This document shows positions 1 through 64,000 of a stretch of 64,000 nucleotides of DNA, one piece after another. Below the pieces are notes generated by a model, which ran no database searches, had not been told where the DNA came from, and saw only the letters and a list, made by a program, of their open reading frames with translations. This stretch comes from Salvelinus alpinus (lineage: Eukaryota; Chordata; Actinopteri; Salmoniformes; Salmonidae), in the NCBI RefSeq assembly GCF_045679555.1, contig NC_092098.1, forward strand, positions 14,894,538-14,958,537, in the 5' to 3' direction. The translations under genes and the position numbers were made by a program. The stretch's first letter is position 1. Every line of letters starts with the position of its first letter.

Positions 1-1584
1 GGCTCAGGTCCTCAGAGAGAAAGAGAAAGAAAGAGAGCGAGAAAGAGAGAGAGAGAAAAAAAGAGAGAGAAAAAGAGAGATAAAAAGAGAGAAATAAAGA
101 GAGCATACTTAAATTCACACAGGACACCGGATAAGACAGGATAAATACTCCAGATGTAACAGACTGACACTAGCCCCCCGACACATAAACTATTGCAACA
201 TAAATACTGGACGCTGAGACAGGAGGGGTCGGGAGACACTGTGGCCCCGTCCAACAATACCCCGGACAGAGACAAACAGGCAGGACATATCCCACTTTGC
301 CAAAGCACAGCCCCCACACCACTATAGGGATATCTTCAACCACCAACTTACTATCCTGAGACAAGGCCAAGTATAGCCCACAAAGATCTCCCCCATGGCA
401 CGAACCCAAGGGGGGGCACAAAACCGGACAGGAAGATCACGTCAGTGACGCACCCCTCCTAGGGACGGCATGAAAAAGCACCAGTAAGCCAGTGACTCAG
501 CCCCTGTAATAGGGTTTGAAGCAGAGAATCCCAGTCAGAGACAGCAAGGGTGGTTCGTTGCTCCAGTGCCTTTCCGTTCACCTTCACACTCCTGGGCCAG
601 ACTACACTCAATCATAGGACCTACTGAAGAGATGAGTCTTCAATAAAGACTTAAAGGTCTAGACCGAGTCTGCGTTTCTCACATGGATAGGCAGACCATT
701 CCATAAAAATTGAGCTCTATAGGAGAAAGCCCTGCTTCCAGCTATTTGCTTAGAAATTCTAGGGACAGTAAGGAGGCCTGCGTCGTGTGACCGTAGCGTA
801 CATGTAGGTATGTACAGCAGGACCAAATCGGAAAGATAGGTAGGAGCAAGCCCATGTAATGCCTTGTAGGTTAGGAGTAAATCCTTGAAATCAGCCCTAG
901 CCTGAACAGGAAGCCAGTGTAGAGAGGCTAGCACTGGAGTAATATGATAAAAAATGTTGGTTCTAGTCAAGATTCTAGCAGCCGTGTTTAGCACTAATTC
1001 AAATGTATTTAGTGCTTTATCCGGGTAGCTGGAAAGTAGAGCATTGCAGTAGTCTAACCTAGAAGTGGCAAAAGCATGGATTCATTTTTCTGCATCATTT
1101 TTGGACAGAAAGTTTCTGATTTTTGCAATGTTACGCAGATGGAAAAAGCAGTCCTTGAAACAGTCTCGATATGTTCGTCAAAAGAGAGATCAGGGTCCAG
1201 AGTAACGCCGAGGTCCTTCACAGTTTTATTTGAGACGACTGTACAACCATCAAGATTAATTGTCAGATTCAACAGATCTACTTGTTTCTTGGGACCTAGA
1301 ACTAGCATCTCTGTTTTGTCCGAGTTTAAAAGTAGAACATTTGCCGCCATTCACTTCTTTATGTCTGAAACACAGGCTTCCAGGGAGGGCAATTTTGGGG
1401 CTTCACCATGTTTCATCGAAATGTACAGCTGTGTGTCGACCTCATAGCAGTGAAAGTTAACATTATGTTTTCGAATGACAGAGACAAATTGATATCTTCC
1501 CGACAGATAAGATCTAATAGTTGAGGCTGTTAAAGCACTCCATATTAATGCCCATGATTTTTTTATGAGATGTTCGGCGATCAC
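1..1584 (-). mobile_element. L2-type LINE remnant: reverse transcriptase end plus 3' UTR
   Basis: Read on the minus strand, coding traces run from about 1584 down to 620. The polymerase-site region near 1433-1452 reads [14 protein letters not shown], where the family normally has YADD, so the catalytic aspartate pair is broken. Downstream pieces include LLLNSDKTEMLVLG and VKDLGVTLDPDLS (1054-1350), then HITPVLASLHWLPVQ (659-994), all typical of the C-terminal part of L2/CR1-like reverse transcriptases in fish. The frame shifts between the pieces. From about 655 to 1 there is a 3' UTR that is pyrimidine-rich on the minus strand (imperfect CT at 1-100) and runs off the window edge. A part of the same 3' UTR recurs at about 27085-27380. 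This is a dead copy; the clade is assigned by motif recognition only. Confidence 0.85.
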
Positions 1585-1621
1585 ATGTCCACATACTTTT
1601 GGTCATGTGGTGTATATCTAC
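1585..1621. repeat. scrap of a Tc1-like terminus
   Basis: The stretch containing catacttttggtcatgtggt resembles the terminal inverted repeat of a common salmonid Tc1-like family. Only about 37 bp are present and no partner end was found nearby. Confidence 0.35.
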
Positions 1622-1893
1622 TACCAAATATTTTATATGATAAACGATTGGGATTCCATAAGTAGAGATGGAGTCCTCCATCATGGTCTTGAGAGAAAGT
1701 AGGGCTGATTTGGTTCAATTAATTTTATAACCTAAGATGAAGCTGAATTTATCTATAATCTTCAATGTATTTGGAAGTGATTGAGATACATTGTCTAGAT
1801 ATAGTAATATATCGTCTGTGTATATTGAGATGAAGTGAACAGTAGAGTTGAAGTAAATTATTGCTATTTCCTTACGAATTGTCTGGGCCAGGG
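1622..1893 (-). pseudogene. L1-type LINE reverse transcriptase fragment
   Basis: The minus strand translates across this stretch as one frame with the polymerase signature YTDDILLYLDNV, followed by SLPNTLKIIDKF and then SFILGYKIN. This order is characteristic of L1-clade reverse transcriptase (the FADD/YADD box followed by the LGYKIN motif), which separates it from the L2-type neighbour. One in-frame TGA follows the KIN motif. No endonuclease or 3' tail is attached, so this is a short isolated scrap. Reading frame and motifs are seen directly; the clade is from family knowledge. Confidence 0.7.
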
Positions 1894-1899
1894 GTTAGG

Positions 1900-3235
1900 T
1901 GGATAATAAAAACAGCACAAGTTAACTGGCTAACATTGGCTAGCTTGCTAGTTACTTCCAGACACAAATAAGAGAATAACCCACTCTGACCATTTTTATC
2001 ACCCTAGCAGAGCTGGTTGGGCTCTTTTCATGTTATCAGGAGCGTTATTGACTGTAACTGTGCTGCTGGCAATAATTTAATTACTTTTTTTGCCAATGTT
2101 TGCTGATATTCAACAGTTGTTGAGCGTTCGTAAATTGGTACACTCAGACGAGAGTATATGGCCAGACTGATTTACGAACGCACCCAAAATGGTTACTTGC
2201 GTAGTGGAATATTTTGTTAAGACATGTAGCTAGCTAGCTAGCTAGCTAAACAATGAACCATAATCCCAACTCATGACATTACTACCCTGCATGAATTTGT
2301 AGATAGCTAACCAACCAGTTTCAATGTTAGCTAGCTAACAATTGGCTATAACTAGGCAAGCAAATGGCTCTGAGATACGAACAATAAGATCATACACGTA
2401 ACGTAAGCTAGCTAGCTAACAGTGCACTTCAACTTGAAATGAAAATACTTTATGTCAAAATTAGAAACGTGTAGTATCTGAAAATGAAGCTAGCTAGACT
2501 ATCTTACCGGTGGTCTGAAATCGGAGTAGATAGCCAGAGCGAATTTACTATCAACAGTTGTTGCAGTAACATTCTATTGAAATGGATACTAATCCCAACT
2601 CATGACATTACTACCCTGCATAAATCTGCAGGTAGTTAACCAAGCACGTTCAATGTTAGCTAGCTAACATTAGACTATAACTAGGCAACAAATGTCTCTG
2701 AGATACAAATAATAAGATCATATACATTACATTAGCTAGCGAGACAGCCAGCTAACGTTAGCTACCTAACAGTACACTATAACTTGAAATGAAACCACTT
2801 TCTGTCAAAATTAGAAATGTGTAATATCTGAAAATGTAGCTAGCTAGACTTTCTTATCCGTATACAACATCGATGGATGCTTCTCCTGTCACAGATGCCA
2901 TGGTTGCCCTTAGTTTGAAAATGTAATCCGGAGACAGGTGTTTTCTCCATCTCTTTAGCTATCATACTCGAATTCCACTGATTTCCAAACTCGGTCCTCC
3001 AGAAAGTGGAGAGCAACACTTATGCAATTTTACAACGCAATACATTTCAGAAACTGCGTTAGACAGGATTACCTACACATACTGACCAGCTCAAATAGAC
3101 AGAAGCGTACTTTTTGGCAGACCAATCCAAACTCATCTCTCGGCATGTCCAGCCCACTCATTATCTCAGCCAATCATGGGAAGGTTTCCGGCTTTTTCTG
3201 TGGCTAAAATGTGGCTAAACCAGGCTCGTAATTTA
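1900..3235. repeat. old interspersed repeat with a 329-bp internal duplication
   Basis: Two diverged direct copies (about 2258-2515 and 2587-2862) share cccaactcatgacattacta at a 329-bp offset, followed by the same order of words (ataactaggca, ctctgagatac, gtcaaaattagaaa). Many TAGC runs occur, including a (TAGC)n tract at 2229-2248. The element ends near the stretch with aactcggtcctccagaaagt. I recognise the family as a common salmonid interspersed repeat but cannot name its class. No coding sequence is seen. Confidence 0.55.
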
Positions 3236-3239
3236 ACAA

Positions 3240-3930
3240 CTTTATTTGTATTTACAGATGGCATTCAATTTTGTTATTAAGGCACATGAAAGTTTACATG
3301 TTCGAGAAGGCATTTCTGCACAAAAAAAGTTAACGTTCAAACGGCTCTCTTGTGAAGTAGTTGACCCGCGACATATGCCTAGTTTCCTGAAACTGATCAC
3401 ATTTGAACCAGTTAAGGAGGCTTTACTATTCTTAGGTAGGGTAATAACTTTTGCTTCCCTCCAGGCCTGAGGGCACACTTTGGCTTAAAATTAAGACATG
3501 GCAAATAGGAATGGTAATATTGTCCTCTATTATCCTCAGTAATTTTCCATCCAAGTTGTCAGACCCCAGTGGCTTGTCATTATTGATAGACAATACTACT
3601 TTTTCACCTCTTCCAAACTTACTGTACGGAATTCAAAATTACAATGCTTGTTTTACATAATTTGGTCAGATATACTTGGATGTGTATTGTCAGCGTTTGT
3701 ATCATCCCTAAGTTTGCTAATCTTGCCAATGAAAAAATCATTAATGTAGTTGGCAATATCAGTGGGTTGTGTGATGAATTAGCCATCTGATTCAATGAAT
3801 GATGGAGTTTGACTGACTTACAGCCACAGGAAGCAACCTGGTGATATCCTGAACTTTTGCCCCAGGAAAACACAGTCTTTGCCCCATGTACAGATATATG
3901 CCTCAACATGGAACTCCATATCACAATCGC
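3240..3930 (-). mobile_element. LINE fragment, same family as the copy at 28.85-30.26 kb
   Basis: The minus strand at about 3478-3380 reads CPQAWREAKVITLPKN, the start of a non-LTR reverse transcriptase domain. The copy at about 30100-30200 gives the same peptide with small changes, so the two are relatives. Upstream coding (3480-3800) is recognisable only in shifted frames. The polymerase box and C-terminus are missing, so this is an internal fragment. Confidence 0.65.
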
Positions 3931-4382
3931 TGGAATGATCTGGCCTCTGCCGTGTCTCGAAGTTGATTGCTAGGCCAGAGCCACAGAACTCACCCGAGAA
4001 AAAGGCTGCTGCGACGCCAGCTGCGTGCAGGACACAACAGCCAAAGGGACAGAGCTCTGATCCAGAGAGCACGGCCCAGCAGAGGGGGGGGCCGCGGTGG
4101 TCCAGGCAGTGCCCAGGCAATTGAATGACTCGGACAGGGAAAGGTAGCTGAAGGGGCATCCACAGCCACAGAGCGAACACCCAAGCCCCCGGCAGAAGAC
4201 AGCTGGTACATGGGCTCAAAGCAATTTGAAAGTCATAAGTCCGGAGGCAGGGGAAGAAGGCACACATCCATTTAGGCTCCGAAACACATCCATTTAGGCT
4301 CACCTGCAGTCGAACGATGAGCAGCCATTTTCTGGTTCAAGCTAGTAGAGGGGTGCAGTGGCGGAAATTGATGAGAGTCCAG
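3931..4382. other. unassigned stretch, no gene recognised
   Basis: A moderately GC-rich stretch that is open on the minus strand over 3818-4303. The translation is Cys/Pro/Trp-rich with no domain I recognise and no support as a gene. A 17-bp direct repeat (cacatccatttaggctc) occurs twice near 4262 and 4286. Confidence 0.3.
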
Positions 4383-4753
4383 TGTAACGGCTGTCGTCGG
4401 TGGAAGAAGGTGAGGACCAAGGTGCAGCGTGGTAAGTGTTCATGATATTTAATAATAATCAAAACTGAACACTGAATAACAAAACAACAAAGAAACAACC
4501 GAAAACAGTTCTGTCTGGTACAGACACACAAAGACTGAAAATAACCACCCACCAAACCCAACAGAAAACAGGCTACCTAAATATGGATCCCAATCAGGGA
4601 CAACGATTGACAACTGCCTCTGATTGAAAACCATATTAGGCCAAACAGAAAAAGAAAATCATAGAAAAACTAACATAGACAACCCACCCAACTCACGCCC
4701 TGACCATACTAAAACAAAAGACTAAACAAAGGAACTAAGGTCAGAACGTGACA
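4383..4753 (-). mobile_element. solo LTR-like element (TG...CA)
   Basis: The element starts TGTAACGGCTG and ends ACGTGACA, so it has TG...CA termini. It is flanked by a near-perfect 5-bp duplication (tccag at 4378-4382, accag at 4754-4758). Read on the minus strand it carries an ATTAAA poly(A)-type signal shortly before its 3' end. No internal region or second LTR is present, so it fits a solo LTR. A diverged relative lies at about 45735-46228 next to the minisatellite. Confidence 0.6.
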
Positions 4754-4758
4754 ACCAG

Positions 4759-5340
4759 GAAGGTCCCACGGCAGGTAGAAAACCACATCTCTTCTCGCCG
4801 GTGGCATAGTGACCCTGTAAAGTGGTGGCGAAGTGCAGATGATGCATCACATCGCGGGGTGGATTAGTAATGTCGGGGCCTCTCAGTAAGGCACATGCTG
4901 TGGAGTGATTTCTCTTTCTGCCTTGCTCCGGTCCTGGTCAGTCAGGGGTGTGAAGTCTGGGTGGCTCAGTCTCAGTAGGTAGGTGATCATGGGATTGGGT
5001 AAACTGGTTGACCTCTTGTCTCTGGGCTCTATCCTCTTCTTCAGAGTGAGCTGCAGTAGATGTGGTCACCATGGTGAATAGTGTGGTGCTTACTGCATGT
5101 AAGAGTTGCTATATTGGCCTGGGGATCTGGTCTGGGGAGCTCTCTATGTTGATGCAATTATAAGTCTCAGATTAGAAAATATATATGAGCCATCCCTACA
5201 ACAACAATAGGTTCTAGGTTCATGCCAATATGTTTTGTTTTACTGTAGCTCATTATACATCAGCAATCTCCTTCAATATAATAGATAAGAGGGCTGGGCT
5301 CCAATGGGTGTACCGCCCCCACACACACACACTCCTATAT
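4759..5340. other. intergenic DNA upstream of the TAAR gene
   Basis: No coding region or recognised repeat apart from a short CA tract near 5320-5333. It would hold the distal promoter of the receptor gene, but I see no motif that I can assign. Confidence 0.4.
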
Positions 5341-5350
5341 CTAACTCAGA

Positions 5351-5358
5351 TATAAATA
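5351..5358 (+). promoter_or_regulatory. TATA-like box of the TAAR gene
   Basis: The sequence tataaata lies about 115 bp upstream of the receptor start codon, with no competing TATA-like word closer to the gene. The position suits a short 5' UTR of a single-exon receptor. This is inference from position and sequence only. Confidence 0.4.
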
Positions 5359-5469
5359 AAGCTGCTCTGCACAGTTTAGTTTATTATTCAGATACACTAT
5401 GAATCTACACTAAGAAATAACACTTGATTCATTGCGCTCAATTGAAAAGAACACTGTTTTTACTTTCCA

Positions 5470-6462
5470 ATGGCGTTCAGTGAAGTGGATGGATATCAAG
5501 CAGTACAATACTGTTTTCCTCTCCACAACTCGTCTTGCGTTAAGGAGGTGCGATCCATAGCAGAAAATATACTCATGCACCTTTTTTTTTTCTCTGTGTC
5601 AGCATTCACAGTGTTTGTGAATCTGCTGGTGATCATCTCCATCTCTCACTTCAAGCAGCTCCACACTCCAACCAACCTGCTCATCCTCTCTCTGGCTGTG
5701 GCAGATCTGCTGGTTGGGATTGTTGTGATTCCAGTGGAAGCCATCAAAGTCATCGAGTCATGCTGGTATCTTGGTGAAACAATGTGTTCAGTTTTTCATG
5801 GGATTGTTTTTTCTGTCATTTTTGCATCTCTATACAATTTAGTTATCATAGCTGTTGACAGATATGTTGCTGTTTGTGATCCTTTACTCTACATTTCAAA
5901 AATAACTATTGGAAAAACATTGACTTCTATATTCCTAACCTGGATATTTTCTTTTATATATAATCTTGTTATTCTATACTGTAATGGTCAATGGTATCGT
6001 TCTCAGGCAAACAAGAATTGCCATGGAGAATGTGTGTTGATTATCAGTTTTACATGGGGAATTGTTGACCTTTTTGTCTCCTTTGTTGCACCTTGTTCTG
6101 TTATTATATGCTTATACATGAACATTTTCAAAGTGGCAAGAATTCACGTAAAAGTGATGAATATCACAACTAGGATCAAGATGTCAGAGAGTAAGGCAAC
6201 CAAAACACTGGGGGTTGTGTTATCGGTTTTCCTCGTCGGTTGGATCACATATTATGTAGGTTCACTTACTGAGGACTACCTGGCACATTCAGATGTCATC
6301 ATAGCATTTCTCTCCTGGGTTGTGTACATTCATTCATTCCTTAACCCTCTGATCTATGCATTGTTTTACCCATGGTTCAAAACAGCAGTAAGACACATCT
6401 TAACCTTACATATCCTGGCACCCTCATCCTCCTTAATAAATCTCCTTCCAGAAAATTGTTAG
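5470..6462 (+). CDS. taar: trace amine-associated receptor (olfactory class A GPCR), non-classical amine site
   Basis: Single-exon 330-residue receptor, a normal length for teleost TAARs, which detect amines in olfactory neurons through G-protein signalling at the ciliary membrane. There is an N-glycosylation site at N20-S-S. Class A landmarks are N51 (1.50), D79 (2.50), C106 (3.25), D130-R131-Y132 (3.49-3.51), W158 (4.50), P208 (5.50), Y216 (5.58), W258 (6.48), W283 (7.40), Y286 (7.43) and NPLIY at 292-296 (7.49-7.53). The TAAR fingerprint at the end of TM7 reads HSFLNPLIYALFYPWF, with H for the first N. The amine-binding D3.32 is replaced by V113, while D200 sits at 5.42, the pattern known for the large teleost clade III TAARs. 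P6.50 is T260, which is unusual. The start was chosen because it gives a complete N-terminus before TM1. Subfamily number is not assigned. Confidence 0.95.
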   Translation: MAFSEVDGYQAVQYCFPLHNSSCVKEVRSIAENILMHLFFFSVSAFTVFVNLLVIISISHFKQLHTPTNLLILSLAVADLLVGIVVIPVEAIKVIESCWYLGETMCSVFHGIVFSVIFASLYNLVIIAVDRYVAVCDPLLYISKITIGKTLTSIFLTWIFSFIYNLVILYCNGQWYRSQANKNCHGECVLIISFTWGIVDLFVSFVAPCSVIICLYMNIFKVARIHVKVMNITTRIKMSESKATKTLGVVLSVFLVGWITYYVGSLTEDYLAHSDVIIAFLSWVVYIHSFLNPLIYALFYPWFKTAVRHILTLHILAPSSSLINLLPENC

Positions 6463-6690
6463 ATTGTATAAAAAAAAAAATGTAACATTTGATTGTACTG
6501 GATGAGTGGCCTTGTAGGTACACACTATATAACATGTTGTGGTATAGAAAGTGATGTAATATATATGTTTCTGCTTATTGCTGTATGTTTGTATTGATGA
6601 CTTTTGGTTATACTGTAAAGGAATACAGCACTGCAGGTTTACTAAGAATGTTGACATTGTATCCCAAGGACAGCTGTTGTTCTGTGTCAA

Positions 6691-6696
6691 TAAAAA
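6691..6696 (+). terminator. poly(A) signal of the TAAR gene
   Basis: An AATAAA follows the receptor stop codon by about 230 bp, giving a plausible short 3' UTR. No nearer canonical signal is seen. Confidence 0.5.
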
Positions 6697-6719
6697 TGAC
6701 AACAGGAACAACTCAAGTG

Positions 6720-7170
6720 TGTGTTGGTTTTAGTGTGGTTAACAGCTCCAATACAACATTCTGAATGAATCAACAGCGTACTTTTCCTTCAGCAATTTAT
6801 TATATTTGGACCAAAAGGTTTCAATGCAAGGATATCATTATTATGTAGAGAAAGAGATGGCTTTAAAATACTAGCCATGTAATAACAGACACACAGCACT
6901 GTGGCGCCATTCATTCAGTAGATTACACAGAGAAAAGTGTAATCAGAATAACAAAACGCAAAGTGAACTCTCACAGACAGATTTGTATTGCTTTTGTTGG
7001 TTACACAGATGATCAAAATGAAGCTGTACTGTATGCTAGCTAGTGATAATTGAGTTAGTATAAGTGCAACTTAGCTGTTTGACTTTGAATTTTCTTTTAT
7101 ATTGTGTTAAATTATAGAAACCAAACCTAAAGGTATTTTCCCATAATTTACTTGACCAAACTGGATTAAA
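6720..7170. other. intergenic, nothing recognised
   Basis: AT-rich DNA downstream of the TAAR gene without recognisable coding or repeat structure. Confidence 0.35.
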
Positions 7171-7171
7171 A

Positions 7172-7390
7172 AATGGGTTTCCAAGTGGCGCAGTGGTCTA
7201 AGACTGCATCTCAGTGCTAGGGACTTCACTACAGACAACCTGGTTCAAATCCAGACTGTATCACAACCAGCTGTGATTGGGAGTCCCATAGGGCGGTGCA
7301 CAATTGGCCCTGCGTCGTCCGAGTTTGGCCGTCATTGTAAATAAGAATTTGTTCTTTAACTGACTTGCCTAGTTAAATAAAGGTAAAAAA
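7172..7390 (+). mobile_element. salmonid tRNA-derived SINE (HpaI-like)
   Basis: The head has pol III box A-like tggcgcagtggtctaag and box B-like ggttcaaatcc in tRNA spacing. The body has tgggagtcccatagggcggt and the 3' tail is cttgcctagttaaataaagg followed by poly(A). This is the familiar salmonid SINE type whose tail is shared with an RSg-1-type LINE. Subfamily not assigned. Confidence 0.9.
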
Positions 7391-7937
7391 AAATATCTAA
7401 TAATCAAAATTGTGATGTATGCAGGATGTATCATGATGCATGATGAATTTGACAATCTACCAAATTACTAACAGGGAAGTCATCATTTGATTATGGCCTT
7501 GCATGGCATACATATCATTGATATGTTCATCCAGTCAAGTAACATACTGCAACACTGCCATCCTGTGGGCAACACAATATACTACACTCCTAAATATAAA
7601 TGACATGAGATGGACAGCATCTTATTTTCTGCACCTACTACATGGACCCATCTCCTTGTTATTACATTTTTAGAGATTGTTTTTGCTCCCACCAAAAAGA
7701 ATGGTTATGTGAGGTTAAATGTGTATGTTTTGGGATGTGAATACTCAGTTTGTTTGTTTGACCTGACGAAGATCCGTTTTGAATGGAAAACGTTGTCAAT
7801 AAAGCAGTGAATTGGGAGCTTTAACAGTGTGCGGGCCTTCTTGTTCTTTACTAATACTATTTAATAGCCCAGCACCTTTGTTTCAAAGGATGTGCGTATG
7901 ACCACGCACTTATCTGTGGACAGCATCTTTCCCACAC
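7391..7937. other. unassigned, possibly a repeat 3' end near 7740-7840
   Basis: The words gacctgacgaagatccg, cgttgtcaataaagca and gtgcgggccttcttgttc at 7760-7850 recall the 3' end, with AATAAA signal, of a common salmonid repeat. The rest shows nothing. Confidence 0.35.
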
Positions 7938-8060
7938 AGTGTACCAAACATTAGGAACACCTTCCACCCCTTTTGCCCTCAGAACAGCCTCAATTCGTCC
8001 AGCCTCAATGCCCATGGTTAATTTGGTTTGACATTCGACATCTCTGTGGGGCTATTTAGG
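7938..8060. repeat. fragments of interspersed repeats
   Basis: The stretch aaacattaggaacacctt followed by ttttgccctcagaacagcct recalls one end of a salmonid DNA element. The adjoining catctctgtggggctattta is part of another widespread repeat. Both are truncated. Confidence 0.4.
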
Positions 8061-10497
8061 GACCATCAGTAAATTACAAAATGTACAAGGTCAGTAGGTC
8101 AAAATTTCAATGACTTAAAAACTTCAAACCAACTGTAGATTTTTGAAATTCATATAAAAAAATTGAAAGCAGTTAATGACACAACTAAAAGATGTGCAAA
8201 ATTAAAATATTATCACATTTACATTGTGTAATTTTTTTAATGGTTCCTAACTATCCCCAGAGCCAGGCTATCCAAAGTCAAACCAACTTTGCCACAGTCA
8301 CACACGAGCTGGCTAAAGCTAATTGGTGAAACAATTTGTCTAACTCTTCCAACCAGCGACCACATACAAGAGACACCCATCAAACCACACACTGAAAACA
8401 ACTCACATTTTACTTCAGTCATGGCAGCTAGTATTTCTTAATTAACCAAATCTAAAATGAGGCCAAATCAGGAAATCTGTTAAACTATTATCAATGTTTA
8501 CCACCTCATTCTGGCAGTGCCCCAGCTGTCCAATTCATTTATCCCTGCTGTGTAATTCTGTAGAGTGCTCTGTGTCTGAGGGTCTGCCTAGCCTTCATTA
8601 CGCTGATGGAGTCCCCCCCCCACCTACACAAGCCCAACCTGCACGTCCCCTTAACGCAACCGCTTTGCTCTGGCAATGTCTCGCTTATGCAAGTGGCTAA
8701 ACATCGGCCTGCCCATATGAACATACTGTATTTCACAGCCTAAGTTGATGTATCGGTAATGTATGGGAATAAAAAATGCATAAATTAGTGTAGATTCAAC
8801 TCCCACCTCTCCAAATCCCTGGTACAGCAAGCAATGATTATGATTTAATGTAACAGTATCAAATCTTATTGCGCCAAAATAATGAAATTATATTATTTTA
8901 TATACATTATAGTATACTTATATTTGAATGTAATGTATACTGTACTTGTGCTTAGTCATTTTTTGATATTCTGCATTACAGACACTATTGTATAATACGG
9001 CCTCTCCATGGGGGGAGTTGAGTTGAAGTGCAGGTGGAACATATATCTTCTGCGGATGACTGGAGGCACACAGACAGAGACAGACAGCGGTTTGAGCCTT
9101 AGAGGACATCAGCGAGACACATGGAGGCAGACGCCCTGACGTTCTGCTGACTTCCTCCCATCCCTCATCAGTAAAGTGCCCCTGTCCGGGAAGGCTTGGC
9201 TTGATGTCCCTGTGATGGTCATTATCAGATATGTCTGCCTCCCTCCATAGATCCATTAATAGCCTGTGTTTTATTCTCTGGGAATCTCCCCTCTGCCCCT
9301 GGCATGTTAATAATTGATATGAGTGCTATGTTGTTCTCATGGTCACCCAATTCCTGGATCTGATGGGGAAGAGGTTTATGAAAATGATGCCACCTGCAGT
9401 TTTAAACAGCAAGTCCCCTGTGTGTATGACCTTCATTTCATAATTGGCGACATAAACTGTGTTTTTGTAATTTTATCCGCGGAGATATATAATACAATGT
9501 GTTTTGTTGTACTGAATCTTATAAAGGAGCATTCAATAAAATGTCTAAATTAGGGAAAACGTTGAGAACTATTACTGAATATCTAGCTGCATATAACCCC
9601 CCAAAACATTTAACTACTTCCATCTTTAAAAGGATGAGTGGAAGTGTCATGCACGATCGCATGTGCAAACTGTCATGTACGAACACCAGGTAGCAGGAGC
9701 AGGGCAGACAGAGCATCCATAATGAGTTATGAAAAAGAAACATTTTGTCTGGAAATGCCTAGTACACCTACAGGTACAGAAAATAAGTGCCTTCCTCCTT
9801 TCAATTATAGTTAAGGGTGAGAGCCCTCTTCTCTGTGTGCACAAGGCAGCAGGGCTTGTAATACAAGTAATACCCTATTCCTCTACTCTCTCTCCACAAT
9901 CTTTCCTTACCCTCTCTCTTCCCCCTCTGTCTCTTGCTCTCTCTGTCTCACTCTCTCCCTGCATCTAGATTGTTCATGGGTAGCAAGGAATTTATTTTGT
10001 CAGTAGCCTGTATTCAACATAGAAAGAGCACAACAAATATGCAGCCAAGATAATAGAGAATGATCTTCAATATTTCTCCGCTCTCCCTCGATGCTTCTCT
10101 CCTTTCACCTCACTCACTTCTACTTTCTCCTGCCCTTGTGTTCTGTGGTGGAATGTACAGCAGACAACTGTTTGAGGACGTCTAGGACAGACCGAGGTAT
10201 TTACCGGTGGATGGATGGGGGTACAGTGTGGTCATTTTCACATTCTGTTTTGGACCTGGAACGTGTCGGACAGGTAATACAACATTCAGCTCTTTTGGAA
10301 TAACTTCCTTCCTAGCTATTGTTACCTGTCATTAACTGGCAAGAGAAATGTCATTTGTTAGTCCTTATACATGACAAAAAGCTGGTGTTGAAATCCCAGT
10401 CAGAGAGCTGCTGTGACAAGAGGCTTTGGGCAGTAGCATGGTTTCTTAGGAGATGGAGGGTCCACACCCCAAAGGGGGAAGATCACACAGGTGTATC
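8061..10497. other. about 2.4 kb without a recognisable gene
   Basis: Open frames here are short and unrelated to known proteins. A TC-rich tract lies near 9890-9960. No conserved exon with splice sites was recognised. Confidence 0.4.
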
Positions 10498-10499
10498 TA

Positions 10500-11925
10500 A
10501 ACTCAGCAAAAAAAGAAACGTCCTCTCACTGTCAACTGTGTATATTTTCAGCAAACTTAACATGTGTATATATTTGTATGAACATAACAAGACTCAACAA
10601 ATGAGACAAAAACTGAACAAGTTCCACAGACATGTGACCAACAGAAATTGATAAAATATGTCCCTGAACAAAGGGGGGGTCAAAATCACAAGTAGCAGTC
10701 AATGCAGCTGGTGGCCACACCAGATACTAAGTACTGCAATGCATCTCCTCCTCATGGACTGCACCAGACTTGCCCGTTTTTGCTGTGAGATGTTACCCCA
10801 CTCTTCCAACAAGGCACCTGCAAGTTCCCAAACATTTCTGGGGGGGATGGCACTAGCCCTCACACTCCGATCCAACAGGTCCCAGACTTGCTCAATGGGA
10901 TTGAGATCCGGGCTCTTCGCTGGCCATGGCAGAACACTGACATTCCTGGCTTGCAGGAAATCATGCACACAGAACGAGCAGTATGGCTGGTGGCATTGAG
11001 GAGGATGTCTTCCCTGTAATGCACAGCGTTGCGATTGCCTGCAATGACAACAAGCTCAGTCCGATGATGCTGTGACACACCGTCCCAGACCATGACGGAC
11101 CCTCCACCTCCAAATCGATCCCGCTCCAGAGTACAGGCCTCGGTGTAACGCTCATTCCCTCGACGATAAAAGCGAATCCGACCATCACCCCTGGTGAAAC
11201 AAAACCTCGACTCGTCAGTGAAGAGCACTTTTTGCCATTCCTATCTAGTACAGCGACGGTGGGTTTGGGCCCATAGGCGACCTTGTTGCCGGTGATGTCT
11301 GGTGAGGACCTGCAACAGCGACGGTTACAACAGGCCTACAAGCCCTCAGTCCAGCCTCTCTCAGCCTATTGCGGACAGTCTGAGCACAGATCGGGCAGTT
11401 GTTGTTGCCATCCTGTACCTGTTCCGCAGGTGTGATGTTTGGATGTTCCGATCCTGTGCAGGTGTTGTTACACGTGGTCTGCCACTGCGAGGACGATTAG
11501 CTGTCTGTCATGTCTCCCTGTAGCGCTGTCTTAGGCGTCTCACAGTACGGACATTGCAATTTATTGCCCTGGCCACTTCTGCAAACCTCATGCCTCCTTG
11601 CAGCATGCCTAAGGCACGTTCACGCAGAGGATCGGGGACCCTGGGCATCTTACTTTTGGTGTTTTTCAGAGTCAGTAGAAAGGCCTCTTTAGTGTCCTAA
11701 GTTTTCATAACTGTGACCTTAATTGCCTACCGTCTGGAAGCTGTTAGTGTCTTAATGACCGTTCCACAGGTGCATGTTCATTCATTGTTTATGGTTCATT
11801 GAACAAGCATGGGAAACAGTGTTAAAACCCTTTACAATGAAGATCTGTTAAGTTATTTGGATTTCTACGAATTATCTTTGAAAGTCAGGGTCCTGAAAAA
11901 GGGAAGTTTCTTTTTTTGTTGAGTT
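10500..11925 (-). mobile_element. Tc1-like transposon, dead copy
   Basis: The ends are inverted copies (aactcagcaaaaaaagaaac on the left; on the right the complement gives aactcaacaaaaaaagaaac). TA dinucleotides flank the element at 10498-10499 and 11926-11927, as expected for Tc1/mariner target-site duplication. The length of about 1.43 kb is shorter than the usual 1.6 kb. The minus-strand transposase is broken (see separate entry). Confidence 0.92.
10699..11648 (-). pseudogene. Tc1-like transposase, broken
   Basis: The minus-strand start at 11648 gives MPRVPDPLRERALGMLQGGM and a paired-like helix-turn-helix, then a TGA soon after RQRYRET. Further frame changes follow. The first catalytic Asp is visible in LFTDESRF (11228 region) and the last motif in [11 protein letters not shown] (about 10900). 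Between them HYREDILL is joined directly to NATSHTARS, so the segment that carries the second catalytic Asp in this family has been deleted. A two-base shift follows SV near 10965. The protein cannot be active. A role in DNA cut-and-paste is known from the family. Confidence 0.88.
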
Positions 11926-11927
11926 TA

Positions 11928-12980
11928 GGTGTTAACAATTGTTTAAACGGTATCTTAGGTCGAGGTTTTATTCCCAAACACTGTGCAACACTACAGACAG
12001 ACCACGGTAAGTTCGTATTGTCATGTATAAGGCGTGAAGAAAGTTTCAAATCATTACTTTCACACTCAGCTGGTCATCAACGAACTATAGCACTGTTCAT
12101 GTTGGTGTTTACTGTAAATGGCCCTCCAAAGCAAACCAAGAGATAGAACTAGAGAGAGATACAGTGACAGATAGTGAATTTAAAGCATGGTCTGAGAGAG
12201 GAAAAATGAATGTTCAGGTTGCAGGGGTGTTAATAGCTGCTCTTTCTCATTATGTTCTATTAAGCCAGTCCTTGTTTATATTAGTCACTGTGCTTCTCTA
12301 TCCTCCTGTAATAGGTAAGCAGTGCATTATAATGTAAAAAGCATTCGGTTGGCCATTCGGCTCTGTTGCCATGTGACTCAGACTGACTGAGTGGATGTAG
12401 AGAGCTAATATAAAGGCACTTAGGCAACTGAGACAGGTACTTATGTACTGGATGCACCTCTCTGCGCTCAACATAATTACACATAAAAGCAGGCCACCAA
12501 TTAAAAGGTGTCCAGCTATCGGATGGTCATGGTCTCAACATCCGCCTGATGTGGGCCATTCTCCTTTCCACTGCATGTGGGCCAAAGGGTTCAGTAATCT
12601 GCTCTATTTATCATGCCATTAGTTATGAACGCTTCTCCAAGCACATCCTCCCAAGTGAAAGTGTGACTGAAGTTAACACATGTAAAACAGTACATGTAGA
12701 CGGCTATACCTGTTCCCTAAATGTTGATCCTAAATTCGTGCACAATGATTCTGCATAATATAACATTTCAGTCGGATGTGGCTGGAGTTTGCAGGAAAGG
12801 ACATTAAACTGTAAAGCTGTGCTTATTGATTTTAGGAGCTGCATGACGTTACCATCTAGTAGAAGACATGGTGGTCAGAAGGATTGGAAAAGCTGCACAA
12901 CTCTCTAATTGTATTTCAGATTGAGGTCAGTTTTATCACTTAGGTTCCTGTAGGGAGACGGCTCTGCCCCAGCATGGCAC
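11928..12980. other. about 1 kb without a recognisable gene
   Basis: No coding domain, RNA gene or clear repeat was recognised. Confidence 0.4.
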
Positions 12981-13256
12981 AGTTTTTTTCACCATTTTAC
13001 ATTTAGCAGACACTCTTATCTAGGTGTGATAACCACATATCACAGGCATGGAATGTACATTTTTCCTCAATAACAAAGCTATCAGTAGAGTCAGAGCTAG
13101 AAGGGGGGTGGGAGGGGTCAAGTGCAAGTGCTTGTTAATTTATTTATATTTTTGGGGGGGGGTTGAGGTGAGGAGGAGGATTATTTAAGATACTGTTTGA
13201 AGAGGTAGGGTTTCAGATGTTTTTGGAAGATGGGCAGGGACTCTGTAGTCCTAGCT

Positions 13257-14569
13257 TCAGGGGGAAGCTGGTTCCAGGACAGAGAAGAGCTTGGACTGGG
13301 CTGAATGGGAGCTGCACTCAGGGCAAGAGATCTGAGGTGGCAGAATGGAGTGCTCGGGTTGGGGTGTGAGCATAGCCTGAAGGTAGGGAGGGGCAGTTCC
13401 TCTTGCTATTCCATAAGTAAGCACCATGGTCTTGTAGTGGATGTGAGCTTCAACTGGATGCCAGTGGAGTGTGCGGAGGAGCAGTGTGACATGAGAGAAC
13501 TTGGGAAGGTTGAACACCAGGCGTGCTTCAGCATTCTGGATAAGTTGCAGAGGTTTGGTGGCGGGGAACCCAACCAACAGTGAGTTGCAGTAGTCCAGAC
13601 GGGAAAGGACAAGTGCCTGGATTAGGACCTGCGCCGCTTCCTGTGTGAGATAGGATCGTACTCTACGGATGTTATAGAGCATGAACCTTGAGGAGCGGGT
13701 CACTTGCTTTGATGTTTGCAGAGAACATGGTGTCTCCCAGGGTCACTCCAAGGTTCCTTGCACTCTGGAGTTGTCAATCGTGATGGAGGGCTTTGAGCGA
13801 GCAGGCCTTCCCGGGAGGAGGAGCACTTCCGTCTTGTCAAGGTTGAGCTGGTTGTCCAAGTTGAGATATCTGCCAGGCACACAGAGATGCGTGTCGCCAC
13901 CTGTGTGTCAGAAGGGGCGAAGGAGAAAAGTAGTTGAGTGTCATCCATATAGCAATGACAGGAAAGACCATGTGAGGATATGGAGCCGAATGACTTGGTG
14001 TACAGAGAGAAGAGGGCCTAGAACCGAACCATGGGGGACACCAGTAGTGAGAGTACGTGGTGCAGTCACAGATCCTCTCCATGTCACCTGGTAGGAGTGG
14101 CCTGCAAAGTAGAATGAAATCCAAGAGTGTGCATAGCCTGAGACGCTCAGCCCTGAGAGAGAGGAGAGGAGGATCTGATGGTCCACTGTGTCGAAGGCAG
14201 CGGATAGATCTAGGAGAATGAGAACACAGGAGAGAGAGTCAACTTTGGCAGTGCAGAAAGCCTCCTTGACACAGAGAAGAGCAGTCTCGGTTGAGTGACC
14301 CGTCTTGAAGCCTGACAGGTTAAGGTCAAGAAGATCGTTCTGTGAGATAACGAGAAAGTTGATCAGAGACAGCACGCTCCAGTGTTTTGGAAAGAAAAGG
14401 ATACAGGTCTATAGCTTTTGATGTCAGATGAGGGGGGGGGGGGGGGGGGGATGAGCGGGCAGGTTGTCGGGCGGCCAGACCTCACTAGTCGCAAGATGTC
14501 ATCTGGAGAGAGAGGGGAGAAAGAGGTCAAGGCGTAGGGTAGTTCTGTGTTTGAAACCAGTGGACTCAA
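13257..14569 (-). pseudogene. LINE reverse transcriptase domain (L2/CR1-like)
   Basis: Minus-strand pieces in order: DIKSYRPVSF (14569 side), TGHSTETALLCVKEAF and LILLDLSAAFDTVDH (14375-13941), GVPHGSVLGPLL, then CYMDDTQLLFSF with an intact YMDD polymerase box at about 13930-13960, and ALVLSRLDYCNSLLVGFP with NAEARLVFNLPK (13703-13257). These are the consecutive reverse transcriptase motifs of L2-like LINEs. Frames change between motifs, and an 19-base G run at 14432-14450 lies in the coding region. It copied element RNA into DNA when active; this copy cannot make one continuous protein. Confidence 0.88.
14432..14450 (+). repeat. poly(G) run of 19
   Basis: Nineteen consecutive G within the LINE reverse transcriptase region, probably grown from a proline-codon run on the coding strand. 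Confidence 0.95.
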
Positions 14570-15000
14570 TAGGCTGAATAAGTAGCTGGTGTCGTCAACC
14601 TTTTTTTATAAGTGGTTGACAAAGTTTTCCACAGAGGGAGGGGGTTGGAGGATTAAGGAGGGAGGAGAAGGTGGAAAAGAGTTTCCTAGGGTTCGAAGCA
14701 TAAGCTTGAAATTTAGAGTGTTAGAAAGTGGCTTTAGCAGCAGATACAGAGGAAGAGAAGTTAGAGAGGAGGAAGTGAAAAGATGATAGGTCCTCCGGAA
14801 GTTTAGTATTCCTCCATTTTTGCTCAGCTGCCCACAGCCCTGTTCTGTAAGCTCACAATGAGGCACTCAGCAGGAGAAGAGGGCCGCCGGGAGGAAAGGA
14901 GACAGTGCGAGTCATAGGATGCGGAAAGGGAGGAGAGTAGGGTCAAAGAGGCAGAATCAGGAGACAAGAGGAAGAATGATTTAGCAGAAGGGAGAGATCA

Positions 15001-15610
15001 AATCAAATGTATTTATATAGCCCTTCTTACATCAGCTGATATATCAAAGTGCTGTACAGAAACCCAGCCTAAAACCCCAAGCAGCAAGTAATGCAGGTGT
15101 AGAAGCACGGTGGCTAGGAAAAACTCCCTAGAAAGGCCAAAACCTAGGAAGAAACCTAGAGCGGAACCAGGCTATGAGGGGTGGTCCTCTTCTGGCTGTG
15201 CCGGGTGGAGATTATAGCAGAACATGGCCAAGATGTTCAAATGTTCATAAATTACCAGCATGGTCAAATAATAATAATCACAGTAGTTGTCGAGGGTGCA
15301 TCAAGTCAGCACCTCAGGAGTAAATGTCAGTTGGCTTTTCATAGCTGATCATTGAGAGTATCTCCACCGCTCCTGCTGTCTCTAGAGAGTTGAAAACAGC
15401 AGGTCTGGGACAAGTAGCACGTCCGGTGAACAGGTCAGGGTTCCATAGCTGCAGGCAGAACAGTTGAAACTGGAGCAGCAGCACCTGGTGGACTGGGGAC
15501 AGCAAGGAGTCATCATGCCAGGATAGAAGAGAGAATAGGATAGAAGAAAGAATTGGTGGAAAGAGAGTGAGAAGATTGCGATGGCGCATGACCATCTGGG
15601 TAGGGGCTGA
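15001..15610 (-). mobile_element. 5'-truncated L2-type LINE 3' end
   Basis: On the minus strand the unit ends in the tail tttgatttgatct and carries the familiar words gtacagcactttgatata, aggtttcttcctaggttttg and ttggccatgttctgctataa. No open reading frame is retained. It lies between the two halves of the long LINE and directly next to the solo LTR, so it is a 5'-truncated retroinsertion. Confidence 0.85.
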
Positions 15611-16153
15611 GTAGTGTCATGTCCCTGGCATCATTACACTGAAGACTGTTTAGTTTATCAAATATCTGTAATTATTATTACGTAATTAACTAATCAGGTA
15701 GATGTAAACTAGGAAGTCGGGGCACAAGAGGAAAATATTCAGATTACAAAGTTATCATTTTCCTAATATAACTTTCAGATATTTTAATATCTGAATAATT
15801 AGTCTTCTAATTAATGAATTATTCTTTACCTCACGTTAGTCTCATTCAAACGTAGTAAATTGTTGGTTATCTGCACGAACCCAGTCTTCACTATGAATCA
15901 TCCATACATCATTTATTTACTAACTAAATAATCACAGAAATGCATAAACAAACAAACAGTAGATATAGTTACAAGGAAATAATAGCGGAGTTTCCCTAGT
16001 GGGATAAACCGGTATCGTGGCTTGGTGGACAAAAGGGAAGTGTGGGTCGACGGAGATAAAAGACACTACAAAGTTGATAATTATATCAATTGAAATGCTA
16101 ATCCTTTGCACATGAACGCTCACTCATTCTGGAATAATTGCAATCAATATATA

Positions 16154-17760
16154 CAGTGGGGAGAACAAGTATTTGATACACTGCCGATTTTGCAGGTTTT
16201 CCTACTTACAAAGCATGTAGAGGTCTGTAATTTTTATCATAGGTACACTTCAACTGTGAGAGACGGAATTTAAAACAAAAATCCAGAAAATCACATTGTA
16301 TGATTTTTAAGTAATTAATTCGCATTTTATTGCATGACATAAGTATTTGATACATCAGAAAAGCAGAACTTAATATTTGGTACAGAAACCTTTGTTTGCA
16401 ATTACAGAGATCATACGTTTCCTGTAGTTCTTGACCAGGTTTGCACACACTGCAGCAGGGATTTTGGCCCACTCCTCCATACAGACCTTCTCCAGATCCT
16501 TCAGGTTTCGGGGCTGTCGCTGGGCAATACGGACTTTCAGCTCCCTCCAAAGATTTTCTATTGGGTTCAGGTCTGGAGACTGGCTAGGCCACTCCAGGAC
16601 CTTGAGATGCTTCTTACGGAGCCACTCCTTAGTTGCCCTGGCTGTGTGTTTCGGGTCGTTGTCATGCTGGAAGACCCAGCCACGACCTATCTTCAATGCT
16701 CTTACTGAGGGAAGGAGGTTGTTGGCCAAGATCTCGCGATGCATGGCCCCATCCATCCTCCCCTCAATACGGTGCAGTCATCCTGTCCCCTTTGCAGAAA
16801 AGCATCCCCAAAGAATGATGTTTCCACCTCCAAGCTTCACAGTTAGGATGGTGTTCTTGGGGTTGTACTAATCCTTCTTCTTCCTCCAAACACGGCGAGT
16901 GGAGTTTAGACCAAAAAGCTCTATTTTTGTCTCATCAGACCACATGACCTTCTCCAATTCCTCCTCTGGATCATCCAGATGGTCATTGGCAAACTTCAGA
17001 CGGGCCTGGACATGCGCTGGCTTGAGCAGGGGGACCTTGCGTGCGCTGCAGGATTTTAATCCATGACGGCGTAGTGTGTTACTAATGGTTTTCTTTGAGA
17101 CTGTGGTCCCAGCTCTCTTCAGGTCATTAACCAGGTCCTGCTGTGTAGTTCTGGGCTGATCCCTCACCTTCCTCATGATCATTGATGCCCCACGAGGTGA
17201 GATCTTGCATGGAGCCCCAGACCGAGGGTGATTGACCGTCATCTTGAACTTCTTCCATTTTCTAATAATTGCGCCAACAGTTGTTGCCTTCTCACCAAGC
17301 TGCTTACCTATTGTCCTGTAGCCCATCCCAGCCTTGTGCAGGTCTACAATTTTATCCCTGATGTCCTTACACAGCTCTCTGGTCTTGGCCATTGTGGAGA
17401 GGTTGGAGTCTGTTTGATTGAGTGGGTGGACAGGTGTCTTTTATACAGGTAACGAGTTCAAACAGGTGCAGTTAATACAGGTAATGAGTGGAGAACAGGA
17501 GGGCTTCTTAAAGAAAAACTAACAGGTCTGTGAGAGCCGGAATTCTTACTGGTTGGTAGGTGATCAAATACTTATGTCATGCAATAAAATGCGAATTAAT
17601 TACTTAAAAATCATACAATGTGATTTTCTGGATTTTTGTTTTAAATTCCGTCTCTCACAGTTGAAGTGTACCTATGATAAAAATTACAGACCTCTACATG
17701 CTTTGTAAGTAGGAAAACCTGCAAAATCGGCAGTGTATCAAATACTTGTTCTCCCCACTG
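16154..17760 (-). mobile_element. Tc1-like transposon, nearly intact, IR/DR type
   Basis: The termini cagtggggagaacaagtatt are perfect inverted copies, flanked by TA at 16152-16153 and 17761-17762. The terminal inverted repeats are about 200 bp (16154-16352 and 17563-17760) and appear almost identical. Each has an outer and an inner copy of an aagtatttgat direct repeat, the IR/DR arrangement known for Sleeping Beauty-like elements. Near-identity of the arms implies recent insertion. It sits within the solo LTR. Confidence 0.95.
16370..17392 (-). pseudogene. Tc1-like transposase with only two nonsense codons
   Basis: One minus-strand frame from the ATG at 17392 to the stop at 16370 spans 341 codons, the exact usual length of this family (340 residues). 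The N-terminal paired-like DNA-binding region ([20 protein letters not shown], then the GRPR-like turn as HPRSGAP) is complete. The catalytic triad is present: D in [12 protein letters not shown] in [11 protein letters not shown], and E in [11 protein letters not shown], in DD34E spacing. Only two in-frame stops interrupt it: TAG at 16870-16868 and TGA at 16780-16778. No frameshift was found. It would have catalysed cut-and-paste transposition in the nucleus. Confidence 0.93.
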
Positions 17761-18469
17761 TATATTCACACTCAGTGTGTCGTCGTGATCTCTGTTGGAA
17801 AGTTTGTTTCTGTTGGAGAGTTCGTCCGCCCTCTCTCTCTCTGCCATGGTTAGAATGGATAGTTCAGAGTAACATTCAGCAATGTTGTTATCCACGTGGA
17901 ATGGTTAAGAATTCAGCAATCTACTCAAACCATAGCCCTCTCGGTTATCGAGGTAAGCTGGTCTGGGCTCAAACCTTAGCCCTCTCGTAATTGAGGTAAG
18001 CTTGGTCTGAATATAACCCCCACCTTGGGAATTTATATTCGGAAGAGCAGAAAGGGGCTGTCCCATGACGCCAGATCAATGTCTGTGCTCATGGGGCGGG
18101 AATCGGAGTTCCTCTCATTAAACAGTTTAAAATCACATTACATAATTTCACAAATAGTTTCACCTTTACTCATTCATTTTATACAACAATTAGATTCAAG
18201 CCTCATAACAGACTCTTGTATAAACAGGGATATGGTAATGTTGCTGTATTGTCTCATGAGTTTCACAAAATTGTACAAAACGGTCCAGTTCGTAGCTGGA
18301 TACTTCACCGACCGTTTATACATTCTCCAGAACATGAATATTGTTCAGTTCTCAAGTTGTGACGTGGAAGAAATTCCTTTGTTCTCCTGTGAAACATCTT
18401 CTCTCTTTATAATGTCTGGCCATGAGGAAGAGAGTCTCCTCCAGGAATTTACGACCTGAGATAACAGCA

Positions 18470-19200
18470 GCCTGGGTGTAGGCGAGAGAGAGAGAGAGAG
18501 GGGGAAGGCATGCAATACCCAAAGAGGGCCATGTCATGACAGTAGTTAGGGTTGGAGGAAAGGGAGACAGAAAAGGAAACAAAGTAGTGATCAGAGACCT
18601 GGAGGCGGGTTGCATTGAGATTAGTAGGCGAGCAGCATCTAGTAAAGATGAGGTCAAGTGTATTGCCTGCCTTGTGAGTTGGAGGGGATTGGGAAAGGGT
18701 CATGTCAAGAGGCAAGGAAATTTACCGAAGGCAGATGTTGGGAGGTTGAAGTCGCCAAGTACGAAAAGCGGTGAGCCATCGTCAGGAAGTGAGCTAATCA
18801 AGATGTCAAGCTCATTGAGGAACTCTCCAAGGGCACCTGGTGGGCGACAGATGACCATGTTAAGCTTGAATAGACAAGTGACAGTGACAGCATGGAATTC
18901 AAATGAGGAGATGGACAGGTGAGTGAGGGAGAAAAAAGAAAATCTCCATTTAGGAGAAATGTGTAGACCTGTGCTACCACCACAACGGCCAGATGCTCTC
19001 GGGCTATGAGAGATAACATAGTCAGATGATGAAAGAGCAGCTGGAGTAGCGGTGTTCTCTGGGGTGATCCATGTCTCTGTCAAAGCCAAAAAGTAAAGGG
19101 ACTGAAAGGCAGCATAGGCTGAGACGAACTCGGCAGATCGGCAGTTCCAAACGCTGCCAGAGACCCGTAATTCCACATGGGTTGTGCGCGCAGGGTACAC
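18470..19200 (-). pseudogene. LINE apurinic-type endonuclease domain
   Basis: Minus strand reads YFLALTETWITPEN (catalytic Glu), then SSSDYVISHSPRASG, GGSTGLHISPKW, FEFHAVTVT and LFVLGDFNLPTSAFG (the GDFN motif). After a frame change it reads GNTLDLIFTRC and LQVSDHYFVSFSVSL (the SDH motif near the C-terminus). These are the APE-type endonuclease motifs that nick target DNA for LINE integration. All the key motifs survive but not in one frame. Confidence 0.88.
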
Positions 19201-19916
19201 TAAAGCCTACAGGGAGATGTGCGAACAGGTATAGAAAACACACATAGTTGACATAGCTACAAAATATCTAAATTGATCATTTGAAAATTAACTAGGAAAG
19301 ATACTCACGTGAGGGAGGGGTGTGGAGCCTTCCTCTCTTTCCTTCCTCGAACAACTCGACAAAACTAGCTTTGTTTAGGCAACGGTCTTAGTTTTGCAAC
19401 AAAAGTGTCACTGACATGACCGCCACTTACAGATGCCACTGAGAAACCAGGGGAGACTGAAGAACTAACACTAATTGCTAACTACCTAGCAGAGGCGGAG
19501 AGCACACCTCCCTGTACAAATTGCTGATTGCTTAGGAGAGGTGAAACCACTCCCCCTCCAATACAACCACTGATTACCAAAACAAGTCACAAATTGTCCT
19601 GCCCCTTGATCCTGGTTGATGTGTCAACAACTATCTGCAAATGATCAGCAGTCAGCAGTTCACACACCAAGTAGGCCACTTGAAAGGCAGGCAGCACTTA
19701 AAGCAGATGGCCCTAGCTAGAAAAAAGACCGTACTAGACCACAACAGATAAAGACAACAAAAGGTATACTTATCACTCCTGGATATATCAGGAGTGCTCT
19801 AGCTATAGAATGAAGCACTACCACTACTAATAACTGAAAAATAAACAGCTAAACTAGACGTCACTCATCAGAGATGTTCTCAATATGTCTATGTTGATGA
19901 CTACTTGTGATTACAG

Positions 19917-20039
19917 ATGCCCATTGTGTGACTATGGACTATCAGGACAGAGCAAAACCACTCTCCTCTCAGTCCAGAATACCCTCCTCTCTCCTGCTCC
20001 TCCTCTTCCTCCACATCCTAGAGATTGTCCATGGGCAAG
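19917..20039 (+). CDS. possible signal-peptide exon of an unidentified secreted or surface protein
   Basis: An acceptor-like ttgtgattacag ends at 19916 and a good donor CAAG/GTAAGA starts at 20040. The ATG at 19934 gives MDYQDRAKPL followed by SSQSRIPSSLLLLLFLHILE and then IVHGQ, a classic hydrophobic leader. The exon ends one base into a codon (phase 1), the usual phase between leader and first domain in immunoglobulin-superfamily and chemokine-type genes. No following domain exon was found downstream in the window, so it may be real but orphaned, or a chance fit. Confidence 0.35.
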
Positions 20040-20394
20040 GTAAGATATCGCATGTGACTGCCTGGCTGGGGATGGGGCAAGTATTTGGGAGAATATATTT
20101 GACAATTACGGCCAGGATTCAGTCTGATCACAGATTTAGACAATGCACCATTTAAAGGTCATTTCCGCTGAAAGCGTTTACCTTGATTCCACGAACATGT
20201 AAGCATTGCCTTTAAAACGTGATTTGCCGACAAAACACAATCGGATTGAAGCCCGGCCTGAATCTAAACAGGAATAGTAACTGCAGTACACAGTAAGCAA
20301 TTGGGAACCCAAGGTACTTTAAATGGTTCATATCTTCATGCTGAATTGAAAAAGAATGTTAGGCATTATGAAGATAAAAATATTGTTAACCTTA

Positions 20395-20795
20395 TTCATC
20401 AATCAATCAATCAATCATCAATCCATATCTTTATTGTCACAATTGGGAAATGTGTTGTGCAGTCTGGGTTAAACAATGAAAACAACATTAAAAACTGTGA
20501 AAACCATACAACAGATACAGTGTACACATAAGTAAAATAATGAGATCGGTTACAGTCTCAAAACATCATGTGCAGATTCAGATAGTTACCGCCTGTGGGA
20601 TAAAATAGTTATTGGATCTGTTGCTCTTGAGTTTGGGAAGTCTAAAATGACAACCTGAGGGTGATCAGGACAGTCGAGAATACTGTTAGCTCTCCTAACT
20701 ACTTGCTTTCTGAGCTTGCTGGCCACCTTTACAACCCTGTCTAGCCTGTTTTTGTTACCAACATTAAGATCACCAAACCAGGCCACCGGAGCTGC
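20395..20795 (-). mobile_element. LINE C-terminal remnant with ATTG-type tail
   Basis: Minus strand 20786-20586 reads MAWFGDLNVGNKNRLDRVVK and then VILDFPNSR, matching the conserved C-terminal tail of fish LINE polyproteins (WFGNL...KNKL...). A (caat)n tract at about 20398-20417 on the plus strand would be the 3' tail. The element is heavily 5'-truncated. Confidence 0.65.
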
Positions 20796-20811
20796 ACAAC
20801 TTTCAAGCTAC

Positions 20812-20857
20812 ATCCTGACAGATTGTTGCAAAATAAGCTTTCTGCAAAGCTGCCAAA
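20812..20857 (+). repeat. 46-bp direct repeat, copy 1
   Basis: The 46 bases starting catcctgacagattgttgca are identical to those at 22165-22210. Flanking bases differ on both sides. Confidence 0.9.
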
Positions 20858-22164
20858 TCTTCCAGGAATTATCAGGATGTTATTAGAGCGGTTTGTGATG
20901 AACATATTGTTCCACAGATACTGTCTCTCTCATAGCAGCACAGCACCACAGCACAAGGTTAATGTGCCCTCAAGTTGGGGAGTGTTTAGGCTGGACAGGG
21001 CCTGATGAATGGTTCATCTCTCTGTGTGTATGCCAACGCAAACACACACCAGGGAGAGGGGAGCATGGGACAGATGGTGCTCCTTGGGAGGGCTCTGACT
21101 CTACCTGTCTCAATGGGAGAGTATGAAGGGAAGGAAGGAGAGGAGTTGACAAGGATAAGAGGAAAAGTTGAAAATGAGCCTGTGTTCGCAAGACCCATAG
21201 CCCATTCCATGTCTGTTCACAAATACATATTTTGATAGCATGAAGACGGCAAATCCACAATCTTTTTATTCACAGCAAAGCAGCTGGCATTCTTTCCACT
21301 ATTAACTCAATCTGAATGTCTGGGTGAGTATTATCCTTTGTTGCAAGTTTGCAGTAGCAGGTCAAAGCCACAAGATGGAAGCACTACTCAGCACTAGGAA
21401 CAGTGGACAGCTCCCTCTTCATTTTTGAAGTCACAAGACTGGGAATGTTTTTTGCACTGGCGTAGCATACACCCCAGGAGGTCGGGACTCCCTGATAGCA
21501 TATGAACATGTCAATTTAACTCAATTCGTTAGGCCCTAATCTATGGATTTCACATGACTGGGCAGGGGCGCAGCCATTGGTGAGCCTGGGAGGGCATAGG
21601 TCCACCCACTTGGTAGCCAGGCCCACCCACTGAGGAGCCAAGCCCAGCCAATCAGAATGAGTTTTTCAACACAAAAGGGCTTTATTACAGACAGAAATAC
21701 TCCTGGCAACAGCTCTGGTGGCTATTCCTGAAGTCAGCATGCCAATTGCACGCTCCCTCAAAATGTGAGACATCTGTGTTGTGTGACAAAAATGTTGGAG
21801 CGGCCTTTTATTGTCTCTCCCAACCCCCCAGCACCTGTGTAATGATCAAGTACTTTTGGGGGGGTTGGGGGGGGCATTGCTCAAACCTTGCGGGTGGTGG
21901 GGTGGGGTGGGGTGGGGGGTGACGGTGTCTATACTTAATCCATTGTCATTTACAAATTGTCTAGTGTTTAGATCTAGGTTATGGCGTTTTCATTGATGGC
22001 TTGACAAATAACACTATACTTTCATTTCCATACCATTAGATTATCTGACATACTGCTTTTTGTGATGATTAAGTTGCTCAAAAAGCTAAAGTGAAAACAT
22101 TTGTTTTGGGAAAGCAATTATAAATGCTTATGGAGATGAAGAGAAAATAATGCTTGGCTTCCTC
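20858..22164. other. unassigned DNA between the 46-bp repeats
   Basis: No gene recognised. A G-rich GTGGG tract lies at 21858-21921. Short unrelated open frames only. Confidence 0.35.
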
Positions 22165-22210
22165 CATCCTGACAGATTGTTGCAAAATAAGCTTTCTGCA
22201 AAGCTGCCAA
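22165..22210 (+). repeat. 46-bp direct repeat, copy 2
   Basis: Identical to 20812-20857, 1353 bp downstream in the same orientation. Confidence 0.9.
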
Positions 22211-22870
22211 CATCAATGCTCCCATTATAGTCCTCATTCAGACTCTCCTGAATTGAAACAGTTTTGTAAGTTCCCTGGCAGGGATTCTATGGTTGTACTG
22301 GCTCTCTATCTTCTAAGGGGTGTTGGAATGTGGGTTGTATCAACGCAGAAACACACATATCTTCTTTTTGGGATCAACACACTTGCCCAGAAATAGTTAA
22401 TCACATCTTTACAATTCCACCTTTATCTTAGCTCTAAGAGACTGATGTAAAACCTTGCCTGTATCAAAGATGAATTATCTTAAAGATTTTCCCTTGTGTG
22501 TGCTTTTTGTATTTATCGCTGACTACAGACTGCATACACAGTGACAGTTGGCTGTATCTTAGCATGACCGTTCACAGAGGAACATGGAGATAAGCGCTTC
22601 TAAGGCAATGCAGAAAGTCAATGGGGAGATAAGCTTCCAATGCATTTTTGCAAGGGGCTGTAAAGATATAATAGCCTGTTATTTTCCCTTTTCCAATAAA
22701 AAGGTTGAAATATTGAAACTTTGGCAGTTAACACACACACACACACACACATACAAACATGAAGAGAGAGAGAAAGCCCAAAATCTATTATTCAGTGAAG
22801 GTTGAGAGTAGTTATTTATTATCAGTTCTTTATTAGCGAAGTCGTCTAGAGAAGAAATACTGCAGAGCCA

Positions 22871-22943
22871 ATGTTCAAACTAGCTTCTCTTCCAGCTGCT
22901 ATTGTCCAGTTGTTCTTTTTCTTAATTTCCTTTATCAGTCCAG
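22871..22943 (+). CDS. possible signal-peptide exon
   Basis: ATG at 22871 opens MFKLASLPAAIVQLFFFLIS then FISPG and runs into a donor CCAG/GTGAGAG with GT at 22944-22945. The exon ends in phase 1, as does the leader-like exon 2.9 kb upstream. An acceptor-like tttttctctgccag ends near 23096, but the frame behind it stops after about a dozen residues, so no good second exon was found. Could be a chance hydrophobic frame. Confidence 0.3.
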
Positions 22944-23756
22944 GTGAGAGAGCCTGCCTGAATCACATCAAGGTTTGTGTCTCTACCCTGTGTCCACAGT
23001 AAAACTCTCCACTGTGTGTTCCATACCACATACAGTATTTCCTGACTATCCTATTAGTTTAGCATTTTTCATCAGAGAACCTATTTTTCTCTGCCAGAGT
23101 TCAGGTTAAACTGTAGAGAACTCAAACAGTACATCTAGTGTAGTCTTGTACATCTGTTACGATGGAATGACTCTCAGACTTCATTTAGCCTTGTGAGAGG
23201 CGTATGGCTAAGGGCAGGACCCATGTTAATATGTTGATGAATGGCTGTGTGTGCTGGGGGGAAACCTGCTGGGTTGTGACTGTGTGGCAGATGGTTGTAC
23301 AGCTCCTCTCACCAGCACAGGCAGAACTTTGCAGAGTCATATTCTGGTAACTCAAGGTAGCACTCTCATGCAGAGGGGGTTGATTGAGAAGAGTCACTTC
23401 TGTCAGACTATGATGTGTATATATATATCTATGCTGTTTGTCAGCGGGTTCCTTTAATGAAGGGGTTGGGCCTGAGGTTTTGCCTTTGTTGATATTGATC
23501 ATAAAAGCCTTAGGGTGATTGTATTTGTCTGTTACCTTGGCAACATGATTATGCACAAGCCATTATGATCGACTATAACTTTTATTTCCTCAGAGCCCAT
23601 TGACTATATTTTTTTGCATGCACATAAATTCAAGGTTCTGTTCTCTCAATGCCAAGGACAGAGCTGATTTTGCTATTCTCTTCATGGCCACTGGATGGCA
23701 GTGTTATGCTGGAAGCATTTTCCAGTTGAAATGTGGAGCACTGACCAGTTTCAGCT
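22944..23756. other. no further gene structure recognised
   Basis: Apart from the weak acceptor near 23096 I see no exon, RNA gene or named repeat. Confidence 0.3.
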
Positions 23757-25823
23757 ACAGTGTCTCCGGAAAGTTTTAGTACCCCTTGACTCATTACACA
23801 TTTTGTCGTGTTACAGCCTGAATTCAAAATGGATTCAATATGTATTTTTTTTCAACCATCTACATACAATACCCCATAATGACAAAGTGAAAACATGTTT
23901 TTTTAGAAATGTTTTCAAATGTATTAAAAATTAAATACATGCCCTGAGTCAATACTTTTTAGAAGAACCGTTGGCTGTGGTTACAGCTTTGAGTCTTTTT
24001 GGGTAAGTCTCTAAGGGACAGATTGAAATTTACTGGGGGGGAGGGGTGGTCCAAATTATATATTTTTTGTCTCAATCTCCGTAATGTGTCTGTATCTATG
24101 TAATTGCATATGTATTTATGTAAAAAAATAGAGACCACAATAGAAATAAGTCCCTGACTTTATTGTGCGATCTCGGTCACTTTAAAAAATCTTTGTGTTC
24201 AGTATATATCTTTTTTTTTTAACTGACAAATAAAATCAATCAATTGATCCAAAATGTGCAATTGATGAATGGAAAGAGACATCTGTTACAAAACACCAAA
24301 AATTGTAATGACTTTCGGGAGATTGTCAAGCCAAGTCTTCGGTACATGGGATGTATTTTCTGTTTGCCTAGATTGTCTATTTCTTGTGATGTTGAAAACG
24401 CAAAACATGATGTTGAAGTGCCTAAAGTCAGTATGCTTTGTTTATTGGTTGTGTGGTGCATTAGCACAGAAACCAGTTGGTGGAAAATTCAGTTAATATT
24501 TTTTATATAATTATAAATAGGGCATCATCAATGTTGAAATGTTGAAAATCAGATTTTCTTCAAGCGGATCATTGTCTGCAGCCGGCTCTGATCGTATAGT
24601 AATGAAAATTAAATGAAAACAGGCTGGGACCTTCTGGCCCATAGCCCTGCGTGTCATCGACTGTGCCACAAAAGCATGCTCAAGTGGCAAAGTCGATATC
24701 CACGTTTATAAACACAGGGTCGCTACAATTATTTTGATTTGTGGTCGATAACATTATTTGGATTTAACTCTATTAGGGGGCAGGGTGTGCAATTAATTTT
24801 ACGATCTGTCCCTAAGAGCTTTGCACACCTGGATTGTACAATATTTGCTCATTATTCTTTTGAAAATTCTTCAAGCTCTGTCAAGTTAATTGTTGATCAT
24901 TGCAAGACAGCCATTTTCAAGTCTTGCCATAGATTTTCAAGCAGATTTAAGTCAAAACTGTAACTAGGCTACTCAGGAACATTCAATGTCGTCTTGGTAA
25001 GCAACTCCAGTGTAGATTTGGCCTTGTGTTTAAGGTTATTGTCCTGCTGAAGGTGAATTTGTCTCCCAGTGTCTGTTGGAAAGCAGACTGAACTAGGTTA
25101 ACCTCTAGGAGATTGCCTGTGCTTATAGCTGTATTCCCTTTCTTTTTGTAAAAAATAAACACCCTAGTCCTTTCCAATGACAAGCATACCCATAACATGA
25201 TGTAGCCACCACCATGCATGAAAATATGAAGATTGATACTCAGTGATGTGTTGTGTTAGATTTGCCCCAAGCATAATGCTTTGTATTCAGGACAAAAATA
25301 GAATTTCTTTGCCACATTTTTTGCAGTATTACTTAAGTGCAATGTTGCAAACAGGATGCATGTTTTGGAATAAAAAAAAATCTGCACAGGGTACCTTCTA
25401 TTCACTGTCCTTTAGGTTAGTATTGTGGAGTAAATATAATGTATAATGTTATTGATCTATCTATCTTCTCATATCACAACAGTTTTAAAGTCACAATTAG
25501 CCTCATGGTGAAATCCCTGAGCAGTTTCCTTCCTCTCGGGCAATTGAGTTAGGAAGTACGCCTGTATCTTTGTAGTGATTGGGTGTACTGATACACCATC
25601 CAAAGCCTAGTTAATAACTTCACAATGCTCGAAGGGATATTCAGTGTCTGCTGTTTTCATTTTCACAAATCTACCAATCGGTGCCCTTCTTTGTGAGGCA
25701 TTGAAAAACCTCCCTGGTCTTTGTGGTTGAATCTGTGCTTGAAATTCATTACTCGATTGAGGGTCCTTACAGATAATAGTCTACCTCTACCACATTATGA
25801 GTCATAATACCCAGAAAACCTAG
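23757..25823 (-). mobile_element. Tc1-like transposon, left part, interrupted by a Harbinger-like element
   Basis: Starts with TA then cagtgtctccggaaagtttt, and continues with ttgtcgtgttacagcctgaa, a well-known salmonid Tc1 end. Minus-strand transposase remnants cover about 24810-25220: the DD34E region reads DLNLLENLWQDLKMAV near 24890-24960, and GGGYIMLWVC lies near 25200. Many stops. The matching right end lies at about 33510-33789, with 7.5 kb of other repeats between, so this copy appears to have been split. Confidence 0.75.
24015..24812. mobile_element. non-autonomous PIF/Harbinger-like insertion
   Basis: Flanked by TAA at 24012-24014 and 24813-24815 and bounded by perfect 9-bp inverted ends gggacagat and atctgtccc. 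Removing the element and one TAA restores tctctaagagctttgc, which is the expected uninterrupted Tc1 sequence. A 3-bp TAA duplication is the mark of PIF/Harbinger elements. Length 798 bp, with no transposase seen, so it is non-autonomous. Confidence 0.7.
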
Positions 25824-26140
25824 CAGTCAAACACGGAAATGGTTCCAATCATTTTTCCACCATTCATTTGATTAATTATGGATTTTAGAAACACTTCAAA
25901 CAAGGGCTGTGTTTTGTGGAGGTTTTGATAACCATGTAAATCTCTCTCGGACAAGGTGACTTTTATCAATATATTCACCAGTATTTACCCTCCAAAATTG
26001 AATGCTAATTAGCTGCTAATGTGGCTATCATACAGAACTACAAATGCCTGTCTCAAGCTTCACGTCACTCACCAGGGCCATGATGATCTGGACGAGACTG
26101 CCGAATCGAGGCAAAGGTAAGAATCTCTGAATTAACTATC
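25824..26140 (+). repeat. interspersed repeat R, plus orientation
   Basis: Begins near cagtcaaacacggaaatggt and includes ccatgtaaatctctctcgga. The inverse complement of about 33365-33520 matches its first 150 bp. Class unknown. Confidence 0.6.
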
Positions 26141-26229
26141 TAATGTTAGCTAAATGTAGTCATTATAAATTGGCTAAGGTTGTTGAAATTGACAATTCTG
26201 TGAACTGTCTTGGGCAACGCCTGTTATCT

Positions 26230-27655
26230 AGCTAGCAACCATGGTAAACATAACTCAGAGAAAATACATATCACATGTGCATTCCACAAGGTTCGATTTT
26301 GGGTCCGGTTTATATATGTTATCCATTTGCAGCGTTATCAGAAAGCACAGCAATGATTTTCACTGTGACACAGATGATACAAGCCTTTACATGTCTGTGT
26401 CACCAGAGGAGTTTAGCTCCACTGATAAATGATCAGACTGTACTAATAATTTAAGTACTTGGATGGCTCACAACTTCCTCCAGCTAAATCAAGACAAGAC
26501 CGAGGTATTTATTGTTGGAGTCAAAGCACAGAGAGAGAATCAGGTTGCACATTTGAATTCACAGGCAATAAAGATAAAACACCAGGTAAAACCCTAGGTG
26601 TTATTTTAGATTCTGAACTGAATTTTGAATCACACATTAGGAATGTGACCAAAATAGCTGTTTACCACCTGGGGAACATTACCAAGGTGCGGCTGTTTCT
26701 CTCTCAGGCTGATACAGAGAGATTCATCCACGCTTTTATTACAGCAGGCTTGACTCCTGTAATGCTCTCCTGTCTGGTCTACCCAAGAAAGCCATTGGTC
26801 AACTGCAGAACATACAGAATGCTGCAGCACGGGTACTGACCAAGACCAGACAGAGAGCACACATTACACCAGGTTTAAGGTCTCTGCACTGGCTGCCTGT
26901 GAGTTTTAGTATTCATTTTAATATTCTTCTATTGGTTTTTAAAAGATTGTGCACCCCAATACATGTCAGACATGCTTTGAAGTTATGTACCCAGTAGGTC
27001 CCTCAGGTCCTCTGGCAGTGGTATTTTAACAATCCCAAAGCGTAGAACCAACAGGCATTGAGAGGCAGCCTTTAGTTATTATGGTGTGGGGGCTGTGCTA
27101 GTGGTGTGGGGGCTGTGCTTTGGCAAAGTGGGTGTGGTTATATCCTGCCTGTTTGGCCCTGTCCGGGGTATCATCGGATGGGGCCACAGTGTCTCCTGAC
27201 CCGTCCTGTCTCAGCCTCCAGTATTTATGCTGCAGTAGTTTATGTGTCGGGGGGCTAGGGTCAGTCTGTTATCTGGAGTACTTCTCCTGTCTTGTCCGGT
27301 GTCCTGTGTGAATTTAAGTATGCTCTCTCTAATTCTCTTTTTCTCTCTCTCTTTCTTTCTCTCTCTCGGGGGACCTGATTTGATTATGCCCCCAGCCTCT
27401 GGAATAGCCTGCCAGAGAACCTGAGGGGACCTTAAAACACGTGTTTTTAGCTTTGCTTTTCCTTAGGATGCTTTTTAGTTGTTCAGTTTTTGTCATTATT
27501 TAGTTTTTTATTTTATCTTTGTTGTGTATAGTAAATATTTAAGCTTTTATTTTCATTGTTTTTTATCTTTTTTTTTTCCTGTGAAGCACATTGCGTTGCA
27601 TTCCATGTCTGAAATGTGCCGTTTAAATAAAGCTTGATTTGATTTGATTAGCCTG
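26230..27655 (+). mobile_element. L2-type LINE 3' half with an internal foreign segment
   Basis: Plus-strand coding traces: FDFGSGLYMLSICSVIRKHS, then FHCDTDDTSLYM at the polymerase box (DTDD for the usual YADD), KTLGVILDSELNFESHIRNV, and RTRQRAHITPGLRSLHWLPV-like words at about 26840-26910. The 3' end carries aaataaagcttgatttgatt at 27628-27650, the L2-type tail. At about 27085-27380 a segment of another L2 subfamily's 3' UTR interrupts the C-terminal codons. Dead copy. Confidence 0.8.
27085..27380 (+). repeat. 3' UTR segment of another L2 subfamily embedded in the LINE
   Basis: The words gtgtgggggctgtgctttgg, tttatgtgtcggggggctag and a TC-rich tail match, in inverse orientation, the 3' UTR at 1-330 of this window. 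Host LINE codons continue on both sides. Confidence 0.75.
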
Positions 27656-28141
27656 GCTAGATGGCTACATTATCCATCTACTGTATTTGTCTAGCCATTT
27701 AAATTCATTAGAAATTCATAAAAGCAAGTTTAGCTTTCTTTGCATTTATAAACCAACAATCTAGCTTGCTAGTTAACTAGCTAGCTAACTTAGATGGTGA
27801 AGCTAGGTCTAGGCATTCTTGATGAAAATTGCAAACCTTATTTGCACCTTCTCTATTCCCGAACCAATGAGTGTGCCTGAGTCTTATCCTCTCTCAACTA
27901 CGTAAGTGGTTTCAACCTGGAACACTGTACTGTGTGAAGGGTTTTGTCCCAGCCCAGCTCTAACACCTGACTTAAATAACCAACTCACTGAATCACATGA
28001 TAGACTATGATTAGTAATCAGGTATGGGCTGGGCAGGAACAAAAGCTTATACACACTCCTGCCATTCAGATGTGGGAGGTGGTATTGATATATAACGCAT
28101 GTACAACTCTCAAGTTGAAATTGAAGTTGTTGACTGATACC

Positions 28142-28166
28142 ATGGCGGGGGCTGCTAAGAAGTCAG
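28142..28166 (+). CDS. possible short first exon, MAGAAKKS
   Basis: ATG in a good context (accATGG) opens MAGAAKKS and runs into a strong donor CAG/GTGAGT. A TATA-like gatatataa lies about 50 bp upstream. If spliced to the ZNF706-like piece at 28376 the frame would be wrong for zinc-finger coding and stops after nine residues. Weak candidate. Confidence 0.2.
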
Positions 28167-28367
28167 GTGAGTAGTATTGGTTGGTACAGTATGTGCCTTT
28201 AGGTTCCTCTCCATGTGTAGGCTATTGTACTGGCCTGTGTATTACTGCCATTCATATGTGCAGTAGTTTGTTGCATCGTTTTGCTTAGTTTATCATTTGT
28301 GTCAACTTTGAATTCAATCTAAGCCACAGATTGTTAACTTCATCCATTTTGTACTTGACCTTTACTG

Positions 28368-28457
28368 ATGCAGAACCCGAAGACATTCAAGCAACACTTT
28401 GAGAGCAAGCATCACAAGTCTCCAGCGGTCCCAGTACTGGTTGATGTGCAGGTCTAA
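28368..28457 (+). pseudogene. znf706-like: ZNF706-like C-terminal fragment
   Basis: A 29-residue frame reads NPKTFKQHFESKHHKSP and ends DVQV-stop. This matches the C-terminal exon of the small conserved zinc-finger protein ZNF706, whose finger ends KTFKQHFESKH. Only the histidine half of the C2H2 finger is present; the cysteine pair, encoded by the preceding exon in the intact gene, is absent. An acceptor-like tttactgatgcag precedes it, so it looks like a duplicated genomic exon rather than a processed copy. Confidence 0.65.
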
Positions 28458-28665
28458 GCGTCCACACACACTGAAATGGACCTATCAGCTGGGGTAAGAT
28501 TCTTCCATAATTCACACACAGTAGACATTTGTATGTTGTATTTGTAATTATTATGGAAAATTAAGGCAGTTTGTACAATTTTAAAAACATTACAATAGAT
28601 TCACAACACACTGTGTGCCCTCAGGCCCCTACTCCACCACTACCACCAATCTACAGTACTAAATC

Positions 28666-30260
<1,595 letters not shown>

Positions 30261-31173
30261 TATCCTGTAAACTCCCATGTTGTCAACAAAATGCTGTGCT
30301 CAATGCTTAAGTTGTATTGTCTATAGCTCAATTTGTGGAAAGGCTGTGATCACTTATCTTCTTTAATGTTGTGATTCCCAGACACACGATGACCATGATT
30401 TGAATGCTGCAACTGAGACGGAATGATGTCATCGGGACACAAGCTGAGATTCTGAGTATGACTGGACGTTGGCCGGATATTAGTGACAACGACCTAAAAG
30501 GGGTGCAGAAGCACACCATTTTCTGATTATTCCATGACCAACCATCTCTCTAGCTATGCCTCATTCCACACTATGCATTTTATTCCCCATGGTCCCTCAA
30601 CTTCAGACACATTGAAACTCTCCATCTTATCTCTATAAACCCACCCTACCTTCACCCATTTTCCCTATGCTGCTTCCTTCACTTGTATAACATCTAGACT
30701 CAGTAACACGTTTAAAGGGGTTGTGGTGTACTGTTTTTGCTACTTCTTTTCACCTGTGTAATGCTGTCCTCCTCCTGCTTATTCTGGGGTTCAGACTGAA
30801 TGCAGTGGTAAATGTGCTGCTCACAATTGACAGCAGCAACATGGACCTTAAATTGACCAGAAGGGTGTTGCTATAGCTTAGGCATGCCTTCCTTGTTTTG
30901 GGTCTGTTAAGTGTGTTTCTCATTCTTTGACCTAGTATTTTACATAAAACCTACCTTAAACATTCAGTTTTTCAAATTCTAACTCACCCACCAAAATCAC
31001 AAAATCTGTTTTACATTTTGTGTTATTTGTGTTGGTCTAATACCTCAAATGGAAAAGCAGAATAATGTGTGCGCTAAGATAGTAAAAATAATTCATTTGG
31101 TGCTCTTTTGACGTACCACATTTGTGTCATTAATTCATAAATAATTTAATGTTTACTTAAATGTAAATGCTTA
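30261..31173. other. about 900 bp without recognised features
   Basis: No domain or repeat assigned. A stretch at 30365-30530 looks slightly exon-like, with a cag before it, but no protein is recognised. Confidence 0.3.
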
Positions 31174-31175
31174 TA

Positions 31176-32666
31176 CACTACAGGTCAAAGGTTTTAGAAC
31201 ACCTACTCATTCAAGGGTTTTTCTTTATTTTTACTATTTTCTACATTGTGAAGACAACAAAACTATGAAATAACACCTATGGAATCATGTAGTAACCAAA
31301 AAAAGAGTTAAACAAATCTAAATATATAAATTATATTTGAGATTCTTCAAATAGCCACCCTTTGCCTTGATGACATCTTTGCACACTCTCGGCATTCTCT
31401 CAACCAGCTTCACCTGGAATGCTTTTCCAACAGTCTTGAAGGAGTTCCCACATATGCTGAGCACTTGTTGGCTGCTTTTCCTCCACTCTGCAGTCTGACT
31501 CATCCCAAACCATCTCAATTTGGTTGAGGTCGGGGGATTGTGGAGGCCAGCTGTATCTGATGCAGCACTCCATCACTCTCCTTCTTGGTAAAATAGCCCT
31601 TGCACAGCCTGGAGGTGTGTTGGGTCAATGTCCTGTTGAAAAACAAATGATTTTCCCACTAAGCCCAAACCAACCATGCTGGTTAAGTGTGCCTTGAATT
31701 CTAAATAAATCACAGACAGTGTCACCAGCAAAGCATCCCACACCATAACACCTCCTCCTTGCTTTACGGTGGGAAATACACATGCGTTCACCCACACCGC
31801 ATCTCACAAAGACATGCCAGTTGGAACCAAAAATCTCCAGTTTGGACAAATTTGGTCTAATGTCCATTGCATTGTTTCCTGGCCCTAGCAAGTCTCTTAT
31901 TATTATTTGTGTCCAAGTAGTGGTTTCTTTGCAGCAATTCAACCATGAAGGCCTGATTCTCACAGTCTCCTCTGAACAGTTGATGTTGAGATGTGTCTGT
32001 TACTTGAACTCTGTGAAGCATTTATTTGGGCTGTAATTTCTGAGGCTGGTAACTCTAATGAACTTATCATCTGCAGCAGAGGTAACTCTGGGTCTTCCAT
32101 TCCTGTGGCGGTCCTCATGAGAGCCAGTTTCATCATAGCACATGATGGTTTTTGCGACTGCACTTAAAGAAACTTTGAAAATTATAGACATTTTCCGAAT
32201 TGACTGACCTTTATGTCTTAAAGTAATGATGGACTGTCGTTTCTCTTTGCTTATTTGAGCTGTTCTTGCCATAATATGGACTTGGTCTTTTACCAAATAG
32301 GGCTATCTTCTGGATACCACCCCTACCTTGTCACAACACAACTGATTGGCTCAAACGCCTTAAGAAGGAAAGAAATTCCACAAATTAACACCTGTTAATT
32401 TAAATGCATTCCAAGTGACTACCTCATGAAGCTGGTTGAGAGAATGCCAAGAGTGTGCAAAGCTGTCATCAAGGCAAAGGGTGGATATTTGAAGAATCTC
32501 AAATATAAAATATATTTAGATTTGTTTAACACTTTTGATTAAATGATTCCAAATGTGTTATTTCCTAGTTTTGATGCCTTCAGTATTATTCTACAATGTA
32601 GAAAACAGTAAAAATAAAGAAAAACCTTTGAATGAGTAGGTGTTCTAAAACTTTTGATCGGTAGTG
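31176..32666 (-). mobile_element. Tc1-like transposon with unusually long inverted arms
   Basis: TA flanks at 31174-31175 and 32667-32668. Ends are cactacaggtcaaaggtttt and the complement of cttttgatcggtagtg. Inverted arms of about 235 bp (31176-31410 and 32429-32666) match well; the right arm repeats the last 30 or so codons of the transposase found in the left arm. Confidence 0.9.
31320..32272 (-). pseudogene. Tc1-like transposase, broken
   Basis: Start at 32272 reads MARTAQISKEKRQSIITLRH, with the DNA-binding domain and NGRPRVTSAADDKFI. The catalytic region is frame-shifted: the first Asp region near 31840 is degraded before EIFGSNWHVFVRCGVGERM; the second is seen in FQQDIDPTH (about 31640). 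The last motif, SPDLNQIEMVWDE, can be read near 31510-31545. The C-terminus GGYLKNLKYNLYI ends at 31320. Several frameshifts and stops make it inactive. Confidence 0.85.
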
Positions 32667-32668
32667 TA

Positions 32669-33286
32669 TGTTATTTATAAAAAGCATATGTATGCATTGT
32701 TTACTATTTTGATTTCTTTAAAACAATGTAATTGTTGCAGTTGACTAGGTGCATTTTTGTCAAATAAATATGCTTATTTATTCATTATTTTGTATACATT
32801 CTGCAATGAGTTAATCTGGCTTTGAATCTGCAACAGAACATGTTAACAAGTAGATCTGTATTGCTCTAATACCCATTCATTTAAATAGATGTCACCTTGT
32901 TCATAAAGTTGGCAGAAATTATAAGGGATTTAAAAAAGACCTCCACCAGTTGAATGAGAAGAGGATCTGGTAAAATAAGGGTATGTTGCTAATATCACCT
33001 AGTTAGATACTGTAGCTAGATACGTATATACTGTAGCTTATTTGCAAACAAAAGCGGATAGTATTCGTGGCACATTTTAAATATCGAACTGCTACTAGGA
33101 TAGTATTCTGTACAAGACACAAGACCAAATGTATAAATAAGACAAGTATTAGTTAAATAAAATATGTAACTAAATGTAAATGTTCAATATATATTTTGTT
33201 TTGGATCCAGGTAGCTAGGTGTCAAAGCAAATGTGTCAGCTAGAGATGGTTTGCAGGGATTTGTAGTCTTGCATGATGTCTGTTTT
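32669..33286. other. AT-rich DNA, nothing recognised
   Basis: No coding or repeat signature assigned. Confidence 0.35.
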
Positions 33287-33331
33287 GTGTTGGGTCAATG
33301 TCCTGTTGAAAAACAAATGATATTCCCACTA
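33287..33331 (-). repeat. 45-bp shard of Tc1 transposase sequence
   Basis: Matches 31617-31661 with one mismatch (gtgttgggtcaatgtcctgt and onward), in the same orientation, without other Tc1 sequence around it. Confidence 0.85.
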
Positions 33332-33364
33332 ATTAGGTTTTTAGAATCTGAGAGTAAATCAAGC

Positions 33365-33520
33365 CTAATGTATTGATGGAAGTCACCTTGTCCGAGAGAG
33401 ATTTACATGGTTGTCAAAAACGTCACACCAGGGTAAGCCTACAAAAAACGTGTTTCTAGAATCCACAATGAATAAAATGAATGGTGGAAAAACAATTGGA
33501 AACATTTCCGTGTTTGACCG
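33365..33520 (-). repeat. interspersed repeat R, minus orientation
   Basis: Its complement matches 25824-25970, including tctctcggacaaggtgactt. With that copy it forms an inverted pair 7.4 kb apart. Confidence 0.65.
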
Positions 33521-33789
33521 TTAGGTTAATGGGTATGTGTGGGCTACAGAGATGGGGTAGGCATTCAAAAACACTTTTATTGAACACGGAATGAGTCCAT
33601 GCAACTTATTGTGCGATTTGTTAAGCACATTTTAACTCCTGAACTTTAGGCTTGCCATAACAAAGGGTTGAACACTTATTGACTCTACAAACATAATTCC
33701 GCTTTGTGTATAGATCAGTGACACAAAATCTAAATGTAATCAATGTGGGAAAAGTAAAGGGGTGTGAATACTTTCTGAAGGCACTGTAT
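33521..33789 (-). mobile_element. Tc1-like element, right end
   Basis: Ends with gtgtgaatactttctgaagg then cactg followed by TA. Its complement has the same family terminus as the element starting at 23757. Words such as gcttgccataacaaagggtt are typical of the right end of this family. Confidence 0.75.
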
Positions 33790-35570
33790 GTCACACTCCT
33801 TGCCACCCATTGTATAAATGTTATATATGTATTTCTGGGGAGGAGAAGATGTAATTATGTTCATGAATAATCAATGACGATGAGAGATTTTGAAGAATAC
33901 AGTATGTGTGTCTCACTGAGAAAAAACAGGGTAAATGTGTTTGGTTATTATGCTATGATCTAGTTCTAATACGAAAATAGGCTATATATCGCTTACCAAG
34001 ATCCACAATAATAAACAATACTTGATTAAACTATGATACCCCTTGGTGTTTTATGAGTACCTCTTGAATTTTTCATTGTTCAGTGGAAAAGGGAATCATC
34101 AGATATTACATTTCCCTCCCCGCTTGGCTTCAATAGACTCCGTATGAAGGGCAGTCAGTCCCATGTTAGAGGTGAAATGTCACTGTGTCCCTGAGGACTG
34201 GAGCCCAGATTGAAAAGCTGAACCTGCCTGGATCTCATTTTGCTGCATATGCACTGGTCAGCCCTGTGACCGGTACAGTTGTAATGGCACACGTTCTGCT
34301 CAATTATTGTTGAAACATTTGCAGAGTGACATTTAATAAAAGGATATTATGGACAATCTATAGTCGTCTACATGTGTGATGTACAGACAAGTGTAGCGTG
34401 TGAGATGCGACTCAAATTTTGTGGGTGGAAGGAGAGAGAGAGAGAGGGTTGTGGAGGAGGCTTGAAGCACCCGGCATCTTGTTATGACATGCATTCTCTG
34501 AATTATGCTCACAGAATTATACCTACAGAGGAGTGACTTCTGTGAAGGAACTTGATAGAAGCCGAACTTGAAGGAATGTCTTCGAACTTCCAAGAGTTGG
34601 CTTAACGTTGGAGCAGAGCTAACCTTCGCTCGCTAGCTAGCTTGCTAACAAGCCTGTATATGCAGAGCGGCACCAGAATTAAAAACACGTCTTGCCTTTT
34701 GTATTTAATAAATCCAATGTGAAATGTGATAACTATAGTATCCTTAACTAGTATTCTGAATCCTGCTTGTAATGTCGTCAGTAGGCTACAGTAACATATA
34801 TTTTGGGGGTATAGGTAGCCTACACACTCACACACTGGCAAAGTTTTTCCAGCTGGCAGGCAGACAGAAGAACACATTTCTGAGTGACAGAGGGAGGGTT
34901 TTGCATAAGTGCTTTGTTGTTTTTTTTGTGCGACTGAATGGCCATAACGTTATTAACCGTTATTATTAACCGATTCCCATGCTTTTAAAATAACAGTTCT
35001 GTTACAGAACAGTACAGATCACTTTCGTTCCAGATTCTGATTATGTTCCTCGAAAAATGTCATTCTTTTCCGGTTTTCATTTATGTGCCCTGAACCGGTT
35101 CCAACCCCTGCTACCTACCCTCAAGTTCCTGAGCTTCCCCTTTCCTCTTCCCCTCTTCCAGTGAGGGGTGAATCTCTCTTGTCACATGTACCCAAACCCT
35201 GACTGCCTGTAATTTGCTGTCACCGTGCAGAAGCAGGCCTGTGGATGTTCTTCTACTGCTGTGACAACCTCTCCCCCTCACTGACTGTCTCACTGACTGC
35301 CTCCCTGCTGTAACTGATGCCTTGTTTTACTTCAACTGTCAACCTGCTCACAGTCACAACACTGTCTCAAGCAGAGATCTCACTGCATATCTGTATGAAA
35401 TACTTTTCCAACCTATGCACTGTATATGTTGCCTGGCTCCCCATCCACATCACTCCGGCCAAACATCAGGGCCATTAACGTTTCTTCTCCATGATGAGTC
35501 TGGATTTACCTCCCTCCCTGACGACTTCCGGAATGCGAACACATTCTGACTGTTCTGATTGGTCCCAGAA
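33790..35570. other. about 1.8 kb without a recognised gene
   Basis: AT-rich with a short GA tract near 34432-34447. No exon with convincing coding content seen. Confidence 0.4.
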
Positions 35571-35735
35571 ACGGCAGATAGCCTAGCGGTTAAGAGTGTT
35601 GGGCCAGTAACCGGAAGGTTGCTGGTTTGAATCCCCGAGCCGACTATGTAAATAATCTGCCGCTGTGCCCTTGAGCAGGGCACTTAACCAGAAATGCTGA
35701 ACCCTAACGCTGTATAAGAGCGTCTGCTAAATCAT
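35571..35735 (+). mobile_element. tRNA-derived SINE with L2-type (V-SINE-like) tail
   Basis: Head has tagcctagcggttaagagtg (box A region) and ggtttgaatcc (box B). The 3' end is ataagagcgtctgctaaat, the tail typical of V-SINEs and of L2-like LINEs, such as the LINE ending at 12985. Confidence 0.85.
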
Positions 35736-36216
35736 GTAAACCGATTGGTTGGGGCAGAGCCGGTGTGGCGATAGTTTCTTGGAACTGATGGCTTCTACAG
35801 TTGTGGCTAGACAGAGGACAGCTATGGACAGAAGTGACTGTACATAGGTTAGGAGAACTAACATCGCAGATTAGGACAATTAGGTTAAGGTTAGGAAAGC
35901 GTTAGGTTTAGCTAAAATGCTACAGTTGTCCTCTACACTACAACTAAATGGAGCTGTACTCCATCTAGCCACAATGGTAGAAGCCATCAATTCAAGAGAA
36001 ACCATCAATATCACCGGCCTACATGATGTTATCAACTTTGATACTCTGATTGGTTAGATTTGTTTGAGACTATCCAATCGCTGATTAACTTATTTTGTAC
36101 AACTACCCTAATTTTTTTGACGTCACACAACTTCTAGGATGGCAGATTGACTGAATGTATGTAGCAATCAATAGAGTAGCGGAAATTATTTCAGGATGAG
36201 TCATCAGGCAACTGTA
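35736..36216. other. nothing recognised
   Basis: No gene or named repeat found. Confidence 0.35.
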
Positions 36217-36218
36217 TA

Positions 36219-37815
<1,597 letters not shown>

Positions 37816-37995
37816 AATTAATGATAGATACTCATTGATTTATTGTTAATCAAAAAAGTGGTGGCATGCCTGCTTTGTTGTTTTTTGACCTGCAGATATC
37901 CTCTTTAACTTGGTTCTGGCACAAACATGTTGTTTGTTTGAGCTAGTTTGCTGACTTATGAGTTTGTCAGTATTAGGACTGGATCATAACAGGTC
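37816..37995. other. flank between Tc1 and minisatellite
   Basis: About 180 bp of unassigned DNA that forms the left border of the tandem array. Confidence 0.4.
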
Positions 37996-40900
37996 GTTGG
38001 AACATCAGTAAATAGTGGAACCATGTGTGTTGGAAAACTCCCTCTATGGAACAGCAGTAAATAGTGGAACCATGTGTGTTGGAAAACTCCCTCTGTCGAA
38101 CAGCAGTAAATAGTGGAACCATGTGTGTTGGAAAACTCCCTCTATGGAACAGCAGTAAATAGTGGAACCATGTGTGTTGGAAAACTCCCTCTGTGGAACA
38201 GCAGTAAATAGTGGAACCATGTGTGTTGGAAAACTCCCTCTGTGGAACAGCAGTAAATAGTGGAACCATGTGTGTTGGAAAACTCCCTCTGTGGAACAGC
38301 AGTAAATAGTGGAACCATGTGTGTTGGAAAACTCCCTCTGTGGAACAGCAGTAAATAGTGGAACCATGTGTGTTGGAAAACTCCCTCTGTGGAACAGCAG
38401 TAAATAGTGGAACCATGTGTGTTGGAAAACTCCCTCTGTGGAACAGCAGTAAATAGTGGAACCATGTGTGTTGGAAAACTCCCTCTGTGGAACAGCAGTA
38501 AATAGTGGAACCATGTGTGTTGGAAAACTCCCTCTGTGGAACAGCAGTAAATAGTGGAACCATGTGTGTTGGAAAACTCCCTCTGTGGAACAGCAGTAAA
38601 TAGTGGAACCATGTGTGTTGGAAAACTCCCTCTGTGGAACAGCAGTAAATAGTCGAACCATGTGTGTTGGAATACTCCCTCTGTGGAACAGCAGTAATTA
38701 GTGGAACCATGTGTGTTGGAAAACTCCCTCTGTGGAACAGCAGTAAATAGTGGAACCATGTGTGTTGGAAAACTCCCTCTGTGGAACAGCAGTAAATAGT
38801 GGAACCATGTGTGTTGGAAAACCCCCTCTATGGAACAGCAGTAAATAGTGGAACCATGTGTGTTGGAAAACTCCCTCTGTGGAACAGCAGTAAATAGTGG
38901 AACCATGTGTGTTGGAAAACTCCCTCTGTGGAACAGCAGTAAATAGTGGAACCATGTGTGTTGGAAAACTCCCTCTATGGAACATCAGTAAATAGTGGAA
39001 CCATGTGTGTTGGAAAACTCCCTCTATGGAACAGCAGTAAATAGTGGAACCATGTGTGTTGGAAAACTCCCTCTGTGGAACAGCAGTAAATAGTGGAACC
39101 ATGTGTGTTGGAAAACTCCCTCTATGGAACAGCAGTAAATAGTGGAACCATGTGTGTTGGAAAACTCCCTCTGTGGAACAGCAGTAAATAGTGGAACCAT
39201 GTGTGTTGGAAAACTCCCTCTGTCGAACAGCAGTAAATAGTGGAACCATGTGTGTTGGAAAACTCCCTCTATGGAACAGCAGTAAATAGTGGAACCATGT
39301 GTGTTGGAAAACTCCCTCTGTGGAACAGCAGTAAATAGTGGAACCATGTGTGTTGGAAAACTCCCTCTGTGGAACAGCAGTAAATAGTGGAACCATGTGT
39401 GTTGGAAAACTCCCTCTGTGGAACAGCAGTAAATAGTGGAACCATGTGTGTTGGAAAACTCCCTCTGTGGAACAGCAGTAAATAGTGGAACCATGTGTGT
39501 TGGAAAACTCCCTCTGTGGAACAGCAGTAAATAGTGGAACCATGTGTGTTGGAAAACTCCCTCTGTGGAACAGCAGTAAATAGTGGAACCATGTGTGTTG
39601 GAAAACTCCCTCTGTGGAACAGCAGTAAATAGTGGAACCATGTGTGTTGGAAAACTCCCTCTGTGGAACAGCAGTAAATAGTCGAACCATATGTGTTGGA
39701 ATACTCCCTCTGTGGAACAGCAGTAATTAGTGGAACCATGTGTGTTGGAAAACTCCCTCTGTGGAACAGCAGTAAATAGTGGAACCATGTGTGTTGGAAA
39801 ACTCCCTCTGTGGAACAGCAGTAAATAGTGGAACCATGTGTGTTGGAAAACCCCCTCTATGGAACAGCAGTAAATAGTGGAACCATGTGTGTTGGAAAAC
39901 TCCCTCTGTGGAACAGCAGTAAATAGTGGAACCATGTGTGTTGGAAAACTCCCTCTATGGAACATCAGTAAATAGTGGAACCATGTGTGTTGGAAAACTC
40001 CCTCTATGGAACAGCAGTAAATAGTGGAACCATGTGTGTTGGAAAACTCCCTCTGTGGAACAGCAGTAAATAGTGGAACCATGTGTGTTGGAAAACTCCC
40101 TCTATGGAACAGCAGTAAATAGTGGAACCATGTGTGTTGGAAAACTCCCTCTGTGGAACAGCAGTAAATAGTGGAACCATGTGTGTTGGAAAACTCCCTC
40201 TGTCGAACAGCAGTAAATAGTGGAACCATGTGTGTTGGAAAACTCCCTCTATGGAACAGCAGTAAATAGTGGAACCATGTGTGTTGGAAAACTCCCTCTG
40301 TGGAACAGCAGTAAATAGTGGAACCATGTGTGTTGGAAAACTCCCTCTGTGGAACAGCAGTAAATAGTGGAACCATGTGTGTTGGAAAACTCCCTCTGTG
40401 GAACAGCAGTAAATAGTGGAACCATGTGTGTTGGAAAACTCCCTCTGTGGAACAGCAGTAAATAGTGGAACCATGTGTGTTGGAAAACTCCCTCTGTGGA
40501 ACAGCAGTAAATAGTGGAACCATGTGTGTTGGAAAACTCCCTCTGTGGAACAGCAGTAAATAGTGGAACCATGTGTGTTGGAAAACTCCCTCTGTGGAAC
40601 AGCAGTAAATAGTGGAACCATGTGTGTTGGAAAACTCCCTCTGTGGAACAGCAGTAAATAGTGGAACCATGTGTGTTGGAAAACTCCCTCTATGGAACAG
40701 CAGTAAATAGTGGAACCATGTGTGTTGGAATACTCCCTCTGTGGAACAGCAGTAATTAGTGGAACCATGTGTGTTGGAAAACTCCCTCTGTGGAACAGCA
40801 GTAAATAGTGGAACCATGTGTGTTGGAAAACTCCCTCTGTGGAACAGCAGTAAATAGTGGAACCATGTGTGTTGGAAAACCCCCTCTATGGAACAGCAGT

Positions 40901-43900
40901 AAATAGTGGAACCATGTGTGTTGGAAAACTCCCTCTGTGGAACAGCAGTAAATAGTGGAACCATGTGTGTTGGAAAACTCCCTCTATGGAACATCAGTAA
41001 ATAGTGGAACCATGTGTGTTGGAAAACTCCCTCTATGGAACAGCAGTAAATAGTGGAACCATGTGTGTTGGAAAACTCCCTCTGTGGAACAGCAGTAAAT
41101 AGTGGAACCATGTGTGTTGGAAAACTCCCTCTATGGAACAGCAGTAAATAGTGGAACCATGTGTGTTGGAAAACTCCCTCTGTGGAACAGCAGTAAATAG
41201 TGGAACCATGTGTGTTGGAAAACTCCCTCTGTGGAACAGCAGTAAATAGTGGAACCATGTGTGTTGGAAAACTCCCTCTGTGGAACAGCAGTAAATAGTG
41301 GAACCATGTGTGTTGGAAAACTCCCTCTGTGGAACAGCAGTAAATAGTGGAACCATGTGTGTTGGAAAACTCCCTCTGTGGAACAGCAGTAAATAGTGGA
41401 ACCATGTGTGTTGGAAAACTCCCTCTGTGGAACAGCAGTAAATAGTGGAACCATGTGTGTTGGAAAACTCCCTCTGTCGAACAGCAGTAAATAGTGGAAC
41501 CATGTGTGTTGGAAAACTCCCTCTATGGAACAGCATTAAATAGTGGAACCATGTGTGTTGGAAAACTCCCTCTGTGGAACAGCAGTAAATAGTGGAACCA
41601 TGTGTGTTGGAATACTCCCTCTGTGGAACAGCAGTAAATAGTGGAACCATGTGTGTTGGAAAACTCCCTCTGTGGAACAGCAGTAAATAGTGGAACCATG
41701 TGTGTTGGAAAACTCCCTCTATGGAACAGCAGTAAATCGTGGAACCATGTGTGTTGGAAAACTCCCTCTGTGGAACAGCAGTAAATAGTGGAACCATGTG
41801 TGTTGGAAAACTCCCTCTATGGAACAGCAGTAAATAGTGGAACCATGTGTGTTGGAAAACTCCCTCTGTGGAACAGCAGTAAGTAGTGGAACCATGTGTG
41901 TTGGAAAACTCCCTCTGTGGAACAGCAGTAAATATTGGAACCATGTGTGTTGGAAAACTCCCTTTGTGGAACAGCAGTAAATAGTGGAACCATGTGTGTT
42001 GGAAAACTCTCTCTGTGGAACAGCAGTAAATAGTGGAACCATGTGTGTTGGAAAACTCCCTCTATGGAACAGCAGTAAATAGTGGAACCATGTGTGTTGG
42101 AAAACTCCCTCTGTGGAACAGCAGTAAATAGTGGAACCATGTGTGTTGGAAAACTCCCTCTATGGAACAGCAGTAAATAGTGGAACCATGTGTGTTGGAA
42201 AACTCCCTCTATGGAACAGCAGTAAATAGTGGAACCATGTGTGTTGGAAAACTCCCTCTGTGGAACAGCAGTAAATAGTGGAACCATGTGTGTTGGAAAA
42301 CTCCCTCTATGGAACAGCAGTAAATAGTGGAACCATGTGTGTTGGAAAACTCCCTCTGTGGAACAGCAGTAAATAGTGGAACCATGTGTGTTGGAAAACT
42401 CCCTCTGTGGAACAGCAGTAAATAGTGGAACCATGTGTGTTGGAAAACTCCCTCTGTGGAACAGCAGTAAATAGTGGAACCATGTGTGTTGGAAAACTCC
42501 CTTTGTGGAACAGCAGTAAATAGTGGAACCATGTGTGTTGGAAAACTCTCTCTGTGGAACAGCAGTAAATAGTGGAACCATGTGTGTTGGAAAACTCCCT
42601 CTGTGGAACAGCAGTAAATAGTGGAACCATGTGTGTTGGAAAACTCCCTCTGTGGAACAGCAGTAAATAGTGGAACCATGTGTGTTGGAAAACTCCCTCT
42701 GTGAAACAGCAGTATATAGTGGAACCATGTGTGTTGGAAAACTCCCTCTATGGAACAGCAGTAAATAGTGGAACCATGTGTGTTGGAAAACTCCCTCTAT
42801 GGAACAGCATTAAATAGTGGAACCATGTGTGTTGGAAAACTCCCTCTGTGGAACAGCAGTAAATAGTGGAACCATGTGTGTTGGAAAACTCCCTCTGTGG
42901 AACAGCAGTAAATAGTGGAACCATGTGTGTTGGAAAACTCCCTTTGTGGAACAGCAGTAAATAGTGGAACCATGTGTGTTGGAAAACTCTCTCTGTGGAA
43001 CAGCAGTAAATAGTGGAACCATGTGTGTTGGAAAACTCCCTCTGTGGAACAGCAGTAAATAGTGGAACCATGTGTGTTGGAAAACTCCCTCTGTGGAACA
43101 GCAGTAAATAGTGGAACCATGTGTGTTGGAAAACTCCCTCTGTCGAACAGCAGTAAATAGTGGAACCATGTGTGTTGGAAAACTCCCTCTATGGAACAGC
43201 ATTAAATAGTGGAACCATGTGTGTTGGAAAACTCCCTCTGTGGAACAGCAGTAAATAGTGGAACCATGTGTGTTGGAATACTCCCTCTGTGGAACAGCAG
43301 TAAATAGTGGAACCATGTGTGTTGGAAAACTCCCTCTGTGGAACAGCAGTAAATAGTGGAACCATGTGTGTTGGAAAACTCCCTCTATGGAACAGCAGTA
43401 AATAGTGGAACCATGTGTGTTGGAAAACTCCCTCTGTGGAACAGCAGTAAATAGTGGAACCATGTGTGTTGGAAAACTCCCTCTGTGGAACAGCAGTAAA
43501 TAGTGGAACCATGTGTGTTGGAAAACTCCCTCTGTGGAACAGCAGTAAATAGTGGAACCATGTGTGTTGGAAAACTCCCTCTGTGGAACAGCAGTAAATA
43601 GTGGAACCATGTGTGTTGGAAAACTCCCTCTATGGAACAGCAGTAAATAGTGGAACCATGTGTGTTGGAAAACTCCCTCTGTGGAACAGCAGTAAATAGT
43701 GGAACCATGTGTGTTGGAAAACTCCCTCTGTGGAACAGCAGTAAATAGTGGAACCATGTGTGTTGGAAAACTCCCTCTGTGGAACAGCAGTAAATAGTGG
43801 AACCATGTGTGTTGGAAAACTCCCTTTGTGGAACAGCAGTAAATAGTGGAACCATGTGTGTTGGAAAACTCTCTCTGTGGAACAGCAGTAAATAGTGGAA

Positions 43901-45710
43901 CCATGTGTGTTGGAAAACTCCCTCTGTGGAACAGCAGTAAATAGTGGAACCATGTGTGTTGGAAAACTCCCTCTGTGGAACAGCAGTAAATAGTGGAACC
44001 ATGTGTGTTGGAAAACTCCCTCTGTGGAACAGCAGTAAATAGTGGAACCATGTGTGTTGGAAAACTCCCTCTGTCGAACAGCAGTAAATAGTGGAACCAT
44101 GTGTGTTGGAAAACTCCCTCTATGGAACAGCATTAAATAGTGGAACCATGTGTGTTGGAAAACTCCCTCTGTGGAACAGCAGTAAATAGTGGAACCATGT
44201 GTGTTGGAATACTCCCTCTGTGGAACAGCAGTAAATAGTGGAACCATGTGTGTTGGAAAACTCCCTCTGTGGAACAGCAGTAAATAGTGGAACCATGTGT
44301 GTTGGAAAACACCCTCTATGGAACAGCAGTAAATCGTGGAACCATGTGTGTTGGAAAACTCCCTCTGTGGAACAGCAGTAAATAGTGGAACCATGTGTGT
44401 TGGAAAACTCCCTCTATGGAACAGCAGTAAATAGTGGAACCATGTGTGTTGGAAAACTCCCTCTGTGGAACAGCAGTAAGTAGTGGAACCATGTGTGTTG
44501 GAAAACTCCCTCTGTGGAACAGCAGTAAATAGTGGAACCATGTGTGTTGGAAAACTCCCTCTGTGGAACAGCAGTAAATAGTGGAACCATGTGTGTTGGA
44601 AAACTCCCTCTGTGGAACAGCAGTAAATAGTGGAACCATGTGTGTTGGAAAACTCCCTCTGTGGAACAGCAGTAAATAGTGGAACCATGTGTGTTGGAAA
44701 ACTCCCTCTGTGGAACAGCAGTAAATAGTGGAACCATGTGTGTTGGAAAACTCCCTCTGTGGAACAGCAGTAAATAGTGGAACCATGTGTGTTGGAAAAC
44801 TCCCTCTGTGGAACAGCAGTAAATAGTGGAACCATGTGTGTTGGAAAACTCCCTCTGTGGAACAGCAGTAAATAGTGGAACCATGTGTGTTGGAAAACTC
44901 CCTCTGTGGAACAGCAGTAAATAGTGGAACCATGTGTGTTGGAAAACTCCCTCTGTGGAACAGCAGTAAATAGTGGAACCATGTGTGTTGGAAAACTCCC
45001 TCTGTGGAACAGCAGTAAATAGTGGAACCATGTGTGTTGGAAAACTCCCTCTGTGGAACAGCAGTAAATAGTGGAACCATGTGTGTTGGAAAACTCCCTC
45101 TGTGGAACAGCAGTAAATAGTGGAACCATGTGTGTTGGAAAACTCCCTCTGTGGAACAGCAGTAAATAGTGGAACCATGTGTGTTGGAAAACTCCCTCTG
45201 TGGAACAGCAGTAAATAGTGGAACCATGTGTGTTGGAAAACTCCCTCTGTGGAACAGCAGTAAATAGTGGAACCATGTGTGTTGGAAAACTCCCTCTGTG
45301 GAACAGCAGTAAATAGTGGAACCATGTGTGTTGGAAAACTCCCTCTGTGGAACAGCAGTAAATAGTGGAACCATGTGTGTTGGAAAACTCCCTCTGTGGA
45401 ACAGCAGTAAATAGTGGAACCATGTGTGTTGGAAAACTCCCTCTGTGGAACAGCAGTAAATAGTGGAACCATGTGTGTTGGAATACTCCCTCTGTGGAAC
45501 AGCAGTAAATAGTGGAACCATGTGTGTTGGAAAACTCCCTCTGTGGAACAGCAGTAAATAGTGGAACCATGTGTGTTGGAAAACTCCCTCTATGGAACAG
45601 CAGTAAATAGTGGAACCATGTGTGTTGGAAAACTCCCTCTGTGGAACAGCAGTAAATAGTGGAACCATGTGTGTTGGAAAACTCCCTCTGTGGATATCAG
45701 CAGTAAATCC
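37996..45710 (+). repeat. 49-bp minisatellite, 157 units
   Basis: Unit of 49 bp, with the words tggaaccatgtgtgttgg, aaaactccctctgtgg and aacagcagtaaatag in order. The word gtaaatag begins at 38008 in the first unit and at 45652 in the last perfect one: 7644 bp, exactly 156 steps of 49. All variant words I measured recur at multiples of 49, so no insertion or deletion was seen across the array. Units differ by point changes (ctatgg, ctgtcgaa, aatactccc, aaccccctc, catcag, cattaaa, cctttgtgg, gtaattag). The last unit has a 2-bp insertion and then decays. The minus strand lacks stop codons in all frames. Frames up to 793 residues are by-products of the repeat; I do not call a gene. Confidence 0.98.
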
Positions 45711-45734
45711 TGGAACCTATGTGTGTTGGAAGAC

Positions 45735-46228
45735 TCCTCTGTTGTATGTGTTAGTTGGTCAGGACGTGAGTTTGGGTGGGCATTCTATGTTGTCTGTTTC
45801 TATGTTGGTTTAAGGACTTCCTCTGTGGAATGGCTCTCAATAGTGGAGGCAGGTGTGTTGGCATACTCCCTCTAATGGAGCAGTCAGTATTTAGGTAGGT
45901 GTGTGTTCACAGTGTTCGTTGTGGGATGGTTGTCTCCTGTGGAATCAGTGTCTGTATGTTACGCCACAGCGGAACTAGTGTCCGGTGTTTTGGTAAGTTC
46001 GTTCTGTTTTATGTAGTCATGTTTATCCTGGTGTCATGCGTTCTTCACGTTGTATGTAAGTTCGTGTCCAGGTCTGTCTACATTCGTTTATTTGTTTTGT
46101 AATTATTCAAGTGTTTGTCGTGTTTTTCCGTTTTGTCTATTAAATCAATATGTATTCACAACCCGCTGCATTTTGGTCAAATCCCTGCTACTCCTCTTCG
46201 GATGAGGAGAAGGAGGAAGCCCGTTACA
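45735..46228 (+). mobile_element. LTR-like block mixed with satellite-like words
   Basis: The plus strand follows the order of the solo LTR at 4383-4753 read on its minus strand: gtcaggacgtgagttt, tctatgttgtctg, ggctctcaat, tatttaggtagg, then tctattaaatcaatatg (poly(A)-type signal) and a cccgttaca end. In 45810-45895 it also contains satellite words in register. The 5' TG end is not clear. Satellite units resume immediately after the ttaca end. Confidence 0.6.
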
Positions 46229-46390
46229 GTGGAACAGCAGTAAATAGTGGAACCATGTGTGTTGGAAAACTCCCTCTGTGGAACAGCAGTAAATAGTGGA
46301 ACCATGTGTGTTGGAAAACTCCCTCTGTGGAACAGCAGTAAATAGTGGAACCATGTGTGTTGGAAAACTCCCTCTATGGAAAAGCAGTAC
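46229..46390 (+). repeat. four further units of the 49-bp minisatellite
   Basis: The gta word occurs at 46240, 46289, 46338 and 46387, again 49 bp apart. The first lies 588 bp (12 x 49) after the last perfect unit of the main array. Confidence 0.95.
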
Positions 46391-46950
46391 TGATCATAAT
46401 TTAGCCCAGGTGAGACCTTCCCACCTAAGAAAAAACGATTGCAGCGATGCCCTGTTGCTTATAGTGACTCAAGTGGCCATTGATTGACACACCTCATGAG
46501 GTTCCATGAAGCATTTCAATTACCTAGAAGACATCAATGACTGTGCATCGCACACACACAGTAAAGGTGCTCTCTTTATCAGCTTCAAAAAAGTTGATAG
46601 TATTTCAACCACATAAAATTTGCATCCAAGCCAAACTGATATCTTACTAGAAACATATTGGCTCGTTTTCAAATTTTTTAATTACCTTAAAATTTGTCAA
46701 ACTGACGTCATTTGGAATGTTTGCATGGAAAATCTTTCCCATATATATTTTTTTATGTTATTGCATTGTGTCCCCGGTCCCTAAACGTCTTTGCTGCACA
46801 AGAGAAGCAGAGGTGAAAGAGAAAACTTTACTGATGTCAACTAGATTGAAGCATTCTATTGATGTATGCCGTTTTCTGGTGAGCAACGGTTTATTTACTC
46901 TTCTAGGGTAACAAGTAATGATGGTAGAAAATTATAGACTAGTGTAATAA
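46391..46950. other. AT-rich DNA, nothing recognised
   Basis: No gene or named repeat found. Confidence 0.35.
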
Positions 46951-46951
46951 C

Positions 46952-48383
46952 CTGTTATGGCTGCAGCCCGACACCGGTACACCTATGACAACATCCAGCT
47001 CAAGTGCAGGGCGCGAAATTCAAAATCTATTTTTTTTTTATATTTAACTTTCACACATTAACAAGTCCAATACAGCATATGAAAGGTACACATCTTGTGA
47101 ATCAAGCCAACATGTCCGATTTTTAAAATGTTTTACAGGGAAGACAAAATATGTAAATCTATTAGCTAACCACGTTAGCAAAGACACCACTTTTTTTTAC
47201 TCCATCAGTTTTTTACTCCATCAGTAGCTATCACAAATTCGACCAAATAAAGATATATATAGCCACTAACCAAGAAACAACTTCATAGGATGACAGTCTG
47301 ATAACATATTTATTGTATAGCATATGTTTTTTTAGAAAAATGTGCATATTTCAGGTATAAATCATAAATTACATTTCAGCTACAATCAGAAATTGCACCG
47401 AAAGCAGCCATAACATTTACAGACACCAACGTCAAATACCTAATTACTCATCATAAAACATTTCTGAAAAATACATACTGTGCAGCAATTGAAAGACAGG
47501 ATTCTTGTGATTCCAGACAATATTTCCGATTTATTAAATGTTTTACAGCGAAAACAAAATGTAGCGCTATATTAGCATAGCCACAATAGCCAGACACACT
47601 TGGGCGCCCACGACCAGTCCACATGCACGACAGATATATGAAATAACATTATAAATTGGGTCTTACTTTTGCTGATCTTTCATCAGAATGTTGATCAAGG
47701 TGTCCTTTGTCCAGATGAGTCGTTGTTTGATTCAGAATGGCAACTTTCCCTCTTCATTTAGCATGGGTACTGGTCGAGTGGCACGGATCTGTCCAACGTA
47801 AAAAAAAGTAAGAGAACGGAACACGGCAAAACTCCCCAAAAAATTCTAATAATCTGATTAAACTATATTGAAAAAACATACATTACGATGATATGGTCAC
47901 ATTTATCAAATAAAAACCGAGCCGGAGATAGTTGTCGTCCGAAACGGCAGCAAAACAGAACGCAATCTCACTTCCAAGTCGCGCGCTTCAGAGTTCCGGA
48001 AGTGGACGGTCACGTCAAAGAAATAGCTTTTATTCCACCTCAGAACAAGATGAACACAAAATTCCTTCTCTCACATCCTCTTGACACCCAGAGGAAGGCG
48101 TATGAAGTGTACGTAGGGTCCTACGTATCATGACCATGTATAGGCAGAACGTTGAAGAGAGCAATAGATTTCTGACATTCTACTTCCTGGTCAGGGAAAG
48201 TGCTGCCAAATGACTTCTGTTCCACTCAGAGAAAAAATTCAAACGGTTTTAGAAACTAGAGATTGTTTTCTATCCAATAGTAATAATAATATGCATATTG
48301 TACGAGCAAGAATTGAGTACGAGGCCGTTTGAAATGGGCACCTTTTATCTGGCTACTCAATACTTTCCCTGCAGCCATAACAG
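46952..48383. mobile_element. non-autonomous DNA element with 15-bp terminal inverted repeats
   Basis: Begins CTGTTATGGCTGCAG and ends CTGCAGCCATAACAG, a perfect 15-bp inverted pair. No transposase is seen. Internal words (gcagggcgcgaaattcaaa, gttttagaaact, ataatatgcatattgta) are shared with the element at 56666-58121, so both are relatives. A module with the word ccgatttttaaaatgtttta recurs in altered form about 400 bp on. Confidence 0.65.
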
Positions 48384-48557
48384 ATAGCCTACCAAAATGT
48401 TGGAACATAAGAAGAAAACATGTCAAGGTGGTAACATGAGTTATTAGCAATTGCAGGCAGGTGAACAAACAGCTGATCCGCGCATCACTAACACATACAC
48501 ACACACACACATTTGCACACGGCCATGCCTCATTAATCTTGCATCTCCTTTTATCTA

Positions 48558-49184
48558 TACTGAACAAAAACATAAAGCAAAATGTAAAGTGTTGGTCCCA
48601 TGTTTCATGAACTGAAATAAAAGATCGCTGAAATATTCCATACGCACAAAAAGCTTATTTCTCTCAAATTTGGTGCACAAATTTGTTTACACACCTGTTT
48701 TACATACCTTTGCCAAGATAATCCATCCACCTGACAGGTGTGGCATATCAAGAAGCTGCTTAAACAGCATGCTCATTACACAGGTGCACCTTGTGCTGGG
48801 GGCAATATAAGGCCACTAAATTGTGTGGTTTTGTCACACAACACAATGCCACAGATGTCTCAACTTTTGCGGACGCATGCAATTGGCATGCTTCTGCAGG
48901 AATGTCCACCAGAGCTGTTTCCCAAGAATAGAATGTTCATTTATCTACAACAAGCCTCCACCAACGTTGTATTAGAGAATTTGGCAGTACGTCCAACCGG
49001 ATACTGACTGGTTTTCTGATCCACGGCCCTACCTTTTGGGGGGGATATCTGTGACCAACAGATGCATATCTGTTTTCCCAGTGATATGAAATCGATAGAT
49101 TAGGGCCTAATGAACTGACTTTCTTATATGAACAGTAACTCAATAAAATCTTTGAATTTGTTTTGTTTATATTTTTGTTCAGTG
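48558..49184. mobile_element. internally deleted Tc1-like element
   Basis: TA flanks at 48556-48557 and 49185-49186. Left end reads tactgaacaaaaacataaa; the complement of the right end reads cactgaacaaaaatataaac. At 627 bp it is too short for a transposase and none is readable, so it is a non-autonomous derivative. I recognise the family as common in salmonids. Confidence 0.7.
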
Positions 49185-49186
49185 TA

Positions 49187-49640
49187 CATGCAGGGTTCAA
49201 ATAACCAGGAACAACACATTGACACCTCTGACAGCCTGGTGTCTCTTATTGCAGCTACATTGATCTGAAGATCTGCTATCCCATATTGTTAATTGACATG
49301 CTTGGATAAGGGGTGGTGTAAGGGCAAGAGAGAGGAAGATAGTAATTGTATGTAAAGAGTGTCAGAGGGTGATTGGGTTTCTTGTGATAAACATTCATTT
49401 CACTCGCTCAACTCCTGTAACTGTTGTGGAAAAACCTTGCACACCCCAGAGATAGCTAGGAACGTACATCACCCCTCTCCACCCCCTTCCCTCTCCTCTC
49501 TTGTCCTTGCCTCCATATCCCTCTACTTCCCCCCCGACTCTCTGAAGTCAGCTCCCTCTCTCCATATCCCCTGCTCTCTCTCTCTCACTCTCTCCACACT
49601 GATCTATGACGCTGAGCTGACATAGCCGCGTGGTGAAGCT
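49187..49640. other. unassigned, pyrimidine-rich towards the right
   Basis: CT-rich DNA leading into the candidate 5' UTR. No gene recognised. Confidence 0.35.
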
Positions 49641-50607
49641 GTCATCTCTCTCCTCGGAAAGTGTTTTTCTATCGACTGCTGCTTCCAGAGCTGCCTGCCT
49701 GCCTGCGTGTGAGGATTAGAGCCGTCTCCGTTACTTCTCTCCTCTCTCCACGCGCCAACCTGACATTCCTCCACACGTCTCAACCATTGGCTTCATTTAT
49801 CTCTCTCTCACTCTCTTTCCACTGCTCGCTTTACTGTTACACTGTACTCGTGCCTCTCTCACACTCACACACGCTCTCTCATTCTCTCACTCTCCATCCC
49901 CTGCGCTCATACCTCTGGACTGGTGTGTTTTCCTCTCCTGCATGGACGTCTCCTCTGAGTAAACACATGGTGGTGAAAGAGCAGGCTTTCACCACCATGA
50001 ACACCATCAACACCACTGTCTCCATCAGCACCATCACTACCACTATAATCAGCACCAGCTTTACCTGCAGCTGTTTCAGCCTTCAGAGAGAAAGAGAGAA
50101 ATAGAGAGAGAGTATGTGTGTGAAACAGAGAAAGTGAGGGAGAGCTCCACGCTGTGTGACTCTGCTCAGCCAGCTCTGTCCTCAAGCTGTCCTGTGCAGT
50201 GCTGTCTAAGAGGATCCTCTGGAAAGGGACTGCACAACGCTTCTACAGCTCTCTGACGATGTGATTGTGGATACAGCAGCTCTGTCTGCAAGGAGACACA
50301 GTCTCTCCATCGCATGGTGGACAGACCCAAGAGAAACAGCCAACTGCCAACTAAGAACAAAGGAAAAGACCTTTATCAACATCAACTTTGGGATACCATG
50401 AAAGTGTCTGCAAAGGCACCTGGGAACTGGAACTGATGTGGATGGGACTGAGGGTGTAGCAGACAGAGTGGGACCGTCCCACTCACATCTCCCATGCTGC
50501 CCTCCCTGTGATTGGCGAGACTGCTGGGTGGAGACAGTAGTGTCCCACAGTGGAAACTACCCAGAGTGTGTGTGTGAGGAGACCCAGGTGTCAGACTGAG
50601 CCCTGAG
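49641..50607 (+). promoter_or_regulatory. candidate promoter and 5' UTR region of the exon at 50608
   Basis: About 1 kb of low-repeat, comparatively GC-rich and CT-rich sequence lies directly before a signal-peptide start codon. It contains several upstream ATGs, including a 147-codon open frame at 49661-50104 rich in Ser/Leu/Thr that I do not regard as a gene. No TATA box is obvious. Transcription start is not determined. Confidence 0.3.
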
Positions 50608-50740
50608 ATGTCACCCAGGACCAGGTGTGGATGTGGATGTGTGTCTGCTTGTGAACTGGCTCTGATTCTCTTCCTGCTCCTGGGAGGACCAGAGGTCAGC
50701 CTGCAGGGCAGGGCGCCAGGCAGACACAGGAACAAGGGAG
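50608..50740 (+). CDS. candidate first coding exon of a secreted or membrane protein
   Basis: ATG at 50608 with G at -3 opens MSPRTRCGCGCVSACELALI, followed by the hydrophobic LFLLLGG and a basic end GRAPGRHRNKG. This is a good signal peptide with a likely cleavage near the GG...S region. The frame ends at a strong donor GGAG/GTAAGT (GT at 50741), phase 1. The gene would continue to the right on the plus strand, but I found no second exon in frame, so the intron may extend beyond the window. I cannot identify the family. Surrounding DNA is unusually poor in transposons, which favours a real gene. Confidence 0.5.
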
Positions 50741-52879
50741 GTAAGTCACACAGAAGTCCAGACGGACTCTGGATCTGTTGACATGTGCGTAAGAGATAAT
50801 GCTTCTGTTCTAGGCTGTGATGTTTTGAGGATTGCTGATCTGCTGTGAGTTTGTGGTGATGGTGATAGAGTCAGTCAATTGGGAGCAGTGGATCCGTTTT
50901 CCATCTCCCTCTGATTAGAATATACGCTATGGAATTAAAATTCTTGTTCTGTATCACACCACTGGCATGAATATGAGCCGATGGTCTATGTTTCCTTTCA
51001 TATCTCTCTGACACTAGTTTCTGTTTACTGTGTTAAAGAGGTTAGTAAGAACATTTGGAGGGGTGTGTGGGAAAGCCCTGGTGTCCATGGTTGTGATCAT
51101 AGTTTTGGACCCCTGCTTTGTACCAAGTTCAAGGATTGCTATGCCTGTGTGTCCTTGAATGATTTTAAAGTCTATACTTGAGCCATTTTGATTCCATAGC
51201 AGATGTTGCATAGTGCAGTGGTTGTGCATGATCTTCTCTGAGGTGAGTAGGGTGGACTCTATCTCTTTCAGTCCATGTGTGTGGCCGTAGCTCCCATGAT
51301 GCTGGAGTACAGAGGTCTGGCCTGGCAGAGAGAACTCAGTGGGTAACACCCATGTGCTTGTGCCATGTCATGATAGGGACCATGCAGAACAGATGCATTA
51401 ATAAGAGGCCACACATCTCCCAGCTAACGCCCGGGGCTCTGCCTGGTCTGGTGTCATGTTCCCCAGGGCCACCCCGAAAGCCCTGTGTGGTGCTGCTGAT
51501 ATGGCTTGGACAGCTTCCCTACCACTGTGCCCAATGGCTGAGCAGGGGTGGCAGTGACCCATCCTACCCAGCACCTCTCATCCACCTCACTACCTAATCC
51601 TGTTTGTTGGATTAATGCTCCTCTCTTATCTCCCCGTTGGCGCTACCACCCACCCCCCCACCCCCCTCCTTTGCCTGGCAGCACAGTGCAGTGCCCGCCT
51701 TCAAAGGACCAGTGATGGAACTCACTCTGATCCCCTTAACCAAATTTTCTGTCCGTTTCCTCTCTTTCCTCCCTCTCTTCTTCATGTCCCCCCCCCCCCC
51801 CCCCTCACCCCTGCACTCATCCCTCTGTTGGTAGGAGATTAATGTGTATTTAGATGACATTGTTATCCAGGGTGACTTACAAAGCGTTTCTGCAAACTAC
51901 TGTGTAGCACACAGGTAAATATGTTTAGATGTCTCCAGATAGATTATTATGATTGCCGTGAGCACATGGAAATACACTGAAAACACACACCCTCCAACTT
52001 GTTTTGTTGGCTTGTTGAGCAAAGTGTTCCTGAGGTTGGAACCTTCTCTGAGAGCTGTGCACTTCACTATGTCTTCTAGCTACACGTACTGTACCAATCT
52101 ATGCAGCCTTCAATAGACAGCTCAGCTCGCTGAGAATGACAGCTCTGATGTTCTCCCTATCTTCCACCCGCTGCTATGGAGAGAGAGAGGACTGCTCTTT
52201 ACCTCAGCCCTCATGGCAGTGTGGGTGGAGGTAGAGAAACAGAGTAAATGGGGCAGAACCAGGGGAGAATGGAGGGGATGTAAAGGAGGCTATTACTGTG
52301 GCTCCTCTGCCCTCCCTGCCTGCTGTAACACTTCATTTTAAGGGGTCGTCGTTACAGTGTTATTACATGTGTAATTACACTCTAACACACATTGTAATTA
52401 ATTGTAATAACTAATAGTTGCGCTGTAAAACAGCATGTACAGTTATTGGTGGTAATTGCAGTCTGTAATTACTGAGGTGTAACAACGAATGCTTGTTACC
52501 ATGCTTGTTACAAAATGGGAAAGTTTCCACTAAATTCACCAATTTAACGCGTCGTTTCTTCTCAGCTGCATTCGATTCAGTAATAACTATCACAAGGTTG
52601 TAATCTCTTGTGGACAGATGTGCTGGGTGTCCCGAGATTACATAGGCTCTAATTACCAACCCGTGAATGCACACTTCAAAAATTCCATTCAATGTTGTTG
52701 CTAGCAGTTGCCCCCCAGAAGTGTATCATCTGGGATGACTTGGTTGAGTTTACAAAAACAGATCAGATATAGATCAACCTCGCTGACTGGGGTCTACCAT
52801 ACGGGTGTCATCCTCAAGTTGGAGGATAAACACATAAGTACACCACAGAGTACATGTAAAATCTGTATAATTACAGTGT
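50741..52879. other. putative intron or intergenic DNA
   Basis: No exon recognised. Contains a 17-base C run at 51788-51804, a short LINE/V-SINE-like scrap (gttatccagggtgacttaca) near 51865, and AT-rich DNA with repeated gtaatta words at 52330-52460. Confidence 0.35.
51788..51804 (+). repeat. poly(C) run of 17
   Basis: Seventeen consecutive C inside a pyrimidine-rich tract. Confidence 0.95.
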
Positions 52880-53957
52880 AATTACTAGGTGTTACACAGG
52901 ATGTAGCTAGTGTCTTGAGGGGTACATACTTGAAATTTCACATGTGAAACCATGTGTTTTTGGAACACTTGATGATATTTCACATGTGGATTTTCACGTG
53001 ATCACAAAACCTTTCAAATGTTCAGATGTGAATATTTTTCAGTTGCGATTTGACAGGTGATGCCCTGCAAACAAAAATGAGTTGTTGGGATAAAAATACA
53101 AGTGCTTGTAATTAACATACACTGTTTTTTCAACTTAGATATTTGACATAGATGATTACATGTTGTTTGTTTATTTATACATACAGTAAATATTATTCAA
53201 CATTTCCTCACCTAGGATTTGAACACACAACCTCTTGGTTCACGGCATTCTGATCTTCCTGATACACCACCATGTCCAGGTCAATGACTCATTTCACCTG
53301 TATTGCTACACTTTGCACTTCAAAGTAAATCTCAGCTTTGTTAAAAATACACTCGAGAAAACTATTATATTATCATGCTACAGCAGAAAGATCAGCGTAC
53401 CACAAATCTAGTTCAAATCCCAGGTGGGGTCATATTGAAAAGTCACTAAGTGATCATGTCAAATGTAATCATATTGTCATTGATTAAAGATTTGTACATT
53501 ATTTTAGCTGAACAGCGTACCACTTACTCTTTAAAAAAACATACCATTTCATTCCCTTGCAAAAACAAAGCACATGTGAAATCACATTATCAGTGTTTTC
53601 ACATGTTGAGCTGAAATGTCCGCATGTGAAAACAAAAGAGTTGGGTAGGTTACTTTCTAAATGTAATCCGTTACAGTTACTAGTTACCTGTCCAAAATTG
53701 TAATCAGTAATGTAACTTTTGGATTACCCAAACTCAGTAACATAATCTGATTACTTTTAGATTACTTTCCCCTGAAGAGGCATTAGAAGACAAAAATGTA
53801 TGTTACCAAATGAACGACATCTATTGCAGGATAAATCAATGTTAATGTTTACATAGCTGGCCATATTTGGACGTTACATTTTATTTATGGGTTTGTTATG
53901 TAGGCTTCTTCTAACCCATTGCTTTCTAAACATAGAATATTACGATTAAATTACATC

Positions 53958-54148
53958 TTTACCTTTATTTAACTAGGCAAGTCAGTTAGGAACAAATTCT
54001 TATTTTCAATGACGGCCTAGGAACAGTGGGTTAACTGCCTTGCTCAGGGGCAGAACAACATATTTTTACCTTCTAAGCTCGGGGATTCGATCTTGCAACC
54101 TTTCGGTTACAAGTCCAACGCTCTAACCTCTAGGCTACCTGCCGCCAC
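53958..54148 (-). mobile_element. salmonid tRNA-derived SINE
   Basis: Read on the minus strand: head gcggcaggtagcctagaggt (box A region) and ggttgcaagatcgaatcccc (box B), body gaacaaggcagttaaccca-like words, and tail cttgcctagttaaataaagg. Shares its tail with the SINE at 7172. Confidence 0.88.
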
Positions 54149-54654
54149 ATCAAAAGCTAAAGTATATCAGAATTCCAGTCATTCCAATAAATGTTATACC
54201 CCTTGATCTTCAAGAATATGACTTGGAAATATGGAAGTATATATTAGCCAAATGATTTTACCTGAGCATAAGCCCAAAACTAAGGATTTATTAGCCAACC
54301 ATACTCTGTTGTCATGGAGACTGATTGGGCTCATTGATTCGAGTTGAATAAATACTGCGCTCATGTAATGGCATGCTTTGAGCACTACTGAAAAGTGCTA
54401 TTTACATGTGAAAAATGAATGCCATATGCTGCATTTACTATAGGCCTATTGTTACCCTTTGAGTTGGTGACACTTTGATATCTTGATAATATGCAGCTGT
54501 TTAAAGGGCAAATCCACAGATGAAACAATAACAAAACGGTCGCCCCACCTCTGTTTTGGTAAAAAGCTGATGGATGGGCCTGGAGAAAACCTGGCCTTCT
54601 TTAGACTAGTTGAGTATCTGAAGCATCAGCATTTGTGGGTTTGATTACAGGCTC

Positions 54655-55190
54655 AAAATGGCCAGAAACAAAGACTCTCTTCTGAAACTCGTCAGTCTAT
54701 TCTTGTTCTGAGAAATGAAGGCTATTCCATGCGAGAAATTGCCAAGAAACTGAAGATCTTGTACAATGCTGTGTACTACTCCCTAAACAGAACAGCGCAA
54801 ACTGGCTCTTACCAGAATAGAAAGAGGAGTGGGAGGCCCCGGTGCACAACTGAGGAAGAGGACAAGTACATTAAAGTGTCTAGTTTGAGAAACAGATGCC
54901 TCACAAGTCCTCAACTGGCAGCTTCCTTAAATAGTACCCGCAGAACACCAGTCTCAACGTCAACAGTGAAGAGGCAATTCCGGGATGCTGGCCTTCTAGG
55001 CAGAGTTCCTCTGTCCAGTGTCTGTGTTCTTTTGCCAATCTTAATCTTTTATTTTTATTGGCCAGACTGAGATATGGCTTTTTCTTTGCAACTCTGCCTA
55101 GAAGGCCAGCATCCCGGAGTTGCCTCTTCACTGTTGACGTTAAGACTGGTGTTTTGTGGGTACTATTTAATGAAGCTGCACCATTGATTC
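54655..55190 (+). pseudogene. Tc1-like transposase fragment folded back on itself
   Basis: Plus strand 54660-55008 encodes the N-terminal part: MREIAKKLKILYNAVYYSLN, RSGRPRCTTEEEDKYIKVSS and SLNSTRRTPVSTSTVKRQF, then RDAGLLGRV. The minus strand from about 55179 repeats the end of this (TVKRQLRDAGLLGRVAKKKP) and continues with LANKNKRLRLAKEHRHWTEE across the spacer. The DNA therefore forms two inverted arms of about 90 bp (54918-55008 and 55089-55179) with an 80-bp spacer. No catalytic residues, no termini. Confidence 0.85.
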
Positions 55191-56260
55191 TTGAAGAATA
55201 TAACTTAGTTAGAAGTTAGTTCACGAGGTTGTTTCATCCATTTTTGGACTTATAAATTATATATATAAAAAAAAAATATTTAGCAATCGCCCCTTAAAGT
55301 CTATCACATGTTTGCGAGTTTGAACATGTGTCCATTAGGCCTCTGGATTTTTTTTTATCAGCATGAATTAGATTCAGCAATAAAACCCCTGCTTTTATTC
55401 CATAGGCTGGGATCCGCACTATGCAGCGGTTGCAAGAGCGCATTTTCACTGGTTGTCCACTGGTTTCAAAAACAATGATTGATAGGCAGCTTAAACTTCT
55501 TGAATTCAACCATTATTGGGTTCAAATACACATTCAGATTTATGACCAGCCATCACAACAACTACAATCCGTAAGGCGCAAATAGCTAAATGAGAGAGCA
55601 GCAGTGTGATTCACATCAATGCGCTATGTAGATATCAATAATAAGTTATTTCCGTATGACCGTAGACTACACCACTTCTGTCATCCTTACCTCCAAGCGT
55701 TTATTCAAGTTGGATAATCTTTGAATGCTGACAGCAGTCACACCATTGGAAGACATAGCTTGGACTGTAGCCTACAAAAGCCTATTCCTGCTCTTTTCCC
55801 ACGATCCATCAAACACATCTGACGTGTCATCATAGTGTTCTCTGACTTGTGGTCAGACTCGCTCAGGTGGAACAAACTTAAACTTGAGACTTTTTCAATG
55901 CTGATTTGAATGTCATTGAGAAAACAGAGAAGTGTCAAATGTTTTTTTTTGTAAACATCCTTTCTGAATTTAAAAGTAATGTTTGAAGTAATCATTTAGT
56001 TTTTCAAAAGCATCTTTAATCTCATTACAATATTTTTGCTGGTAACATAACAGATTACAGTTACCGTTTTTTTGGAATCTGTTACTCCCCAACCCTGTTC
56101 ACATGTGAAACCATGTGTTCGTATGTATTAAATGTAGAGTTCACATCTTAACACCACCTGTTCACAAGTGAGGAGGAAAACATATTTTAAGGAAATTTTG
56201 CCTTAACTTGACATAAGATGAAGTGAAATTCATACGGTTTTTCTGTAAGGGACACCAGCG

Positions 56261-56661
56261 GAAGCCTGGCCTCGGCTAATAGCAGATCCCCCTTCTGCTC
56301 CCCTTGCCTCCCTGGAGACTGACTTACTGAGAGGGGCCTACATGGAGGTAGAGGGACAGAGGAAGAGAGAGGTGGGCGAGGTGAGAAAGGAAGAGTTAGG
56401 ATGTGGGAACAACAACACTAGATGATGATGACTGTAACAACATAGTTATGAAATACGATGGTCTGAATCATGAAGAGGTTTGCATAAATCATCCAAGTCA
56501 ATAGGAAATTTTTGCATGAAACTTGTGTTGCAAGCGATTTCCAGTCCTAATTATGCACATAATGCAAAGTTAGTGAATAATGTATAGTTAAGTGTTTCTT
56601 TTTGATATAGTTCTCTGTGCAGTCTCTAAAGCACTGATATTTTGATCTGACATAAAAGCAG
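56261..56661. other. nothing recognised
   Basis: About 400 bp of unassigned DNA. Confidence 0.3.
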
Positions 56662-56665
56662 TTAA

Positions 56666-58121
56666 AACCTCTCTAGGGTACGTGAGACGGTAGCGTCCCA
56701 CCTCTTCAACAGCCAGTGAAACTGCAGGGCGCCAAATTCAAAACAACAGAAATCCCATAATTAAAATTCCTCAAACATACATGTATTTTACACTATTTTA
56801 AAGATACACTCCAGCAACAGTGTCCGATTTCAAAAAGGCTTTACGACGAAAGCAAACCAAACGATTATGTTAGGTGTGCCTATTCACAGAATAACACAGC
56901 CATTTTTCCAGCCAAAGAGAGGAGTCACAAAAAGCAGAAATAGAGATAAAATGAATCACTAACCTTTGATGATCTTCATCAGATGACACTCATAGGACTT
57001 CATGTTACACAGTACATGTATGTTTTGTTCGGTAAAGTTCATATTTATATCCAAAAATCTGAGTTTACATTGGCACGTTCTGTTCAGAAGTTCCAAAACA
57101 TCCTTTAATTTTGCAGAGAGCCACATCAATTTACAGGATTACTCATAATAAACATTGCTAAAAGATACAACTGTTATGCATGGAATTTTAGATGCACTTC
57201 TCCTTAATGCAACCGCTGTGTCAGATTACAAAAAAGCTTTACGGAAAAAGCAAACCATGCAATAATCTGAGTCGGCGCTCAGAGCCCAATCAAGACACAA
57301 ATATATCCGCCATATTGTGCAGTCAACATGTCAAAAATAACATTATGAACATTCACTTACCTTTGATGATCTTCATCAGAATGCACTCCCAGGAATCCCA
57401 GTTCAACAATAAATGTTTGTTTTGTTCGATAATGTCCATCATTTATGTCCAAATCCCTCCTTGTTGTTCTAGCGTTCAGTACACTTTCCAAACTCACGAC
57501 GCGCGGGCAAGTCCAGCAGAAAGTACGGGCGAAAAGTTTAAAAAGTTATATTACAGTCCGTAAAAACATGACAAACAAAGTATTGAATCAATCTTTAGGA
57601 TGTTTTTAACATAATTCTTCAATAATGTTCCAACCAGGAAATTCCTTTGTCTTCAGAAAAGCAAATGGAACGGGAGCGAACTCTCATGTGAACGCGCATG
57701 GTCAGAGCATGGTCAGCTCATGGCTGCTGGCAGACCTCTGACTCATTCCCCTCTCATTCTCCCCCACTTCACAGTAGAAGCATCAGACAAGGTTCTAAAG
57801 ACTGTTGACATCTAGTGGAAGCCTTAGGAAGTGCAACATTACCAATATCCCACTGTATCTTCAATAGGAGCTGAGTTGAGAATCGACCAACCTCAGATTT
57901 CCCACTTCCTGGTTGGATTTTTTCTCAGGCTTTTGCCTGCCATATGAGTTCTGTTATACTCACAGACATCATTCAAACAGTTTTAGAAACTTCTGAGTAT
58001 TTGCTATCCAAATCTACTAATAATATGCATATTCTAGCTTTTATGGCTTTGTAGCAGGCCGTTTACTCTGGGCATGCTTTTCATCTGGACGTGAAAATAC
58101 TGCCCCCTACCCCAAAGAAGT
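56666..58121. mobile_element. non-autonomous TTAA-flanked DNA element
   Basis: TTAA stands on both sides (56662-56665 and 58122-58125). The ends aacctctctagggta and, complemented, acttctttggggtag form an imperfect inverted pair. A TTAA target is the piggyBac signature. Internal module with cctttgatgatcttcatcag occurs at 56963 and 57360 (397-bp offset). No transposase. Related to 46952-48383. Confidence 0.6.
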
Positions 58122-58125
58122 TTAA

Positions 58126-58901
58126 GACCTGTGAAGGATTTTCCAGAGAACAAAACAATCAGGCCTATCTTATTACACATTGGTCATTACATTTGAGTAA
58201 TGCAAAGATAAATCATTGTTATTATATATTATGGGAAATATCTGTGGTCAGTGAATAATCATTTGCATTGTGTAGCATGAAATTTGTATTCCATATACCT
58301 GAGCGGGATGTGGTATCAAGGCAGTGGAATCGAACCCTACTGTATCTCAGTCCATATCTTTCTCCACCACTCTGTTAGAGTCTGGCCTGGAGGGCAGCAT
58401 TACAAACATGCTTGCCAACAGTAGATGAGGGCCAAACGGAATCTCCCCTGATCTTCTCTGATGTTTTAAAATCATAAACAGCAGTATTCTTTCTGAGTAA
58501 TGAATACAGTACATTTATAGAACTCATGCCAACATTGGAGATGAAATAGTAGAACATCTCATTTAGTGTTCACCATGTTGACCGGCTGGATGTGGAGATG
58601 CTCTGGTGCAGTTCCTTGCACTGTGCTAGAGTATGATGAGCATGATGTAGTAACACTATGCCAAGCTCCATCTTCACTGTGCTCCTTTATGGCCGTCGTG
58701 ATAGGAGTCGTTGTTATGAGTTAAGAGCCAATCTGACCCCGGTGTGATGACCTGGCCCTTCCCTCGGGAGGGTCTCATGGCTAGCAGAGTCCAGTTATCA
58801 TAGTAACATGATGGGATTGACTAGTTAGCCATACCTTTCTCTCACCTCCTCAACCCCATCCTCCCTTATCCCTCCAACTCCTGGTAATCCTAATGTTACA
58901 G
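58126..58901. other. nothing recognised
   Basis: Unassigned DNA; a CT-rich tract at 58850-58890 could serve as polypyrimidine tract for the next entry. Confidence 0.3.
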
Positions 58902-59098
58902 CTGCCAGAAAAAAATAGAGCACACAAAGCCAACAAGCATCATTCTCTGTTCTTGGATCTGAATCAACTCAACCACAAAAGAGAAGAAAAAGCGAGAAAA
59001 AGCCTGCTCATGACCCATCCAGAAACATTGGGGGAAAAATTGAAAGGTGGAAGAGTGATGCCAAAATGGCTACCGGTCTCATGGACTGGTAACGTTAG
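58902..59098 (+). CDS. possible internal exon of an unknown gene
   Basis: A pyrimidine-rich tract and ttacag end at 58901, and a donor TTAG/GTAAGT has GT at 59099-59100. The 197-bp interval is open in the frame LPEKNRAHKANKHHSLFLDL and onward, lysine-rich, with no domain recognised. Its frame is not compatible with direct splicing from the exon at 50608. May be chance. Confidence 0.25.
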
Positions 59099-59100
59099 GT

Positions 59101-60893
59101 AAGTGTTGGGTTGTGTATTTAGCCTGCTAGCTACATTAGCTGTTAACCAATGTTCAAGCTAGCTAACAAGGCTAGCTAGAATATTCTGTATTCGGACTGT
59201 TTTGTACTCAAAGGAATCTAACGATAGCATCATGTAGCTACACTGCATACACCCCACAATATGCCCAATGCCTTAATTTCAACTAGCATTAGCTAGTAAA
59301 TGTATTTAAATGTAAATGTAAAATCTAAAGCTAGATATGCAAATTATTGACATTATGGTGTGTTTAGTTTCTAGATAATAATGCTAGCTAGCTAGGTGGT
59401 CGACAGCATTTTCATTCCTGGACCACCCCAAAATATGCATATAGCTATAACATTCGGTACAGCAACATCACACACACATGTATTTCTCAGGGAGATACTG
59501 GTGGAGACAGTCTGAGACAGTCTGTCATCACTTCCTGCTCGTCCACCCCTCCTTCTCCAACTCCCACTCCTCCTCACCAACACTGTCATCGCTCAGCTGT
59601 GGTTGTTAATTAGCCCCCTCTGCCCAGTCTGTGTGTAGGCCTAATGAGGATGGACAGGTCTCAGATCAGTAGAAGTGACAGTTAGGGACTGCCGGGTGTG
59701 TATGTTCGACATTACTGCCCGCGATCCATGCCTCCATGTCCATCATGTCCTCACTGACCTCACAAAACAAATAGCCCCAGTGGTTGGCTAGCTGCTCAGT
59801 GACATGCTCTTTGTGTAATTTTAGTCAAACTGTGGAGGCAGCATGGCTGATGGCCTTTACTATTCACACTGATGTGACAGTGGCAGGAGATAATTATGCC
59901 ATGACATCAAAACAGAACTGTTTGTGTGTGCATGTATTTCCTGTTTTGGTGGCCCATTTTTCTGCCCCGCTGCTGAAAAGGGGGATGACACATGATATAC
60001 ATGTGCTACTCATCTTGCATAAATCACTGTAAAGGACTAGAATATGATGTGAGCCTGTGGCAGTGTCATCAGAGGCTTGTTCTGTTCAAGGTTGTAGTTC
60101 TGCACACCTGGCGTTGTCCATGGTCTAGAGCAGAGTGAATCATCTCTAGCTGGGATCTATTTTCCTCTGTCACCCATTCCACTCAAACTCATTGTGCACA
60201 TCTGTCACTATATCTATGATTAGTCAACAACCTGATATCTTACCCAACCAGATGTGGCTTGAATGACCAAAATTCAACCAACATGGCCGATCCAAGAGAA
60301 GTAGGTTCCATAGCTTTAGCCTCAGACATACTGTACTTCAGCATCTGCTTTGAGCCCAGCAGAGGTCAGGTGAGCAGGTTAAAGCATGTTGAGGATAAAA
60401 CATGAAGATGAACGTGTCTATTTATTCCATGCAGGGTTGTAATCTGGCTGTCGTCAGGGTAACCTTGACCATCCTAATGGAGGACCTCTAAATGAGGGAC
60501 TAACTCTCACAGCCCCGCTACACGTTGGCAGGCCACATTTGTCTGCGACTCGCCTCCTCAGCCACAACCTTATCATGTTGGATCGCCCAGTTTATTGTCT
60601 GCTTCATCATACTCAGATCGGCTGTGTGCACAGGCCCCTATCTCTGAATATGTAATGGCTGGGACTGGTTCTCTCTCTACAACTTATGCAAGGAATGTCA
60701 ATGAGACCCGGACCTCTTCGAGGATGGCCCCAGTAGTATCTGTCCCAGCATGCCATGCTCTGCTATCCAGCTGTGAAAAGAAAGCAGACTCAGGCACTAA
60801 GATAGGGCTCTACCTGTGCAGAGTACATGCCCCTTTGCCCTTCCAGTCTCCAAAGGGCCATTTTGGGTGGTGGTAGAATTCCCCACATTTTGT
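59101..60893. other. no gene recognised
   Basis: Contains several tagctagc words typical of salmonid repeats around 59120-59400. Otherwise unassigned. Confidence 0.35.
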
Positions 60894-60912
60894 GGGGGGG
60901 GGGGGGGGGGGG
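60894..60912 (+). repeat. poly(G) run of 19
   Basis: Nineteen consecutive G before tataaatat. Confidence 0.95.
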
Positions 60913-61020
60913 TATAAATATTTTGTCATTGTTGTTCTGGACCCACTGCACGCTACTGCCCGCAAGTCTACGTGACATATTCAAGTTCGCCACCCGCCAC
61001 CATGTCCATTGGTTGCGCCT

Positions 61021-61196
61021 GTTGATCTGCCCTGTACAGGCCTCATGTGCACCCAGTTGTGCCTGTTGATCTGCCCTGTACAGGCCTCATGTGCACCCAG
61101 TTGTGCCTGTTGATCTGCCCTGTACAGGCCTCATGTGCACCCAGTTGTGCCTGTTGATCTGCCCTGTACAGGCCTCATGTGCACCCAGTTGTGCCT
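61021..61196 (+). repeat. 44-bp tandem repeat, four perfect units
   Basis: Units begin gttgatctgccctgtacagg at 61021, 61065, 61109 and 61153 and are identical. A partial fifth follows from 61197 (the third base onward diverges). Confidence 0.95.
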
Positions 61197-63830
<2,634 letters not shown>

Positions 63831-64000
63831 TGTACATCACACAGTTCAAATAATTTGTTACGAATTCAAATTTGTATTATGAGCTACAAATTTTCAACAT
63901 TTACAATATGTTACGGATTCTAGCTAGGTGACTAACTTTAGCTAGCTGGCTAACATTAGCTAGGATAGGGGTACGGATTAAGGGTTAGGGTTATGTTTAG
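63831..64000. repeat. start of a common interspersed repeat, cut by the window edge
   Basis: The words gttacgaattcaaat, tacggattctagctagg, gctggctaacattagctagg and gggttagggtta are typical of a widespread salmonid repeat. The ttaggg-like words are not a telomere array. Confidence 0.45.

Follow-up and report, generated by a model that had tools for sequence, protein, structure and literature searches.

What has held a 49-bp unit to exactly the same length through 157 tandem copies in the genome of Salvelinus alpinus, and what happened at the right edge of the array, where that regularity gives out? The window considered here is the whole stretch of DNA that was analysed, 64,000 nucleotides of contig NC_092098.1, and all positions below are counted within it. 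The array is a long yet ordinary non-coding minisatellite with a well-kept block structure. For the locus as a whole, we regard as probable an account that combines growth by duplication of blocks of units with an insertion of a long terminal repeat (LTR), the latter with a junction that appears blended in the assembly. The repeat units fall into three parts, as follows.

37998–45690, plus strand: main array, made up of 157 units, each exactly 49 bp long, consensus TGGAACAGCAGTAAATAGTGGAACCATGTGTGTTGGAAAACTCCCTCTG.
45690–45741, plus strand: degenerate final unit, with three substitutions, three inserted bases and one deleted base relative to the unit.
46229–46389, plus strand: second array segment, 3.3 units, beginning at the unit's GTGGA directly after an LTR-like element.

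Tandem Repeats Finder reports a period of 49 over 37998–45742 (158.0 copies, 98% matches, 0% indels), and cutting the sequence every 49 bp from 37998 yields 157 units, each with at most three substitutions relative to the consensus. The 11-base word GTGTGTTGGAA occurs 156 times in the array; its occurrences are spaced by 49 bp in 154 cases and by 98 bp in one, the latter spanning unit 35, in which the word is broken by the substitution G28A. The earlier note had described a 157-unit array with a 49-bp period that varies by point change only, and had proposed a Tandem Repeats Finder run as a check. Its count and spacing are right, the period is constant as it had expected, and variation by point change holds throughout the 157 units, which carry 79 substitutions of 17 kinds over 7693 bp (~1.0%) and no indel. 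Units identical to the consensus number 98 of the 157, and there are 17 distinct unit types when the consensus is included. Because the unit at 45690–45741 contains indels, the strict 49-bp length ends with unit 157. Within the window, the 49-bp unit is listed by Tandem Repeats Finder solely at 37998–45742 and 46229–46389; the earlier note was silent on this second stretch of 3.3 units, on the LTR-like element and on the absence of stops from the unit's minus strand.

A minisatellite (VNTR) is recognized by head-to-tail units of roughly 10–100 bp, here 157 units of 49 bp, and by interspersed variants with block-wise recurrence, which the array also displays. A search of the window for known RNA families gave no matches at the gathering threshold, and a literature search with four words of 20–23 bases taken from the 49-bp unit yielded no paper. 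Earlier work on salmonid minisatellites exists, and we make no claim that the sequence of the present unit is novel.

The order of the variant units carries the main evidence on how the array grew. Each unit was written as one letter according to its type, and the resulting variant map contains the following stretches.

37998–40986, plus strand: units 1–61, one block present three times (20, 20 and 21 units), the copies differing by a cost of 3–5.
41281–44514, plus strand: units 68–133, a second set of variants, with blocks recurring at lags of 9, 18, 19, 27, 34 and 53 units.
44515–45445, plus strand: units 134–152, 19 consecutive units, all identical to the consensus.

The three left-hand blocks (units 1–20, 21–40, and 41–61) were compared by an alignment permitting whole-unit gaps, in which cost is the sum of substitutions and whole-unit gaps; the cost is 4 between the first and second blocks, 3 between the second and third, and 5 between the first and third, whereas 48 other block pairs have a mean cost of 13.8 and a minimum of 10. 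The best ungapped diagonal of the variant map has a score of 17.2; when unit order was shuffled 400 times, the mean was 7.4 and the highest score 13.4. Recurring eight-unit words have 20 occurrences (mean 0.06 and maximum 4 in 500 shuffles), and for all word lengths of 4–8 units, recurring words that include at least three variant units outnumber those in every one of 500 shuffles. The match count per lag gives a weak signal, its value of 10 at lag 21 equalling the highest value of 2000 shuffles (mean 5.9). Variant units thus follow a non-random order with recurring blocks, which supports the view that the array grew as whole-unit blocks were duplicated, with turnover read from the sequence of a single allele. 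A model of amplification and contraction is available for minisatellite variant repeat maps, and block duplication is read here in the manner outlined for that model (PMC2674676), although here the turnover is deduced from one allele. Under such a process, tandem amplification of the 49-bp unit would have proceeded through in-register events that copied or deleted whole units and blocks of units, either by unequal exchange or by repair-driven copying. Rare substitutions would arise and then spread by block duplication, leaving a map of recurring variant blocks.

Block duplication also bears on the exactness of the period. The count of mutational events assumes that each of the 17 kinds of substitution arose about once and was then copied, with 17 as the minimum. 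Indels arise at a ratio to substitutions of 1:10 to 1:6. At this ratio, approximately 17 point events would be accompanied by 1.7–2.8 indels, and the probability of seeing none is 0.06–0.18; selection on the period is therefore unnecessary to explain their absence. Were all 79 substitutions independent, the expectation would rise to about 8–13 indels and a complete lack of them would be striking, but the recurrence of variant blocks disfavours such independence. An exact period could thus arise where length events involve whole numbers of units and point events have been too few to bring many indels with them. Very recent expansion, ongoing homogenization by unequal exchange, and selection on the period had all been offered in the earlier note; growth or homogenization by in-register exchange or duplication is supported by the best diagonal of the variant map, which exceeds every shuffled one, whereas the appeal to selection proves superfluous.

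A partial parallel is offered by the human minisatellite MSY1, described as having a 25-bp unit of fixed length with substitution variants arranged in blocks; as reported there, units of other lengths were never observed, length mutants had gained or lost 1–3 units, and a hairpin is predicted for the unit, with a role in mutation that the authors see as supported by the fixed length (PMC2599865). As in MSY1 so described, the present array consists of substitution variants of a fixed-length unit, arranged in blocks. In contrast to that Y-linked locus with its hairpin-predicted unit, the present array has interspersed blocks that reappear some distance apart, and the 49-bp unit folds no better than shuffled sequence: the unit dimer is equalled or bettered by 196 of 200 shuffles on one strand and by 191 of 200 on the other. 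A hairpin-forming unit of the kind predicted for MSY1 is thus unsupported here. Minisatellite loci are also mentioned in passing in PMC7595290.

The regular array is succeeded on its right by sequence that requires a separate explanation, for which three features are needed.

45695–46228, plus strand: LTR-like element with an inferred span of 534 bp and CGTTACA at its right end, flanked on each side by GTGGA; its left end is not clean.
45816–45905, plus strand: mosaic stretch within the element, its first 74 bp ~81% identical to the array, which also follows the LTR backbone.
4383–4753, minus strand: second, diverged LTR copy of 371 bp, running from TGTCACG to CGTTACA and used for comparison.

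Solo LTRs are characterized by TG...CA ends, a target duplication of 4–6 bp, and dispersed copies. The element at the right edge resembles them in its CGTTACA end, in the GTGGA on both sides, and in having a relative elsewhere in the window, to which it aligns with 81% identity over 59 bp (E 3.7e-07), so that dispersal is represented by one diverged copy, at 4383–4753 on the minus strand. It departs from them in its left end, which is not clean, and in its centre, which resembles the array. The right terminus is CA and the inferred left terminus is TATCA, the left end having been placed by likeness to the copy at 4383–4753. Across 45690–45741, 46 of the 52 letters fit the array and 30 fit the other LTR copy, and some of the deviations from the array resemble the start of that copy marginally (their score is reached by 149 of 3000 random mutants). 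As the left end is not clean and this likeness is marginal, the target duplication rests on the assumed start; the GTGGA at 45690–45694 and at 46229–46233 represents such a duplication only if the inferred start of the element is right. The presence of GTGGA on both sides, together with the resumption of the array at 46229, points to insertion of an LTR into a unit. By this less certain step, an LTR retroelement would have inserted near the right end of the array with a 5-bp target duplication (GTGGA), and the outcome would be a solo-LTR-like element lying between 157 units and 3.3 units.

The comparison copy at 4383–4753 (minus strand) has CTGGT and CTGGA beside its ends, a match of four bases in five at the position of a target duplication. 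Plasmid and phage collections, which are not expected to hold fish DNA, contained no match to 45740–46235, and of the patterns made from the unit or the LTR, four had no matches in viral contigs and one had none in genome contigs, where fish DNA is likewise not expected.

Within the element, likeness to the array is confined to a part. The stretch 45816–45889 scores 69 against the array, compared with a maximum of 24 in 300 shuffles, and the deviations of 45816–45905 from the array point to the other LTR copy, against which the stretch scores 71.2; pure array scores 42.2, and the highest score among 3000 random array mutants is 58. On either side, 45740–45815 and 45905–46228 are not array-like above chance, with 115 and 98 of 300 shuffles, respectively, scoring as well; any blend would consequently have to be patchy. 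The LTR–array junction in the assembly is probably a consensus blend, to judge from these mixed likenesses: reads or haplotypes with the LTR and others without it would have been merged into one sequence. A junction of such blended appearance leaves both the right edge and the copy number uncertain.

A related reading, compatible with the account preferred here, extends the assembly problem to the array itself, such that its length and uniformity are partly a product of collapse or of a homogenizing consensus, chiefly at the right end. The mosaic stretch at 45816–45905 fits this reading, as does the position of the 19 identical units in a row beside the degenerate junction, a run of at least that length having P 0.004 under unit shuffling. 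True recent local amplification would yield the same run, however, and the left part of the array keeps distinct variants in recurring, non-identical blocks, which are not expected from collapse. The 19-unit run may belong to the junction problem or may reflect recent amplification, and we consider an assembly contribution to the length and uniformity of the array to be possible, if doubtful.

The array might instead owe its origin to the LTR. Here, a segment of an LTR subfamily would have been duplicated in tandem and expanded, leaving 45695–46228 as parent or sister of the 49-bp unit. Tandem repeats arising from transposable elements are reported (PMC3389668; PMC6947457), the element adjoins both array segments, and the 81% identity at 45816–45889 amounts to about one and a half array-like units. 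The other LTR copy nevertheless has no similarity to the unit above chance (score 14 vs. a shuffle mean of 15.8, with 277 of 300 shuffles as good), and the flanking GTGGA suggests that the element entered an array already in place; we consider an origin of the unit from the LTR unlikely. We give still less credence to the fuller version, by which the unit arose inside an LTR subfamily, array and LTR continue to exchange short patches, and 45695–46228 is a real intermediate between retroelement end and minisatellite instead of an assembly blend.

The mosaic could also be real by itself, if repeated short conversion or template switching had taken place between array and LTR. The letters traceable to a single parent do alternate, with 12 switches among 33 informative positions. 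Neighbouring stretches on which both alignments were forced in the same way switch at similar rates (14 of 34 and 15 of 42), and the switch count alone therefore proves little. Moreover, the alternation is on a scale of <10 bp, and conversion tracts are usually longer than this. A real mosaic of this kind is very improbable, and a blended consensus at the junction remains the preferred reading of the right edge.

The coding potential of the array is related to a property of its unit. The minus strand of the consensus contains no stop in any frame, such that any number of consensus units stays open, while a stop is present on the plus strand. Among the open frames listed for the minus strand of the array, the longest is the following.

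39024–41522, minus strand: open frame of 832 aa.

We judge this frame to be a by-product of the stop-free unit. An open frame kept across the array, as expected of a repeat protein, was not found: a minus-strand stop triplet is present in 40 of the 157 units (each read with two bases on either side), and the three minus-strand frames of the array contain 18, 8 and 18 stops. Coding on the minus strand was rejected on these grounds. That 49 is not a multiple of three had been advanced against coding; the conclusion stands by virtue of the stops, but the argument is insufficient, the minus strand of the unit being stop-free in all frames. A Pfam scan covered ten open frames of the window. As a whole protein, the 832-aa frame scores above the cut-off for DUF2016 (93.3 bits vs. 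24.3) and Myb_Rap1 (30.4 vs. 27.1) and below it for Kyano_Gp96, and no single stretch of the frame passes alone for any of the three. These scores are read as many weak matches summed over repetitive sequence. That selection maintains the period, be it for chromatin packing (3 × 49 = 147 bp, from arithmetic alone) or for a minus-strand repeat protein, is scarcely credible, for although the period is exact across 7.7 kb, at least one stop-free strand occurs in 5.4% of 20,000 shuffled units, and the 832-aa frame yields two whole-protein scores above cut-off, zero indels have P 0.06–0.18 at about 17 point events, stops interrupt the minus strand, none of the three Pfam families has a single passing stretch, and the dimer folds no better than shuffles.

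Other features of the window were recorded alongside. The outer flanks of the array, at 37978–37989 and 46389–46399, share ACTGGATCATAA / ACTGATCATAA; of 5000 random pairs, 1.7% score as high, and the shared bases may be a target duplication that encloses the array as a whole. Immediately to the left of the array, at 37147–37470 on the minus strand, a remnant of Tc1 type contains a Sleeping Beauty HTH domain. Two inverted copies of 203 bp, 100% identical, at 16149–16351 and 17563–17765, enclose a 190-aa minus-strand frame (16871–17440) with Tc1 / Sleeping Beauty DNA-binding domains and a further frame at 16373–16777, and 16149–17765 looks like a young Tc1-like element. Fragments with reverse transcriptase domains (RVT_1) are located at 13944–14408 and 29698–30087 (minus strand). 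A 338-aa open frame at 5446–6459 on the plus strand contains a receptor domain of the rhodopsin type that is almost complete (7tm_1, E 7.9e-47). Among simple repeats, a tandem repeat with a 44-bp unit is present at 61012–61199 (4.3 copies, 99% matches), and dinucleotide repeats of TG × 84 and GA × 70 are present at 28668–28835 and 61869–62008, respectively.

The LTR-like element with its blended-looking junction is the part of the locus that deserves a second look, and it carries a warning: with a right edge of this appearance, the copy number in the assembly and the boundary of the LTR are unsafe to use without reads. If the mosaic were true, the locus would catch a minisatellite in the course of being born from an LTR. 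In Salvelinus alpinus, the array exemplifies a long minisatellite that owes its shape to the duplication of entire blocks, and it is likely to be a length-polymorphic marker.
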